A DNA stretch of 64,000 nucleotides from Enterococcus aquimarinus (GTDB lineage: Bacteria > Bacillota > Bacilli > Lactobacillales > Enterococcaceae). Below, piece by piece: positions 1 through 64,000 of the stretch. Numbering within the stretch: the stretch's first letter is position 1; every line of letters starts with the position of its first letter. Position numbers and translations under genes: made by a program. The stretch lies in NCBI RefSeq assembly GCF_001885765.1, contig NZ_JXKD01000002.1:62001-126000 (forward strand). Reading direction: 5' to 3'. The notes under the pieces were generated by a model. That model was not told where the DNA came from and ran no database searches. It saw nothing but the letters and a program-made list of their open reading frames with translations.

Positions 1-973
1 GAACATAGCTTTCTGGGTCTTGAGGAATATCGTAGTTGTAAACGTGAGTAACGCCTGAAATATCTAATCCACGAGCAGCCACGTCTGTCGCAACTAAGAT
101 GTCTAATTGACCTGTTTTAAATGCGCGTAAAACACTCATCCGTTTTTGTTGCGTTAAATCGCCATGGATTCCTTCTGCGCGATAACCACGAGCTTCTAAT
201 CCACGAGATAATTCATCAACACGACGTTTTGTACGACCAAAGACGATTGTTAACTCTGGTGTTTGAACATCTAATAAACGCGTCATCATATCGAATTTTT
301 CGAAGTCTTTTGCACGTAAGTAGAATTGATCGATTAAATCAGCGGTCATTTCTTTCGTTTTGATTGCTACGTGTTCTGGGTTTTTCATGAAACGGACACC
401 AATGCTCTTGATTGCTGGAGGCATTGTTGCAGAGAATAATAAGGTTTGGCGTTTTTCAGGGACTTGGGCAATGATTGTTTCAATATCTTCTAAGAAGCCC
501 ATGTTTAACATTTCATCCGCTTCGTCAAGGACTAGCGTTTCAACTGTTGCTAATTTTAAAGTGTTACGTTTGATATGGTCTAACATACGACCTGGTGTTC
601 CAACAACAATGTGTGGATTGTCTTTTAATTGACGGATTTGACGGCTGATGTCTGCTCCGCCATAAACCGCTGATACACGAATGTTTTTGTCTTTACCTAA
701 ACGGTGTAATTCTTCTTGGGTTTGGATTGCTAATTCGCGTGTTGGTGCAATGACTAATCCTTGGATTTGTCTTCTTTTTGCATCAATTTTTTCTAACATT
801 GGTAGTCCAAAGGCTGCTGTTTTACCAGTACCTGTTTGAGCTTGACCAATCACGTCTTTGCCTTCTAAAGCCAATGGAATAGTTTCCGATTGGATAGGTG
901 TTGCTTCTTCAAATCCTGCACGTTCAACGGCTGCTAATAAATCTGGTGATAAGTTTAAATCTTTAAATTTCAA
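1..973 (-). CDS. cshA: DEAD-box ATP-dependent RNA helicase, CshA-like (3' end outside window)
   Basis: Cytoplasmic RNA helicase that unwinds structured RNA during cold adaptation, ribosome assembly and mRNA turnover. Translation from a TTG at 973, eight or so bases after AGGAGG, gives the Q motif (ATPIQS), Walker A AQTGTGKT, the DEAD box in LDEADEM, SAT in LFSATMPP and the domain-2 motif [12 protein letters not shown]. The frame stays open to base 1, so about 324 residues are present and the rest of domain 2 and the basic C-terminal tail are missing. The TTG start is chosen on ribosome-binding-site spacing and on the family N-terminus (KFKDLNLS). A long leader with a hairpin precedes it, as is common for cold-induced helicase genes. 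Calling it CshA rather than another DEAD-box paralogue is an inference. Confidence 0.93.
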
Positions 974-1048
974 ATAAATCCTCCTAGTGATGATTGAATA
1001 TCAAGTCTTCCTTCATATTCATCGCTTTTTTTTTAGGGATAATCCCCC

Positions 1049-1070
1049 GTCAGAACGTCGTTGTTCTGAC
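1049..1070 (-). promoter_or_regulatory. Hairpin in the cshA 5' leader
   Basis: Eight-base perfect inverted repeat GTCAGAAC / GTTCTGAC with a six-base loop, about 75 bases upstream of the cshA start. No U-run follows on the minus strand, so it does not look like a terminator. The rest of the 974-1399 gap holds only this hairpin and the murF terminator. Confidence 0.45.
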
Positions 1071-1170
1071 AAATTTGAAGCGTTGAGATTTTATAATGAA
1101 AGAAAGTGGTCGTCCCTGAACCAAACTTTATTTCATTTTCACACCGAAAAACCGCTTCTCGAAGGCCATT

Positions 1171-1213
1171 AGAAAAGACTAGGACAAATGTGATCTTGCT
1201 TTTTGTCTTAGCC
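1171..1213 (-). terminator. Probable intrinsic terminator after murF
   Basis: Inverted repeat (arms 1177-1188 and 1202-1213, one mismatch and one G-U pair) followed on the minus strand by TTTTCT. It lies about 190 bases beyond the murF stop and separates ddl-murF from cshA. Confidence 0.5.
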
Positions 1214-1399
1214 TCATTTCAAATATCAAATCATTCTGACTTAAAAAAGCCATTATATGTTTATTTTTATCTTCATTGATTAATCATTCAAAGAATCATT
1301 AACCATTCACTTCATCTTTCGGTACCTGAATATTCTAACACAGATAAATCATTTCAGCAAGTTTCACGTTTCTTTTACAGAAAGTTTTCTCACTGTTTT

Positions 1400-2740
1400 T
1401 CATTGTAAGGCTTCTACGATTTCTGCTAACCCCATTCCGTTACTGCCTTTGAGTAATAAACTATCCGTCGGTTGGAGTGCCTCTTTAATGGCCGCAATCA
1501 GTTGTGGCTTCGCTTCTTTTTCAAAATAATGAACGGTTACAGGTCCTTCTTTGATCTTTTCATATAGGGCTTGCATATCCGACCCATAGAGAAAGACTTC
1601 ATCATACGCTTCAGTCAAAAAGGCTGCCATGTTCGCATGCATCGCTTTTGAATCAGGACCCAACTCTAACATATCAGCTAGTACAGCCAATCGTCTGCCA
1701 TTTAACGTTAATTGCGCGAAACTTTCTAATACTAAGCCCATTGCTGTGGGATTAGCATTGTAAACGTCACTGAGTAGATCCGCACCATTTTTTGCTTTTA
1801 ACCACTGTGTCCGATTTTTAGTTAGTTGAAACGTCGCTAAACCGCGCGCAATTTGAGTGGTTGTCAAACCAAAATAGTTCCCTAAAGTATAGGCAATTAA
1901 CGCGTTCATGACATTGTAACTTCCTAAAACTGGAATCGTAAACTGTTCTTCGCCTACTTTAAATTGTGTTTGTTCTTTTTCTTCAAGAATAATCGTCCCT
2001 TGAATATCTCCTTGCATGAAGCCTACTGTTTGGATTTGTTGCGTCAATGTTGTGACAAGTGGTTTTAAGAGTATTTCTTGTTCAGGGATAACCAATAATC
2101 CGTCTGCTTTAAGTCCAGCCGTGATTTCCATTTTCGCTTGTGCAATGCCTTCTCGAGAACCTAAATTTTCTAAATGAGCTTCGCCAATCATCGTAATGGC
2201 AGCGGCATCTGGTTGCGCTAAACGCGATAAAAACGCAATTTCGCCCGCATGATCCATCCCCATCTCTAAGACAAGCATTTCTGTATCATCTGGCATATGC
2301 AAGATCGTGTACGGCATCCCTAAGTCATTGTTGTAATTTCCTTGCGTTTTATACGTCCGATATCGTTGCGACAATACGCTCGCTGTCATATCTTTTGTGG
2401 TTGTTTTCCCATTGCTACCAGTAATCGCCACCACTTTCGGTGCAATCTGTGCTTGGTAATAGACCGCCAATTGTTGAAACGCTTTGGCCACGTCTGCCAC
2501 CGGAAAAACAATCAAATCGCTTGGTGCTTGACTAAGCGGTCTACTCCAAAACGTCGCGACTGCGCCCTTTTCTATTGCTTGTTGGCAAAACTCATGACCA
2601 TCTCTGACACCTGCTAATGGTACAAAGAGGCTTTGCGTTTGGACGAGTCGACTATCAAATTCGACACTAGTAATCACTGTATCATCGTAATTTCCTGGTA
2701 TGTTCAATGCCGTAGCAATTTCTTTTGCTGTTACTCTCAT
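1400..2740 (-). CDS. murF: UDP-N-acetylmuramoyl-tripeptide--D-alanyl-D-alanine ligase MurF
   Basis: Cytoplasmic Mur ligase that adds the D-Ala-D-Ala dipeptide to UDP-MurNAc-tripeptide, the last soluble step of peptidoglycan precursor synthesis. At 446 residues it has the family length: N-terminal substrate domain, ATP-binding loop AITGSNGKTTTKD near residue 95, the central motif NYNNDLGMP and the C-terminal ligase domain ending near LLLKGSNGMGL. The start at 2740 (MRVTAKEIA) is preferred over an ATG 15 codons upstream because AAAGGAG sits about eight bases before it. It follows ddl, whose product makes the dipeptide used here, with a hairpin between the two genes. Confidence 0.97.
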   Translation of the reverse strand: MRVTAKEIATALNIPGNYDDTVITSVEFDSRLVQTQSLFVPLAGVRDGHEFCQQAIEKGAVATFWSRPLSQAPSDLIVFPVADVAKAFQQLAVYYQAQIAPKVVAITGSNGKTTTKDMTASVLSQRYRTYKTQGNYNNDLGMPYTILHMPDDTEMLVLEMGMDHAGEIAFLSRLAQPDAAAITMIGEAHLENLGSREGIAQAKMEITAGLKADGLLVIPEQEILLKPLVTTLTQQIQTVGFMQGDIQGTIILEEKEQTQFKVGEEQFTIPVLGSYNVMNALIAYTLGNYFGLTTTQIARGLATFQLTKNRTQWLKAKNGADLLSDVYNANPTAMGLVLESFAQLTLNGRRLAVLADMLELGPDSKAMHANMAAFLTEAYDEVFLYGSDMQALYEKIKEGPVTVHYFEKEAKPQLIAAIKEALQPTDSLLLKGSNGMGLAEIVEALQ

Positions 2741-2772
2741 AATTGCGTCTCCTTTAATTAAAAATGGAAGAC

Positions 2773-2800
2773 ATCTAAAAAGCATCTGTGCTTTTTAGAT
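2773..2800 (-). terminator. Hairpin between ddl and murF (attenuator-like)
   Basis: Perfect 12-base inverted repeat ATCTAAAAAGCA / TGCTTTTTAGAT with a four-base loop. The T-run lies inside the 3' arm, as in weak intrinsic terminators, so it may lower murF expression relative to ddl or protect a processed end. Confidence 0.4.
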
Positions 2801-2815
2801 CCCCTCCGACTTTTT

Positions 2816-3886
2816 TTATAGCTTAACTAAAAATTTTTGACGTTGCTCGTAGCGATTCAATCCTAATTGAATCAACTCTTCAATTAAATCACCATATTGT
2901 AAGCCCGTCGCTTCCCACAGTGCCGGATACATACTAAATTGTGTGAACCCTGGCATGGTGTTTAATTCGTTTAAGAATAACTCGTTCTTACTTGTTAAGA
3001 AGAAGTCACAACGACTTAATCCACTACCACCAATCATGGTGTACGCTAACTTCGCATATTCTTGTGCTTTTACTTGAACTTCATCTGGGATCTGCGCTGG
3101 GATAGCCATTGTAATATTATTATCAATATACTTTGAATTATAATCGTAAAAAGCTACATCTTTAACAATCTCACCCGCCATTGTCGTCCGGACATCTTCA
3201 TTTCCTAAGATGGCCACTTCAATTTCACGTGCTTCAATCCCTTGTTCAATCACGGCACGTGTGTCGTAGCGATACGCTTCTTCTAAGGCTAACTGTAACT
3301 CCTCACGATTCTCCGCTTTCGAAATCCCCACACTCGACCCCATGTTTGCTGGTTTAACAAACATCGGATACAATAATGACCCTTCGCATTGTTCAAAGAT
3401 TTTTTTAGGATTTTCTTTCCATTGATTCTTTAAAACCGGTACAAATGGCACTTGAGGAATTCCTGCTGCTTGTAATAAGTACTTCGTCGTAATCTTATCC
3501 ATGCCACAAGCACTTGTTAAAACACCCGCCCCAACATAAGGCACATCAATCGTTTCTAAAAAGCCTTGAATCGTACCATCTTCTCCATTTGGTCCATGTA
3601 ACAACGGAAACACAATCGCATTTGTTTCTTTAATTTGACAAGGCATGATTAACTCACCATAAGTCTCACCTGGCTGTCCTCCATTTGAAACCGTCAACGA
3701 TAATACTTCTTTTGAAGCCGGTTTTTCAGTCAGTAATGGTCCTTTAAGCCACTGCCCTTCTTTCGTAATGTAAACGAGTTGTACTTGATAGTAGTTGTAA
3801 TAAATAGCATTTAAGACAGAAAAAGCCGATAAAATTGAGACTTCATGCTCTGCACTTTGCCCGCCATATAATAAGATAATTTTCAA
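2816..3886 (-). CDS. ddl: D-alanine--D-alanine ligase
   Basis: ATP-grasp enzyme that joins two D-alanines to make the dipeptide used by MurF. The 356 residues are the normal length. The N-terminus MKIILLYGGQSAEHEVSIL is typical of Ddl, followed by the substrate region LLHGPNGEDGTIQG, the ATP-grasp lysine region YPMFVKPANMGSSVGI and the metal-binding end FLNELNTMPGFT. It starts with TTG at 3886, six or seven bases after AGGAGG; no in-frame ATG fits better. It has the layout of a housekeeping Ddl next to murF. No vanA/vanB-type resistance partners (vanH, vanX) are nearby. Confidence 0.96.
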   Translation of the reverse strand: MKIILLYGGQSAEHEVSILSAFSVLNAIYYNYYQVQLVYITKEGQWLKGPLLTEKPASKEVLSLTVSNGGQPGETYGELIMPCQIKETNAIVFPLLHGPNGEDGTIQGFLETIDVPYVGAGVLTSACGMDKITTKYLLQAAGIPQVPFVPVLKNQWKENPKKIFEQCEGSLLYPMFVKPANMGSSVGISKAENREELQLALEEAYRYDTRAVIEQGIEAREIEVAILGNEDVRTTMAGEIVKDVAFYDYNSKYIDNNITMAIPAQIPDEVQVKAQEYAKLAYTMIGGSGLSRCDFFLTSKNELFLNELNTMPGFTQFSMYPALWEATGLQYGDLIEELIQLGLNRYEQRQKFLVKL

Positions 3887-4018
3887 AAACGCGTCCTCCT
3901 AATAGTTCCAACAATTTCATGAACTTGCGTGTTTAATCCTTACACATTTTATCATAGATTTAAGTTCACGAACATAGTTTAACGAAAAAATAATGATAGG
4001 GCTTTCACAAGTTGATTT

Positions 4019-4465
4019 TTATTCTGTTTTTTGCAGAATTTGAGATACTATTTCATAAAACTGCTCTCGATCTTGCTGCGTAAAAGCTTTTGGACCTTTC
4101 GTCCGTTTGCCCGCACGTCTGGTTTCGGCACTCAAATAACGTTGCATCAGTAACGTATCAATCGTTTCTTTTAGATACTCTTTCCCTGAGTGATGAAAAA
4201 CACGTGCTTGCTTGGGTAAAACGAGCGAAGCAAGACCATAATCTTGTGTGATTAAAATGTCCCCTGGCAAGATTTCTTTTACAATTTGATAATCGGCACG
4301 ATCGGCTCCTTTATCAACATACACCAATCGCACGAAAGGAGGATATTCTTTTGTCGTATAGTGATCCACACTCGTAATGATGATCACAGGCAACTGGAAT
4401 CTCTGCCCTAAACGAATGACTTCTTCTTTGACTGGTGAGCCATCACCATCTACCATTAAGCGCAT
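4019..4465 (-). CDS. DUF188 (YaiI/YqxD) family protein
   Basis: Small conserved cytoplasmic protein of 148 residues in the UPF0178/YaiI/YqxD family, which has a PIN-like nuclease fold but no agreed function. Visible hallmarks are the N-terminal MRLMVDGDGSPVK, the central SVDHYTTKEYPP and VDKGADRADYQIVKEI, and the ITQDYGLASLVL segment. The start at 4465 is chosen over an ATG two codons upstream, because AAGGAG lies seven bases before 4465 but only one base before the upstream ATG. It is divergent from the acetyltransferase at 4585. Confidence 0.9.
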   Translation of the reverse strand: MRLMVDGDGSPVKEEVIRLGQRFQLPVIIITSVDHYTTKEYPPFVRLVYVDKGADRADYQIVKEILPGDILITQDYGLASLVLPKQARVFHHSGKEYLKETIDTLLMQRYLSAETRRAGKRTKGPKAFTQQDREQFYEIVSQILQKTE

Positions 4466-4532
4466 TTGCATTCTCCTTTATTTTATTTTTCGATTATTTC
4501 TCTACCAAACGAATAAAAGTACCACTTCCATC

Positions 4533-4568
4533 GTATCCTACCAACATGATATCATATTGGTAGGATAC
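4533..4568. promoter_or_regulatory. 36-base near-perfect palindrome upstream of the acetyltransferase
   Basis: Arms GTATCCTACCAA (4533-4544) and TTGGTAGGATAC (4557-4568) are perfectly complementary. The 12-base centre contains the palindrome ATGATATCAT, so only one base pair of the 36-base dyad fails. It ends 16 bases before the start codon of the gene at 4585, overlapping the likely promoter or leader. It could be a repressor operator or an RNA hairpin. Confidence 0.6.
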
Positions 4569-4584
4569 CGCGAAAGAAGGGATT

Positions 4585-5025
4585 ATGTTGTTACGAGAAG
4601 TTCGCATAGAAGATGCAGAGGCATTACACCAGCTGAATAAAAATCAATTAGGTTATGATGTCTCGTTGACCTTTACAAGAAAGCAGTTGACGAAACTCCT
4701 AAATGATTCTGAAGAACATTTTTTCTTAGCTTGGCAAGACACAAATTCCGGTGAGCTTTGTGGCTACGTTCATGCACATAGGTATGAATCTCTTGTTGTG
4801 AGACCAGCATGTAATATTTTAGCTCTGGCCGTCTCTAAGGAACATGAAAAGCAAGGTATTGGTCGTTTACTCATGCAGGGCATTGAAAATGAAGCTACAA
4901 AAAGAGGATTCGATGTGATCCGCCTAAACTCTGGTACTTTACGGATACAAGCTCATCATTTTTATGAAAAATTAGGCTATGTTTCGCATAAAACACAAAA
5001 GCAATTCATCAAAGAACTCAAATAA
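4585..5025 (+). CDS. GNAT-family N-acetyltransferase
   Basis: Acetyl-CoA-dependent N-acetyltransferase of 146 residues with unknown substrate. The acetyl-CoA loop is visible as VSKEHEKQGIGRLLMQ near residues 91-106, preceded by the beta-4 strand ILALAV. The C-terminal AHHFYEKLGYV segment is typical of GNAT enzymes acting on small molecules. The ATG at 4585 follows AAGGGA by a few bases. It is a single gene, divergent from the DUF188 gene, with a strong palindrome in front and a strong terminator behind, which suggests a self-contained regulated unit. The family is secure, the substrate unknown. Confidence 0.9.
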   Translation: MLLREVRIEDAEALHQLNKNQLGYDVSLTFTRKQLTKLLNDSEEHFFLAWQDTNSGELCGYVHAHRYESLVVRPACNILALAVSKEHEKQGIGRLLMQGIENEATKRGFDVIRLNSGTLRIQAHHFYEKLGYVSHKTQKQFIKELK

Positions 5026-5043
5026 AAGGATGGTATAACTTTT

Positions 5044-5086
5044 AGTGTTGAAGACTGATATTCGTGTCCGTCTTCAACACTTTTTT
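5044..5086 (+). terminator. Intrinsic terminator of the acetyltransferase gene
   Basis: Perfect 12-base stem AGTGTTGAAGAC / GTCTTCAACACT followed by six T. Confidence 0.9.
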
Positions 5087-5130
5087 CGGATATGTTATTT
5101 TATGGAGCCTTCCTTTTACCGAAGAGCCAA

Positions 5131-5169
5131 TAAAAGAACCTTAGAAAACAGATTTGTTTTCTAAGGTTC
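5131..5169 (-). terminator. Terminator of the formate/nitrite transporter gene (possibly bidirectional)
   Basis: Perfect 15-base stem, arms 5136-5150 and 5155-5169, followed on the minus strand by TTTTA. The plus-strand side also has a T-rich flank. Confidence 0.8.
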
Positions 5170-5186
5170 TTTCATTCTTCCTATCA

Positions 5187-5984
5187 TTAATCAACATACG
5201 TCGACTTGGTATTATTTAACCAAGCGTAACCTAAACCAATAATCAATCCGCCACCTACATAATTTCCGAGCAAGGCAAATGTTAAATTATGCATCACACT
5301 TCCAAAGTCCATGCCAGCAATAGTCCCATTTGAAGCAAAATATGCTAAGGTAAAGAAAGGGAAATTGGCGATAACGTGTTCGAATCCAAGGTAAGCAAAA
5401 ATAAAGATAATAAAAATAATGGCTAAAATCTTTCCTGCATCATCTTTCATCCGCATACTAACGAGTACAGCTACATTTACGACAATATTCGCAAAAATCC
5501 CTTCAATAAAAATTTGAAGTGTCGATTTACTTAATTTCGTAACCGCTGATTCAAATAAATAGCTATTATGTGGAAGATCTTGGAACGGCCCTGTTAATGA
5601 AAGTAAATAAGCAAAAATAATACCACCAATTAAGTTAAATAAAATACATGTCCATAAAATCTTTGCAGCTTTTAAAAAATTTAAACGACGACGATAATAC
5701 CCAACTGTCATGTAAAGCATATTCGACGTACCGAGTTCAGCGTTCATATATAAAATCATGACAAGAGACCAACTAAACATAAAGGCATATAACATCTTTC
5801 CTAATCCTGGTACAATATGCTCACCTTTTATCGCAATACCATAAGCGACACCGGTTCCGAGCGTGAGAAAAGCGCAGGCCATAATCGAGCGCAAAGCATA
5901 TCGAGCATAACTCGATTCAATCAAATCAACTTTTTTCCCGATTGAAGCATCAATTTTTTCAAATAGCGGTGAAATTGGATTCAT
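5187..5984 (-). CDS. Formate/nitrite transporter (FNT) family channel
   Basis: Integral membrane protein of 265 residues with about six hydrophobic segments, matching the pentameric FNT fold that conducts formate, nitrite or other small monovalent anions. Supporting features are the AELGTSNMLY segment near residue 82, the glycine-rich LIGGIIFAYLL helix, FIEGIFANIVVNVAVL near residue 160 (the broken-helix region) and the C-terminal LLGNYVGGGLIIGLGYAW. The ATG follows GGAG by 11 bases. No pyruvate formate-lyase or nitrite enzyme is adjacent, so the anion carried cannot be read from context. It is a single gene with its own terminator. Confidence 0.88.
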   Translation of the reverse strand: MNPISPLFEKIDASIGKKVDLIESSYARYALRSIMACAFLTLGTGVAYGIAIKGEHIVPGLGKMLYAFMFSWSLVMILYMNAELGTSNMLYMTVGYYRRRLNFLKAAKILWTCILFNLIGGIIFAYLLSLTGPFQDLPHNSYLFESAVTKLSKSTLQIFIEGIFANIVVNVAVLVSMRMKDDAGKILAIIFIIFIFAYLGFEHVIANFPFFTLAYFASNGTIAGMDFGSVMHNLTFALLGNYVGGGLIIGLGYAWLNNTKSTYVD

Positions 5985-6133
5985 TTTTCAGGTTACTCCT
6001 TTTTAAAATCATTTATTTTCTGAAACAAATCTGTCTTTTTCATTTTAAATAGATTTGTTCCATTTGTAAAGCAATCTTGTGAAAAAAAATATTAATTTAA
6101 TAAAAGCTTTTTTCTTCATTTTCAAATTCTTAT

Positions 6134-6163
6134 TTGACACTAAATATTAAATAATGCTATACT
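6134..6163 (+). promoter_or_regulatory. rpsD promoter
   Basis: -35 TTGACA (6134-6139) and -10 TATACT (6158-6163) with an 18-base spacer. Transcription would start near 6170, leaving a leader of about 180 bases. Confidence 0.8.
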
Positions 6164-6169
6164 GTAAGT

Positions 6170-6340
6170 TGTGTAAAATAATGCAGCAGAAAACAAGTTC
6201 CTCGTCCCCAGTTCATCGCTTTTTCGAAAGTTCAATTGCGTAGCCACGGCTGCATAGGTGAAGATTGAAGAATGAACTACACGAAGAATAACACTTTCAT
6301 CGGATTATTTTACTCCAAAAAAATCATATTTATTGGAGGA
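6170..6340 (+). promoter_or_regulatory. Structured rpsD leader, candidate S4 autoregulatory element
   Basis: Nested pairings can be drawn: AGTTCAT (6210-6216) with ATGAACT (6272-6278), TTCAAT (6231-6236) with ATTGAA (6264-6269), and a short inner hairpin around GTAGC/GCTGC. In Firmicutes, S4 is known to bind its own mRNA leader to repress translation. The identification rests on position and foldability, not on a covariance match. Confidence 0.6.
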
Positions 6341-6348
6341 ATCTCATT

Positions 6349-6960
6349 ATGTCACGTTATACTGGACCATCTTGGAAAATTTCTCGTCGCTTAGGTATTT
6401 CATTATCTGGCACAGGAAAAGAATTAGCTCGTCGCCCTTACGCACCTGGTCAACACGGACCAACTAGCCGTGGAGCACGCTCTGAATACGGACTACAATT
6501 AAACGAAAAACAAAAATTACGTCACATGTACGGCATGAACGAACGTCAATTCCGTACGTTATTCGTACAAGCAAGCAAAGTCAAAGAAGGAACTCACGGT
6601 GTGAACTTCATGATTTTACTAGAACAACGCTTAGATAACGTTGTTTACCGTTTAGGTTTAGCAACTACTCGTCGTCAAGCACGTCAATTAGTAAACCACG
6701 GTCACATTACTGTCGATGGCAAACGCGTTGATATTCCATCATACCGCGTACAACCTGGACAATTAGTATCTGTTCGTGAAAAATCTAAAAATGTTCCTGT
6801 AATCAAAGCAGCAGTTGAATCAACAATTGGTCGTCTACCATTCGTAACATTTGATGACGAAAAATTAGAAGGTTCATTCTCTCGTTTACCTGAACGCGAC
6901 GAATTACCACAAGAAATTGATGAGTTATTAGTCGTTGAGTACTACAAAAAATTAATCTAA
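6349..6960 (+). CDS. rpsD: 30S ribosomal protein S4
   Basis: Primary 16S rRNA-binding protein that nucleates assembly of the small subunit; it often also represses its own synthesis. Full length at 203 residues, with [21 protein letters not shown] at the start and the S4 RNA-binding domain at about residues 93-155 ([10 protein letters not shown] ... [20 protein letters not shown]). There is no zinc-binding cysteine set, so this is the cysteine-free type. GGAGG lies about eight bases before the ATG. It is monocistronic, with a strong promoter, structured leader and terminator. Codons are strongly biased, as expected for a highly expressed gene. Confidence 0.99.
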
Positions 6961-6969
6961 TACTGATTA

Positions 6970-7013
6970 AAAAAGAACGAATCCTTCTTTCGAGAAGTGT
7001 TCGTTCTTTTTTT
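6970..7013. terminator. Bidirectional terminator between rpsD and the citrate synthase gene
   Basis: Stem AAAAAGAACGAA / TTCGTTCTTTTT (6970-6981 with 7000-7011) has T-runs on both strands and serves the two convergent genes. Confidence 0.85.
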
Positions 7014-7029
7014 GTTCCGCACAACTACT

Positions 7030-8382
7030 TTACGACTGACGATCAGCCATCGCTTGATACTCGCGATCTTCTGTCACTTCTTGATATGCTGGTCGAATGA
7101 TTTTTTGAGCATTAACTAATTCTTCCATGCGGTGGGCAGACCAACCAACAATGCGCGCAATAGCAAAAATCGGTGTATAAATTTCTGGTGGCAGATCAAG
7201 CAAGTTGTACACAAATCCGCTAAAGAAATCGATATTGGCACTCACACCTTTAAACATTTTTCGTTTATTCGCAATAATTTCCGGCGCGAGACGTTCGACT
7301 AACGTATACAGTTGATATTCTTTCCAAGCCTCTTCGCCTTTTTCTTCCGCTAATTTTGAAACATAGCGTTTGAAAATGGCGGCACGCGGATCATTATCAC
7401 TGTAAATCGCATGGCCCATTCCATAAATTAACCCTTTTTGATCAAAGGCTTTTTTATCGAGTAAATCTTCTAAATATTGCGCAACAGCCGCTTCATCGCT
7501 GTAATCCGTTAACTGCGCTTTTAAATCTGTCATCATTTGGGTGACTTTAATATTCGCCCCACCATGCTTTGGACCTTTTAATGAGCCTAATGCTGCTGCA
7601 ATGGTTGAATATGTATCCGTTCCACTAGAAGTTACCACCCGTGTCGTAAAGGTCGAGTTATTCCCGCCACCATGCTCCATGTGTAAAACAAGCGCCATAT
7701 CTAATGTTTGTGCTTCTTGTTTCGTATAAGAGCGATCTGGACGCAACATTTGTAGCAACGCTTCTGCAGTACTTAAATTTTCTTCTGGTAAATGAATATA
7801 CATACTTTCTTCTTTATTATAGTGATTGTAGGCATGATACGCATAAATCGCTAATAACGGAAAAACACTAATTAACATGATACTTTGAGATAACACATTT
7901 TCCAACGAAATATCATCCGAAGCCTCATCATAACTCGCTAGCGTCAACACACTACGAGACAAACTGTTCATCACATCTGCCGAAGGGGCTTTCATAATGA
8001 CGTCACGAACGAAATTCGTGGGTAACGTCCGATTACTCGCAATCAACGCTTGAAATTCAGCCAACTCCTCTTGGTTTGGTAGCTCACCAAATAACAGTAA
8101 GTACGCGACTTCCTCAAAACCAAAACGATCTTCTGAAACAAATCCTTCGACTAAATCATCAATTGAAATCCCACGATAGCGCAACTCACCGCAACCTGCA
8201 ACGACTTGTCCATCGACCATTTTCTCTGGATAGACCGTTGAAATCGTGGTTAGACCCGCAACGACGCCCTTTCCTTGATCATCTCTCAATCCACGTTTTA
8301 CCTCGTATTTCGAATATAACTCATTGGCAATTTGATTATTTTCTTCGATTTGCGTTAACATTTTTTCGCGATCCAAAAACAT
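7030..8382 (-). CDS. citZ: Citrate synthase
   Basis: Condenses acetyl-CoA and oxaloacetate to citrate. The 450 residues include a 45-residue N-terminal extension before the core, as in the longer Firmicute citrate synthases. Catalytic residues are visible: H273 in GPKHGGAN, H324 in GMGHAIYSDNDPRA and D385 in SANIDFFSG, with HMEHGGGNNST near 234-244. The ATG at 8382 lies only three bases after GGAG; a TTG two codons in (8376) has better spacing and may be the true start. It is divergent from acnA-icd, and together they form the oxidative half-cycle from acetyl-CoA to 2-oxoglutarate, probably for glutamate synthesis. Confidence 0.95.
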   Translation of the reverse strand: MFLDREKMLTQIEENNQIANELYSKYEVKRGLRDDQGKGVVAGLTTISTVYPEKMVDGQVVAGCGELRYRGISIDDLVEGFVSEDRFGFEEVAYLLLFGELPNQEELAEFQALIASNRTLPTNFVRDVIMKAPSADVMNSLSRSVLTLASYDEASDDISLENVLSQSIMLISVFPLLAIYAYHAYNHYNKEESMYIHLPEENLSTAEALLQMLRPDRSYTKQEAQTLDMALVLHMEHGGGNNSTFTTRVVTSSGTDTYSTIAAALGSLKGPKHGGANIKVTQMMTDLKAQLTDYSDEAAVAQYLEDLLDKKAFDQKGLIYGMGHAIYSDNDPRAAIFKRYVSKLAEEKGEEAWKEYQLYTLVERLAPEIIANKRKMFKGVSANIDFFSGFVYNLLDLPPEIYTPIFAIARIVGWSAHRMEELVNAQKIIRPAYQEVTEDREYQAMADRQS

Positions 8383-8400
8383 CGACTCCTTTTTATATCT

Positions 8401-8420
8401 TCTAACATGATTATGTTAGA
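8401..8420. promoter_or_regulatory. Dyad in the citZ leader
   Basis: Eight-base perfect inverted repeat TCTAACAT / ATGTTAGA with a four-base spacer, 19-38 bases upstream of the citZ start and downstream of its -10. It is a candidate operator or mRNA hairpin. Confidence 0.4.
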
Positions 8421-8453
8421 TTACACATTATTTGTATTTATTTCTTAAAATGT

Positions 8454-8459
8454 ATTATA
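8454..8459 (-). promoter_or_regulatory. citZ -10 element
   Basis: TATAAT on the minus strand, about 72 bases before the citZ start. The -35 is weak (CTTTCA-like at 8477-8482) and overlaps an inverted repeat AAATGAAA / TTTCATTT (8474-8481, 8487-8494), which could bind a regulator shared by both divergent promoters. Confidence 0.55.
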
Positions 8460-8498
8460 GCACGGTAAGACTAAAATGAAAGAATTTTTCATTTACTA

Positions 8499-8527
8499 TT
8501 GGCTTTTTTTCATTTTGAACGTATAAT
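8499..8527 (+). promoter_or_regulatory. acnA-icd promoter
   Basis: -35 TTGGCT (8499-8504) and -10 TATAAT (8522-8527) with a 17-base spacer, about 40 bases upstream of the acnA start. Confidence 0.7.
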
Positions 8528-8568
8528 TATGCCATATCTCTAATATTTTATAGACTGGAGGACCACCT

Positions 8569-11262
8569 ATGAACTGGCATAAAGAACTTGTACTGTCGAA
8601 TAAAACGTACAATTACCTTGATCTAGGCGCTGTCGCAGAAACTTATCATTCAAATTTAACGAATCTTCCTTATTCAATCCGAGTATTATTAGAAAGTGTC
8701 GCTCGTCAGATGGGAGAAGATATCACAAAAGACGACGTTGCTTCCTTAGCCAACTGGCAAGCGGATAATCCTCAAGGTGTCGTGCCCTTTAAGGTCGCTC
8801 GGGTTATTTTACAAGATTTTACTGGGGTTCCAGCTGTTGTCGATTTAGCTGCCATGCGTGACGCGATGGTTGCATTGGATGGGAAAGCCGCAGATATCAA
8901 TCCAGATATTCCGGTGACCTTAGTGATTGACCACTCCGTCCAAGTCGATCAATATGGCAACAAAGGTGCTATTGCCTTCAATACGGCCAAAGAATTCGAG
9001 CGCAACAATGAACGCTACGAGTTTTTAAAATGGGCACAATCTTCTTTTGAAAACTTTGATGTGGTGCCGCCAGAAACGGGGATTATTCACCAAGTCAATT
9101 TAGAAGTGTTATCTGAAGTTATTTTAACGGAACATAAAGCTGGGATTGATTGGCTATTGCCAGATACTTTGCAAGGAACAGACTCCCACACAACCATGAT
9201 TAACGGCTTAGGCGTGCTCGGTTGGGGTGTTGGTGGAATTGAAGCCGAAGCTGCTCTTTTAGGCGAAGCGTCCTTCTTCCCGACTCCTGAAGTAATTGGT
9301 GTCCGTTTCGTCGGAACTTTATCACCAGGTGCGACTGCCACGGATTTAGTGTTATCCATTACTGAAACGCTACGCAAAGAAAACGTTGTCGGTAAATTTG
9401 TTGAATTTTTTGGTCCAAGTTACCACGAATTAAGCTTAGCTGACCGCGCAACCATCGCCAACATGGCTCCTGAATATGGTGCGACGTGTGGTTTTTGTCC
9501 GATTGACGACGAAACATTACGCTATTTAAAAATTACTGGACGCTCAGAAACTGTCATCGAACGTGTTGAAACTTACGCAAAACAAAATCACTTGTTCTAC
9601 GATGACACTATTGAGCCCACTTATACAAAAGTCATCACGGTAGACTTAGCAACAATTCTACCCGCCTTAGCTGGACCAAAACGGCCACAAGATCGCATCT
9701 TATTAACCGAGGTCGCTCAAGACTTCCATGATAGTTTAACGGCACCTGTCGGACCAAAAGGTTTTGGTTTAAGCACGGAAGAAACTGAAAAGCAAGTCGT
9801 TATCGAGTGGGATAAAGAAGACAAAGTCATTCAAACTGGTGATTTACTGTTAGCGGCCATTACAAGCTGTACGAATACAAGTAATCCATTCGTCATGCTT
9901 TCAGCCGGTTTACTTGCAAAAAATGCGGTTGAAAAAGGATTAAGAGTGCCTGACTACGTTAAAACATCCTTAGCTCCTGGTTCAAAAATCGTTACCAGCT
10001 ATCTCGAAGCAAGCGGACTCATGCCTTATCTCGAAAAACTCGGTTTCTACTTGGTTGGTTACGGCTGTACAACCTGTATCGGTAACTCTGGACCATTGGC
10101 AGATGAAATTACCGAAGCTTTGCAAAAAGAAGAGATGCTTGTATCTTCTGTCCTGTCTGGAAACCGTAACTTTGAAGGACGGATTCATCCATTAATTAAA
10201 GCGAACTATCTTGCTTCTCCACCACTCGTGGTTGCCTACGCTCTTGCTGGGACTGTCACAAAAGACTTAACGACGGAACCAATTGGCGTTGATGCAAGCG
10301 GTCAAGCCATTATGCTAAGCGATATTTGGCCTGATAAAGAAGAGGTTCAACGCTATATCGATCAATTTGTTTCTCCTGAAGCTTTCCGCCTTGCTTACGG
10401 TGATTTATTTAGTGCCAATGAGCGTTGGAATGCGATTGATACCACGCACAGTGATTGCTATTCATGGGATGAACTTTCAACCTATATCGCTCACCCACCT
10501 TACTTTAAAGGTCTGACAAGAGAATTACCTGAACAAGGCGTCTTAACAGACTTGCGAATTTTAGCAAAACTAGGAGATTCTGTTACCACCGATCATATTT
10601 CTCCTGCCGGCAGTATTGCGTTGCACTCGGCCGCTGGAAAATATTTAAAAGAAAAAGGCTTGCGTTACAGTGATTTCAACTCGTACGGTTCACGTCGCGG
10701 GAATCATGAAATTATGATGCGTGGGACATTCGGAAATATTCGTCTCCAAAATCAACTCGTTCCTGAAATTAGTGGTGGTTACACACGTTACTTACCAACA
10801 GGTGAAGAAATGTTTATTTACGATGCTGCTTTGCGTTACCAAGAAGCAAACATCAATTGTATGATTTTAGCCGGTAAAGATTACGGTATGGGCTCTTCCC
10901 GTGACTGGGCGGCAAAAGGGACGCAATTACTCGGAGTGAAAGTCGTTTTAGCCGAAAGTTTCGAGCGGATTCATCGTAGCAACTTAGTCATGATGGGGGT
11001 TGTCCCATTAGAATATTTAGCAGGTGATACCGCAGAGTCGCTTGGACTTACTGGAACGGAAACTTTCCAAGTCTTGCTCCCAGAAGAACCAACTGTCAAC
11101 CAACTCGTTCAAGTCATCGCGACCGACGCGCAAAATCATGAAACATCCTTTATGACACGTCTGCGTTTTGACGCGCCTGCAGATATCCGCTACTGGAAAC
11201 ACCAAGGGATTTTACCAATGGTTATTCGTAAAAAATTAAGTGAAAGCGCAGGTAGCCTATAA
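8569..11262 (+). CDS. acnA: Aconitate hydratase (aconitase A)
   Basis: [4Fe-4S] enzyme that isomerises citrate to isocitrate through cis-aconitate. Its 897 residues match bacterial AcnA/IRP1-type aconitases. The three cluster cysteines are C434 (TSCTNTSNP), C500 and C503 ([13 protein letters not shown]). [19 protein letters not shown] near residue 200 and the C-terminal swivel domain with [10 protein letters not shown] near residue 775 complete the family pattern. GGAGG precedes the ATG. The stop codon is one base from the icd start, so the two are translationally coupled. As a known bifunctional family, the apo-form may bind RNA under iron limitation; that is not visible here. Confidence 0.98.
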
Positions 11263-11263
11263 G

Positions 11264-12499
11264 ATGACACATATTGAAGAAAAAATCGTTCCCTATATTC
11301 CTGGCGATGGCGTCGGACAAGAAATATGGCAAGCTAGTCAACCCGTTTTTGATGCCGCCATTCAAAAAGCCTATCAAGGACAAAAAAAGATTCTTTGGCA
11401 AGAAATTTTAGCCGGGGAAAAAGCGTTTGACCAAACAGGCGAATGGTTGCCAGAAGCGACACTCGAGGCCATTCACGAGGCCAAAATCGCCATCAAAGGA
11501 CCATTAACGACACCTGTCGGCGGAGGCATTCGTTCCATTAATGTGACATTGCGTCAAAAATTAGATTTATTCGCTTGTGTGCGTCCCGTTCGTTACTTTA
11601 AAGGCGTTCCTTCGCCGGTGAAAGAACCTGAGAAAACCGATATGGTCATTTTCCGAGAAAATACGGAAGACGTCTATGCCGGTATCGAATTTGCCATTGA
11701 CGATCCGAAAACGAAAAAAATCATTGACTTTTTACAACAAGAATTAGACGTTACATCGATTCGTTTCCCTGAAACGTCTGGTATTGGGATTAAACCAATC
11801 TCAAAAGAAGGAAGCCAACGCTTGGTCCATTCGGCAATTGATTACGCAGTCAAACAAGGCCGTAAAAGTGTGACGCTTGTCCATAAAGGAAATATCATGA
11901 AATTTACCGAAGGCGGTTTTAAAAACTGGGGATATGACCTCGCTGAAAGCAGCTTTAAAGAGACAACCTTCACGATGCGACAATTTGATAAGATAAAAGC
12001 TGACAAAGGTGCTGACGCGGCTCAAACGGCCTTAAAAGAGGCTCAAGTATCAGGTAAAGTCATTATCAATGATGTGATTGCCGATAATTTCTTGCAACAG
12101 ATTCTCCTTTATCCAGAACGCTATGATGTCGTGGCAACAACCAATTTGAATGGTGACTATATTTCTGATGCATTAGCAGCCCAAGTTGGGGGAATTGGCA
12201 TCTCGCCTGGTGCTAACATCAATTACCATACAGGGTATGCCATTTTCGAAGCGACTCACGGTACTGCTCCAGATATCGCCGGTCTCGGCAAAGCCAACCC
12301 ATCCTCGCTCTTACTTTCAGGTGTGATGATGCTAGAGTACTTCGGTTGGCAAGAGGCCGCAGATCTCATTACACAGGCGATTGAACAAGCACTTGTTCGC
12401 AAACAAGTGACGAGTGATTTTGCTCATCAACTACCCGATGCTACTTTGCTTTCAACTCAAGAATTTGGTGAGTATCTTATCACCCTCTTAAATCATTAA
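11264..12499 (+). CDS. icd: Isocitrate dehydrogenase, predicted NAD-dependent
   Basis: Oxidatively decarboxylates isocitrate to 2-oxoglutarate. The 411 residues align with E. coli-type Icd: [12 protein letters not shown] at the start, [13 protein letters not shown] with the substrate serine S91, and HGTAPDIAG with D337 and I338. E. coli has Lys-Tyr at the D337-I338 position to hold the 2'-phosphate of NADP; Asp-Ile there, plus S384 and H388 replacing the Tyr and Arg of the NADP pocket, are the signature of NAD-specific enzymes. The ATG at 11264 is one base after the acnA stop; an in-frame GTG inside acnA is less likely because the family N-terminus begins at MTHIEEK. Confidence 0.96.
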
Positions 12500-12502
12500 T
12501 TT

Positions 12503-12533
12503 CGTTAACTTTCTATTTACAAATTGGTTAACG
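12503..12533. promoter_or_regulatory. BirA operator (biotin box) upstream of bioY
   Basis: CGTTAACT (12503-12510), a 15-base spacer, then GGTTAACG (12526-12533). This fits the BirA operator layout of Gram-positives (GTTAAC half-sites about 15 bases apart) and overlaps the -35 of bioY. Biotinyl-AMP-bound BirA would repress bioY when biotin is plentiful. Confidence 0.85.
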
Positions 12534-12545
12534 TAATGGTATACT
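12517..12545 (+). promoter_or_regulatory. bioY promoter
   Basis: -35 TTACAA (12517-12522) and -10 TATACT (12540-12545), 17-base spacer, overlapped by the biotin box. Confidence 0.7.
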
Positions 12546-12580
12546 CCTCTCACAGCTATTATTTAGAGAGGAGTTTTTTT

Positions 12581-13123
12581 ATGCGTTTAGCGTTACGAGA
12601 ACAATTATTAGCAGCAATGTTTGCGGGGGTGATTGCCGTTAGTGCCCAAATTGTCATTCCGTTAGGTTTTATTCCGTTAAGTCTCCAAACGTTTACAGTC
12701 GGTTTGACTGCTACCTTATTAGGCCGTCGAACAGGATCATGGGCCATCACGCTTTATCTATTATTAGGTTTTATCGGCTTACCGGTCTTCGCTGGTGGAA
12801 AAAGTGGAATTGGCGTGCTCTTTGGACCAACAGGTGGTTATCTGATTGGCTATCTCATAGCAAGTCTCTTGATTGGAAGCCTCCTAAAAAAAGGGGCATG
12901 GTCTTACTGGTACGTTATCGTCATTAATTTTCTTGGTTTTATTCTTGCCTTGATTATTGGTAGTTTTTGGTTAAGTGCCGTCGCTAATTTAACGATTACT
13001 CAAGGATTTTCGAGCGGATTTCTTCCTTTTTTATTACCAGAGATGATTAAAGCTGTCGGTGTCGGAATACTCGCCGTGTGGTTAAAAAGACGTTTACCAG
13101 AGAAGTATTTCTATTTTATCTAG
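12581..13123 (+). CDS. bioY: Biotin transporter BioY (ECF substrate-binding S component)
   Basis: Membrane protein that captures biotin for an energy-coupling factor (ECF) transporter; the EcfAA'T module is encoded elsewhere. The 180 residues form about six hydrophobic segments, with family motifs LGFIPLSLQTF near residue 28 and GLPVFAGGKSGIGVLFGPTG near residue 66 (the biotin-binding loop). The start at 12581 follows GAGGAG. An upstream in-frame GTG would put the biotin box inside the coding region and is rejected. The biotin box and monocistronic layout point to biotin uptake under BirA control. Confidence 0.96.
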   Translation: MRLALREQLLAAMFAGVIAVSAQIVIPLGFIPLSLQTFTVGLTATLLGRRTGSWAITLYLLLGFIGLPVFAGGKSGIGVLFGPTGGYLIGYLIASLLIGSLLKKGAWSYWYVIVINFLGFILALIIGSFWLSAVANLTITQGFSSGFLPFLLPEMIKAVGVGILAVWLKRRLPEKYFYFI

Positions 13124-13170
13124 GATTTTTAGCTGAGGATGCCTTCAAGGGTTAGAGGACTCATACAAAA

Positions 13171-13221
13171 AACACAAGTAGCTGCGACAACTTCGTCATA
13201 GCTACTTGTGTTCCTTTTTTT
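13171..13221. terminator. Bidirectional terminator between bioY and the rhodanese gene
   Basis: Perfect 13-base stem AACACAAGTAGCT / AGCTACTTGTGTT. A T-run follows on the plus strand (through 13221) and TTTTTGT follows on the minus strand. Confidence 0.88.
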
Positions 13222-13236
13222 CATGAGTTTAGGAGA

Positions 13237-13824
13237 TTATTTTGTTGCTTCTTGTTCCTTTAAGATGGCGGTCACGCCACCTTCTATCACGATCGCATCA
13301 TAGCCTTCTTTATTTAAAAAAGAGGCTACCGTCGTGGCACTATTCCCCGATCCACACAAGGTATAGATTTCTTTATGACGATCGAGCGACGAGTGATTTT
13401 CAGCAATATTCGCTAATGGAATAACGATTAAATTCTTTTCAGGCGCTTTTTTTGTGACGGTTTCTGGTTCACGCACATCTAGCAACACATAATCTGACTC
13501 TTGCGCCAAAAATGCTTTTGCAGAAATGGTCTTGGTTAGATGCATCTGGTCTGTCGGGATATCGTCCACCAATACGTAACCGAGAATCGACTGGAACCCT
13601 TGTTGCTTCGCTTGTGCTTCTAGCAATTCTAACGCTGCCTGATCTTCTTTGGCTAGAAGAAAAACAAGGGGCGTTTGCGGATCAAGTAATTTCTTCGCCA
13701 CTTTTTCGAATTTCGCTAACGGGACATTCAGAGCCCTCTTAGTAGAACCGGATTGAAAAGCGTGTTGTAACCGTGTATCAATCACTTGAGCCCCTTTTAA
13801 TTCCTCAAATGTAACGTGTTTCAA
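13237..13824 (-). CDS. Rhodanese-domain protein (tandem, N-terminal copy inactive)
   Basis: Sulfurtransferase-type protein of 195 residues with two rhodanese-like halves. The C-terminal half (residues 95-190) has DVREPE, a catalytic-loop cysteine in TLCGSGNSATT and the closing VIEGGV. The N-terminal half keeps the fold motif VIDTRLQHAFQSGSTKRALN, but its loop reads LAKEDQAAL without cysteine, so it is probably structural. The substrate is unknown; such proteins carry persulfide sulfur. It starts at TTG 13824 after GAGGAG. It is a single gene convergent with bioY. Confidence 0.85.
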   Translation of the reverse strand: MKHVTFEELKGAQVIDTRLQHAFQSGSTKRALNVPLAKFEKVAKKLLDPQTPLVFLLAKEDQAALELLEAQAKQQGFQSILGYVLVDDIPTDQMHLTKTISAKAFLAQESDYVLLDVREPETVTKKAPEKNLIVIPLANIAENHSSLDRHKEIYTLCGSGNSATTVASFLNKEGYDAIVIEGGVTAILKEQEATK

Positions 13825-13927
13825 AATATCACTCCTCTATCATTATTTGTTATGATTATAATACAGAATCGTCGTTTAAGAAATGATTTAGTATTTGTCG
13901 CCAAGAATAGAAGTGATACAACCAAAG

Positions 13928-13963
13928 AAAAAGCCGAAGAATCACTCGATTCTCCGGCTTTTT
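13928..13963 (-). terminator. Terminator closing the opp-tldR-guide RNA transcription unit
   Basis: Stem of 16 positions with one A-C mismatch, a four-base loop and T-runs on both strands. On the minus strand it is the first terminator after oppF and the TnpB-like gene, and it begins about a dozen bases past the candidate 16-nt guide. Confidence 0.85.
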
Positions 13964-13975
13964 CTTTTCGGTTTT

Positions 13976-14067
13976 TCATAATTAGTGAGGCGGATTCCTA
14001 GAAACAAAAGCCCAAAGACTTTTTCTATACCCTAGGCGATCCCTGGAGCTCCTTCCAGTTCTGCGAC
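13976..14067 (-). ncRNA. Candidate omega-RNA-like guide RNA of the TldR protein (scaffold plus guide)
   Basis: In TnpB/TldR systems the guide RNA is made from the 3' end of the protein gene and the sequence just after it. On the minus strand this stretch holds a hairpin CTGGA/TCCAG (14043-14058), an AAAAG/CTTTT hairpin (about 14007-14024) and a possible pseudoknot between CCTAGG (14031-14036) and CTAGG (13997-14001), ending in TAGGAATCC at 13992. The following bases, GCCTCACTAATTATGA (13991-13976), are the candidate guide, and the terminator lies just beyond. The scaffold probably extends into the 3' end of the protein gene. The boundary is inferred from structure and position only. Confidence 0.6.
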
Positions 14068-14994
14068 TTATTCGTACGTAAGTTCTTTCCCGTACCATTC
14101 AGCCTTGTATTCTAACTTCTTTAGAAACATTTGCCAATCTGCTTTAGAGAAATAGAGTGGTTGATCTGGTAACGTTTCAAACAGCAACTCTTTTGTCACA
14201 TGAATAAAATCAAATTGACGAACAATCGCATATGAAACTTGATCAAAATAATTTTCTTTTTTCTCTCGGCAAGAAAGTTGCAAGCGACCAAGTTTTTCTT
14301 TTTGTTTTTGATAATTTTTAGCATACGCTAGAGGAACTCGGCGTTTTCGTGCGATCTTCCCACGAACTCTCAGCTTTCGCTGCGCGCGATCGATTTTATC
14401 AAGCAATTGTTCTTGATTGCATAAAGTCGGCGGTGTATATTCAGAACTTTCTAATAATTTATTCGGTGAATAGACCAAATGAATGGTCTTTAACGTCTTC
14501 GGTAGTGGTTCTACCTCTTCCACACATAAAAAAGAGACAAAGAATTCTTCGTTATTTCTCGAAGAAATTGTAGCAGATTTAATCGTTCCTTTGATTTCAC
14601 GATGGCAATTCACTGCAACCAAACTTTTTAATTTGGGTAATTTTAAATAACCATCGGAAAGACAAATCGTTTGTCCTTGATTGTTTGTCGTATAAGATTG
14701 TAGAGGATTCGATTTATTCTTTAAACTCGGATAGTCACTTTTCCCCGTATAGTATCGGCGAAAAGCTTTCTCTAGATTGCGTTGGGCATTGGCTAAAGCG
14801 AGACTATCCGTCGCTTTTAAAAACGGATAGTCTTTTTTTAAGGCCGCTGGGGTTAGTTTTCCCCCTTCTGACTGTTGCCTCGCAACAAGTAAATGATTAT
14901 ACGTAAATCGAACACAACCAAACGTCGTCACGAAAAAATGTTTTTGTTCTTCATTTGGATAAATTCTAAAGCGATACGCTTTTAAGACACTCAT
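14068..14994 (-). CDS. tldR: TnpB-like nuclease-dead protein (TldR), oppF-associated
   Basis: The 308 residues match IS200/IS605 TnpB at the N-terminus (LKAYRFRIYPNEEQ ... CVRFTYNHLL) and in the RuvC-flanking helices ending DWQMFLKKLEYKAEWYGKEL. The nuclease is dead. The first catalytic Asp (IDLG in TnpB) is replaced at I171-H172-L173, and the second motif (VIEDL) reads HVTKEL with Thr at the Glu position. The protein stops before the zinc finger and the third Asp. This is the pattern of TnpB-like nuclease-dead repressors, which are RNA-guided transcription factors; a class linked to oppF has been reported in enterococci. It begins 32 bases after oppF with GAGGT upstream of the ATG. No transposase or second IS end is seen, so it looks domesticated, probably as a regulator of peptide uptake or of a distant promoter. 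Confidence 0.88.
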   Translation of the reverse strand: MSVLKAYRFRIYPNEEQKHFFVTTFGCVRFTYNHLLVARQQSEGGKLTPAALKKDYPFLKATDSLALANAQRNLEKAFRRYYTGKSDYPSLKNKSNPLQSYTTNNQGQTICLSDGYLKLPKLKSLVAVNCHREIKGTIKSATISSRNNEEFFVSFLCVEEVEPLPKTLKTIHLVYSPNKLLESSEYTPPTLCNQEQLLDKIDRAQRKLRVRGKIARKRRVPLAYAKNYQKQKEKLGRLQLSCREKKENYFDQVSYAIVRQFDFIHVTKELLFETLPDQPLYFSKADWQMFLKKLEYKAEWYGKELTYE

Positions 14995-15026
14995 TTCTCG
15001 ACCTCAATTCTTGGACGAAGGCACCC

Positions 15027-15965
15027 TTACGAGCGAATGGTTTGGCGATATCCTTCTAATTCTTTTTCATTTCCATAAACAAAATGACCTGGTTTTACTT
15101 CACTAAAGGTTGGTTTATCGACCGAGTAATCATGCATTTCTGGGTCGTAAACAATCAGTTCTTTCTTACGCGCTAAGATCGGATCTGGAATTGGCACCGC
15201 TGATAATAAGGCTTGCGTATAAGGGTGTAACGGATTACGGAATAGTTCTTCCGTTTCAGCCATTTCGACAATGCGTCCAGAACGAATAACAGCAATTCGG
15301 TCAGAAATGAAGCGAACAACAGATAAATCATGTGCGACAAAGAAATAGGTTACGTTGTTTTGAATTTGTGATTCTTTCAGTAGGTTTAAGACTTGTGCAC
15401 GAATCGAAACGTCTAACGCAGAGATTGGTTCATCGGCAATTACTAAGGAAGGTTCCATAATTAACGCACGCGCAATCCCAATCCGTTGACGTTGACCGCC
15501 TGAGAATTCATGGGGATAACGATACATATGTTCCGGTAACAAACCCACTTGCTCAATAATTTTTTCTACTTTTGCGAGGCGGTCTTCTTCCGAGTCGAAT
15601 AAACCAAAGTTGTATAATCCTTCAGAGATAATATACTCAACTGTTGCCCGTTCATTTAATGAAGCAGAAGGATCTTGGAAGATCATTTGGATTTTACGGA
15701 TTTTATCTTCCATCTCTTCTTTTGATAACTTCGTATTAATTTTTTTACCTTCAAAAACAATGTCACCGTTACTCGTTTGATTTAAGCCAACTATCGCACG
15801 TCCAATTGTCGTCTTACCAGAACCAGATTCTCCTACAAGCGAGAAGGTTTCTCCTTTATAGACATCAAAGTTCACATCTTGCACCGCGACGAATTTCTTT
15901 TTGCCTTCGCCAAAGGTGATCTCAAGATCTTTAATGGATAATAAAACTTCTTTATCTTTCGACAT
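15027..15965 (-). CDS. oppF: Oligopeptide ABC transporter ATP-binding protein OppF
   Basis: One of the two cytoplasmic ATPases that drive OppABCDF peptide import. The 312 residues show Walker [10 protein letters not shown]-loop [10 protein letters not shown], signature [15 protein letters not shown], Walker [13 protein letters not shown] and the H-loop AHDLS, then the Opp-type C-terminal extension after [15 protein letters not shown]. The ATG at 15965 is chosen because GGAGG lies eight bases upstream; a TTG two codons earlier is too close. It overlaps the end of oppD by 14 bases. The TnpB-like gene follows directly. Confidence 0.96.
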
Positions 15966-17028
15966 CTTCAATTCCTCCAGCTTGTGCTTTTAGTAAAGCA
16001 ACCATTTTTTCATGTAAGTTTTGGATGATTTCTGGTTTCTCTGATTTAGGCGCTCTTGGGTCTAGCAACCATGTTTTGGCAAAGTGCGTTTCGGATACTT
16101 GGAACATCGGTGGTTCTTCCGCAAAGTCAATTTCCATTGCGTAAGAACTACGTGGTGCAAAGGCGTCTCCCTTAATATCTTTATATAAAGAAGGTGGTGT
16201 TCCAGGAACAGAATACAACTGATCCCCACGGTTTCCTAATTGCGGCAATGACGATAACAAGCTCCATGTATACGGATGTTGTGGATTATAGTAAATATCT
16301 TCCACAGTACCGGTTTCAACGATTTGCCCTGCATACATCACGGCAACCCGATCGGCAATCGATGCCACGACACCTAAATCATGCGTAATAAAAATCGTTG
16401 TAAATTTATATTCTTCTTGTAATTCACGAATTAAATCTAAAATTTGCGCTTGAATCGTCACGTCTAATGCGGTTGTTGGTTCATCACAAATTAAGATCTT
16501 TGGACGACACGCTAACGCAATGGCAATGACAATCCGTTGACGCATCCCACCTGAATATTGGAAAGGATAATCGTCATAGCGTTTTTCAGCATAGGGAATG
16601 CCGGTGCGATTCATTAAATCAATTGCCATTTGTTTTGCTTCTTTTGGTGATTTTTTTTGATGCTTAATGATGACTTCTGAAATTTGCGAACCAATTGTTT
16701 TAATTGGATTCAATGAGGTCATCGGATCTTGGAAAATAGTGGCAATTTCTTTCCCACGAATGCCATCCCAATCAGAATCTTTTTTCAAATCACTTAAAAT
16801 TTTATCTTGATAACGAATCGTGCCGCCAGTAATTGCTCCGTTTGATTCTAACATTCCAGTAAAAGTCTTAGTCAATACAGATTTACCTGAACCAGACTCT
16901 CCTACGATTGCTAACGTTTCTTGTTCTTTCAATTCAAGAGAAACGTTACGAATGGCACGTAATTCACTACTACGAACTTTAAAGCCAACGGAAATATTTT
17001 CAGCACTTAAAATTGTTTTTTTCGCCAT
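15952..17028 (-). CDS. oppD: Oligopeptide ABC transporter ATP-binding protein OppD
   Basis: Second ATPase of the peptide importer. The 358 residues contain Walker A GESGSGKS near residue 43, signature [15 protein letters not shown], Walker [13 protein letters not shown] and THDLG. The Opp/Dpp C-terminal domain follows ([15 protein letters not shown]), but the cysteine cluster that binds an Fe-S cluster in some OppD proteins is not present. GGAGG precedes the ATG. It lies between oppC (18-base gap) and oppF (overlap), consistent with one polycistronic mRNA. Confidence 0.96.
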
Positions 17029-17046
17029 TTTAACTTATTCCTCCTT

Positions 17047-17982
17047 TTACATGTGTGTTCTTGGGTCAGCGGCATCGGCCAATGTCTGTCCAACAATGTA
17101 AAGAGAAACAGAAACTAAGGCTAAAACGGTAACTGGAATCCAGAATAAATATGGATAGTTCCCCATATTGTTTGTATATTGTGAAATCAAACGGCCTAAC
17201 GACGGTACATTCGCGCTCAGACCAACCCCTAAGAACGATAGGAATGTCTCATAAGAGATGAAAGCCGGAAGTGAACGAGACACGTCTGTTACGATAATAG
17301 ATGTTAAATACGGTAAGATATTTCTAAAAATCATCCGTACTTTTGGTGTTCCTAATGTTCGTGACGCTAAATTGTATTCGCGATCACGCATAATCATGAC
17401 TTGTACACGGATAAAGTAAGCTGGTGCTAACCATCCTGTCACACACATGGCAAAGATTAAATTCCAAAATCCATTTCCAAATGTATAAGACATAACAATG
17501 ATGATCAATAATTGAGGAACGTTTGAAATGACATTATAGATTTCTAACATGACTTTATCAAACTTTTGTGACACACCCCAAATGGCTCCTAAAACGACCC
17601 CAATGGTAGTCGTAATAATTGTTGCGATAACAGAAATCGAGATTGACGTTTTCGCTCCTGCCCAAACAGCGTCAAACAGAGACATCCCGTTTGCATCCGT
17701 TCCAAACCAATACTGTAAACTTGGTGGATTGTACCGTTTGGAGAAATCATTAATATCTTCTACGTTTAAAAAATCATAACCACTAAAGATTGGTTGGATA
17801 AAAGACATTAATAAAATTGCGGTCATTAATACGAGCATCGCGATCGCGGTTTTGTTCGAAAAGAACTTGCGACCGACTGAACGCCAGTAGGAATACGTTG
17901 GTGTATCAATTTTTTCAGAAGACAAGGAGTCAATGGTGACGAAAGTAAAGCCATCATTTATTTTTTGATTCGTTTTTTCCAT
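17047..17982 (-). CDS. oppC: Oligopeptide ABC transporter permease OppC
   Basis: Membrane subunit of the peptide importer, 311 residues. A cytosolic N-terminal arm of about 45 residues precedes the first transmembrane helix (AIAMLVLMTAILLMSF), then the BPD_transp core with the coupling motif near REYNLASRTLGTPKVRMIFRN (residues about 200-220). It starts at ATG 17982 after GAGGAG, one base from the oppB stop. It pairs with OppB to form the pore. Confidence 0.96.
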   Translation of the reverse strand: MEKTNQKINDGFTFVTIDSLSSEKIDTPTYSYWRSVGRKFFSNKTAIAMLVLMTAILLMSFIQPIFSGYDFLNVEDINDFSKRYNPPSLQYWFGTDANGMSLFDAVWAGAKTSISISVIATIITTTIGVVLGAIWGVSQKFDKVMLEIYNVISNVPQLLIIIVMSYTFGNGFWNLIFAMCVTGWLAPAYFIRVQVMIMRDREYNLASRTLGTPKVRMIFRNILPYLTSIIVTDVSRSLPAFISYETFLSFLGVGLSANVPSLGRLISQYTNNMGNYPYLFWIPVTVLALVSVSLYIVGQTLADAADPRTHM

Positions 17983-17983
17983 T

Positions 17984-19471
17984 TTATTCTCCTCTTTCTG
18001 CTAAGTTAATTCGTGGATCAACCATTGCCATCGTTAAGTCTCCTAATAGAACAGACGTCACGGCAACTGTTGTAAAGATAAAGACAACTGCAATCACGAT
18101 CGGATTGTTGTTGGCCATAATGGCATCCGGTAACATTTTACCCATCCCAGGTGCTGCAAAGACTGTCTCGGTAATTGTCGCACCAGTAATTGCACCAATG
18201 ATACTCATTGGAATTTGGTTCGCAATTGGAATTGCGGCATTTTTAAAGATATGTTTGCGCGCGATTTCGCGTGTATTCAGACCTTTTGCTTTCGCAAATT
18301 TCACGTAGTCGGCTGATTGTTGGTCAATCATATAACGACGAATCCAAATGATAATGTTCGAAACCGATAGTAACCCTAAGATTACGGTTGGTAAAACATA
18401 GGAACGAATATCACCTGCGCCAAAGGTTGGGAATGAATCGGGTAATCCAAACCAATTACTTCCAAGGAAACGGAAGAAATAAATAAACGCTAAACTCGGT
18501 ACAGAAATTAAAACGGTAACTAACCCAATTCCTAATTTATCTGGGAAGCGCCCTTTGTAGCGTGCCATTAACATCGCGAACGGAATGCCGATGCCATAAG
18601 CAAGTAAGACCGCAATGACACCCATTCTAAATGAAATACCAATCATTGAAGGATCTTGATAAATGTTATCGGTAATCGCATAGTTATCATTGAATAATTT
18701 TTTCTCTTGTGAGGATAATTTCTCTGTTGCTTGGTATTGTCTTGAATAAAGATTTGCTGCTGATTTCGCAGTAACCCCTGTTGGGAATGTTAACTCACGG
18801 CTATCTGTTTTCCCTTGTCCACCAGTGATGACTTTCATCACGTCTTGACCGGCAAACGTTGGATATGATACGCCTAAGTTTAAGTGCACGATATTTTGAT
18901 GGATATACGGGAACTGTTTATTGAAATACACTTGGTATTTAAATTGTGTCCCTGAACCAACTAAGGCCCATCCAATTGTCTCGTCTTTTTCGAAACGTAG
19001 TGACCGCTCTAGATCCGGATTTGACGGATCATTCACCTTCCATGGATGATCAATCTGTATCATATTGGCATAAAAACGGAACACACGCGTTGGTAATGGG
19101 ATATCTTTCGTCGTATAAAAGGCTTTACTGATTGGCAATTGATGTAATTCCCAACCGTTCGTGTCTGCCCACTCTTGCAAAATTGCCTTGTTCTCTGCAG
19201 TTGGCTCCCCAGTTAATCCTTCATGGTCTTGACTTACGGTATCAATTAATTCCTTTGAAGATAAATATTCAATATATCCCATTTTGCTAAAGGCAGTGTT
19301 CTCATAGTTCGCCAACTCATCTGGTTTCCCTTTAAGTTTCCCATAGTTAATATCGTCTTTAAAGACATTTCTACGAGGAACTAAGGTATAAATCACACCA
19401 TAAGTGATTGTCGTTACCAGAAAGATACTGAGGATTGATCTTAGTATTCTAAATGAAAGGTATCGCTTCAA
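17984..19471 (-). CDS. oppB: Oligopeptide ABC transporter permease OppB (with large extracytoplasmic insert)
   Basis: Second membrane subunit. At 495 residues it is well above the usual 300-340, because about 220 hydrophilic residues lie between the first transmembrane helix (residues 10-31) and the second (about 275). By topology this insert faces outside, where it could contact the lipoprotein OppA. The C-terminal half is a standard permease core with the coupling loop near YVKFAKAKGLNTREIARKH. TTG start at 19471 after AGGGA. Long OppB proteins of this kind occur in related lactic bacteria. Confidence 0.95.
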   Translation of the reverse strand: MKRYLSFRILRSILSIFLVTTITYGVIYTLVPRRNVFKDDINYGKLKGKPDELANYENTAFSKMGYIEYLSSKELIDTVSQDHEGLTGEPTAENKAILQEWADTNGWELHQLPISKAFYTTKDIPLPTRVFRFYANMIQIDHPWKVNDPSNPDLERSLRFEKDETIGWALVGSGTQFKYQVYFNKQFPYIHQNIVHLNLGVSYPTFAGQDVMKVITGGQGKTDSRELTFPTGVTAKSAANLYSRQYQATEKLSSQEKKLFNDNYAITDNIYQDPSMIGISFRMGVIAVLLAYGIGIPFAMLMARYKGRFPDKLGIGLVTVLISVPSLAFIYFFRFLGSNWFGLPDSFPTFGAGDIRSYVLPTVILGLLSVSNIIIWIRRYMIDQQSADYVKFAKAKGLNTREIARKHIFKNAAIPIANQIPMSIIGAITGATITETVFAAPGMGKMLPDAIMANNNPIVIAVVFIFTTVAVTSVLLGDLTMAMVDPRINLAERGE

Positions 19472-19499
19472 AATTTGTCCCTACTTTCTATATGTAAGT

Positions 19500-19526
19500 A
19501 AAAAAGGCTAAAGATTAGCCTTTTTT
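19500..19526 (-). terminator. Attenuator between oppA and oppB
   Basis: Stem AAAAAGGCTAA / TTAGCCTTTTT with a three-base loop, followed on the minus strand by a further T-rich run. A leaky terminator here would give more binding protein (OppA) than membrane and ATPase subunits. Confidence 0.75.
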
Positions 19527-19538
19527 ACTTTGAATCCA

Positions 19539-21512
19539 TTATTTTGCTGCTTCTCTGTCTGCAAGCCATTTTTCATGTGCTTCATCAAACTGATCAACAG
19601 TAACGATGTCATCTTGTAATTCAACGTATTTCAATTTATTTGCTGCAATTCCAGCCCAGCCATCTGGTGCTGTAAATGGTACAACTTTTGTCACACGTGG
19701 TAATCCTTCGTCAGAGTTGACTGGGATTTGAATAACATTATTCAATAACCATGCTTCTGCTTCTGCGTAAGCTGCATAACGCTCATCTGTATTTTCAAAG
19801 ATTGCGTTCGCTTTGTCTAATAACGCGTCATATTCTGTTAGACCAATTGCTTCTTTTGCTTCTTTTGATGGATCTTCCCCTTCAACAAGGGCTGAACCTT
19901 CAAGACCTAATGTTTTTAACATATCCCCAGTACGAGAATCATAAATATTCAAGTAGCTTGATGGATCAACGTAGTCAGGTCCCCAACCAGATGCATTCGA
20001 GATATCAAAGTCTCCAGCAGCTCCGGTTGTCGCTTGGTAAGTTGCTTGTAAGTATTGATCTTCACTCAACATTTGAATATCCACTACAACATTGTCTGTT
20101 CCTAAAGAAGACTCAATTGTGCTCTTTAATGATTTCACTTGGTTGACGGATACTTCTGCTTTTGCATTCACTGGAATATCTAAGTGAATTGGGAATGTTA
20201 CGCCATCAGCCTCTAAAGTTGTACGTGCTTTTTCGATGTATTGTTTTGCTTTTTCAGGATTGAAGTAACCATCTTGTCCTTCTGCCAATACAACATCGCC
20301 AAATGCTTCTGTGTCAAGTGCTTGTAAGTTTGTTTGAACGCTATCACCAAAAGGCTTGCCTTCAATCGTTACAAATTGTGTTGGTACTAATGTATTACGT
20401 AAGCTGTTGTCTGCGCCTTCTTCACCAACGTTTTGTGCACGGTATGAACGCGTATCAAAACCAAATAAGATTGCTAGACGGAAGTCACGGTTACGAATTG
20501 CTGCTTGCGTATCCGCTTTTTCAGCATCTGTTGCTTTAGAAGTCGCACCATATGTACCACGGTTAAAGTTGAATGTTACGTTAAATGTTGATCCGCCAGG
20601 GAGTGACCATGTCACGCCATCTGGGTGAGCTGCTAACACATCTTTGTAACCTGGTGAGTTTGGATAAACACGTGCTGCACTTAACGTTCCTTCTTCAAAG
20701 GCTTTAAATAGGCCATCTGGATCTGAACCGTCGTTATATGTCCATTTTACCGTATCGTAATTCACATTTTCTGCATCCCAGTAGTCTTCATTTTTCTCGT
20801 ATTCAATCACAGATTTCGCTGTATTGTTTTTCAAGATGTAAGCACCGTTATAAAGAATTGAATCTGGTGATGGTTGCCCAAAAGCATCGCCTTTTGATTC
20901 TAAGAACTCCGCATTGATTGGGTATAAAATCCCGTAAGTTGTTTTTGAATTCCAGAATGATTCTGGTTGGTTTAACGTATATTCGAGTGTGTAATCATCG
21001 ATTGCCTTCACGCCAACTGTTTCGAAGTCACTTGTTTTTCCTTCAATATAGTCACTTAAGCCGACGATACTATTTGCTACGATGTATAATGTTTCAGATT
21101 TCTTTTCTACGGCATGTTTGATTCCAGTAACCCAGTCATGTGCCGTTACTTCTGCGCCATATTCGTTACCTTCACTATCAAGCCATTGAACACCTTCACG
21201 GATTTTGTACGTATACGTTAAGCCATCTTCGCTTACTTCCCACGATTCTGCTAACGCTGGTACTAAATTACCTAATGAATCATTTTCTAATAATCCGTCA
21301 ACAAAGTTCGTGAAGTGATCACTATTTGTTTTACGTTGTGACACCGTGTAGTCTAATGTTTCTAAATCTGTTGCAAAGACCGAATTAAATGCAACGGGTG
21401 CAGTACTTCCTTCTCCTTTGCCCGCAGAATCACCACTACCGTTGCCGCCACTACAAGCCGCAAGTACAAATGTACTAACCAATACAGTTGCTAAAACCTT
21501 TCTTACTTTCAT
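19539..21512 (-). CDS. oppA: Oligopeptide-binding lipoprotein OppA
   Basis: Substrate-binding protein anchored outside the membrane; it captures peptides for OppBCDF. The N-terminal signal MKVRKVLATVLVSTFVLAAC ends in the lipobox LAAC, cysteine 20, followed by a Gly/Ser-rich linker. The 657-residue length and the segments ETLDYTVSQRKTNSDHF and YTYKIREGVQWLDSEG are typical of SBP family 5. The start at 21512 follows GGAGG; 11 codons upstream of it are not part of the protein because they lack a signal. First gene of the operon. Some enterococcal OppA-like proteins bind peptide pheromones; that cannot be judged here. Confidence 0.96.
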   Translation of the reverse strand: MKVRKVLATVLVSTFVLAACSGGNGSGDSAGKGEGSTAPVAFNSVFATDLETLDYTVSQRKTNSDHFTNFVDGLLENDSLGNLVPALAESWEVSEDGLTYTYKIREGVQWLDSEGNEYGAEVTAHDWVTGIKHAVEKKSETLYIVANSIVGLSDYIEGKTSDFETVGVKAIDDYTLEYTLNQPESFWNSKTTYGILYPINAEFLESKGDAFGQPSPDSILYNGAYILKNNTAKSVIEYEKNEDYWDAENVNYDTVKWTYNDGSDPDGLFKAFEEGTLSAARVYPNSPGYKDVLAAHPDGVTWSLPGGSTFNVTFNFNRGTYGATSKATDAEKADTQAAIRNRDFRLAILFGFDTRSYRAQNVGEEGADNSLRNTLVPTQFVTIEGKPFGDSVQTNLQALDTEAFGDVVLAEGQDGYFNPEKAKQYIEKARTTLEADGVTFPIHLDIPVNAKAEVSVNQVKSLKSTIESSLGTDNVVVDIQMLSEDQYLQATYQATTGAAGDFDISNASGWGPDYVDPSSYLNIYDSRTGDMLKTLGLEGSALVEGEDPSKEAKEAIGLTEYDALLDKANAIFENTDERYAAYAEAEAWLLNNVIQIPVNSDEGLPRVTKVVPFTAPDGWAGIAANKLKYVELQDDIVTVDQFDEAHEKWLADREAAK

Positions 21513-21627
21513 GTATACTCCTCCATTTTCCTTTTTCTTTTGCACTCCCGTTTTTCATTCCTCTTCCATCTTTAAAAAATTCTTTCAAAAATTTGAATTG
21601 TCTGAAAAATTAGATAAGCATGAGAAA

Positions 21628-21656
21628 ATAATACACGATTTTATTTTATTCGTCAA
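21628..21656 (-). promoter_or_regulatory. opp operon promoter
   Basis: On the minus strand: -35 TTGACG (21651-21656), 17-base spacer, -10 TATTAT (21628-21633). The leader before oppA is about 110 bases. No exact copy of the downstream candidate guide is visible around this promoter. Confidence 0.75.
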
Positions 21657-21712
21657 TCTCTTTTTTTAATAATTAATTAGAAAAAACGTGCGACCGAAAT
21701 GAAATTTCGTTT

Positions 21713-21737
21713 AAAAAGCTGATATAATAGCTTTTTT
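21713..21737 (-). terminator. Terminator after the metallophosphoesterase gene
   Basis: Stem AAAAAGCT / AGCTTTTT with an eight-base loop; the minus-strand 3' arm ends in a T-run. It separates the gene upstream from the opp promoter. Confidence 0.6.
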
Positions 21738-21861
21738 GATGAAAATTATTTTAGGTTTTTCAGACCTATTTTCTTTTCGTTTCTTCTTTTTTTTAAGTGT
21801 TTCTATCCTTTTTTCAAGCAGATTCTTTGAATTCGTTAAGAACGTTTCAACGTCTTCCATT

Positions 21862-22755
21862 TTAATACGGGATGAACGTGAGACTTCTTTGGAATTCATC
21901 TAATAAGAACCGTTCTTTTTGTTGCATAAATGCCGTTTGATTTTTTCTTAAAATCGTGCGTAATTTCGTCGGTCGATATTTTTCGACTAAATGATGCTCA
22001 AAGACAAAGTCCCTCGTCAATTGCCACTCATAGTAATAGCCAAGTGGCCTGCAATGATACCACGTCTTTTCAATTTGTTGGGATGCGAAACGACGATGCG
22101 TATGGCCAAACACAACATCTGTTACTTGTGGGAACTGATCGATGACGTTCCCAAAGCTTTGCGAGCCTAAAAAGGCATTTAATTGGTTCCACCGTTGATG
22201 CTCCCCTTCATGGTGGATAATAAATTCTTTTTTTGGAACAAAATGTGTCGCAAGTATAATTCGCTTGTCACGCGGGAGTTGTTTTAGCGTTTGTGCTAGG
22301 CGTTGATTAATGGCCTCGCTGATTTGAGGATCACTCGCAGACCGTATAATCTGACGGTCGTACCAAAAAAGATCTTTCAAGCGACGAATTTCACGCTCAT
22401 TCTGTAAATCAGAATACCCATAGTCATACCAACCGTTAACCCCAAGTAAAAGCGTTTCTTGTGAAAGGGCAATGGTTCGAAAATTTAAAAAAGATTCCGC
22501 TGAAAAATCTTCAATTTCAGCTTCACCGGTTAAATCAATCATTTCATGATTTCCCCAATGAAAGGTAGTTGCTATTTTCTCTTGAAAAAAAGCGACGGTC
22601 TGTAACGTCTTTTGATGCGTGTTCGCAGTATCACCCGCTAGATGAAGATGCGTGACGCCTTGTTCGAATAAAAAATCACGTAGACGTTGGAGAGAGGCAC
22701 CCTCTAATCCATTGATGTCGACGTGAAGATCACTTATAATCGCTAATATTCCCAC
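21862..22755 (-). CDS. Calcineurin-like metallophosphoesterase
   Basis: Cytosolic two-metal phosphoesterase of 297 residues with all signature motifs: SDLHVD (residues 8-13), GDTA near 41, GNHE near 68, ATHFVP near 169 and GHTHRRF near 218. It belongs to the single-domain group found widely in Lactobacillales whose substrate is not established. GTG start at 22755, eight bases after AAGGAGG. It shares an operon with the small protein at 22772 (16-base gap). There is no signal peptide. Confidence 0.88.
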   Translation of the reverse strand: MGILAIISDLHVDINGLEGASLQRLRDFLFEQGVTHLHLAGDTANTHQKTLQTVAFFQEKIATTFHWGNHEMIDLTGEAEIEDFSAESFLNFRTIALSQETLLLGVNGWYDYGYSDLQNEREIRRLKDLFWYDRQIIRSASDPQISEAINQRLAQTLKQLPRDKRIILATHFVPKKEFIIHHEGEHQRWNQLNAFLGSQSFGNVIDQFPQVTDVVFGHTHRRFASQQIEKTWYHCRPLGYYYEWQLTRDFVFEHHLVEKYRPTKLRTILRKNQTAFMQQKERFLLDEFQRSLTFIPY

Positions 22756-22771
22756 GCAAATCCTCCTTCGT

Positions 22772-23134
22772 TTAGCTTAGAATTTGTTTGATCGGTAGAT
22801 TTGCGACCAATACACCCGCTTTGGAGCGTAATTGCAATCGTTGATAATTCGGTTCAAGCACGAGTTCTACTGATTGATCTAGCAGCATGGTGGATTGTTC
22901 CTTCATATAAATTGGACCGATTTCTGTTTCAATGATTTTATTGTAATCAGACAATGCTTCCTCTGGATAGGTTTGAGGAACAAACAGCAGGCGAAAGGCT
23001 GGGTATAATTGACAAGAGACCGAGTCGTCGGCAAAAGGACCGATGGCATCTTCAAAATCAAGTAACATTCGGGCATTACTTGGGCGTTTCTCTTGAATCA
23101 CTGCTTGTGCTTGTTTGGATATCCGTAATTCCAT
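22772..23134 (-). CDS. HesB/IscA-fold protein lacking the cluster cysteines
   Basis: Protein of 120 residues resembling the FeS-biosynthesis (HesB/IscA/YqkB-like) fold. It has an N-terminal beta-strand/helix MELRISKQAQAVIQEK and later strands KEQSTMLLDQSVELVLEP and YQRLQLRSKAGVLVANLPI. The three conserved cysteines of true Fe-S scaffolds are absent; a single Cys occurs at SVSCQL. It is therefore unlikely to carry a cluster in the classical way. The ATG at 23134 has GGAG nine bases upstream; an earlier ATG abuts the GGAG. Family assignment is moderate, role unknown. Confidence 0.65.
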   Translation of the reverse strand: MELRISKQAQAVIQEKRPSNARMLLDFEDAIGPFADDSVSCQLYPAFRLLFVPQTYPEEALSDYNKIIETEIGPIYMKEQSTMLLDQSVELVLEPNYQRLQLRSKAGVLVANLPIKQILS

Positions 23135-23238
23135 CTTGTTCATCTCCTTCTGTTCTTCTTTTATTAGTGTACACTTTTAGGCAATATTCTTCACTTAAAG
23201 CAACTTTTTTACAGGCATTACTGTCTTTGATTTGTGGA

Positions 23239-23964
23239 CTAGTTGTTTTTCTCTGCGACAGTCCGTTTGGTAAAATCAATTCCCTTACCTTTTACATAGC
23301 CTTTTTGATAAGCGGCAGACACTTCAACAGCGGGCGCTTTAAGCGAGCTCTTCCCCCATCCTTGCGTGTAGTCGTGATACGCCAGTTCTACGGCTTCTGG
23401 CACTAAGACAAGGAGTTCATAAACTTGACGAAGCGCGGAGACTTGTTCGGCAAAGCGTTCCTCTAACCCTAACAAAAAACCATTCATATAACTAGATTTG
23501 ACGTTTTCCGTCACGTAACGCGTGCGTTTTAGTTGAGGATTGTCTTTATACAGTTGATCCACAAACACCTTAGCGTGAAAGACCAATACTTCATACGCTA
23601 ACAGATACATTTCTTTCGCCAAGGCTAAATCACGGCCGAAACCATAAAAGACAATGCGTTTCTTCTGTTGTTGCTGACTAGCGACTGTTTTCAAAAAATA
23701 CTTTACGCGAAAGTTTTGGGAAATAATTTGCGCTAAGCGTCGTTCCCACCAGTACAAGCGTTTCGCCACTGTGACGCTCTCTTCGTTAATCTGATCGGCC
23801 TCACTGATAAAATTGTCATCCTCGACTTCTGTGGCGTCGATGCCGTATTGAAGCATGATTTTTTGGGCTAAAATAAACGCCGACTGACTTTCTTCATCAT
23901 TATGCTGATCGCGCGCAATGGCGAGCAAGCCTTTTACTTTACGGATGATTTTTTGCTGTTCCAT
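23239..23964 (-). CDS. DUF2786-domain protein of unknown function
   Basis: Soluble protein of 241 residues. The first 45 residues (KVKGLLAIARD ... SAFILAQKIMLQYGIDATEVE) match the DUF2786 helical motif, in which a KIkkLLalA segment is followed by a second helix ending QYGI. The remainder is helical and basic with no recognised catalytic motif. The start at 23964 has GGAG eight bases upstream. In other bacteria DUF2786 proteins are sometimes phage- or plasmid-linked; here the context is chromosomal housekeeping. Function unknown. Confidence 0.6.
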   Translation of the reverse strand: MEQQKIIRKVKGLLAIARDQHNDEESQSAFILAQKIMLQYGIDATEVEDDNFISEADQINEESVTVAKRLYWWERRLAQIISQNFRVKYFLKTVASQQQQKKRIVFYGFGRDLALAKEMYLLAYEVLVFHAKVFVDQLYKDNPQLKRTRYVTENVKSSYMNGFLLGLEERFAEQVSALRQVYELLVLVPEAVELAYHDYTQGWGKSSLKAPAVEVSAAYQKGYVKGKGIDFTKRTVAEKNN

Positions 23965-24088
23965 CAACACGTCTCCGTTCTTTTAGAGTTTTAACCATCG
24001 CTGACTATGAAGTCCTTCGCTAACGGCGAATGCTCATCTCTTAGATTCGCCGATTAATGACGTCGTTTACTGCGGTTTTTTTCATTTA

Positions 24089-24097
24089 TGGTATAAT
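24089..24097 (+). promoter_or_regulatory. Extended -10 promoter of the YueI-like gene
   Basis: TGGTATAAT (extended -10, 24089-24097) about 31 bases before the start; the -35 is weak. Confidence 0.55.
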
Positions 24098-24127
24098 CAT
24101 TGTAACAAACTTTATAGGAGATTTCAT

Positions 24128-24574
24128 ATGGCAGATAACTTACAACAACGCATCGACCAAGCCGCTTCTGGCACCCCCTTATTAAAACCAGACGAACAGC
24201 GCATTTATTTAGGTACTTTCCGCGAACGTTGCTATGTCAGTATGACAATTGCGCAAATGAAGAAAACGTCCAATCAAACCGCCTTAAAGAAAGCCTTAAA
24301 AACCTATCCTGAAGCTTCTATTTTAATGAACGGTTGTCTTTCGACCGTCGTACAATCAACGTATATGCAAATTGCCACCAAAGAAAACATTCCATTTAAA
24401 ATTGTGACAACCACGAACGACTGCGATGATCAATCAATCGGGTTGCTCGTCATTTCTGACAAGGCGGTCCATCAAGAGATCCTTGATATTGAAGTCCTTT
24501 TCCCGAGTGAAAAACCTGTCCCCTCGATTCAAAAAAAGAAAGAAAAAGAACCATTTTGGCGGAAAATCTTTTAA
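24128..24574 (+). CDS. YueI-family (DUF1694) protein
   Basis: Small cytoplasmic protein of 148 residues in the YueI/DUF1694 family, conserved in Firmicutes without an assigned activity. Visible family features are the start DNLQQRIDQAASGTPLLKPDEQRIYLGTF-like region (residues 4-32), a YPEASILMNG segment near 64 and the TTNDCDDQSIGLLVISDKAV stretch near 100-119. The lysine-rich tail KKKEKEPFWRKIF is also usual. An AGGAG lies before the ATG. It is followed after 35 bases by another conserved protein, probably on the same mRNA. Confidence 0.8.
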   Translation: MADNLQQRIDQAASGTPLLKPDEQRIYLGTFRERCYVSMTIAQMKKTSNQTALKKALKTYPEASILMNGCLSTVVQSTYMQIATKENIPFKIVTTTNDCDDQSIGLLVISDKAVHQEILDIEVLFPSEKPVPSIQKKKEKEPFWRKIF

Positions 24575-24609
24575 TTTTTAGCACCAAAAAATAGAAGGGA
24601 GTTTTGTAT

Positions 24610-25011
24610 ATGCCAACCTATCGCGATTTAAAAGAAGAACTCGTCTACGCCCTCGACCAACACATTGACTTATTGAAAGACACTGCCACAATCGACCAAG
24701 GTTCCTTAGACGGGGTCATGTTTATGATGCGTAGTTTCGGGTTCATCTTCGACCGCGCGCCGCAAGTTTTATTAACCGACGATCCGGAAGAAATGAATTT
24801 CTTAATGTTTCAGTACTATAGTTTGTTAAGCGAGTTGAAATATAACTTACTACTGAATTATTCCTATGCAAAAATTCATCAAAAAACCTTGCTTGAAATC
24901 GTGCAAGAGTTCCCAACAACTTATGAAGACGATCTAAAACAGTGGTGGGAGAATCTCACTGGCTTACATGTCGATGAAACGAAGCAAACGATTTCTGTCA
25001 AAGATCTATAA
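24610..25011 (+). CDS. Conserved protein of unknown function
   Basis: Acidic, helical, soluble protein of 133 residues that I do not recognise. It has no signal peptide, transmembrane segment or nucleotide-binding motif. The N-terminus PTYRDLKEELVYALDQHIDLL and the central YYSLLSELKYNLLLNYSYAKIHQ suggest a compact helical bundle. The ATG at 24610 is used because AGGGAG lies eight bases upstream; a TTG two codons earlier is too close. Likely cotranscribed with the YueI-like gene and followed by a strong terminator. Confidence 0.7.
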   Translation: MPTYRDLKEELVYALDQHIDLLKDTATIDQGSLDGVMFMMRSFGFIFDRAPQVLLTDDPEEMNFLMFQYYSLLSELKYNLLLNYSYAKIHQKTLLEIVQEFPTTYEDDLKQWWENLTGLHVDETKQTISVKDL

Positions 25012-25114
25012 CATCGCTTCATGCGTTGAGATCGTGGATTCAGGCTCTTCGACAAGTAGAGTTGAAGAATGATAGGAATAGCACTCATCAACAATAACCA
25101 TTATATCGCCAAAT

Positions 25115-25158
25115 AAAAAAGGGAGAAGTTGAATGGCACTCAACTCCTCCCTTTTTTT
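25115..25158 (+). terminator. Terminator of the YueI-like operon
   Basis: Long stem (25115-25132 with 25140-25157, one mismatch) ending in seven T. A further dyad CTTGCGTTG / CAACGCAAG lies at 25161-25197. Confidence 0.88.
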
Positions 25159-25266
25159 GCCTTGCGTTGGGTCTAAATTGATCGAACACAACGCAAGCAG
25201 TATCTTTGCCCGTACCTTCCTGTTAAAACGCCTGCTTGATTGAACTTACTCAAAAAGCCATTGTTT

Positions 25267-25437
25267 TTAATACGAGTCATTTTTTTCAAAAGAAACCAAA
25301 ATCATTAAAATTAGTAGACAGACAATGGCACCGACTAATGAAATAAACTGGTACCCTTCATTAATGGGGCCTAACACCGAGAGGCCAATAAATATCGCCG
25401 TGATCGGATACAACAACCGACGGACTAGACGTACCAC
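25267..25437 (-). CDS. Small membrane protein (56 residues)
   Basis: A GTG start at 25437, nine bases after AGGGAGG, opens a 56-residue frame ending in TAA at 25267. The product has two hydrophobic segments, LLYPITAIFIGLSVLGPI (residues 8-25) and FISLVGAIVCLLILMILVSF (residues 31-50), with charged ends. It overlaps the end of the secreted-peptide gene by 13 bases, as in translationally coupled pairs. It could be an immunity-type or accessory membrane protein for the preceding peptide, but no homologue is recognised. Confidence 0.5.
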   Translation of the reverse strand: MVRLVRRLLYPITAIFIGLSVLGPINEGYQFISLVGAIVCLLILMILVSFEKNDSY

Positions 25438-25646
25438 CCAACATACCCTCCCTTAATTTTGTCCACCTTCACTAAGGTTTTCCCGTTATACGTTTGTGGT
25501 GGATAGGAAATAAAGTTATAAGCAACATAAGAAGCGCGTTGACTCTCGACATCCACAACTAAAAGCGTGTCTGCTTGGACAGTTGGCGTGTAACCCGCAG
25601 TCATTGAAAGTAATAAAAATAACATCAGTGTTATCCGTTTTCTCAT
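25425..25646 (-). CDS. Small secreted protein downstream of the two-component genes
   Basis: A 73-residue product with a clear Sec signal peptide: MRKRITLMLFLLLSMTAGYT, cleavage expected after VQA at about residue 25. The mature part is about 48 residues, rich in Tyr and Lys, and ends GGYVGWYV. The ATG at 25646 has GGAG ten bases upstream. It lies 80 bases after the LytTR regulator in the same direction and overlaps a small membrane-protein gene. It may be a target or output of that signalling system, such as a bacteriocin-like or surface peptide. I do not recognise a family. Confidence 0.65.
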   Translation of the reverse strand: MRKRITLMLFLLLSMTAGYTPTVQADTLLVVDVESQRASYVAYNFISYPPQTYNGKTLVKVDKIKGGYVGWYV

Positions 25647-25726
25647 CTTCTCTTCACTCCTTGGTTTCTTTTGTTTCATTGTACTCGAAAATAACATCAA
25701 AAAACCATTTATTGCCTAAACGTCGC

Positions 25727-26467
25727 TTATTCGATCCTGAACGTACGCTCAAGATACTTAATTTGACGATTCGACACGACACAAGTCTCTCCGTTCGTAA
25801 AAGTAATCAAACGCTGCTTACGATCGACGTGAACCATTTGAGGTAGATTCGCAACGATCGATTTATGTACACGTAGAAATGTTTCCGAAAGTTCCTCGAT
25901 CAGCGTTAGCTTGCCGTAAAATTCTAACGAGCCATTTGCAAGGTGTAAAATGAGTTTGTGGGAGTTGGGCGACGTTTCAAAAAACATGATTTCGGATAGT
26001 TCAAATAAACGGACTTGATTGCCCACGTCAATGCGGATCCGCTGTTCAGAATGCTTACGTTCTGAATGATAGTGCCGATACGCTTGATCTAGCGCTTCTT
26101 TCGTCCGCTTTTCGATTGCTTCTGGATAATCTTTCAAGATATAATCCATTGCTTCGACTTTGTATTGAAAGGTTATCGGTAGCATTTCATGATGCGTGGT
26201 AATAAAAATGATTTTCCCATCGATACAAAGATTGCGAATGTGGGAACCCAGTTGGATACCGTTAATCGTAGAGCGCAAATCCACATCCAAGAAAAAAACA
26301 CCAGCCGTTTGAGGATGTTCATTTAAATAGGTCAGAATTTCAAAAGGATCTGCCGTGCTCAGCTGTAATTGCATATCTAATTCTTCGATTAAAATATAAC
26401 GCTGAATGATCCGTTCGAGCTTTTTGCGTTGTATCGTGTCATCTTCACAAATAAAAATCCTAAGCAC
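25727..26467 (-). CDS. LytTR-family response regulator (AgrA/ComE type)
   Basis: DNA-binding response regulator of 246 residues. The receiver domain (1-130) has the acidic pocket CEDD, phospho-acceptor D61 in FFLDVDL and a Lys in ILKDYPE; a LytTR DNA-binding domain (about 145-244) contains FFETSPNSHKLILHL and RVHKSIVAN. It overlaps the histidine kinase gene by eight bases. LytTR regulators of this type usually read a direct-repeat promoter and control quorum-sensing or bacteriocin genes. Confidence 0.92.
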   Translation of the reverse strand: MLRIFICEDDTIQRKKLERIIQRYILIEELDMQLQLSTADPFEILTYLNEHPQTAGVFFLDVDLRSTINGIQLGSHIRNLCIDGKIIFITTHHEMLPITFQYKVEAMDYILKDYPEAIEKRTKEALDQAYRHYHSERKHSEQRIRIDVGNQVRLFELSEIMFFETSPNSHKLILHLANGSLEFYGKLTLIEELSETFLRVHKSIVANLPQMVHVDRKQRLITFTNGETCVVSNRQIKYLERTFRIE

Positions 26468-27773
26468 TCGTTCCTCCTCCTAATAATGTCAGTTTTTGGA
26501 CAAAAAGGTGTTGACTAATCGTTGTTTCCAATAACAAATCAGATGTTTGACTCATCAGTTCATCGACTGTTGACAAGCCGTACCCACGTCCTTTCCCTTT
26601 CGTCGAAAATCCTTGTTTTTTCAATTGATACAACGGTTCAACTGGATTTCTGACGGTGTTTTGAATTAAAATTACGAGCGCATCCTTTTCCTGAAAAAAC
26701 GCCACGGCTAATTCACCTTTTCCTAAGGCATCAACTTCTTCGATGGCATTATCTAATAAAATACCGAGGATTCGAATCAGATTTAAATCAAAGACATGCT
26801 TTGGAAAGATGATTTTTCCAGTCATTTCTAAGTGAACCGAAATCCCTTTTTCTTGTGCGAGCAGAAGTTTGGTCATGAAAATTCCTCGAATAGCAGGATG
26901 GTCAATTTTTTGTAACGCTGATAACTTAGAAGCATTCGCTAAAAACAACGTCCGTGTCGGCTGAATCGTCTGTTGGTAATAGACTGTTAGAGCTTGAAGA
27001 TCCCCTTCTTCTAAATAACTTTCTAATGAAGATAAAATATTTAAGTAGTCATGGCGAAACTGATTAATTTCTTCATTTTGTTTACTGATCTCATCGATAT
27101 ATAACTGCATCGCTCGTTGCTCGATGACTTTTTCACGCGTCGCGAAGGCTAATTTTTGATTATTGGAAAAAATATAGATGCTAATGCCCCCTAGCGTGAC
27201 GACAAAAACTAACGTGATGACAAACATTTTAATGAGTGTATCAAATTGGGTTTCCGCGGGACTCGCTAACAAATATTGATACAACGCATAAACCTTATTC
27301 GTGAAAAAAAGCATAAACAGAATCGGACCCGAATATTGTTGCCATTTTTGTGGCAGGCGGGTAAAGACAAAGCGCCGGATAGCGAGACTCGCGAGCACGA
27401 CCATGAATAACGTAAAAAGAAAATATAAAAAAATGACGAATTCACTTGCTTGTGTCGCAATATAGAATAAGACCGCGCTAGGCGATAATAAAAAGACGGC
27501 GAGATTTTGTACGATAAAGGCAAAAGATAGATGAAATAACGTCACGCCAACTGCTTGCCTTTGATGATTCATAAAAGAAATCGTCAACAATAATGCACTT
27601 AAGACAAGTTCATCCAGACTGGCTAAACGTAAATTCAAGTGAACACTGCTGACTAAAAATAAAATAAAAACAGAAACAATCAGATTCGTTCGTTTTTTTA
27701 ACGAAATTTGGTCCAATAATATAAAGGAAAAAAAGATTTGGAAAATATTAGAAATAACGATTAAATAAAACAC
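26460..27773 (-). CDS. AgrC/ComD-type sensor histidine kinase
   Basis: Membrane sensor kinase of 437 residues. The N-terminal half (about 1-210) has six or so hydrophobic segments, then a coiled-coil linker, the H-box FRHDYLNILSSLESYLEEGD near residue 240, and a GHKL ATPase domain with ILLDNAIEEV and GKGRGYGLST. This is the HPK10 group that senses peptide pheromones in Agr, Fsr and Com systems. GTG start at 27773 after AAGGGA. No agrB or agrD gene is adjacent, so its ligand is unknown. An extended -10 (TGCTATAAT) lies upstream at 27810-27818. Confidence 0.92.
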   Translation of the reverse strand: MFYLIVISNIFQIFFSFILLDQISLKKRTNLIVSVFILFLVSSVHLNLRLASLDELVLSALLLTISFMNHQRQAVGVTLFHLSFAFIVQNLAVFLLSPSAVLFYIATQASEFVIFLYFLFTLFMVVLASLAIRRFVFTRLPQKWQQYSGPILFMLFFTNKVYALYQYLLASPAETQFDTLIKMFVITLVFVVTLGGISIYIFSNNQKLAFATREKVIEQRAMQLYIDEISKQNEEINQFRHDYLNILSSLESYLEEGDLQALTVYYQQTIQPTRTLFLANASKLSALQKIDHPAIRGIFMTKLLLAQEKGISVHLEMTGKIIFPKHVFDLNLIRILGILLDNAIEEVDALGKGELAVAFFQEKDALVILIQNTVRNPVEPLYQLKKQGFSTKGKGRGYGLSTVDELMSQTSDLLLETTISQHLFVQKLTLLGGGTSA

Positions 27774-27893
27774 GTCATTAGGTCCCTTCTCAACGCTTAT
27801 TTTGTCTAAATTATAGCATGTTTCTTGCTTGTTACTAGTTGGAATCAGCGTTTTTTAATCCGAATATTTGAGCAACATCGATCACTATGAACT

Positions 27894-27939
27894 AAAAAGC
27901 ACCTCAAGCCTCACAAAATAATGAGGTTGAGGTGCTTTT
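27894..27939 (-). terminator. Terminator of the glutathione/formaldehyde operon
   Basis: Stem of about 18 pairs with one bulged G (27895-27913 with 27922-27939); TTTTTAG follows on the minus strand, just past the frmB stop. Confidence 0.88.
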
Positions 27940-27947
27940 GGCCTTAA

Positions 27948-28778
27948 TTATAAATGAGAAAGATGGAAAGCAAAATGTTCTTCTAAGAACGTTGAGATAA
28001 AGAAATAGCTATGATCATAGCCTTCCTTCATTTGATACTGAATGTTATTCCTTGCTTCTTCAGCATTTTTTAAGAAGGTCGTCTCTTTTAACTGTTTTTC
28101 ATAAAAACCATCCTTGCTTCCTTGCGTAATTAAAATCGGCAGCGAGGTCGTTTCTTTGATTAATTCAGTGGCATCCCACGACTTCCAAGCGTTTGTGTCT
28201 GCGCCTAAATAAGTCGTGAAGGCTTTGACGCCCCACGGCACTTGCATCGGATTTAAGATTGGCGCAAAAGCCGAGATGGCGTTGAATCTTGCCGGATTTC
28301 TTAATCCAAGCACTAACGCACCATGACCACCCATGGAATGGCCCATCACACTTTCTTTCCCCGAAAAATTCGGCACAAGCTGGGCAGCAATCGCCGGCAA
28401 TTCTTCCGTTAGATAATCGTACATTTGATAATTTGTTGACCACGGCGCTTGGGTTGCATTCACGTAAAACCCTGCCCCTTGTCCTAGATCCCAACCTTCA
28501 TCATCCGGCACGTCTTTTCCTCTTGGTGATGTATCGGGAATCATCACGGCAACTTGATAGTGATCGGCTAAACGTTGAAAACCACTTTTTTGACTAAAAT
28601 TATCATCGGTACACGTTAATCCAGAAAGCCACCAAATCAGTGGGATTTTTTTCCCAGCTTGATTAGATGGAAGGTAAAGACTAAAGGTCATTTCACATTG
28701 CAATACTGCTGAATCATGACGATACTTGCGTTGTTCGCCACCAAATGCGATGGCTGTTTCAACTAATGTCAGTGTCAT
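27948..28778 (-). CDS. frmB: S-formylglutathione hydrolase
   Basis: Esterase-D-type alpha/beta hydrolase that releases formate and glutathione from S-formylglutathione, the last step of glutathione-dependent formaldehyde detoxification. The 276 residues show WWLSGLTCTDDNF near residue 50, the nucleophile S148 in GHSMGGHGAL, Asp in QGSKDGFYE near 222 and His in GYDHSYFFI near 256. The ATG at 28778 has AGGGG seven bases upstream; an ATG five codons earlier would overlap frmA further and has no ribosome-binding site. It overlaps or abuts the dehydrogenase stop, so the two are coupled. Confidence 0.95.
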   Translation of the reverse strand: MTLTLVETAIAFGGEQRKYRHDSAVLQCEMTFSLYLPSNQAGKKIPLIWWLSGLTCTDDNFSQKSGFQRLADHYQVAVMIPDTSPRGKDVPDDEGWDLGQGAGFYVNATQAPWSTNYQMYDYLTEELPAIAAQLVPNFSGKESVMGHSMGGHGALVLGLRNPARFNAISAFAPILNPMQVPWGVKAFTTYLGADTNAWKSWDATELIKETTSLPILITQGSKDGFYEKQLKETTFLKNAEEARNNIQYQMKEGYDHSYFFISTFLEEHFAFHLSHL

Positions 28779-28782
28779 TTCC

Positions 28783-29946
<1,164 letters not shown>

Positions 29947-29971
29947 TCATCGATCGAACAGATGAGACTCT

Positions 29972-32233
29972 TTAAAACATCTCCGGGAATAACAATTCTA
30001 AAACATCCATCGTTAAACGAGGACCGATGCCTTTGTGGGGATAAATGTGCATCATCATCGCCGGATTAAAGTTCCCTTCGATAATACCGTACGCATCTTT
30101 CTCGGATGCTGGAATTGTATGATCAGGAATAATTAAGTCAATCCCACAAATCACAGCACCAAGCGCTTTGACGGCTTTGACAGCCACTTCTTTATAGTCT
30201 TCATTAAACATTTCTGTGACTTCAATAGAATCCCCGCCACTACTAATGTTGGAGTTGTCTCGTAAATAGACGATTTCGTCTTTAGCTGGAACATCCGTGA
30301 TGTCATAGCCTTGTGATTTCAAGGCGATTTTTTCCAAATCACCTAATTGAATTTTTTCTAACGGCGACCGGTGATTCGTTCCCCGTAAAGGATCACGGTT
30401 TTTCTCGGCAACAAGTGCTTCGATCGTCCGCTCGCCATCGCCTTTGACATTGGCTGGCACACGCAATAATATGCCTTTGACTTTGCCATCGATCACAAAG
30501 AAACGATATTCCGTTCCACTAAAGAATTCCTCCACCAAAACATCTTCATCGGCTTCAAAAGCGACTCTTAAGGCCGCTTGATAGTCTTCTAAGCTCGCAC
30601 CTTCTTTAAAAATCGAAATCCCAATGCCGTAATTCGTGGACTTTGGTTTCACAACAATCCCCTGTCCAGCAAATTCAGGATAGGCAGTAACGGCTTCTTC
30701 AAGACTTGAAAACTCACGCCCTTTTGGCACCCGGAAACCTGCTTGGTCTAATACTTTTTTCGTCACGGTTTTATTGGCCATTAATAACGGGACAATATAA
30801 CTGTCTTTACTTGTCATATTCGCATTTTTCACGTACTCGACATGATTGCCTACTGATAACTTCAAGAACTGATCACGATCATCCAGCACTTCGACCTGAA
30901 TCCCTTTTTGAATCGCATCGAACATAAAAATTTGAGTTGATAATTCCATCTGAGTAAAACCAGCCAGTTGATACGGTTTCGCCCACGCTCGCGCATGATT
31001 TTCGAGTGCTATTTTGGTTGCCACTTCTTTTTGTGACGTTTTTTGGCTTTGGGTATACAATTTACCAGCCACAGTTTCTGCCGGTGTTTTGACCATTTCA
31101 ATGTACGTCCCCATTAATCCGTCCGAAACGCGCAATCCTTGTTCTTCAATAAATGCTTGTAATGCGATTAACGTCTCAAGCGCTTCTTCTTGATATCTTG
31201 TCGCTTGTAACGGGTGTTCGAGTGCAACTTCTTCATTTTTACGCTCGCCATCGGTTACCCAAATATGAGCGGGCGCTTCTTCTTCTTTCCACAATAGGAA
31301 TAATAAGAAGAGGTGCAGAAATTCCGCTTGTTCCTCGCTAATGCCACAAGGTGCAAATGGATTTAAATCCAGATTACGCAACTCGATATAGCGAATACCA
31401 GCCTCTGCTAGATCGGCCATTTTTTTCCCACCTCGGAAACGTACCACGGAATAAAACTCTTTTTCTTCTGAGAGTTTCCCTTCATTTACCATCCGTTCTA
31501 AATCCACAATATATTGTTCAAGACTCTCGTAGGAAACCTTTACGTCTGGATGATTTTTGTAGCCATGCGAACTATTACGGATGCTACGCACGGGCTCGTT
31601 TGGCCGCTCATCTCCTTCAAAGTAACGTGCTTCGCTAACCGGTGTTGCACCAAATAAATAGGTTACTAGCCAGCTATAATGCAAATAATTTCTGGTGACT
31701 TTTAAATAGACGGCTGTTTTAAAGGCTGTATATTCCTTGATTTCGGACTGTAAAGCAAACATTTTTTGGAGCAATTCATCGCTAAATTCAAAATTATAAT
31801 GAATGCCACTGACCATCTGTTTACGACGGCCATATGATTTTGCCAAATAACGGCGATATAAGACATCTTCAAAATTATCCAATTGGGCGATGAGAATATC
31901 TTCTTCTTTTTCAGGCAACATTGGCGGCATGCTTAAGGGCCAAATCATTTCTTCAGGATTCATCGAACGATACGCAACTTCATGAATCGCCGTTAAAAAA
32001 TCAAAGAGTTCTGAAATACTTTGCGCAACGGGTGTGATTAACTCTAATTGCGTTTCTGCAAAATCCGTTTGGATGTACGGATGATATTTCCGATTGCCTA
32101 AGGTTGTCGGATGCAGCGTATCCACTAAATCCCCTGCTAAGGTCACACGTTGCCCTTCTCGTTCCACACCATAACGGGCTTTTAATAAATAAGGTTGTAA
32201 CTCCTTGTTTTCAAGGAGGGTTTTAAAATTCAT
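29972..32233 (-). CDS. gshF: Bifunctional glutamate-cysteine ligase / glutathione synthetase GshF
   Basis: Makes glutathione from Glu, Cys and Gly in one 753-residue polypeptide. The N-terminal half (about 1-430) is a gamma-glutamylcysteine ligase (GVEREGQRVTLAG, ETQLELITPV near 60, ELRNLDLNPF near 295). The C-terminal half (about 480-750) is an ATP-grasp domain (VVKPKSTNYGIGI near 530, EGNFNPAMMMHIYPHKG near the end). The fused form is typical of streptococci, enterococci and Listeria. AAGGAG lies eight bases before the ATG. Its position ahead of frmA-frmB links glutathione supply to formaldehyde removal. TGCTATAAT at 32267-32275 is a likely extended -10. Confidence 0.97.
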   Translation of the reverse strand: MNFKTLLENKELQPYLLKARYGVEREGQRVTLAGDLVDTLHPTTLGNRKYHPYIQTDFAETQLELITPVAQSISELFDFLTAIHEVAYRSMNPEEMIWPLSMPPMLPEKEEDILIAQLDNFEDVLYRRYLAKSYGRRKQMVSGIHYNFEFSDELLQKMFALQSEIKEYTAFKTAVYLKVTRNYLHYSWLVTYLFGATPVSEARYFEGDERPNEPVRSIRNSSHGYKNHPDVKVSYESLEQYIVDLERMVNEGKLSEEKEFYSVVRFRGGKKMADLAEAGIRYIELRNLDLNPFAPCGISEEQAEFLHLFLLFLLWKEEEAPAHIWVTDGERKNEEVALEHPLQATRYQEEALETLIALQAFIEEQGLRVSDGLMGTYIEMVKTPAETVAGKLYTQSQKTSQKEVATKIALENHARAWAKPYQLAGFTQMELSTQIFMFDAIQKGIQVEVLDDRDQFLKLSVGNHVEYVKNANMTSKDSYIVPLLMANKTVTKKVLDQAGFRVPKGREFSSLEEAVTAYPEFAGQGIVVKPKSTNYGIGISIFKEGASLEDYQAALRVAFEADEDVLVEEFFSGTEYRFFVIDGKVKGILLRVPANVKGDGERTIEALVAEKNRDPLRGTNHRSPLEKIQLGDLEKIALKSQGYDITDVPAKDEIVYLRDNSNISSGGDSIEVTEMFNEDYKEVAVKAVKALGAVICGIDLIIPDHTIPASEKDAYGIIEGNFNPAMMMHIYPHKGIGPRLTMDVLELLFPEMF

Positions 32234-32279
32234 AGTAAGACTCCTTTGGTTTACGTCATTGCTCTTATTATAGCAAACA

Positions 32280-32540
32280 TCACGCTAATTGTGAGTCATT
32301 TTGTTTTCCAAAAATAACAGATTTCATAAATAAAAATAGCCTGGCTCATTAGGAGAATGATGGGTTTTCTAGCACTCTCCTCGTCAGTAGCAATTTTGTA
32401 AAAGCGAGTCATGAAAAAACAACTACGACCGGCGGCCAATCCGCTTCTCTTTTTCTTTATTTCGTGCACGCATCACCAATTAGCTCAGGATAACTAAAAT
32501 TGCTAGGTTAAATAATATTTGTTGTCTTTTATGTTATCTT
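32280..32540. other. Intergenic stretch without a recognisable gene
   Basis: No coding frame with a credible start is seen. A distant ten-base inverted repeat TAGCAATTTT (32388-32397) / AAAATTGCTA (32496-32505) brackets about 100 bases and could fold into a long hairpin; it may be a remnant or an untested RNA. Confidence 0.3.
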
Positions 32541-32546
32541 TTAGAT

Positions 32547-32583
32547 AAAAAAAATTGAGACACCTGAGTGCCTCAATTTTTTT
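32547..32583. terminator. Terminator of the beta-glucoside operon
   Basis: Stem AAATTGAG.CAC / GTG.CTCAATTT with long A/T tracts on both sides, functional in either direction; on the minus strand it follows the 6-phospho-beta-glucosidase gene. Confidence 0.82.
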
Positions 32584-32635
32584 AAAGAAACAGGATGAGT
32601 TGAAAGTAACCCCTCTGTTCTTTATTAATACAATC

Positions 32636-35963
<3,328 letters not shown>

Positions 35964-35990
35964 TGCAAATCCTCCTACTATTGATTTCAT

Positions 35991-36047
35991 TAAAATAAAA
36001 AAATACCCAAATGAGAGTGCACAATTGCGCAACTCTTCATTTAGGTA
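35991..36047 (-). terminator. Leader terminator between licT and bglP
   Basis: Inverted repeat (36004-36018 with 36032-36047, small mismatches) followed on the minus strand by TTTTTTTATTTTA. It overlaps the RAT by a few bases, so forming one structure excludes the other. Confidence 0.88.
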
Positions 36048-36072
36048 TAGCCTGCTTTACCAGTAACAATCC
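36043..36072 (-). promoter_or_regulatory. RAT (ribonucleic antiterminator) between licT and bglP
   Basis: On the minus strand the 30-base element begins GGATTGTTACTGG and ends GCAGGCTATACCT, the RAT signature bound by BglG/LicT proteins. It starts at the licT stop codon and overlaps the terminator. Confidence 0.9.
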
Positions 36073-36911
36073 TATGAATCTTTTGTTATTCGTCGAATAT
36101 GAATCGTTAAATAAATCAATTCATCTTCTTTTAATGTCCGACCAAACTCTTTTGAAATATATTCGCTGATTTTCAATGCACATACATATTCTTCGCTATA
36201 TTTTTCTTTTAGCATAAACATAAAACTAGCGGTTTCATCTTGCTCTAACGTAATATCACTATAAAGTCTTTGAATAAAGAACTTTAAATGGGTGACAAAG
36301 CGTTCATAGTTTAACGAATACTCATCTAAGTCTGTCTTAAATTGATATTTGACAATGTTTAAAATCGTTTGAATGATTTTTGCCATTTCAGACACTTGAC
36401 TTACTTGTTCCATGTCTAATTCAGCATTGACAATGTGCAAGGCAATAAAACCCGCCTCATCTTCAGGCAACTCAATGCCTAAACGATTTTTAATCATACT
36501 TAATGCTTCTTTTCCAATCAGAAATTCATGGTTATAAAAACGTTTGATTTCCCAAAGGAGTGCATTTTTGATTTCCATTCCCGTTTGGTGTCGTTCCACT
36601 GCATAGTTAATGTGATCTGTGAGCGTTAAAAAAATCTTCTCGCTTAATTTACGCCCTAGCGATACTTTCGCAAAACCAATAATCTCATTGGCAACTTGAG
36701 CGTGTTCTAAGGGAATAGCTGAGAGCATATCTGTTAACTTATTGACATTCCATTCTTTAGAACTCGTATAGATTTTTTCGATTTTACTTTCATCGATGAT
36801 CTCGTTGACTTGTTTTTTAAAGCCTAACCCTTTACCCATCACAACAGTTTCTTGACCGTCACTATTGGAGGAAATCACTATATTATTGTTTATCACTTTT
36901 AATATTTTCAT
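36072..36911 (-). CDS. licT: BglG/LicT-family transcription antiterminator
   Basis: RNA-binding antiterminator that stabilises RAT hairpins so that bglP-bglA can be read when beta-glucosides are present. The 279 residues have an N-terminal CAT RNA-binding domain (1-55; MKILKVINNNIVISSNSDGQ, GKGLGFKK), then PRD1 with H100 and H159 and PRD2 with H208 and H271, the sites phosphorylated by the PTS. The ATG follows AAGGG. It has a RAT both before and after it. Confidence 0.95.
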   Translation of the reverse strand: MKILKVINNNIVISSNSDGQETVVMGKGLGFKKQVNEIIDESKIEKIYTSSKEWNVNKLTDMLSAIPLEHAQVANEIIGFAKVSLGRKLSEKIFLTLTDHINYAVERHQTGMEIKNALLWEIKRFYNHEFLIGKEALSMIKNRLGIELPEDEAGFIALHIVNAELDMEQVSQVSEMAKIIQTILNIVKYQFKTDLDEYSLNYERFVTHLKFFIQRLYSDITLEQDETASFMFMLKEKYSEEYVCALKISEYISKEFGRTLKEDELIYLTIHIRRITKDS

Positions 36912-36958
36912 CGTTAACCCTTTTTTCTTCGATTGACAATCTAACTTCTTCAGAAAAT

Positions 36959-36988
36959 GGTATAGCCCACTCTTCGTGGTAACAATCC
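36959..36988 (-). promoter_or_regulatory. RAT-like element upstream of licT
   Basis: Starts GGATTGTTACCACG and ends GTGGGCTATACC on the minus strand, in the licT leader. No clear T-tailed terminator follows it, unlike the second RAT, so how it acts is open. Confidence 0.7.
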
Positions 36989-37008
36989 GATTCTACGAGT
37001 ATGGAGTC

Positions 37009-37037
37009 ATGATAACGTATTTTAAAAGCGATTGCAA
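37009..37037 (-). promoter_or_regulatory. licT-bglP-bglA promoter with a cre-like site
   Basis: Minus strand -35 TTGCAA (37032-37037), 17-base spacer, -10 TATCAT (37009-37014). TTAAAAGCGATTGCA (37022-37036 on the plus strand) matches the CcpA cre consensus with one mismatch and overlaps the -35, which suggests carbon catabolite repression. Confidence 0.65.
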
Positions 37038-37209
37038 GCAGTATTTATGTACGTTCAAATTTATCGCTAGGCTCCTAATCGCTCCGCTGTCCGCAAGATT
37101 CTTTTTGATTTGACCCTTTATTTGGCAAAAGAGACCGTCACAAAAGGACCATTAACGCTGAAAAAAATCATACTTCCGCTGTTTCCATCAATACTAAAAA
37201 ACACGTTCA

Positions 37210-37252
37210 CAAAAAAGTGTTGACGAATGATACGAATATCACTCGTCAACAC
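37210..37252 (-). terminator. Terminator after ftsY
   Basis: Ten-base perfect stem GTGTTGACGA / TCGTCAACAC (37217-37226, 37243-37252) with extra inner pairing; TTTTTTG follows on the minus strand. Confidence 0.82.
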
Positions 37253-37352
37253 AATGCGTTATATTATAGCATGCACAAATCTTTGCGCTTACGAAACCTT
37301 TTAGTCCCTACCATTTCCTAGCACAAAAAAATATTTGTCATACCTTATACTT

Positions 37353-38654
37353 TTACTCTTCTTCCAGTAGTCCTTTGAATAAGCCGATCACGAAATCATT
37401 CGGATTGAAAACCTCTAAGTCCTCAATGCCTTCCCCTAGTCCAACAAGTTTCACTGGTAAATGAAGTTCGTTGCGAATCGCTAAGACAATTCCACCTTTG
37501 GCTGTTCCATCCAATTTCGTTAAGACAAGCCCCGTAACATCCGTGGTTTCTTTAAATTGTTTGGCTTGGCTCATCGCATTTTGTCCGGTAGTAGCATCGA
37601 GTACGAGTAGAACTTCATGTGGCGCGTTTGGTTCTTCTCTTTGAATAATACGTTTGATTTTATCTAATTCTTGCATTAAGTGCGCTTTGTTTTGTAAGCG
37701 TCCTGCCGTATCGACTAAAAGGATATCGGCTTGTTTTTCTTTGGCTTTGACCATCGCATCGAACACGACCGCCGCAGGATCGCCACCCGCTTTTCCGCGA
37801 ATCACTTCAACGTCCGCTCGTTCGCCCCAAACCACTAACTGATCAATCGCGCCAGCACGGAACGTATCTGCTGCAGCGAGTAACACTTTTTTACCCGCTT
37901 GTTTATATTCATATGCTAATTTCCCGATACTCGTTGTTTTTCCGACGCCATTTACCCCGACAAATAACATAACCGTGAGGCCGTTTGGTTGCAGATTCAG
38001 CGCGTTTACTTCCCCGACACCTTCTGCTTCGTATAAATCGACTAATTTCTCAATGATGAGATTTTGCACAGCTGCCGGTTTCTTTACATTGCGTAATTTA
38101 ACTTCTTGGCGTAATTCATCGGCAATCTTCATGGACGTTTCAAAACCGACATCGGCCCCAATCAAGGTTTCTTCGACTTCTTCAAAGAAATCTTCATCGA
38201 CACTTCGGAAGTTAGCGAATAATTCATTCATCCGTTCTTTAAAGGTTTTACGTGTTTTGGCTAATCCTTTATCGTACTTCTCTTGAACCGTGACTTCCTC
38301 GGCAAGTGGCTCGCTTGCTTTTGTTGCTTCGACTTCATGCGTCTCTTCCACAACAACTGCTTCTGGCAGCCGCTCTTCCTGCTGGCTCGCTTCTTCTGCC
38401 AGCTCCTGTCCGACTGTTTCTTCTGCTAACTCAGTCATCGTTTCCGTTTCTAACGGAAGCATTTGGGACTCGATTTCTTCAGATGATAGCTCAGAATCAG
38501 GACTTGTTGTTGCCGTCTCAGTCGATACGGGTGCTTCGTCAGAAAGGCCATCTTCGTCTTCTTGCCCAGTTCGTTCAACCGATTCTTCTACTTCAATTGG
38601 CGTTTCTTCTTTTTCTTTAGTAAACGCTCGTTTTAATTTATCGAATAAGCCCAT
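37353..38654 (-). CDS. ftsY: Signal recognition particle receptor FtsY
   Basis: GTPase receptor that docks SRP-ribosome complexes at the membrane. The 433 residues comprise an acidic, repetitive N-terminal A-region (about 1-125, rich in Glu, Ser and Thr), the helical N domain and the G domain with GVNGVGKTTSIGKLA, DTFRAGAIDQL, DTAGRLQNKAHLM and TKLDGTAKGG. The ATG at 38654 has GGGAG nine bases upstream; a GTG three codons earlier is too close. Last gene of the smc-HAD-ftsY run. Confidence 0.97.
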   Translation of the reverse strand: MGLFDKLKRAFTKEKEETPIEVEESVERTGQEDEDGLSDEAPVSTETATTSPDSELSSEEIESQMLPLETETMTELAEETVGQELAEEASQQEERLPEAVVVEETHEVEATKASEPLAEEVTVQEKYDKGLAKTRKTFKERMNELFANFRSVDEDFFEEVEETLIGADVGFETSMKIADELRQEVKLRNVKKPAAVQNLIIEKLVDLYEAEGVGEVNALNLQPNGLTVMLFVGVNGVGKTTSIGKLAYEYKQAGKKVLLAAADTFRAGAIDQLVVWGERADVEVIRGKAGGDPAAVVFDAMVKAKEKQADILLVDTAGRLQNKAHLMQELDKIKRIIQREEPNAPHEVLLVLDATTGQNAMSQAKQFKETTDVTGLVLTKLDGTAKGGIVLAIRNELHLPVKLVGLGEGIEDLEVFNPNDFVIGLFKGLLEEE

Positions 38655-38655
38655 T

Positions 38656-39477
38656 TTAGTCACTCCCTTCTTGTAATATGTATGTTTCGACCACTTTTGC
38701 TACGCCGTCTTCTTCATTTGTAGCTGTCACAATATCCGCGACTGCTTTGACTTGTGCGACCGCATTGCCCATCGCGACACCCATTCCGGCGTATTCAATC
38801 ATCGATAAATCATTTTCTTCATCACCGATACTCATCACTTCGGTTTGCTTCAGACCTAAATCTCGAACGAGTAACGATAGACCGTAAGCTTTTGTCACAC
38901 CTTTAGGCATAAATTCAAGCAGCATGTCGCGGCTCTTAATCACTTCAAAGCTCTCACGAATTTCTGATGGAATTTTTTGGATTTGAGCATCTAAAAATGC
39001 TTGGTCAAAACCAATGACAGCTTTGTTATATACGCGGTCTTCTTGAAGTTCGGAAATGAGGGTCGGAAGATGGGTTAACAATGGATTCATCGTAGAATAC
39101 AGTGATGGATGGTCAGTTGAAGTAGCCACATTAAACACTTTTTCTTCTGATAACAGGTCAAGCGGTAAATCGAGGCTTTGCGCAAGCGTGATTAATTCTT
39201 GAACTTGTTCAAAGGTTAATACATTTTTTTCAATGATTTTTCCGGTATCATTTTGTTGGACTAACCCACCGTTAAACGTGATGCTATAATCGCCCGCCTC
39301 TTCTAAATTCAATTCTTGTAAAAATGGATGGATGGCACGTAACGGGCGTCCCGTACAAATAACCACTTTGACCCCTTTGGCTTTGGCTGCGATTAACGCG
39401 GCTTTATTGCGTGGGGTAATTTCTTTTTTCCCATTTAATAAGGTCCCATCTAAGTCAATAGCAACTAATTTAATCAT
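38656..39477 (-). CDS. Cof-type HAD-superfamily phosphatase
   Basis: Cytosolic sugar-phosphate or nucleotide phosphatase of the Cof/IIB class, 273 residues. HAD motifs: nucleophile DLDGTLL (D8 and D10), motif II VICTGRP, a C2B cap in the middle, and motif IV SIGDEENDLSMIEYAG. The substrate is unknown. It overlaps the end of smc by eight bases and ends next to ftsY, so it travels with this conserved operon. Confidence 0.92.
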   Translation of the reverse strand: MIKLVAIDLDGTLLNGKKEITPRNKAALIAAKAKGVKVVICTGRPLRAIHPFLQELNLEEAGDYSITFNGGLVQQNDTGKIIEKNVLTFEQVQELITLAQSLDLPLDLLSEEKVFNVATSTDHPSLYSTMNPLLTHLPTLISELQEDRVYNKAVIGFDQAFLDAQIQKIPSEIRESFEVIKSRDMLLEFMPKGVTKAYGLSLLVRDLGLKQTEVMSIGDEENDLSMIEYAGMGVAMGNAVAQVKAVADIVTATNEEDGVAKVVETYILQEGSD

Positions 39478-42400
39478 TTCGTTCTCCTTCTAACACTTGT
39501 ATTTGACCATTTTGAGCGATTTCTTCTAAACGGACCGACACTAGTTTCGAAACACCTGATTCGGCCATCGTTACGCCGTAGAGCATATCAGCCGATTCCA
39601 TCGTCCCTTTGCGATGCGTCACCACAATAAATTGCGTGTCTTTTTCAAACGTTCTTAAATAACGACCGAAACGTAAAACATTCGCTTCATCAAGTGCCGC
39701 TTCCACTTCATCCAATACACAAAATGGCACCGGACGGACTTGGATAATCGAAAACAACAACGCAATCGCCGTTAATGCACGCTCGCCTCCAGAAAGTAAA
39801 CTTAAATTTTGTAATTTTTTCCCTGGTGGTTGTGCTTCAATCTCAATTCCGGTATGCAGTAAATCAGTCGGATCCGTTAAGATTAACTCTGCTCGACCGC
39901 CACCAAACATATTCGGAAAAACAGTTTGAAATTCATTCCGAATGCCCTCAAAGACTTCTTTAAAACGACTCTTGACTTCCTCATCCATTTCAGACATTGT
40001 CTCAAACAGTTGATCTTTTGCCGAAATCAAATCTTGTTGCTGCCCCGTTAAAAAGTCGTAGCGTTCTTTGACTTGTTCGAACTGATCAATGGCTTGTAAG
40101 TTAACAGGTTCTAGCGCAGCCATTTCTTGGCGTAACGCCTGAATCTTTTCTTTTTCTTTCTCAGGATGTTCTAACACTTCATACATCGCCTTCGCTTGGT
40201 CAAAACTTAACTGATAGCTCTCTTGTAAATAGTCTAAACGATTATCGAGTAACATGCCCACTCGACTGTTTTCAACTTCCACGGCTGTTTTTTCTTCAAG
40301 TAATGCTTTTTGTTGTTGATTGGCTTGACTAAGAAGTTGTTCTTTTTCACGAATCGTTGTTTGAATCTCACTGCGCTCATCCCGCATGTTTTTCAAGGTC
40401 GTTTGCAACGTTTCTTTTTGCAGCAAGTATTCTTCAATTTGTTCGTTCAAGCTTTCTTCCGTCACACCATTATTTGAAAAATCGGTTGTCAAATGAGCAA
40501 GATGTTGTTCGATGAGCCGTTGACGATTTTCTTGTTCTTCAATATTCCGATTCAACGCTTCGATTGTTTGGCGTAGATGAAGTCCTTGCTCTTTTGCCAC
40601 AGCTAGGCGAGCTTGGTAAGCTGCTACTTCTTGTGCCATTTTTTGGCGATTTTCTTCAAAATGATCTTCTTGCGTCGTTAATAATTGAATTTCTTCATTA
40701 ATCGTAGCGAGTTGGTGTTCAATCTCTTTTTGACTCGCTTTCCCTTGTTCTTTTTGCTCTTCATACGTCGTTAAAAACTCTTGAAGATGTTGGTTTTCAT
40801 AAGTGAATACTTTCAGTTCTTTTTTCAAACGCTCGATTTCTAGACGCAATTGTTGTTCTTGATTTCGAATGTCTTGTTCTGTCATTTTGCCTTCTTCGCC
40901 CGCATGACGAAGGCTTTCAAGTTGTGTTTTGCTCTCTTCTATCATTGCTTCAAACTGCTTCACTTGCTTTTCAACAACGAGTAACCGTTCGCTTAGACGC
41001 GCCACACTGTGTGTTAATTGTTGTAATTCATTGGTTTGACTAAACAAACTTCCTTGTTGTCCTCGTCGTGTCGCACCACCTGTCATCGACCCTCCAGCAT
41101 GCATCACATCACCTTCGAGTGTTACCACGCGATAACGATAGTGCAGTTGTCGTGCTAAAGCATTCCCACTTGCCAGATCTTGGGCAATGAAAGTCGTACC
41201 TAACAAATTCGCGATGACTCCCGCAATCGATTCTGGATACGCCACAAGTTGACTTGCAACGCCCACGTAGCCTTCGACCTGCGCCGCTTGTTGTTGGACC
41301 ATATCCGAAATTTGACGCGGTTGAATGGTCGTAATCGGTAAAAAAGTCCCTCTGCCGCCTTGATTGCGTTTCAAAAAGGCGATTCCCTGGCGTGCATCGG
41401 CTTCTGTTTCCACAATCAAATGTTGCGCAGCATTTCCTAGAGCCGTTTCAATTGCTAACGTATAGTCACTTGGCACGTTCACTAATTCCGCCACCGCACC
41501 CACAATCCCTGTGAGTTCTTTACGATGTTGTAAAATCGTTCGCGTCCCTTGATAAAATCCGCTATAGTTTTCTTTAATTTCTTGCAAACTCTTTTCTCGT
41601 GCTTTTGCTTGCTGTAATTCTTTGATTAATTGGAACATCTTGCGCTGACTTTCCGAAAATTCTTGTTGCCTTTGCATCAGTTTTTCCTTCGTTTGTGCGT
41701 ATTGCGTTCGTTGCTCGGCCAATTCCTCTTGCTTCAACTGCAGCTGTGTTGCTACGACTTGATAACGCGCTTCTTTATCGGTCAATTCTTCTTTTAAAGC
41801 AGCTTGCTTTGTGACAACGTGCTGGTTTTGAATCATTTCTTGTTGATATTGTCGTTCTAAGTACTTTAATTCGTTACTGACACTTGCTTGTTGCTGCAAA
41901 TAATCCACGTACTTACTGCGAAGTTCTTCAATCAATTCCTTCGCCGTTTTTTGATAAAGCGCGAGATTTTTCTCTCCATCTGCTAACTCTTTTTCAAGTT
42001 GTTGGACTTCGCGATTTTTTTGCGAAAGATTGGCTAAACAAGTTGCTTTCTCATGGTTTAAAGACAGTAATTTTTCTTCAATACTTTCTAAATTCTCTTG
42101 ATATTCTGTCGTACTTTTTTCGGTATGCTTCGAACGTTCTAATAAAACTTCTCGTTGCCCTTGGGCTTGCTTTAACGCTTCAACCAGCGCTAAATGATGT
42201 TCGTTTTGGCTTTCAAGGGTATCGTCTAAACGCGTTCTTCGCTGACGCAACGTGTCAATTAACGATTCTTCTCGTACGAGTTTTTCAGTCATCTGGTGCA
42301 ATTGTTGTTTGACGGTCGTTAATTGCTGCGTCGTATGATCATAAATGGTTTTCGCCTCAATCATTTCAGTGACGATATACGCAACTTCTAACTGGGTGAA

Positions 42401-43063
42401 TGTTTCTTTCAATCCAAGATAAGTACGAGCATCCGCACTTTGACTAGCTAAAGGTGCTAATTGTTCTTCCAGTTCATACACAATATCTTGGACGCGATTT
42501 AAATTATCTTCTGTTTCAAAGAGTTTTTGTTCGGCTTGTTTCTTGCGTTGTTTATACTTCAAAACGCCCGCAGCCTCTTCAAAAATGCCACGCCGATCTT
42601 CTGGCTTACTACTAAAAATCGCTTCGACTTTCCCTTGGGAGATAATGGAAAAAGACTCTTTTCCTAATCCTGAGTCCATAAAGAGTTCTTGAATATCTCG
42701 CAAACGACACGCCTGCTTATTTAAAAAGTATTCACTCTCGCCACTGCGTGAAATTCGTCGAGTGACACTGACTTCATTATAATCTAACGGTAAATAATGA
42801 TCCTCATTGGCTAAAACAATCGTAACCTCTGCCAAATTCAAGGCTTTTCGAGAATCCGATCCTGCAAAAATAATGTCGGGCATCTTTCCACCACGTAAAC
42901 TTTTGACGGATTGCTCGCCTAAGACCCAGCGAATCGCTTCGGTAATATTACTTTTCCCACTACCGTTTGGTCCCACAATCGCCGTAATATTTTCTTCAAA
43001 ATCAATCACCGTACGATTGGCAAACGATTTAAAACCGGCTAGTTCCATTCGTTTTAAATACAC
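39470..43063 (-). CDS. smc: Chromosome segregation protein SMC
   Basis: Condensin ATPase that compacts and segregates the chromosome with ScpA and ScpB. The 1197 residues are the standard length: N-terminal Walker A VGPNGSGKSNITEAIRWVLG (residues 30-49), two long coiled coils (about 165-500 and 680-1020), a hinge around 510-660 (YTLAIETALGNAAQHLIV) and a C-terminal head with signature LLSGGERALTAIALLFSI and Walker B VLDEVEAALDE. GTG start at 43063 after GAGGGA. It sits 13 bases downstream of rnc. Confidence 0.98.
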   Translation of the reverse strand: MYLKRMELAGFKSFANRTVIDFEENITAIVGPNGSGKSNITEAIRWVLGEQSVKSLRGGKMPDIIFAGSDSRKALNLAEVTIVLANEDHYLPLDYNEVSVTRRISRSGESEYFLNKQACRLRDIQELFMDSGLGKESFSIISQGKVEAIFSSKPEDRRGIFEEAAGVLKYKQRKKQAEQKLFETEDNLNRVQDIVYELEEQLAPLASQSADARTYLGLKETFTQLEVAYIVTEMIEAKTIYDHTTQQLTTVKQQLHQMTEKLVREESLIDTLRQRRTRLDDTLESQNEHHLALVEALKQAQGQREVLLERSKHTEKSTTEYQENLESIEEKLLSLNHEKATCLANLSQKNREVQQLEKELADGEKNLALYQKTAKELIEELRSKYVDYLQQQASVSNELKYLERQYQQEMIQNQHVVTKQAALKEELTDKEARYQVVATQLQLKQEELAEQRTQYAQTKEKLMQRQQEFSESQRKMFQLIKELQQAKAREKSLQEIKENYSGFYQGTRTILQHRKELTGIVGAVAELVNVPSDYTLAIETALGNAAQHLIVETEADARQGIAFLKRNQGGRGTFLPITTIQPRQISDMVQQQAAQVEGYVGVASQLVAYPESIAGVIANLLGTTFIAQDLASGNALARQLHYRYRVVTLEGDVMHAGGSMTGGATRRGQQGSLFSQTNELQQLTHSVARLSERLLVVEKQVKQFEAMIEESKTQLESLRHAGEEGKMTEQDIRNQEQQLRLEIERLKKELKVFTYENQHLQEFLTTYEEQKEQGKASQKEIEHQLATINEEIQLLTTQEDHFEENRQKMAQEVAAYQARLAVAKEQGLHLRQTIEALNRNIEEQENRQRLIEQHLAHLTTDFSNNGVTEESLNEQIEEYLLQKETLQTTLKNMRDERSEIQTTIREKEQLLSQANQQQKALLEEKTAVEVENSRVGMLLDNRLDYLQESYQLSFDQAKAMYEVLEHPEKEKEKIQALRQEMAALEPVNLQAIDQFEQVKERYDFLTGQQQDLISAKDQLFETMSEMDEEVKSRFKEVFEGIRNEFQTVFPNMFGGGRAELILTDPTDLLHTGIEIEAQPPGKKLQNLSLLSGGERALTAIALLFSIIQVRPVPFCVLDEVEAALDEANVLRFGRYLRTFEKDTQFIVVTHRKGTMESADMLYGVTMAESGVSKLVSVRLEEIAQNGQIQVLEGERND

Positions 43064-43076
43064 TAAATTCCCTCAC

Positions 43077-43769
43077 TTACTTCTCAAGTCGCCTCAACGC
43101 ATTGGCTGCGGCCGCTTGTTCTGCTAATTTTTTTGATTTTCCGTAACCCTCACCGATTTTTTCACCGTTACAAGAAACTTCTGTCCAGAATTTTCTTTCG
43201 TGGGCCGGACCTTCTTCTCTCAATAATTGATACTCTATCGCAACATCGCCCGACCGTTGTAGTACTTCTTGTAGGCGTGTTTTGTGATCCATCTCATGTG
43301 AAAAAGCACCTGCGATAATTTTTGGGAAAACGACCTTCGCTAAAAATTGGTCGACCGCCACTAAATCATGATCTAAGTAAAGCGCACCTAAAAAAGCTTC
43401 AAATAAGTCACATAATAAAGCAGGACGGGTTCTTCCACCCGAATGTTCTTCGCCTTTGCCTAATAAGACATATTGGTCAAAATGACATTCTTTCGCAAAT
43501 TTTGATAAACTATCTTCACAGACAATCGCCGCTCGTAGTTTCGTTAATTTTCCTTCTGGTACTTTGGGAAAATTCCGATATAAAAATTGGGAAACGAGCA
43601 ATTCTAAGACGGCATCGCCTAAAAACTCTAAGCGCTCATTATCTGATAGCTGTAAATAGCGATGCTCATTCACATAAGATGAATGGGTGAAGGCTTGTTC
43701 TAACAAAGCTTCGTTATGAAAGACAAGGTGATACGTTTCTTTTAATTCCTTTAATAACCGTTGATCCAT
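43077..43769 (-). CDS. rnc: Ribonuclease III
   Basis: Double-strand-specific endoribonuclease for rRNA processing and antisense-RNA turnover. The 230 residues hold the RNase III domain with signature [14 protein letters not shown] near residue 42, a second acidic cluster [16 protein letters not shown] near 112, and a C-terminal dsRNA-binding domain (about 155-228) ending [19 protein letters not shown] before the ATG is a modest ribosome-binding site. In Bacillus it directly follows acpP; here an acetyltransferase gene on the other strand separates them. Confidence 0.97.
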
Positions 43770-43996
43770 CTAATCCATTCCTTTCTTACTTTGGTGCACC
43801 TTCTCCTATTATAATGGTTTTTGCCAAATTATGAAATACAAGTCCTTCTTTCCTCATGATTTCTTTGTGTTTTACCATTTAACACCCGCATTTCGCTTGT
43901 TCCTCGTTCAGGATTGCTCAATAAAAGAAACCATCGACAAGAGACCGCTGATTTGTTATGATAAATGCTAAATTTGAAGCAGGAAGAGGCGATTTT

Positions 43997-44449
43997 ATGA
44001 CGTTTGTGTTTAGAGAAATCCAAAAAGAAGATTACACCAGTTGTGCTGATAGTCTAATCGCCGCCTACGCAAATGAGCCATGGAATAATCCTTGGACACT
44101 AGAAGAGGCACTCCTGCGAATTGAAGCGACGATGAGTGGCTTTAACGCCCGAGGATACGTTATCGAATATGAGGGTAATATCATCGCGATGTGTTTAGGC
44201 CGAATTGACTATTACTTTCAAAATTGGCGCCAATTTTGCATCGATGAATTCAACGTGACACCGCACTATCAAAGGCAAGGGCTCGGCAGACAATTATTCG
44301 CTTTTGCCGCCACGCAACTAAAGAAAGAAGCGATTCAGCAACTATTCCTCCTTACCGGTGGCGCACAAGCCGTGACATTTTATGAAAAAAATGGTTTCCT
44401 CACCTCTAATGAAGGCACGATGATGGTCTATCCACTCACCGAGGCGTAA
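43997..44449 (+). CDS. GNAT-family N-acetyltransferase
   Basis: Acetyl-CoA-dependent acetyltransferase of 150 residues, substrate unknown. The acetyl-CoA motif is VTPHYQRQGLGRQLFAFAATQL near residues 92-113, with AVTFYEKNGFL closing the fold. The ATG at 43997 is preceded by GAGG; in-frame codons upstream run through a probable promoter (TCGACA, 17 bases, TATGAT). It is inserted on the opposite strand between rnc and acpP in an otherwise conserved gene block, which suggests later insertion. Confidence 0.88.
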   Translation: MTFVFREIQKEDYTSCADSLIAAYANEPWNNPWTLEEALLRIEATMSGFNARGYVIEYEGNIIAMCLGRIDYYFQNWRQFCIDEFNVTPHYQRQGLGRQLFAFAATQLKKEAIQQLFLLTGGAQAVTFYEKNGFLTSNEGTMMVYPLTEA

Positions 44450-44479
44450 CAAAAAACTGTGACTACCTCGTACCAAACA

Positions 44480-44521
44480 AAAAAGACAATGGATTATTCG
44501 AAAATAATTCATTGTCTTTTT
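44480..44521. terminator. Bidirectional terminator between the acetyltransferase gene and acpP
   Basis: Nineteen-pair stem (44480-44498 with 44503-44521, one G-U pair) with a four-base loop and T-runs both ways. Confidence 0.9.
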
Positions 44522-44523
44522 AT

Positions 44524-44766
44524 TTACGCTAAATGACTAACAATATAATCAACTGCTCCACCCACAGTTTGAATTTGTTCGGCGTCTTCATCTGAAATTT
44601 CAGTTGAGAAGTTTTCTTCTAATTCTAGAACAAATTCCATCACACTGATCGAGTCAGCATTCAAATCTTCTTTAATTCTCATTGTATCGGTTACTTTATC
44701 TGCATCAATTTCAAAATGATTTGCGATAACTGTTGCTACTTTTGCAAATACTTCTTCACGCGTCAA
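44524..44766 (-). CDS. acpP: Acyl carrier protein
   Basis: Carries growing acyl chains on a 4'-phosphopantetheine arm. The 80-residue acidic helical protein has the attachment serine S39 in DLNADSISVMEFVLELE. The TTG at 44766 is preferred: GGAGG lies nine bases upstream and the product begins MTREEVFAK, whereas a GTG two codons earlier is only three bases from GGAGG. It follows plsX, whose product loads acyl-ACP onto phosphate. Confidence 0.95.
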   Translation of the reverse strand: MTREEVFAKVATVIANHFEIDADKVTDTMRIKEDLNADSISVMEFVLELEENFSTEISDEDAEQIQTVGGAVDYIVSHLA

Positions 44767-44895
44767 TTGCACTCACCTCCACGAATTTTAACAAGGTCAA
44801 AAAAGAACTATTACAATAGTATCGATTAATGTTCTTTTTGTCTAGCTTTTTTTCAATTTTGTTGCACCTATGACACTCGCTGTCATAAAAAAAGG

Positions 44896-45897
44896 TTATT
44901 CTGGACTATTTTCTTCAAATTGTTTCACCAATTTATCAACCACTTGCGTTTCTAACATGGTATGAATTTGACGAATGGTTGCCGCTACGGCTTCTGGTCC
45001 CGTTGAACCATGCGTTTTAACAACCGGTGCTTTTAAGCCAAATAAAACAGCCCCACCATATTTCGCATAATCCATTTCGTTTTTCAAGTTCTTTAAAGCA
45101 TCTTTTAGCAATAAGGCGCCAATTTTCCCTTTAACTCCAGAATCTAAAATCGATGTTTTTAAAAGATTCACAATATTTAAGGCCGTTCCTTCAATTGATT
45201 TTAAGACAGCATTCCCGGTAAAGCCATCGGTTACCACTACATCGGCAACACCCGTTAAGATATCACGTGCTTCAACATTGCCGACAAAATGAATACTGGT
45301 TTCTTGAGAAAGCAATTCAAATGCCTTTTTCGTCAACTCACTACCTTTTGAGGCTTCCGTTCCATTATTCAATAGACCGACGCGTGGTTTGGTAATGCCA
45401 CGAACATTTGCTGCGTAAAAGGAACCTAAAATGCCATATTGGACTAAATGTTCCGGTTTGTTTTCGGCATTTGCTCCAAGATCGAGCATATCAAAACCCG
45501 TCTCACTCCCAATAACAGGCATCGTAGAGAGTAACCCTGGACGTTCAATGCCTTTAATCCGTCCCACAATAAATAAACCCGCAGCCAATAAGGCACCCGT
45601 GTTCCCTGCTGAAAAAATGGCATCAGCTTCTCCATTTTTCACGGCTTGCGCGGCCAAGACCATGGAAGCTTGTTTTTTCCGACGAATCGCTTTTACCGGT
45701 TCATCGTCACTATTAATTTTTTCATCGGTATGAATCACTCGGATATTGATTTCACCATTTAAATATCGTCTGATTTCTGTTTCTTTTCCATAAAGTTGGA
45801 ATTCAATGTCGGGAAATTCTTGATGAGCCAATAAGACACCTTCTACGATTGCTTTAGGTGCATTGTCTCCTCCCATTGCGTCAACGGCAATTCTCAT
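44896..45897 (-). CDS. plsX: Phosphate acyltransferase PlsX
   Basis: Transfers acyl groups from acyl-ACP to inorganic phosphate for phospholipid synthesis by PlsY. The 333 residues have the family start [35 protein letters not shown] near 95 and [15 protein letters not shown] near 150. The ATG at 45897 fits the family start; an upstream in-frame ATG would overlap the recG end region and lacks support. Spacing to the ribosome-binding site (AAGGAA, 12-13 bases) is long. Linked to acpP and fakA, all in fatty-acid activation. Confidence 0.96.
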
Positions 45898-45947
45898 CGA
45901 ACGTGGCACTTCCTTTCGTTTGTCTTGAATAGTATAGCACATTTTTA

Positions 45948-47981
45948 CTAGTCGAAAAATGGTTTTTCTTGTTGAATGGTCTTTAAATACGTCACTAATG
46001 GCGCAAAATCAGGCAGGACTTCCCATCCAACTTGTTGCCAAATAGCCGCGGCTTCTTGTCTGGCTACTTCTAAAATATGTCCGTCTGCGACTAAATCAGC
46101 CATCGCAAATTCCGGCAATCCTGATTGACGAGAACCAAAGACTTCTCCTGGACCGCGTAGTTCTAAGTCTTTTTCACTCACAACAAAGCCATTCGTCGTT
46201 TCCGTCATAATTTGCATCCGTTTTTGACCCGTTTCATTTTTAGGATTGGCGATTAAAATACACGAAGAAGCGACTGCGCCACGTCCCACACGCCCCCGTA
46301 ATTGATGCAGTTGGGCTAACCCAAAACGATCAGCGTCAATAATGAGCATCATGGTGGCGTTAGGTACATTGACACCCACTTCGATTACCGTCGTCGAAAC
46401 AAGAATTTGACTTTCGTTTTGTTTAAAAGCCTCCATAATGGCTTCTTTTTCTTGATTTTTCATTTTCCCATGAAGAAGACTGACCTTATAGTCACTTCCA
46501 TAAAAGTCTTGAAGTTCTTCATAGATCGCCACAGCATTTTGAACGTCCAACATTTCCGACTCTTCAATTAACGGACAGATGACATACATTTGATGCCCTT
46601 TTTGAAGTTGAGTCAGACTTCCTTTTAAGACTTGTGGCATCTGCGGCGGCCGGACCCACCGTGTTTCGATTGGAATTCGTCCTGACGGTAGTTCATCAAT
46701 GATCGAGACATCCATTTCACCATAAGCAGTAATCGCTAATGTTCGCGGAATTGGTGTTGCCGTCATAAAGAGTACATCCGGGCGCCAACCTTTTTCGCGT
46801 AAAATTTTGCGTTGGTTCACCCCGAAGCGATGCTGTTCATCCGTAATGACGAGCCCGAGATGAGAAAACTCGACATCAGCTTGAATTAACGCATGCGTAC
46901 CAACAAGCACATGAATAGCACCACTGGCTAGTTGACTAAGAATTTCGCGGCGTTCCTTGGTTTTCGTTGAGCCCGTCAGTAGCGCGACGTTCACATCAAA
47001 CCCCTCAAATAGCTGCACTAAACTTTCCATATGTTGCTGAGCTAAGATTTCAGTGGGAACCATAAGTGCCCCTTGAAAGCCTGCCGTCATCGTGGCATAC
47101 AGTGCAATCGCAGCAACGACCGTTTTCCCACTTCCAACATCCCCTTGCAAAAGTCGTTGCATATGCTTTTGACTCCGTAAATCCCGACATATTTCATTCG
47201 TAACACGCTTTTGTGCCGTCGTTAACTCAAAGGGCAATTGTTGCGTAAAAGCCTTTAAAGCCGCAACATCGTAGGCGATTGCCAGCCCATTGCTTTCTGC
47301 TCGCTGTTGTTGTTTTAAGCCTTGAATTTGCATTTGAAACAAGAAAAATTCTTCAAAGACTACGCGACGTTTCGCTTGATGGTGTTCTTCAATATTCTTA
47401 GGAAAATGCATACTATACATTGCCTCTTTGCGTGGCATCAAACGATACTTTTCGAGTAAAGACAATGGTAAATTCTCTTCAATTTGATCATAATAACCAT
47501 CAAAGGCCTGTTTAATCAATTGAACCAAGGACGCTTGGCGAACGGCTTTATTAACCCGATAGATGGGCGCAAAGTCTTCTTCTTGCTTCGGTGCTAAAAT
47601 CTTCATCCCCGTCAGACTTTTACGCTTGGCATCCCATTTGCCATAGACCGCAATTTCTGTGGAGACTTCGACTTTATCTTTTAAATACGGTTGATTAAAA
47701 AAAGAGACCGCAAAGACATCATGATCTTGCATCATCCGAAACTGTAGTCGCGTTTTCTTATAGCCAAAACGACTCATCACAGCGGGTGAAACAACGAGAC
47801 CTTTAATCGTCACCTTTTCTTGATCTTGAATTTCTGCGATTTTTCTTTCTTGAATATCTTCATAGCGAAAAGGATAGTGTTCGAGTAAGTCTTCAACCCT
47901 TTCAATTCCTAAAGTCGCTAAATTTTCAGCTCGTTTGGCTCCTACCCCACTTAACTTGGTAACCGAGTCTTTCACACTCAT
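45948..47981 (-). CDS. recG: ATP-dependent DNA helicase RecG
   Basis: Branch-migrating helicase that reverses stalled forks and processes recombination intermediates. The 677 residues show an N-terminal wedge/OB domain (about 60-160), Walker [15 protein letters not shown] near 275, the DEQH-type Walker [11 protein letters not shown] near 375, TATPIPRT near 405 and the RecG-specific C-terminal motif [18 protein letters not shown] near 610. GGAGGG lies before the ATG. Order fakA-recG-plsX as in other Firmicutes, without fapR, fabD or fabG. Confidence 0.97.
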
Positions 47982-48056
47982 CGAACGCCCTCCATTCTTT
48001 AAAAAAAGCCTGGGACAAACACAATGTTCGCGCCAAGCTTTTTCTTATTTTATTCT

Positions 48057-49721
48057 TTATTCTGCTGCAAACAGATACGGATAGACTGGTTGATCGCCAT
48101 GGTGAATTTCGACTTCTAATTCCTCATTCATTGCGAGTAACGCAGCTTCCATTTGCTCTGCTTGTTCTTGTGTTCCCTCTTCACCAATGATAATCGTCAC
48201 GATTTCCGTTTCTTCATCCATCATTTGTTTTAAGGTTTCGAATGCTACTTCAAGCGCATCTGTTTTTGACACGACAATTTTCCCGTCGATCATTCCTAAG
48301 AAGTCGCCTTCTTTAATCGTGATACCATCAATTGCGGTATCGCGAATCGCATGTGTGAGTGAGCCACTCACCACGCTTGTTAACATTTCGGTCATCGCTG
48401 CTTGGTTTTGTGCTAACCCAACTTGATCGTTGAAAGCTAGCATCGCTGTCATTCCTTGAGAGATTGTTTTACTTGGAACCACAACGACTGGAATGTCCGC
48501 AACTTCTGCGGCTTGGTCTGCTGCCATGAAAATATTTTTGTTATTTGGTAAAACAATCACTTGATCTGCATTGACAGCATCGATTGCTTTCAAAATATCT
48601 TCCGTGCTCGGATTCATCGTTTGACCACCACTAATGACATAACTTGCTCCTAAACTCTTAAAGAGTTCTTGAACGCCATTGCCCGCCGCAATTGCAATAA
48701 TTGCGTAAGGCACACGCGGTTTTTTCACCGGTGCACTATCATTTTCTAATAGTGTTTCGTGTTGCACACGCATGTTGTCGACTTTCACTTTCATCAATGA
48801 ACCGAATTTTTGCCCATAATTCATGACTTCGCCAGGATACTCTGTGTGAACGTGAACCTTAATGATTTCATCATCATTCACCACTAACAAAGAATCCCCT
48901 AGTTCATTTAAGTAATTACGGAAAGTATCGTATTCAAAGGCCGTGTCAGCCGTAGGTCCATCGCCAATTTTTACCATAATTTCAGTACAGTAACCAAACG
49001 TAATGTCTTCTGTTGCCAAATGACTGTGAACACTACGGTGATGTTCCGCATTGATCATCTCGTCCATTGCTGCTGGCGTTTCAAAATCATTTTCGGGTAC
49101 ATATTCACCATTTAGGACACTTAAGAATCCTTCGTAAATAAATAACAGACCTTGACCACCACTATCGACTACACCGACTTCTTTTAAGATTGGTAATAAA
49201 TCGGGGGTCTTCGCTAACGCTTTTTTCGCGCCTGAAACGACCGCAGTCATTACTGCCACACAGTCATCCGTCTCAGTCGCCTTGCGCTCACCGAACTCCG
49301 CTGCAACACGAGCCACAGTTAAAATCGTTCCTTCAACAGGTTTCATTACTGCTTTATAAGCGGTATTAACGCCATGTGTAAAAGCGGCAGCTAATTCCTT
49401 GCCAGATAATGTTTCAACATCTGGAATTTGTTTGGCAAAACCACGGAATAATTGGGATAAAATAACTCCTGAATTTCCACGTGCGCCCATTAGCAATCCT
49501 TTTGATAAATGCGTCGCCAACTCGCCCACCTTGTCTGAAGTTGAGTCACTGACGGCTTTTGCACCACTGATCATTGATAAATTCATATTTGTTCCGGTAT
49601 CGCCATCGGGAACAGGAAACACGTTTAATGAGTTGACATACTCTGCATGCTCCTGTAGACGATCGGCGCCAGCTTGAACCATTGACTGGAACTGACTAGC
49701 ACGAATATTCGTTACTTCCAC
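48057..49721 (-). CDS. fakA: Fatty acid kinase subunit A (DAK2/DegV-partner, YloV type)
   Basis: ATP-binding subunit that phosphorylates fatty acids held by FakB (DegV) proteins, feeding PlsX/PlsY. The 554 residues comprise an N-terminal DAK2 kinase-like domain (FPVPDGDTGTNM near 36-47, MGARGNSGVILSQLFRGFA near 78), a middle domain and a C-terminal DegV-like domain from about 325. GTG start at 49721, eight bases after AAGGAGG. It forms a pair with the Asp23-family gene upstream. Confidence 0.95.
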   Translation of the reverse strand: MEVTNIRASQFQSMVQAGADRLQEHAEYVNSLNVFPVPDGDTGTNMNLSMISGAKAVSDSTSDKVGELATHLSKGLLMGARGNSGVILSQLFRGFAKQIPDVETLSGKELAAAFTHGVNTAYKAVMKPVEGTILTVARVAAEFGERKATETDDCVAVMTAVVSGAKKALAKTPDLLPILKEVGVVDSGGQGLLFIYEGFLSVLNGEYVPENDFETPAAMDEMINAEHHRSVHSHLATEDITFGYCTEIMVKIGDGPTADTAFEYDTFRNYLNELGDSLLVVNDDEIIKVHVHTEYPGEVMNYGQKFGSLMKVKVDNMRVQHETLLENDSAPVKKPRVPYAIIAIAAGNGVQELFKSLGASYVISGGQTMNPSTEDILKAIDAVNADQVIVLPNNKNIFMAADQAAEVADIPVVVVPSKTISQGMTAMLAFNDQVGLAQNQAAMTEMLTSVVSGSLTHAIRDTAIDGITIKEGDFLGMIDGKIVVSKTDALEVAFETLKQMMDEETEIVTIIIGEEGTQEQAEQMEAALLAMNEELEVEIHHGDQPVYPYLFAAE

Positions 49722-49769
49722 TGATAAATCCTCCTTAAAAATAAACCGTCATCAAAACGGTTCTCGCCT

Positions 49770-50132
49770 CTAATCTGGTAATACGCGCACACCTTGAACA
49801 AATACATTCACAGAGTTTGCCGTTACACCTAACATTGAATCAAGATTGTACTTCACTTTCTCTTGGACATTGCGAGAAACTTCTGAAATCTTTGTCCCGT
49901 AACTTACGATGGTGTAGACGTCGACTGCGATTTCGTTATCTTCTTGACGGACAACAACACCACGTGCATAATTTTCTTTGCGCAAAATTTCATTAATATT
50001 ATCTTTGATTTGATTTTTACTTGCCATTCCAACGATGCCAAAGACATCCGTTGTAGCACCCCCAACAACGGTTGCAATTACTTCATTAGATATTTCAATT
50101 AAGCCAGATGATGTTTGAATTTTAACTGCCAT
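49770..50132 (-). CDS. Asp23/Gls24-family protein (YloU type)
   Basis: Small cytosolic or membrane-associated protein of 120 residues in the Asp23 family, a cell-envelope stress-linked group without a known enzymatic role. Typical stretches are GLIEISNEVIATVVGGATTD near residue 9, GVVVRQEDNEIAVDVYTIVSYG near 58 and the closing VNVFVQGVRVLPD. AAGGAGG precedes the ATG. It heads the fakA-recG-plsX-acpP run and is divergent from rpmB, as in Bacillus. Confidence 0.93.
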   Translation of the reverse strand: MAVKIQTSSGLIEISNEVIATVVGGATTDVFGIVGMASKNQIKDNINEILRKENYARGVVVRQEDNEIAVDVYTIVSYGTKISEVSRNVQEKVKYNLDSMLGVTANSVNVFVQGVRVLPD

Positions 50133-50401
50133 AATAAAGCCTCCTTAACAGACAAATGGTCTTATTTCTATCTTTAATATTTTAACATAGCCTCGCCCCA
50201 ATTAAAAGAAGGAGTCGTTGTTATTTCGCAATTCTAACGCATTTATTATCGTTATTACGATTAAAGTTACTCTTTTTAACAGAAGAAGTCAAACGAGATT
50301 AGCGAAAAACACTTGCAATCAGTTGCCATTTATGATAAGTTATTTTAGTATGAGCGAAAAAAATAGTGCTCCAACAGAACAGCCAAAGGGGGAAATCAAT
50401 A

Positions 50402-50590
50402 ATGTCTAAAGTATGTTACTTCACTGGTCGTAAAACAAGATCTGGAAATAACCGTTCTCACGCTATGAACGCAACTAAACGTACAGTTAAACCTAACTTA
50501 CAAAAAGTTCGTGTCATGATCGACGGTACACCGACAAAAGTTTGGGTGTCAACTCGTGCATTGAAATCAGGTAAAATCGAACGCGTTTAA
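50402..50590 (+). CDS. rpmB: 50S ribosomal protein L28
   Basis: Basic ribosomal protein of 62 residues. Signature [27 protein letters not shown] start (residues 1-23), then [22 protein letters not shown]. Only one cysteine is present, so this is the zinc-free form. The start at 50402 follows GGGGGAA; in-frame codons upstream are not part of L28. Monocistronic, divergent from the Asp23-family gene, with a strong terminator. Confidence 0.98.
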
Positions 50591-50613
50591 TTCCATTCTA
50601 TACGACATTTGAC

Positions 50614-50642
50614 AACCGTTTCTGTCAAGAAGCGGTTTTTTT
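50614..50642 (+). terminator. rpmB terminator
   Basis: Ten-pair stem AACCGTTTCT / AGAAGCGGTT (one G-U) with GTCA loop and a T-run. Confidence 0.9.
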
Positions 50643-50679
50643 ATTTGTCTAAAAAACAAACATCGTTAACTCCAAGAAG

Positions 50680-50727
50680 ACCCCTAAAGTAGACACTGTA
50701 AAAAGTAAACCGACTTTAGGGGTTTTT
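50680..50727 (+). repeat. Second T-tailed dyad after rpmB, possible IS-end remnant
   Basis: Perfect 11-base inverted repeat ACCCCTAAAGT / ACTTTAGGGGT with a 22-base loop and TTTTT behind. The sequence around AGTAGACACTG resembles the ends of some IS3-family elements, which is only a visual impression. The rest of 50728-50925 shows no gene I can support. Confidence 0.4.
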
Positions 50728-50929
50728 CGTGTGTTTAATCGCTACTTTATCTCCTCAAGAACGAATAAAGCAACTGACTAGAATTTCAGCGTTACACCTC
50801 TGTTCTGAGTAGCTAAATGCGCTTGCGAGATCCTATAACAGACGGCGAAGATCACGTAACGAATCGGCTACTCCTCCACTCGCAACAAGAACATCAACCA
50901 AGAAACGACTGCTTTTAGCATAAGAATAA

Positions 50930-50955
50930 GGGGCTGTGACATCCGTCACACCCCC
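50930..50955 (-). terminator. Probable terminator after the isochorismatase-family gene
   Basis: Stem GGGG.TGTGAC / GTCACA.CCCC with loop ATCC; the minus-strand tail TTATTCTTAT is only moderately T-rich. Confidence 0.55.
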
Positions 50956-51019
50956 TCTGATTTTTAGAAACGTTTAAATTAGTGACGCACATCGTTCATA
51001 AAAAGAGTATTATTTAAGG

Positions 51020-51715
51020 CTAGTTCTCCCTTTCGCTCTCATCTTTTGATAAGACGTTCACTATTTCCTCAGTATTAACGACATTACAATACGTATTATT
51101 AAGAATGGTCAGTTCGTTATCTCTTAGTTCAAAGGTTCCAGCCATTGTGGCATCTTCAACCACCCAAACTCTAAAATTATGGTCAGATAATCCTCTAACG
51201 GTACTGGAGACACATTGATCGGTTACCAATCCCGTCGCAATGATGTCAGTAATGCCGAGGTTGTTAAGCAGTAAAACTAAAGAACTATCGACCGCGGAAT
51301 GGGCCGTTTTTTTAATCATCACTTCATTTTTTTGAGGAGTAAGTGGTTCAATAATTTTACTTTCATAAGTATTCGGAGCGATAATAATATTATTAAAGGT
51401 TGGACGACGATGGGATAATGAGCGCTCTCTACCATCCTCAAAACTGGATTCAATCACAGCATGTACAACAAGAATCTCGTTTTCTCTGGCGAATGTTAAT
51501 AACCGCTCATTATTGGGGATAACTGTTTCATGGATATAGCGATACATTTCTTCCCATTCATGCGCTTCTTGCTCCGAACCAAAATCAGGTCGATCGACAA
51601 AATAATTTTGTAAGTCAATCAGCATGAGTGCGGTTTCATTCGGACGATAACTTATTTCCTGAGTGACGGGATCATTTCGGTAATAAAATGAACAATATCT
51701 GTTGTTTACTTTCAT
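51020..51715 (-). CDS. Isochorismatase-family cysteine hydrolase
   Basis: Soluble hydrolase of 231 residues. The catalytic triad of the family is visible: D34 in LMLIDLQNYF, K135 or K136 in EVMIKKTAHSAV and C168 in GLVTDQCVSSTVRGL. Substrates in the family include isochorismate, nicotinamide and N-carbamoyl amines; the sequence does not decide between them, and no siderophore or NAD genes are nearby. The ATG at 51715 has AAAGGAGG seven to eight bases upstream. Its first 16 bases are repeated at 51948-51963. Confidence 0.85.
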   Translation of the reverse strand: MKVNNRYCSFYYRNDPVTQEISYRPNETALMLIDLQNYFVDRPDFGSEQEAHEWEEMYRYIHETVIPNNERLLTFARENEILVVHAVIESSFEDGRERSLSHRRPTFNNIIIAPNTYESKIIEPLTPQKNEVMIKKTAHSAVDSSLVLLLNNLGITDIIATGLVTDQCVSSTVRGLSDHNFRVWVVEDATMAGTFELRDNELTILNNTYCNVVNTEEIVNVLSKDESEREN

Positions 51716-51947
51716 TCTAGATGCCTCCTTTACACTATACGTTATCATAAAATACTGCTTTAATAAAATGATAAGGATCAGAAAAAAACTTTTTATTCGT
51801 TAATTCTACCCGTTTTACGCTTTATAAAATAGTATTCGTACAATAAACATTTGCTCGAGTTAAATTTAGCATTAAGTCATGACATTTGATAAAATGTGTC
51901 TCGTAAATATAGAAAAACAACAAAACTTCTTAGATGGCAGAAATTTC

Positions 51948-51963
51948 GTTGTTTACTTTCATT
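51948..51963. repeat. 16-base direct repeat of the isochorismatase start region
   Basis: GTTGTTTACTTTCATT occurs here and at 51701-51716. In the first copy it encodes MKVNN at the start of the hydrolase; here it overlaps the ABC ATPase stop codon and opens a ten-codon frame that ends at once. Confidence 0.6.
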
Positions 51964-52633
51964 GGAAATACTCATTTCTGATTTCATCTGTTAATATTTT
52001 CAGATGATAATCATCTATTATATAAAGTTCGTCACAAATAGCATCTAAATCCTGCTGATGATGACTGGTGAGTAAAATGGTTTTCCCTTCTTGAATCAGT
52101 TCTCCTAAGATTTTTTTCACTTCCAATACAGAAGAAAAATCGAGTCCGTTAAAAGGTTCATCTAACAAAATAATTGATTGATTTTCCATGATTGCTTGGC
52201 AAATTGCTAGCTTTTTTTTCATTCCAAGAGAATAATTTTGTACTTTTGTTTGATTTTCTGGGTCTAACCCGACAGACTTCATATAACTTTTTACTGTTTT
52301 CTCATCAACAGTATTGTTAATTTCAGCTAAAAGCATTAAATTCTTTATCCCACTATAAATAGGGATGAATGCGGGCTCATTAATCAAAATCCCAACATCT
52401 CTCGGGAAATCTTCTTCTCTTCCAACTTCAACATTGTTAACAAGTACTCTCCCTTGATTCGGACGTTCAAGTCCACAAATTAATTTAAAAAGAACAGATT
52501 TCCCCACACCATTAGCACCCAAAATCCCAATTGTCTGGCCTTTATCTACTTGGAAATTTAAATCTTCAAAAATAGTTTTCCCTTTAAAACGCTTTTCAAC
52601 ATGTTCTAATACAATATTTAGCAACAAACTCAT
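51959..52633 (-). CDS. ABC transporter ATP-binding protein
   Basis: ATPase of 224 residues: Walker A GANGVGKS near residue 41, signature YSLGMKKKLAICQA near 134, Walker B IILLDEPFNGLD and switch His in LLTSHHQQDL. This pattern fits exporters for peptides or antibiotics (bacitracin/lantibiotic-immunity type). The start is uncertain: an ATG at 52633 abuts AAAGGA and a TTG two codons in is better spaced. It overlaps the permease gene by four bases and is AT-rich. It is paralogous in layout to the ATPase at 62542. Confidence 0.9.
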   Translation of the reverse strand: MSLLLNIVLEHVEKRFKGKTIFEDLNFQVDKGQTIGILGANGVGKSVLFKLICGLERPNQGRVLVNNVEVGREEDFPRDVGILINEPAFIPIYSGIKNLMLLAEINNTVDEKTVKSYMKSVGLDPENQTKVQNYSLGMKKKLAICQAIMENQSIILLDEPFNGLDFSSVLEVKKILGELIQEGKTILLTSHHQQDLDAICDELYIIDDYHLKILTDEIRNEYFQ

Positions 52634-54084
52634 TCCTTTCCATACCCATTCCTTTGCTTTCCTCTACTAATAATCCAAATTTCTAACAATAGAATTGTTC
52701 CAAAAATAAGGATACTTTTTCCGTAACCAACCTCATTGATCCTAGTAGTTGAAGATAGTCCAAATGGAAGCCATTTAGTCCAATCAAATGGGAACAATAA
52801 AAATAAATAACCTATAAGACACAATAAAAATGAAACACTTGTCTGTTTTAATATAAAATAAAACATTAAATAGCTCGTTGTAATCAATATTAGTTCCAAA
52901 AAAATAAATAATAATGATATTAGCTCATCCAAATAAAATGAATAACCTGTTAGCAGCATAGTCACAGATAAAAAAATACTCGTTAACATAAAGTAAACAG
53001 CGAGGTAGCGATAGACCGTTTTAAGACATTTTATTCGCCAATATTTTATACGATAGTGTCGAACAATTAGTGAATCAATATTTTCTTCTAACTCCGAAAA
53101 ACGTATTGATAATATAAAAGGGGAAAATAAAAAGTAACAAATGAGCCATAAAAATGGAATTGGCGTCAAAGAGCCATAGTGATACATTGTAAAAAACTGT
53201 TGGACTCTCGTTTCACCATAGTAGATTGAGAATAATGTGAAATATACCACCATAAATAAAAATGTAGCCATGATTATTTTTCTAGAGATAAACAATCTAT
53301 CAAAAAAATGAACACGAAATAGATTTTTTGGCGGAAAGTAAAGCAACAAGATAGAAAAAAAGACGAAAAGTAAAATGACTAATTTAAAAAATACGTACTG
53401 GAATATCGGTGTCTGTGTTTCATAAATACTCGATATCGGTAATAGCAAATACGTACTCAAATTAAAGACATCATACTCCCCAGAAAATTGTTCAAAAAAA
53501 ACAGTTCGACCAGACCACATTATCAAAATATAAAAGATACTATAAGAAATATAACCTATAATTTTACCTTTCGTATAACCTAGTAAAACAATTATCGCAA
53601 TAATTATTGAAAAATTAACAAGCATATAGAGTCCAGCGATAAACGTAGTGAAGTTAATTGTCCCAAATATAGAATGTGCACTGCTATTTAAAGTGGCGAT
53701 ATTTTGAGCGGTAATTGATGTATTGCTATTTTTTGAAAATAAAATTGAGATCCAACTAATAATAAAAAAAATAAGACTCATCAGAATGATATTGAACAAA
53801 ACGATGTTAAGCAAATTTGCAAGGTAATATCGTTTCTTCTTAATTGCTCTAATTTTTAAGAAATCCTGTTCCCTAAAGAATACAGAGAAAAAAAAGATGG
53901 AATACATTGGTAAAAATAATAAGGAGAGATAAAATGTATCCTGTATCTGAACCAATCGTCCTAATGGAGCCGTTAATTCTGGGTCAATTGTTAATGTGAA
54001 ATAGAATGATGTTATGACTAAAAACAAAAAAAGCCGTCTACTATATAATTGTTCTTGATACAATTTAAAGAAATATCGAATCAT
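52630..54084 (-). CDS. Large ABC-type membrane protein (484 residues)
   Basis: Hydrophobic protein with about a dozen predicted membrane segments and basic loops, no recognised catalytic motif. It sits between the 250-residue membrane protein and the ATPase with one-base and four-base junctions, so it is almost certainly a permease subunit of this exporter. Very AT-rich with frequent Ile, Phe and Tyr, unlike the housekeeping genes to the left. Family not recognised. Confidence 0.75.
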   Translation of the reverse strand: MIRYFFKLYQEQLYSRRLFLFLVITSFYFTLTIDPELTAPLGRLVQIQDTFYLSLLFLPMYSIFFFSVFFREQDFLKIRAIKKKRYYLANLLNIVLFNIILMSLIFFIISWISILFSKNSNTSITAQNIATLNSSAHSIFGTINFTTFIAGLYMLVNFSIIIAIIVLLGYTKGKIIGYISYSIFYILIMWSGRTVFFEQFSGEYDVFNLSTYLLLPISSIYETQTPIFQYVFFKLVILLFVFFSILLLYFPPKNLFRVHFFDRLFISRKIIMATFLFMVVYFTLFSIYYGETRVQQFFTMYHYGSLTPIPFLWLICYFLFSPFILSIRFSELEENIDSLIVRHYRIKYWRIKCLKTVYRYLAVYFMLTSIFLSVTMLLTGYSFYLDELISLLFIFLELILITTSYLMFYFILKQTSVSFLLCLIGYLFLLFPFDWTKWLPFGLSSTTRINEVGYGKSILIFGTILLLEIWIISRGKQRNGYGKE

Positions 54085-54085
54085 A

Positions 54086-54838
54086 CTAACTTCTCTCCCG
54101 TTTCAAATATATTGCAACCCATATAAAGGTTACTATTAGGAGCATTATTGGACCCACGAACATATTAAATATTGTATAATACTCATCATTTAGCCTTCCT
54201 AAAATATTACTCGTCGCAATACTATATTCATCGAATCCAATACTTGCAGTTAGAATATTTTCAACAATAACGTATGCGAAAACACCAAATAACACGATAA
54301 ACAAATTACGAGCAGTTAGTGCTAATACACTTGCTGAAAAGACCAGTACACTTGCAACTACTGCTTTCCATAAACTTGCTCCAACGGAAAATACCAATAT
54401 GGAATCCGTCCGATACGCAAACGGTAGAAACGGTATTTGAAAGATTGAGGGGTCTGTGTCGATGTCAAAAGGAATAATAAAAATAGCCAATAAAATGGAA
54501 ATAAAATTCACTAAAAACACTAAAGTAAAGACAGACATAACAATCGTCATTATTTGAGTGCATAAATACTTTTTAAAGTTCATTCTGACGCTAATATACT
54601 CTAGAAAACGACTTTTTTTCTTATAATACAAACCCCAAACAAAAGGTGCTGTTAAGAATAATGGGGACAAAAAATCAATGATATCCATTGAATAAACCCA
54701 TAATTCAATCCCTTGTGAAATTGCAGAGTTGGAGCCTATAATAGTCATATTCAGTATTTGAAAAAACAAATACACGATGAATATCATGACAAATATTACT
54801 TTCAGTTCTTTAAAAGCATCGATTACATGTTTTTGCAT
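54086..54838 (-). CDS. ABC-type membrane protein (250 residues)
   Basis: About six hydrophobic segments (the first at residues 13-34, the last at 228-245) with short charged loops. It is the first membrane gene after the broken secreted-peptide gene and one base from the next permease gene. Likely the second permease subunit of a peptide export or self-protection transporter. Similar size and position to the protein at 63161 in the second ABC operon. Confidence 0.75.
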   Translation of the reverse strand: MQKHVIDAFKELKVIFVMIFIVYLFFQILNMTIIGSNSAISQGIELWVYSMDIIDFLSPLFLTAPFVWGLYYKKKSRFLEYISVRMNFKKYLCTQIMTIVMSVFTLVFLVNFISILLAIFIIPFDIDTDPSIFQIPFLPFAYRTDSILVFSVGASLWKAVVASVLVFSASVLALTARNLFIVLFGVFAYVIVENILTASIGFDEYSIATSNILGRLNDEYYTIFNMFVGPIMLLIVTFIWVAIYLKRERS

Positions 54839-54887
54839 TGAATGATCTCCTTACTAAAAATAATGGGTAGTGTTATTATTTATTTAG

Positions 54888-55270
54888 CTAATTACTTTTC
54901 CAACTACCATTTTTACTGTCGGTTGTCGCATTCCAATTAGAAGAGATAGTTAATTTCATTTTATCTCCTTTTAATTGATTCGAATTACCTGGTAGGCCTG
55001 CAGTATCTCCCTTACTTATTTGTTTTCTCCAATCACCACTATTTCCTTGTTCATCTGTTTGTCTGGCATCAAATTTCTGCTTCGATACTGTAACAAGGAT
55101 TTGTCCGTTAGCCCCACTAGTGGCCTTTGATTGACCTAATCCGGTTGAAACACTTTGATTTAATCCCGGTAAACTTAAAGAAAATGCTGATAATATGTTG
55201 CCGCATATGTAACACTTGGTACAGTTAACAATGTTATGCCTAATAGAGCTACTTTCATTAGTTTTTTCAT
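54888..55270 (-). pseudogene. Frameshifted small secreted-protein gene heading the ABC operon
   Basis: An ATG at 55270 with GGAGG upstream encodes a textbook signal peptide (MKKLMKVALLGITLLTVPSV, then TYA for cleavage) but the frame stops at 55175-55177. In another frame, open from before 55200 to 54888, the sequence continues as a plausible mature protein beginning FSLSLPGLNQSVSTGLG and ending NGSWKSN, about 95 residues. A single base change in length near 55180-55200 would join them. It was probably the exported or bacteriocin-like peptide served by the ABC genes. A sequencing error is possible. Confidence 0.65.
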
Positions 55271-55380
55271 ACAATTAACCTCCATTATTTAAGTTTACTA
55301 CCCACTATTTTTAATAAGGATTTTTTTAATCTCTAATGCGATATCTAGACTTGCAATTTTGAGAATCTGTAGAATATTTC

Positions 55381-55437
55381 TTATCCCCTTACAGGAATGT
55401 TCTGCCACTCCCCATAAGGAAACATAATCTCATCCAC
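55381..55437 (-). CDS. Micro-ORF (18 codons) behind a very strong ribosome-binding site
   Basis: GTG start after GGAGGAGGAGGGG; the product would be MDEIMFPYGEWQNIPVRG. It lies in the region divergent from a truncated Rgg-type gene, where pheromone peptides are often encoded. An overlapping ATG frame of 14 codons shares the same ribosome-binding site. The rest of the 55271-55584 gap holds no other supported feature. Confidence 0.25.
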   Translation of the reverse strand: MDEIMFPYGEWQNIPVRG

Positions 55438-55584
55438 TTCCCCTCCTCCTCCGGACAATATATTTAGAAGTAAACAATACTACCTAAAAATAATTGATTA
55501 TTTTCAACTCCAATTATACATGTTTCAATCAAAACAAGTTGAATTTGACTGAAAATACGTCGGAAAAAAGAGGGGTTTTCTAAA

Positions 55585-55950
55585 ATGAAACAAGGACAAC
55601 TATTTCAGAAGCTACGTAAAGAAAGAAACATTTCTCAAGAAACTTTGGTCCAAGGTATCTCTTCTAGAAGTACTTTATCATCTTTTGAAAATCGCAACAC
55701 ACTGCTTTCTTCTGAACTATTATTTCATTATTTAAACCGCTTAAATATCACACCCAATGAATTTCAACTCTTAATAAATGATGGTGCCCCGACTAAAAAA
55801 CAAATATTCTCAAAAGAACCTCACACTCGACACTATGAGCGAACACTAACACCCGATTTCTTACAGTCACTATTTCTTGAGTACGAACAAACCGATGACG
55901 TCTTTTATTTAGTACTCTATCTGCAAGATTCCCTTGAAAATACCTGTCAA
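55585..55950 (+). pseudogene. Truncated Rgg/MutR-family regulator
   Basis: The first 120 or so residues match the intact Rgg-type regulator at 58301: an N-terminal helix-turn-helix (GQLFQKLRKERNISQETLVQ ... SRSTLSSFENRN) and the start of the helical repeat domain (LFLEYEQTDDVFYLVLYLQDS against LYSEYEKSSDIYYLYLYSLG). Homology then stops. The frame runs on to 56091 through sequence that is better read on the other strand as an antitoxin-like remnant. The C-terminal peptide-binding domain of about 150 residues is missing, so it is probably non-functional or a stand-alone DNA-binding fragment. Confidence 0.7.
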
Positions 55951-56164
55951 GCGGGTGATTTCGATCCTGATTTTCGATATTTTTCTAAAACGATTTCTAA
56001 TGCATCAGCGATTTCCAACGTCCCATCAACATATGCATCTACCAGTTTCATTGTATCTTTTGAAGGTTCTAGTGCATCCAAGGTAGAATAACTTAAAGGA
56101 CGCTACGTAACTTTTCACGTTCTAATTTAGTCGTATTTTTGACAGAGTATTTATATTCAGCCAT
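55947..56164 (-). pseudogene. Frameshifted small antitoxin-like gene (VbhA-like)
   Basis: An ATG at 56164, eight bases after AAAGGAGG, starts MAEYKYSVKNTTKLEREKL and stops at 56093. After a one-base frameshift near 56095-56105 the reading continues as YSTLDALEPSKDTMKLVDAY, then VDGTLEIADALEIVLEKYRK and a stop at 55947. The joined product of about 70 residues resembles small antitoxins of the VbhA type (helical, with a YVDGxxxIxDALE-like C-terminal motif). No Fic or other toxin gene is found next to it. Family assignment is tentative. Confidence 0.5.
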
Positions 56165-56271
56165 ATATAGCCCCTCCTTTAATAAAAGTATACCTAGGCT
56201 CCCCCTATGTTAGGCTAGTTGTCGTATAGGATAATAAATTTATAATAAAGACTATACGGAGGATGATTACC

Positions 56272-56784
56272 ATGACAAATAAAAACAATGAACGTTACTC
56301 TACCGAACTGAAAGCGACAGCCGTCAAGAAAATGATGCCACCCGAAAATAAGGGGATTCGCCAATTAAGTCAAACTTTGGGCATTCCAGAAGCGACTCTT
56401 TATTCTTGGCGTAAAAAAGCTAGAATTCAAGGGAATGCTACACCCGGAACGAAAAAAAATGTCGAAAAATGGTCAAGTGAAGATAAATTTTTAATTGTGA
56501 TGGAATCATTCTCAATGAACCAAGTAGAACTTGCGGAATATTGCCGAAAGAAGGGCTTATTTAAAGAACAAATTGAGGCTTGGAAGAAAACGTGCTTATC
56601 TGCGAATGAACAGGAAGAAAATCGAACGAGAGAACTTGCAACTGAACTAAAAGAAGAGAAAAAACAAGCGCGTCAATTAGAGAAAGAATTACGTCATAAG
56701 GAAAAAGCATTAGCGGAAGCCGCTGCTCTCTTATTACTAAGAAAAAAAGCACGCGCGATTTTGGGGGACCAAGAGGAAGAATGA
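56272..56784 (+). CDS. IS3-family transposase OrfA
   Basis: DNA-binding half of the transposase, 170 residues. An N-terminal helix-turn-helix (GIRQLSQTLGIPEATLYSWRKKA) is followed by a second such region (SMNQVELAEYCRKKGLFKEQIEAWKK) and a charged coiled coil ending AAALLLLRKKARAILG. The A7G run at 56742-56749 is a typical site for the -1 frameshift that makes OrfAB. It overlaps orfB by four bases (ATGA). Start at 56272, nine bases after GGAGG. OrfA is intact, but the partner is broken. Confidence 0.85.
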   Translation: MTNKNNERYSTELKATAVKKMMPPENKGIRQLSQTLGIPEATLYSWRKKARIQGNATPGTKKNVEKWSSEDKFLIVMESFSMNQVELAEYCRKKGLFKEQIEAWKKTCLSANEQEENRTRELATELKEEKKQARQLEKELRHKEKALAEAAALLLLRKKARAILGDQEEE

Positions 56785-57819
56785 TTTCATCTTCAGATCG
56801 CAAACAAGCTGTTGAACTTATTCAAGAAGCCAATCGCAATGGGGCGCGTCTCACCTATGCCTGTAATGAGCTGAATATTAGCGTTCGAACCTACGAACGA
56901 TGGACGCGTGAAGGTACGATAGCGCATGATCAACGCCCTTTGGCGAAACGTCCTGTACCCAAAAATAAACTGACGGATCAAGAACGCGAAAAAATAATAG
57001 AAACCGTTTCAAAAAAAGAATTTATGAATTTGCCACCTAGCCAAATTGTGCCAAAACTTGCGGATCGCTCGATTTACATTGCATCAGAGTCTAGCTTCTA
57101 TCGCGTACTGCGAGAAAAAAACATGCAACATCATCGTGGCCGAAGTCAAGTTTCACAAAAAACGAATCCCGCCAAGTCATTTTGCGACGAAGCCAAATGA
57201 CGTTTGGACTTGGGATATTACTTGGCTAAAAGGGCCAATAAAAGGTCTCTTTTACCGGTTATATCTCATCATTGATTTGTTTAGCCGTAAAATGGTAGGC
57301 GGGGAGATTTGGGAATCAGAAGAAGCTCGTCATGCCGAAAAATTTATTAAACAGACGGTGCTTAAGGAACGTATCCAAGGACAGCCGTTGGTTTTACACT
57401 TCGATAATGGCAGCCCTATGAAAGCCGCGACTTTTCAAGTCTTACTCGAAAAATTAGGAATTCAGAGTTCTTATTCAAGACCACGAGTGAGTAATGACAA
57501 TCCTTATTCGGAAGCGGTTTTTTGAACGTTAAAATATCGACCAGAATACCCCAATAACGGCTTTAAAACAATAGATGATGCTCGAAAATGGACGAAAGAG
57601 TTTGTCGATTGGTATAACGATTCTCATTTGTATAGTGGGATTCAATTTGTCTCTCTTGCAGCGCGTCATGAAGGCCGACATTTCGCTATTTTAGAGAAAC
57701 GAAAGTAGGTTTATGAAGACGCTAAAAAGCGACATTCTGAACGCTGGTCAAAAGGTATTCGAAATTGGACTCCACATCAATCGGTGACGTTGAATCCTTT
57801 AAAAGAAACAGAAAGTTAA
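56781..57819 (+). pseudogene. IS3-family transposase OrfB, inactivated
   Basis: Integrase half of the transposase. An N-terminal part in one frame (RKQAVELIQEANRNGARLTY ... ASESSFYRVLREKNMQHHRG) ends at 57200. The rve catalytic domain continues one frame over (DVWTWDITWLKGPIKGLFYR, LHFDNGSPMKAATF, YSRPRVSNDNPYSEAVF), so a frameshift lies near 57165-57175. In-frame stops follow at 57523-57525 (TGA where an Arg codon is expected) and 57706-57708 (TAG). Three separate lesions make this transposase dead. Confidence 0.88.
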
Positions 57820-57852
57820 CAGGAGCATAATCTTTCAAGATTATCAAATAAC

Positions 57853-57904
57853 CCTCGTCACCCAATAGGGGAAAAAGTTATTCTTCCCCTATTGGATGAC
57901 GAGG
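57853..57904. repeat. Large hairpin at the right end of the IS
   Basis: Arms 57853-57873 and 57884-57904 pair over 21 positions with one mismatch; ten-base loop, no T-run. Its core CCAATAGGGGAA / TTCCCCTATTGG is strong. It could block read-through into the transposase or be part of the transposase-recognised end. The rest of 57965-58300 holds the micro-ORF and palindrome listed separately. Confidence 0.55.
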
Positions 57905-58133
57905 CCAACCGACCATAGGGAGGTTCTGCTTTTTGATAGGTGGAAAATAAAAATACGACAACTATATTGACAAACACCGTTTACGAGTATCTCTCTTTCC
58001 AGACACCTTTAAAACTAAATTTCAACTACCTAATCATATGTTTTTGTTATAATTCATGTTACAATTTAAACAATAAATGATTTAGGTTTCTAGAAGAGGA
58101 GCAATCTTTTTTTTGCTTTCTATTTTGTCAATA

Positions 58134-58181
58134 TCACTTTCTCGGAAATACTGGCCACCATAAATCAAAAAAAGAAATCAT
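58134..58181 (-). CDS. Micro-ORF encoding a 15-residue WW peptide, candidate Rgg pheromone
   Basis: ATG at 58181, eight bases after AAGGAAG, encodes MISFFDLWWPVFPRK then TGA. It is divergent from the Rgg-type regulator at 58301 and separated from it by a perfect palindrome. Short hydrophobic peptides encoded divergently from rgg genes are known pheromones (SHP), and double-tryptophan peptides activate ComR in streptococci. This is an inference from size, place and composition; no exporter or protease is assigned. Confidence 0.4.
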   Translation of the reverse strand: MISFFDLWWPVFPRK

Positions 58182-58206
58182 TATATTCACTTCCTTATCA
58201 AGACTT

Positions 58207-58236
58207 TCTACATGTTACTTAAGTAACATGTAGAAT
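58207..58236. promoter_or_regulatory. Perfect 30-base palindrome between the WW micro-ORF and the Rgg gene
   Basis: Half-site TTCTACATGTTACTT followed directly by its reverse complement, without spacer or mismatch. TATATC and TATATT -10-like hexamers lie at its right edge for the two directions. It is a strong operator candidate. A smaller dyad TTGCG / CGCAA (58266-58284) lies just before the Rgg ribosome-binding site. Confidence 0.65.
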
Positions 58237-58300
58237 ATATCATCCAAAATGATTTAATTAATTTCTTGCGCAATATTTACGCAAAAAGGAGCTAAAAATA

Positions 58301-59134
58301 ATGAATAATGGCAAATTAATGAGGAAACTAAGACAAGAACGGAGTATTAGCCAAGCATCTTTAGCTGGAAACTTATATTCTCGCGACAATATCTCTCGCT
58401 TCGAAAGAAACAACTCAAATATTAACTTAGATATGTTTTTTCACTCGATTGATCGGATGAATCTTTCTTTAGAAGAGTATGCTATTTTCCAACAACTGGA
58501 GGAGCCTTCCCTTAAAGAAATCCTTAAAAATGATTTTAAAAAAGCATTAGATACAGAACTTGGAGAAAGTTACCTACAAGAGCTATACTCTGAATATGAG
58601 AAATCTTCGGATATCTATTATCTCTACCTCTATTCTTTGGGTCGCATCCTTCGGCATAAAATTCAGAACCTCCCACTTGATTTATCAAAAGACATTCAAA
58701 TAATTAAGCAACATTTAGATAAAGTTGAGTCTTGGGGATTTTTTGAATTCACGATGTATGCAAATACTTTTTTTTTATTTGAAGACAACTATATCCAACA
58801 AAACTATCCATTAGTTATTCAAAAATTCAATGCTTTCTCTCACTCTGCTAAATTTCAACATCTCAAAATTCGTTTTCTTTTGAACTCTTTAACATTAGCA
58901 TTCGAAAGAAAACAGTTTGAAATAATCGATTCCTATTTAACTGAATTATTTAATAGCACGGAAAATAGCGATTATATACTCGGTCGTATTTTCTGGAAAT
59001 TTTTTGATGGTCTCAATCGTACCGTCCAACACGGGCAACCTTTTGATACGGAAACAACTTATAGTTGGCTTCGTTCACTTGGCTATACACAAGTTGCTGA
59101 AAACTTATTAGAAATCGAAAAATTTATTCAGTAA
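58301..59134 (+). CDS. Rgg/GadR/MutR-family transcriptional regulator
   Basis: Cytoplasmic, usually peptide-responsive regulator of 277 residues. The N-terminal Cro/XRE helix-turn-helix (GKLMRKLRQERSISQASLAG, RDNISRFERNNSNI) is followed by a helical repeat domain to the end. AAAGGAG lies before the ATG. It lies between the dead IS and yfhO with its own terminator. Its nearest visible relative is the truncated copy at 55585. Likely targets are the divergent micro-ORF and perhaps one of the two ABC operons nearby; this is inferred from position. Confidence 0.85.
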   Translation: MNNGKLMRKLRQERSISQASLAGNLYSRDNISRFERNNSNINLDMFFHSIDRMNLSLEEYAIFQQLEEPSLKEILKNDFKKALDTELGESYLQELYSEYEKSSDIYYLYLYSLGRILRHKIQNLPLDLSKDIQIIKQHLDKVESWGFFEFTMYANTFFLFEDNYIQQNYPLVIQKFNAFSHSAKFQHLKIRFLLNSLTLAFERKQFEIIDSYLTELFNSTENSDYILGRIFWKFFDGLNRTVQHGQPFDTETTYSWLRSLGYTQVAENLLEIEKFIQ

Positions 59135-59152
59135 TTTTTGTTTTATCTTTTA

Positions 59153-59180
59153 AAAACTGCCTCTCTCGGTAGTTTTTTTT
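59153..59180 (+). terminator. Terminator of the Rgg-type gene
   Basis: Stem AAAAACTGCC / GGTAGTTTTT (one G-U) with loop TCTCTC and a long T-run. Confidence 0.85.
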
Positions 59181-59255
59181 GTTTTCTTTCTTCCTTTGCT
59201 TTCGTCTATGGTAAAATAGTGACAAGACAAAAATCGTTTTAAAGGAGGTCTTTCT

Positions 59256-61862
59256 TTGCAACAGATTCGACCATTTATCAAAGAAAATAAACGCTATTTA
59301 CTGGCAAGTTTTTTCATTCCTTTTGGGATCATGGCGCTGATTTATTTAACGATGGGGATTTATCCTGGCAGTAGTCGCAGTGTGTTAGCCAGTGATGCTT
59401 TTTCCCAGTTTTCGAATTTCCATGCGAGTTTTCGCAACGCGATGCTTGGTAAGCAAAGTTTCTTTTACACTTGGAATGCATCGCTTGGCCTGAATTATTG
59501 GGCACTAATGTCCTATTATTTAGGTGGTTTCTTTACGCCCATTGTTTTGCTTTTTCCGAATCAATGGATGCCTGATGCGCTCTATCTGATTACCCTGCTT
59601 AAAATCGGAAGTGCTGGTTTAGCCTTTTGGTTTTATGCCAAGCATACCTTCAAGATTGGGCGTTGGAATCATGTCGCCTTAGCCGTCTGTTATGCGCTGA
59701 TGTCGTTTGTGACGGCCCACTCGGAACTGGTGATGTGGCTTGACGCGTTCATCTATCTTCCACTCGTGATTTGGGGTATCAATCGATTACTGGAAAAACA
59801 AAAACCGGTTCTCTTATTCGTCAGTTATTTATTACTCTTTTTATCCAATTACTACATGGGCTTTATGATTGGCGTTTTCTCTTTCTTGTATTTCTTTTTA
59901 CGTGTCTTCAGACAATGGCAAACAGGGAAAAAACAAATCTTGCCTTATCTTGGAACTTCACTATTAGCTGGTGGCGCGTCGATGGTCATGATTTTACCGA
60001 TGTTTCTTGATTTGCGTTCAAACGGTGAAGCCTTAACTGAGATTACCAAATTTAAAACGGAAGCAACGGGTGCACTCGATTTCTTCATTAAAAACATGAT
60101 TGGTGTGTATGATACGACCAAATACGGTTCGATTCCCTTTATTTACGCCGGTGTTTTACCATTGGTCTTTGTGCTTTTATATTTTGTTTCAAAACGCATC
60201 GCCTTAAAAGATAAATTACTTTCACTCGTTTTATTCGGTACCATGATTGCCAGTTTCTACATCGTGCCACTGAATCTTTTCTGGCATGGGATGCATGCGC
60301 CAAATATGTTTTTATTCCGCTATGCTTTTTTACTTTCGTTCTTTCTCTTAATGCTCGCCGGTTACGGCTGGGAACAACTAACCAAAGACGATTACGGGCT
60401 TTTCTTAGGTTTAATTTTGACACTCATCATCGCTTTTAGCATCGCCTATGGTTTAATTCCGAAAGATCAATACACTTATTTAAATGTCCAATCTTTTTTA
60501 TTAACGATTGTTTTCTTAATCGTGTATCTCTTACTATTCAGCTTGTATCAACTCAAGCTATTCTCCTTGAAGCGCTTTACGATTTTCTTATTACTATTTG
60601 TTTCATGCGAAATGGCACTCAATACACATGGTATGGTGATGGGGATTTTAGAGGATTGGAATTATGCTTCACGTAGTTTGTATACCGCACCACATCAACC
60701 CATTAAGACACTGGTTAATCAAGCGGCCGCAGAGAGCGACGGATTCTATCGACTAGAAAACTTAGATCCCGTCTCAGCCAATGATGGCCTCAATTACAAT
60801 TATAGTGGTGTTAGTCAGTTTTCCTCCATTCGCAATCGGAATTCATCGAGTCTTTTGAATAAACTTGGCTTCCGTTCGCGAGGGACAAATTTAAACATTC
60901 GCTATCCGAATAATACGTTATTAATGGATAGTTTTGTCGGTATTGAATACCTCATTTCTAAAACAGATGTGCAAAAATACGGGTTCCATAAAATCGGCGA
61001 AGAAGAGAATTATCGACTTTACAAAAATGATTATGCCTTACCCCTTGCTTTTCTTGCACCAAAAGAAAGTTTAACGGTTTCCTTAAGCGAGAATGATAAT
61101 CTAGGGAATCAAACAGCGCTTTTTAATAGCCTAAGTGGGTTAAATGAGAACTTCTTCAATTTCCACCCAATTTCGGTAATCAATAGTAAAAATACAACGA
61201 TCAATGATGCTGGGAACAGTACAACCTTTACCGAAATTGAACCCAATATTGCCAAAGAAATAACTTGGGAAGTCACCGTTCCCGCTAACAGCCAAGCTTA
61301 CTTGAGTTTGTATCCTTCCAACTTTGGCAAATTAAAAAGCTCGAACGTAACGATTACCGTCAACGGCGAGCAACGAAAAACACAAATCAATATTAACGGT
61401 CAATATTACAACTTAGGTTACTATCCGGAAGAGACGACTTTCCAGTTTACTGCAAGTTTTTATGGAACGTCAGACGTTTCCTTCCAAACGCCACAAGTTT
61501 TAACACTGGATACGGAAGCTTACAGTCGCACAATGAATCAACTCCAACAACAAAGTACCAATCTAACCGTCAGCAATCGTAAAGTCAAAGGCAGCGTAGA
61601 TGTCAAAGAAGCCCAACAACTTGTGACAACCATTCCTTACGACAAAGGTTGGAGTGCCAAAGTCAACGGTAAAAAAGTGGACATCGAAGCCTTCCAAGGC
61701 GGATTCGTCAGCATTCCTCTTGAATCCGGTACTAATAACATTGTTTTAAGCTTCTTACCACAAGGCTTCTTAATCGGCTTGTTCCTATTCATTAGCTGTA
61801 TCGCCCTCTTTATCTTTTGGCAACGATGGGAGAAACAACAAAACTTAAAACAGATTAACTAA
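59256..61862 (+). CDS. yfhO: YfhO-family membrane protein
   Basis: Large polytopic membrane protein of 868 residues with a GT-C-like topology: about 12 transmembrane helices in residues 15-460 and one more near 842-860, with an extracytoplasmic beta-rich region of about 380 residues between. The SVLASDAFSQFSNFH motif near residue 41 and the first-loop acidic residues are typical of the YfhO family, implicated in glycosylating lipoteichoic acid or other envelope polymers. TTG start at 59256, about eight bases after AAGGAGG. Monocistronic with its own terminator. Confidence 0.9.
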   Translation: MQQIRPFIKENKRYLLASFFIPFGIMALIYLTMGIYPGSSRSVLASDAFSQFSNFHASFRNAMLGKQSFFYTWNASLGLNYWALMSYYLGGFFTPIVLLFPNQWMPDALYLITLLKIGSAGLAFWFYAKHTFKIGRWNHVALAVCYALMSFVTAHSELVMWLDAFIYLPLVIWGINRLLEKQKPVLLFVSYLLLFLSNYYMGFMIGVFSFLYFFLRVFRQWQTGKKQILPYLGTSLLAGGASMVMILPMFLDLRSNGEALTEITKFKTEATGALDFFIKNMIGVYDTTKYGSIPFIYAGVLPLVFVLLYFVSKRIALKDKLLSLVLFGTMIASFYIVPLNLFWHGMHAPNMFLFRYAFLLSFFLLMLAGYGWEQLTKDDYGLFLGLILTLIIAFSIAYGLIPKDQYTYLNVQSFLLTIVFLIVYLLLFSLYQLKLFSLKRFTIFLLLFVSCEMALNTHGMVMGILEDWNYASRSLYTAPHQPIKTLVNQAAAESDGFYRLENLDPVSANDGLNYNYSGVSQFSSIRNRNSSSLLNKLGFRSRGTNLNIRYPNNTLLMDSFVGIEYLISKTDVQKYGFHKIGEEENYRLYKNDYALPLAFLAPKESLTVSLSENDNLGNQTALFNSLSGLNENFFNFHPISVINSKNTTINDAGNSTTFTEIEPNIAKEITWEVTVPANSQAYLSLYPSNFGKLKSSNVTITVNGEQRKTQININGQYYNLGYYPEETTFQFTASFYGTSDVSFQTPQVLTLDTEAYSRTMNQLQQQSTNLTVSNRKVKGSVDVKEAQQLVTTIPYDKGWSAKVNGKKVDIEAFQGGFVSIPLESGTNNIVLSFLPQGFLIGLFLFISCIALFIFWQRWEKQQNLKQIN

Positions 61863-61912
61863 AAAATTCGTGCATCGAAAATCTCAAATGATTTTTGATA
61901 CACGAATTTTTG
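61861..61912. terminator. Terminator between yfhO and the lipoprotein gene
   Basis: Long imperfect stem centred near 61887 (AAAAATTCGTG / CACGAATTTTT outer arms), T-rich on both sides; serves the convergent genes. Confidence 0.82.
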
Positions 61913-61940
61913 TTTAGAAAAATGAATGACAGTCAACTCT

Positions 61941-62552
61941 TTATTCTGTTGTTCTCGTAATCATTAATTTGAAAATTAATCCTTTGTCTTCTTCTTGACC
62001 TTCACCTTCTTCAACAATCAAAATTACATTCTCTGTGATTTTATACTCTCCTTGTTTTTTTGGATTATAATTGATGACCATTTCGAGTGGCTTATTCGTG
62101 ATTTGAGCATCCATTAAGAAATTACTCACCAAGTTAAAAGCCAATTCAGCAGGCGTCACATTGGTGTTCGCTATTTTTTCAGAAGTCCCAATAACATCCA
62201 CGCTATAAGAAATCGGATAATTCTCATCTACTTTAGCAGTAATATTTTCGATAACATCACCACCGGCATAGATAATACGATACTCATCAAATCCATTGTT
62301 ACTTCTCTTCTCCATGCTTATAGAAGAATCTTTTTCAATAAACTTTAAGTACTGTGAGATATTGAATTGAAACACGCCAGACGTCAACATTAACTCGTCC
62401 TTAATTGCTTGATCTTCTTCACTGAAGCGTTCTCGATTGGCTTCATCTTCTAACGACACAATACGCTGTGCTTCATTTATTTCTTCTTTTATACTACAAC
62501 CGGTGACTATTGATAATACAATCATAAGAAAAACAACTGTTTTAAATTTCAT
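61941..62552 (-). CDS. Predicted lipoprotein, last gene of the second ABC operon
   Basis: Protein of 203 residues with a lipoprotein signal, MKFKTVVFLMIVLSIVTGC; the lipobox VTGC puts the lipidated cysteine at residue 19. The mature part is acidic and beta-rich, with no recognised domain. AAAGGAGG precedes the ATG. It overlaps the ATPase gene by 11 bases, so it is coupled to the transporter and may be a self-protection or sensor lipoprotein. Family not recognised. Confidence 0.75.
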   Translation of the reverse strand: MKFKTVVFLMIVLSIVTGCSIKEEINEAQRIVSLEDEANRERFSEEDQAIKDELMLTSGVFQFNISQYLKFIEKDSSISMEKRSNNGFDEYRIIYAGGDVIENITAKVDENYPISYSVDVIGTSEKIANTNVTPAELAFNLVSNFLMDAQITNKPLEMVINYNPKKQGEYKITENVILIVEEGEGQEEDKGLIFKLMITRTTE

Positions 62553-63168
62553 GTATTAAACCTCCTTTAATCTCAAAAACACTGTCACATAAGGTTTGAA
62601 TATCCTTTTCGTCGTGACTTGTCAAGAGAATCGTTTTACCTGAACGCTTTAATTCTTGAATGATTTGATAGACCTCTTGTACCCCGTGCTCATCTAAGCC
62701 ATTAAACGGTTCATCTAAAATATAATAGGCAGGATTTTCCATAATCGCTTGCGCAATTCGTAGCCGTTGTTTCATACCTAAACTAAAATACTTATACTTT
62801 TTATGAATCGCCTCTCCCAATCCAACTTTTTCTAAAGTAGTTAAGATCTCTTCTTTATGAATTTTTCTTTGAATCTCGGCTAAACAAGTTAAGTTTTCTA
62901 GTGCCGTAAAATGGTTGATAAAATTAGGACTTTCAATAATAATCCCCATATTATTCAAGAATGTACCTTCCATTACTCGATGGCTATCAATCCATATTTC
63001 CCCTGTTTGTATTGGAATAAAACCCGCAATGGCTTTAAATAAAACTGATTTACCAGAACCATTTCGACCAATAATACCATAACATTTCCCATCGATAATC
63101 GAGAGGTTGATCTCTTTTAAAATACTACTTTTGTTCATCTCAATTGAAACATTTGTCAATTTAATCAT
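62542..63168 (-). CDS. ABC transporter ATP-binding protein
   Basis: ATPase of 208 residues: Walker A GRNGSGKS near residue 35, signature FSLGMKQRLRIAQA near 126, Walker B YYILDEPFNGLD and TSHDEKDI. It is a close relative of the ATPase at 51959 (same order of motifs, same LDEPFNGLD and ILLTSH). Lantibiotic-immunity or bacitracin-type exporters are the closest functional group. GGAG before the ATG. It overlaps both neighbours by a few bases. Confidence 0.9.
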   Translation of the reverse strand: MIKLTNVSIEMNKSSILKEINLSIIDGKCYGIIGRNGSGKSVLFKAIAGFIPIQTGEIWIDSHRVMEGTFLNNMGIIIESPNFINHFTALENLTCLAEIQRKIHKEEILTTLEKVGLGEAIHKKYKYFSLGMKQRLRIAQAIMENPAYYILDEPFNGLDEHGVQEVYQIIQELKRSGKTILLTSHDEKDIQTLCDSVFEIKGGLIHEI

Positions 63169-63925
63169 TATAACTCTCCTGTCTTATCTTCATTCGACTT
63201 AAGTACATCACTTCTATCATTAATAAAACCAACCAAAAAAAGAAACTATCTATAAAGAAAAATTGCCCATCGAAAAGGATAAGATTCACCGCAGTGACGA
63301 CTCGATCGAGAACGTTTAAAGTTGTTAAGATACTTACTGTAATAAGCAAAAATAGCAGTGCTTGATTTTGTATGTACCCGATAAAAATAAACACACTCGC
63401 AACGATTAGCATGATAAAAAACAGTACTGCATACGTAAATAGTTTTAATTTAAAGTTTCCTTCTTGATAGTTAAAAGAACTTTCGGTTGAGAGTATAGGT
63501 GATGTATAGAGAATCACACTCAAACTTATGATTAGCGAGATCGTGTAAATGACGGCATCAAACATCATTTTCTTGAAAAAAAATAAGAAATAATCCCATT
63601 TACTCGATGCTCTTTGTTTGATAAAGAGATGAAACGATAGCGGATAGCGTAAAAATCGAATCGTCGCAATAATACCTAATATTTGAAAAATCACAGGTAA
63701 AAAAAGTTGTTGCGTATTTGTTAAGTCAAGATAAGTATGAGTCGCGTCCACAGAAGACGAATAGAATCCTAGCAAGAGATGCATGACATCCCAATTATTC
63801 ACCGTAACATCCCAGTTATAGATCATATCAGAGAAAATGTTGTTGGGTATATTAAAAGTCATCAATAACAAGATCCCTGTGATTAATCCAATATTTTTCA
63901 TAAAATAGTTAAGTTTAAACGTCAT
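63161..63925 (-). CDS. ABC-type membrane protein
   Basis: Protein of 254 residues with about six hydrophobic segments (first at residues 11-27, last near 225-243). The ATG at 63925 follows GGGGAA; codons upstream belong to the overlapping previous gene. Overlaps the ATPase by eight bases. Permease subunit of the second ABC system, matching in size the 250-residue protein of the first. Confidence 0.78.
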   Translation of the reverse strand: MTFKLNYFMKNIGLITGILLLMTFNIPNNIFSDMIYNWDVTVNNWDVMHLLLGFYSSSVDATHTYLDLTNTQQLFLPVIFQILGIIATIRFLRYPLSFHLFIKQRASSKWDYFLFFFKKMMFDAVIYTISLIISLSVILYTSPILSTESSFNYQEGNFKLKLFTYAVLFFIMLIVASVFIFIGYIQNQALLFLLITVSILTTLNVLDRVVTAVNLILFDGQFFFIDSFFFWLVLLMIEVMYLSRMKIRQESYND

Positions 63926-64000
63926 GTTGTGTTCCCCACTTAAAGTACCCAATGAATCCAGTCCCTGCTAGCACTAAAGGAAGAAAGGTATACTTCCAGA
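63915..64000 (-). CDS. 3' end of a further membrane-protein gene (5' part outside window)
   Basis: An open frame enters from base 64000 and ends with TAA at 63915-63917. The last 27 residues include the hydrophobic stretch LPLVLAGTGFIGYF and the tail KWGTQHDV. It overlaps the next gene by 11 bases, the same style of coupling as the other genes of this operon, so it is probably another permease subunit. Confidence 0.55.
   Translation of the reverse strand, partial: WKYTFLPLVLAGTGFIGYFKWGTQHDV

What the first reader, a model, noticed from the sequence alone, without database searches (positions are those of the whole stretch)
14068..14994. Nuclease-dead TnpB relative (TldR type) captured as the last gene of an opp operon
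Seen: a TnpB-like protein lies 32 bases behind oppF in the same direction. Its RuvC first motif reads IHLV instead of IDLG, its second motif has Thr in place of the catalytic Glu, and it ends before the zinc finger and third Asp. The reading frame is otherwise clean, with a good ribosome-binding site and no transposase or IS ends around it. Known: TnpB-like nuclease-dead repressors are RNA-guided DNA-binding regulators, and an oppF-linked group has been reported in enterococci. Inference: this is such a regulator, kept under selection as part of peptide-uptake control.
Basis: partly seen in the sequence, partly recalled or inferred. Interest (0 to 1): 0.95.

Follow-up and report, generated by a model that had tools for sequence, protein, structure and literature searches.

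The report
RNA-guided brake on peptide uptake
In this Enterococcus-family genome a TnpB relative that has lost the DNA-cutting residues sits at the end of a peptide-import operon beside a conserved, predicted guide-RNA gene, and the start of that guide plus the family's targeting motif occurs just upstream of the operon's own predicted promoter, so the protein likely turns its own operon down; the same 11-base site sits at such operons in nearly all examined relatives that keep the gene and in none of those examined that lack it.

Summary
In detail: an intact 308-aa TnpB-like ORF (14068-14994, minus strand) starts 32 bases behind oppF. RuvC-I Asp is Val, RuvC-II Glu is Thr, and the zinc finger and third Asp are missing. 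Directly behind it lie a conserved TnpB-type guide RNA (13969-14060) and a terminator.

IS copies of related catalytic TnpBs give the targeting motif TTTAA (10 of 10 left ends read) and a guide that starts right after TTCAC. Here the guide starts TAATTATGAAAAACC. TTTAA plus guide bases 1-6 occurs 6 times in the 2.5-Mb genome and once in the window, 8 bp from the opp -35 box.

In relatives this 11-mer lies at opp2 in 30 of 30 TldR genomes versus 0 of 14 TldR-less ones, and at opp1 in 13 of 14 versus 0 of 3. A genome that apparently lost tldR lost this site but kept the promoter. Guide bases 8-16 show no match to targets.

So this is a TldR, in one clade that moved to a different opp operon; it likely represses its own operon with a seed-only guide. 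TldRs are known; relocation, seed-only regulon and Ref70 as the guide RNA look new, but the founding Nature paper was not readable. No bench data.

The parts
14068..14994 (-). tldR: TnpB-like protein without catalytic residues, 308 aa, last gene of the opp1 operon
13985..14060 (-). guide-RNA scaffold (TnpB-type, ends CTCAC)
   Evidence: boundary by analogy with IS right ends; weak Rfam Ref70 match 13973-14064, 38.7 bits, below the cut-off of 115
13969..13984 (-). predicted guide, TAATTATGAAAAACCG; bases 1-6 are the inferred seed
13928..13963 (-). predicted intrinsic terminator hairpin behind the guide RNA
15027..15971 (-). oppF1
15952..17028 (-). oppD1
17047..17982 (-). oppC1
17984..19471 (-). 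oppB1 (495 aa, long form)
19539..21512 (-). oppA1, peptide-binding lipoprotein, first gene of the operon (ATG at 21512)
21665..21675 (+). predicted target site: TAM TTTAA (21665-21669) plus seed match TAATTA (21670-21675), 8 bp from the -35 box; the only TTTAATAATTA in the window
21628..21656 (-). predicted opp1 promoter: -35 TTGACG (21651-21656), 17 bp, -10 TATTAT (21628-21633)
   Evidence: consensus match only, 21 found against 22.9 expected in shuffles
21596..21610 (-). CodY-like box ATTTTTCAGACAATT (consensus recalled)

Best explanation
The gene encodes a TnpB relative without catalytic residues (a TldR) that likely pairs with the guide RNA encoded directly behind it, is predicted to bind a TTTAA-TAATTA site beside the promoter of its own opp1 operon, and would thereby repress that operon. 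Shown by sequence: intact ORF, lost catalytic positions, conserved guide RNA, and the site, whose presence follows the presence of tldR across relatives. Inferred: the protein loads this RNA, opens DNA at TTTAA followed by the six seed bases, and blocks RNA polymerase; since tldR is the last gene of the operon, this would be negative feedback on peptide uptake, next to CodY-like sites. Only guide bases 1-6 or 7 seem to matter, so the guide works as a fixed 11-bp address and the regulon changes by gain and loss of promoter sites (opp1, opp2, a third opp operon, a POT transporter, leuA). The window's clade arose by one move or duplication of the tldR-guide cassette from opp2 into opp1; the host now lacks a close OppA2.
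Against: No expression, binding or repression data. In the window the guide matches the site at bases 1-6 only. Guide bases 8-16 match own targets no better than shuffled targets, 93 against 96. In the genera of G037/G039/G041 and G053/G054/G056 the opp1 site lies 187-300 bp upstream of oppA1, far from the promoter seen by eye, and in G027 408 bp, which does not suit simple polymerase blocking. G042 has tldR genes but no opp1 site. Of 45 sites in nine genomes 29 have no recognised link (15 in coding regions, 14 intergenic). The window's RNA is below the Rfam cut-off and without the terminator folds no better than shuffles, z -0.60. Genomes within a genus are not independent.
Confidence: 0.75

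Rival explanations
1. The complex binds the same sites but activates or bends DNA rather than represses, or assists CodY.
For: In several genera the opp1 site lies 187-408 bp upstream of oppA1, and at leuA it lies upstream of a CodY-like box and the promoter.
Against: At opp2 the site lies between -35 and -10 in the promoters read by eye, where binding would block polymerase; other TldRs repress (abstract and passages of PMC13418256).
Confidence: 0.15
2. TTTAATAATTA is an AT-rich promoter element or the site of an ordinary regulator, linked to tldR only by shared ancestry.
For: AT-rich; at opp2 its position is conserved within the promoter; genomes are related.
Against: It equals the IS-derived TAM plus the first six guide bases; at opp1 it appears on either strand at unrelated positions in six genera; 12 genomes against 0.22 in dinucleotide shuffles; lost while the promoter is kept in G024.
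Confidence: 0.06
3. A decaying TnpB remnant without function.
For: Catalytic residues and C-terminus lost; one tldR2 copy (G063) has a stop codon; tldR evolves faster than oppF in each pair compared where both could be computed.
Against: dN/dS 0.037-0.152 in the 7 pairs with dS of 1.1 or less; invariant guide start; no IS ends seen nearby.
Confidence: 0.03

Closest known systems
oppF-associated TldRs of enterococci (Wiegand 2024 Nature; recalled, text not held)
   Same: TnpB relative without catalytic residues, behind oppF, guide RNA directly downstream
   Different: The window's clade sits in a non-orthologous opp operon (OppA about 660 aa, OppB 495 aa) and its host lacks a close OppA2
fliC-associated TldRs (PMC13418256, abstract and passages seen)
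   Same: Short seed: guides of 6 nt suffice there; guide-target mismatches tolerated
   Different: Those are prophage genes beside a flagellin; here chromosomal, in a peptide-transport operon, with several predicted targets
ISDra2 TnpB (PDB 8h1j, 8bf8, 8exa)
   Different: No catalytic Asp/Glu/Asp, no zinc finger, no transposon ends
Rfam RF02841 Ref70, 'Enterococcus sRNA 70'
   Same: The guide RNA of two relatives matches it over its whole length above the cut-off (L136 135.6, L016 115.6 bits; cut-off 115)
   Different: Window RNA only 38.7 bits; three other loci tested had no match at E 0.01

Membership tests
TldR (TnpB-like nuclease-dead repressor) | Homologous to TnpB over its length | tested here: met
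TldR (TnpB-like nuclease-dead repressor) | RuvC catalytic residues lost | tested here: met
TldR (TnpB-like nuclease-dead repressor) | Guide RNA with TnpB-type scaffold encoded next to the gene | tested here: met
TldR (TnpB-like nuclease-dead repressor) | Stable link to a non-transposon gene | tested here: met
   opp1 in 4 fetched genomes plus E. alcedinis L003, opp2 in 30
TldR (TnpB-like nuclease-dead repressor) | Guide matches promoter DNA next to the TAM | tested here: met
   seed of 6 nt only
TldR (TnpB-like nuclease-dead repressor) | RNA-guided DNA binding and repression | not testable with these tools
   needs bench work
oppF-associated TldR group (definition recalled) | Lies directly behind oppF | tested here: met
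oppF-associated TldR group (definition recalled) | Same opp operon as the bulk of the group seen here | tested here: not met
   opp1, not opp2; so filed as a branch of the family at a new locus
TnpB nuclease | Asp-Glu-Asp catalytic set and zinc finger | tested here: not met
Rfam Ref70 | Score at or above the gathering cut-off, window RNA | tested here: not met
   38.7 against 115; met by relatives L136 and L016

The most novel reading that the evidence does not exclude
An RNA-guided regulator that has become a fixed-motif transcription factor: its guide is read only over about six bases, the invariant seed plus the ancestral transposon motif makes one 11-bp address, and a nitrogen and peptide-uptake regulon (opp1, opp2, a third opp operon, a POT peptide transporter, leuA) has been built and rebuilt by gain and loss of that address in promoters, while the gene itself hopped from one opp operon to another; the orphan sRNA Ref70 is its guide.
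Probability: 0.6. Interest if true: 0.85.

Novelty: new variant of a known kind. Interest (0 to 1): 0.72.

Why it matters
It would show how a transposon nuclease turns into a housekeeping regulator: not by retargeting its guide but by freezing the seed and letting promoters evolve sites. It gives a testable RNA-guided layer over peptide and leucine supply in enterococci and tetragenococci, and a likely function for a sRNA family known only by number.

Tried and rejected
Full-length guide target: the longest match of the 16-nt guide elsewhere in the genome is 14 nt upstream of an xpt-like gene (G000 C3:65684), preceded by TTTC and not TTTAA; dropped as it lacks the TAM. A first reading of the opp1 site on the operon strand (TAATTATTAAAAA, 12 of 13) was replaced by the opposite strand once TTTAA was considered; TTTAA came first from recall and was then confirmed from IS ends and from the unbiased 11-mer count. 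Pairing beyond base 7, with or without a bulge: no support. An own promoter for the guide RNA inside the tldR end (14109-14137) is only a consensus match among as many as shuffles give and was not found convincing in relatives by eye. Plasmid and phage searches gave only matches under 60% identity. Two Enterococcus RNA papers hold none of the words Ref70, TnpB, transposase or oligopeptide in their main text (find only). Paper searches for TldR with oppF or opp terms found no such paper in the library; the founding paper is not held, so what it says of oppF-TldR targets is unknown to me. Ref70 with Enterococcus faecalis: no paper.

Limits. The sites in TldR-bearing opp2 loci were found with the pattern that includes guide bases 1-6, so the 29 of 29 match there is by construction; 29 of the 30 loci entered (L133 left out, guide RNA not caught by the regular expression). 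TldR presence in G053 and G056 rests matches whose loci were not fetched. Of 38 OppA2-like hits in TldR-less genomes, 30 had loci and were examined; full operons were checked only in G024 and G009. The six genomes were chosen because they have few sites. Of 12 IS copies the left ends of two were not read. dS exceeds 2 or is saturated in 8 of 15 pairs. The Fisher value (9e-12) treats genomes as independent, which they are not. The tree's root rests on one very distant TnpB, so the direction opp2 to opp1 is inferred.

Full report

Guide RNA. Directly behind the stop codon runs AACTGGAAGG...TTTCTAGGAA...CTCAC-TAATTATGAAAAACCG and a strong terminator hairpin. The same RNA follows tldR in 38 of 40 fetched loci: 37 caught by pattern, L133 seen by eye; L112 (broken gene) and L113 lack it. 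Of 41 sequences found (window, 37, L003, L014, L016), 38 were aligned (L121, a copy of L120, and the longer L136 and L016 left out); CAC-TAATTAT is invariant. Paired columns covary: 98.6% of cells paired, 24 double changes against 4.6 in shuffles. Rfam RF02841 Ref70, an Enterococcus sRNA, matches the RNA of L136 (135.6 bits) and L016 (115.6; cut-off 115) from end to end, its model ending 12 nt into the guide; L132, L109 and L097 gave no match at E 0.01, and the window scores 38.7, below the cut-off.

Where the guide starts and what the TAM is. Twelve IS copies of TnpBs about 44% identical to the window protein were fetched from two genomes. Their right ends all read TAGTTCAC followed by unrelated DNA, and the 10 left ends read all begin TTTAA with unrelated DNA before it. 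By analogy the guide of the window RNA starts TAATTA and the TAM is TTTAA.

Target. TTTAATAATTA occurs 6 times in the 2.5-Mb genome (reversed word 24 times) and once in the window, at 21665-21675, 8 bp upstream of a -35 box TTGACG of the opp1 promoter. In the family, OppA1 is present in 17 of 105 genomes. Fourteen of these have a tldR hit: 12 have the site within 450 bp upstream of oppA1, G055 has it between oppA1 and oppB1, and G042 has none; the three genomes without tldR have none. Without using the guide, TTTAATAATTA is the most widely shared of 7139 11-mers upstream of oppA1, tied with its one-base shift; the next is in 7 genomes. Dinucleotide shuffles give a mean of 0.22 genomes, at most 2 (300 rounds). 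The sites lie on both strands and at different distances (-130 to -408) in six genera, so they arose several times (inference). At opp2, the usual home of tldR, the site is present in 30 of 30 TldR loci and in 0 of 30 OppA2-like loci from 14 of 27 TldR-less genomes. G024, from the genus of L132-L135, keeps opp2, its -35, -10 and CodY-like box but has neither tldR nor guide RNA, and its site reads TTTAG|AAATAT.

Seed only. Over 29 guide-target pairs at opp2, base 7 matches in 17, base 8 in 1, and bases 8-16 match own targets no better than shuffled ones (93 against 96.1; 1919 of 2000 shuffles as high); bases 1-6 match by construction. In the fliC TldR, guides of 6 nt suffice and a 6-nt seed was mapped (PMC13418256, passages only).

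Other sites. All 45 sites in nine genomes were placed: 15 in coding regions, 30 between genes. Thirteen lie at peptide transporters: opp1 in 3 of 3 genomes of the window's genus, opp2 in 6 of 6 others, an OppD-first operon in 3 of 3 genomes of one genus, and a POT-family gene in G047; three lie upstream of leuA, in 3 of 3 genomes of the window's genus, before a CodY-like box and a leucine-rich leader peptide. The other 29 are unexplained.

History. Typical order is oppABCDF2-tldR-guide RNA-nudix; in seven loci opp2 is gone and tldR remains between rlmN and nudix. In the tree these form one clade (100/99) among opp2-linked genes, so one move or duplication is the simplest reading. The window's genome has no close OppA2 (best 33% identity). 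tldR dN/dS is 0.037-0.152 in the seven pairs with dS of 1.1 or less, higher than oppF.

Reading. The best-supported mechanism is an RNA-guided repressor with a six-base seed that acts on its own operon and on a few nitrogen-supply genes. Binding and direction of regulation are inferred. The family is known; the relocation, the seed-only regulon with site turnover and the identity of Ref70 were not found in the held library, but the founding paper is not held.

Noticed in passing
L145:1500, L181:1500, L186:1116: TTTAATAATTA upstream of leuA in 3 of 3 genomes of the window's genus, next to a CodY-like box and a leader peptide with a leucine run.
   Followed up: partly
L166:4200-5800 (minus): G042 carries a second, intact tldR directly upstream of oppA1, with no recognisable guide RNA and no TTTAATAATTA in 11 kb; it may use the guide RNA of its opp2 copy.
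   Followed up: partly
L113: tldR2 with an open frame but no guide RNA behind it, in a genome (G064) that also has tldR1 with guide RNA.
   Followed up: no
window 17984-19471: OppB1 is 495 aa; the permease domain covers only residues 295-488, so it has a long extra N-terminal part of unknown role.
   Followed up: no
G000 C3:65684-65697: 14-nt match to the guide upstream of an xpt-like gene, inside or near a purine-riboswitch-like leader (by eye), but without the TTTAA motif.
   Followed up: partly
L197, L202, L204: Site 28-78 bp upstream of an OppD-first operon in three genomes of one genus: a third peptide transporter with the address.
   Followed up: partly
window 7030-12499: Citrate synthase, aconitase and isocitrate dehydrogenase-like ORFs side by side (named by eye), also next to tldR in L003 and L004.
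   Followed up: no
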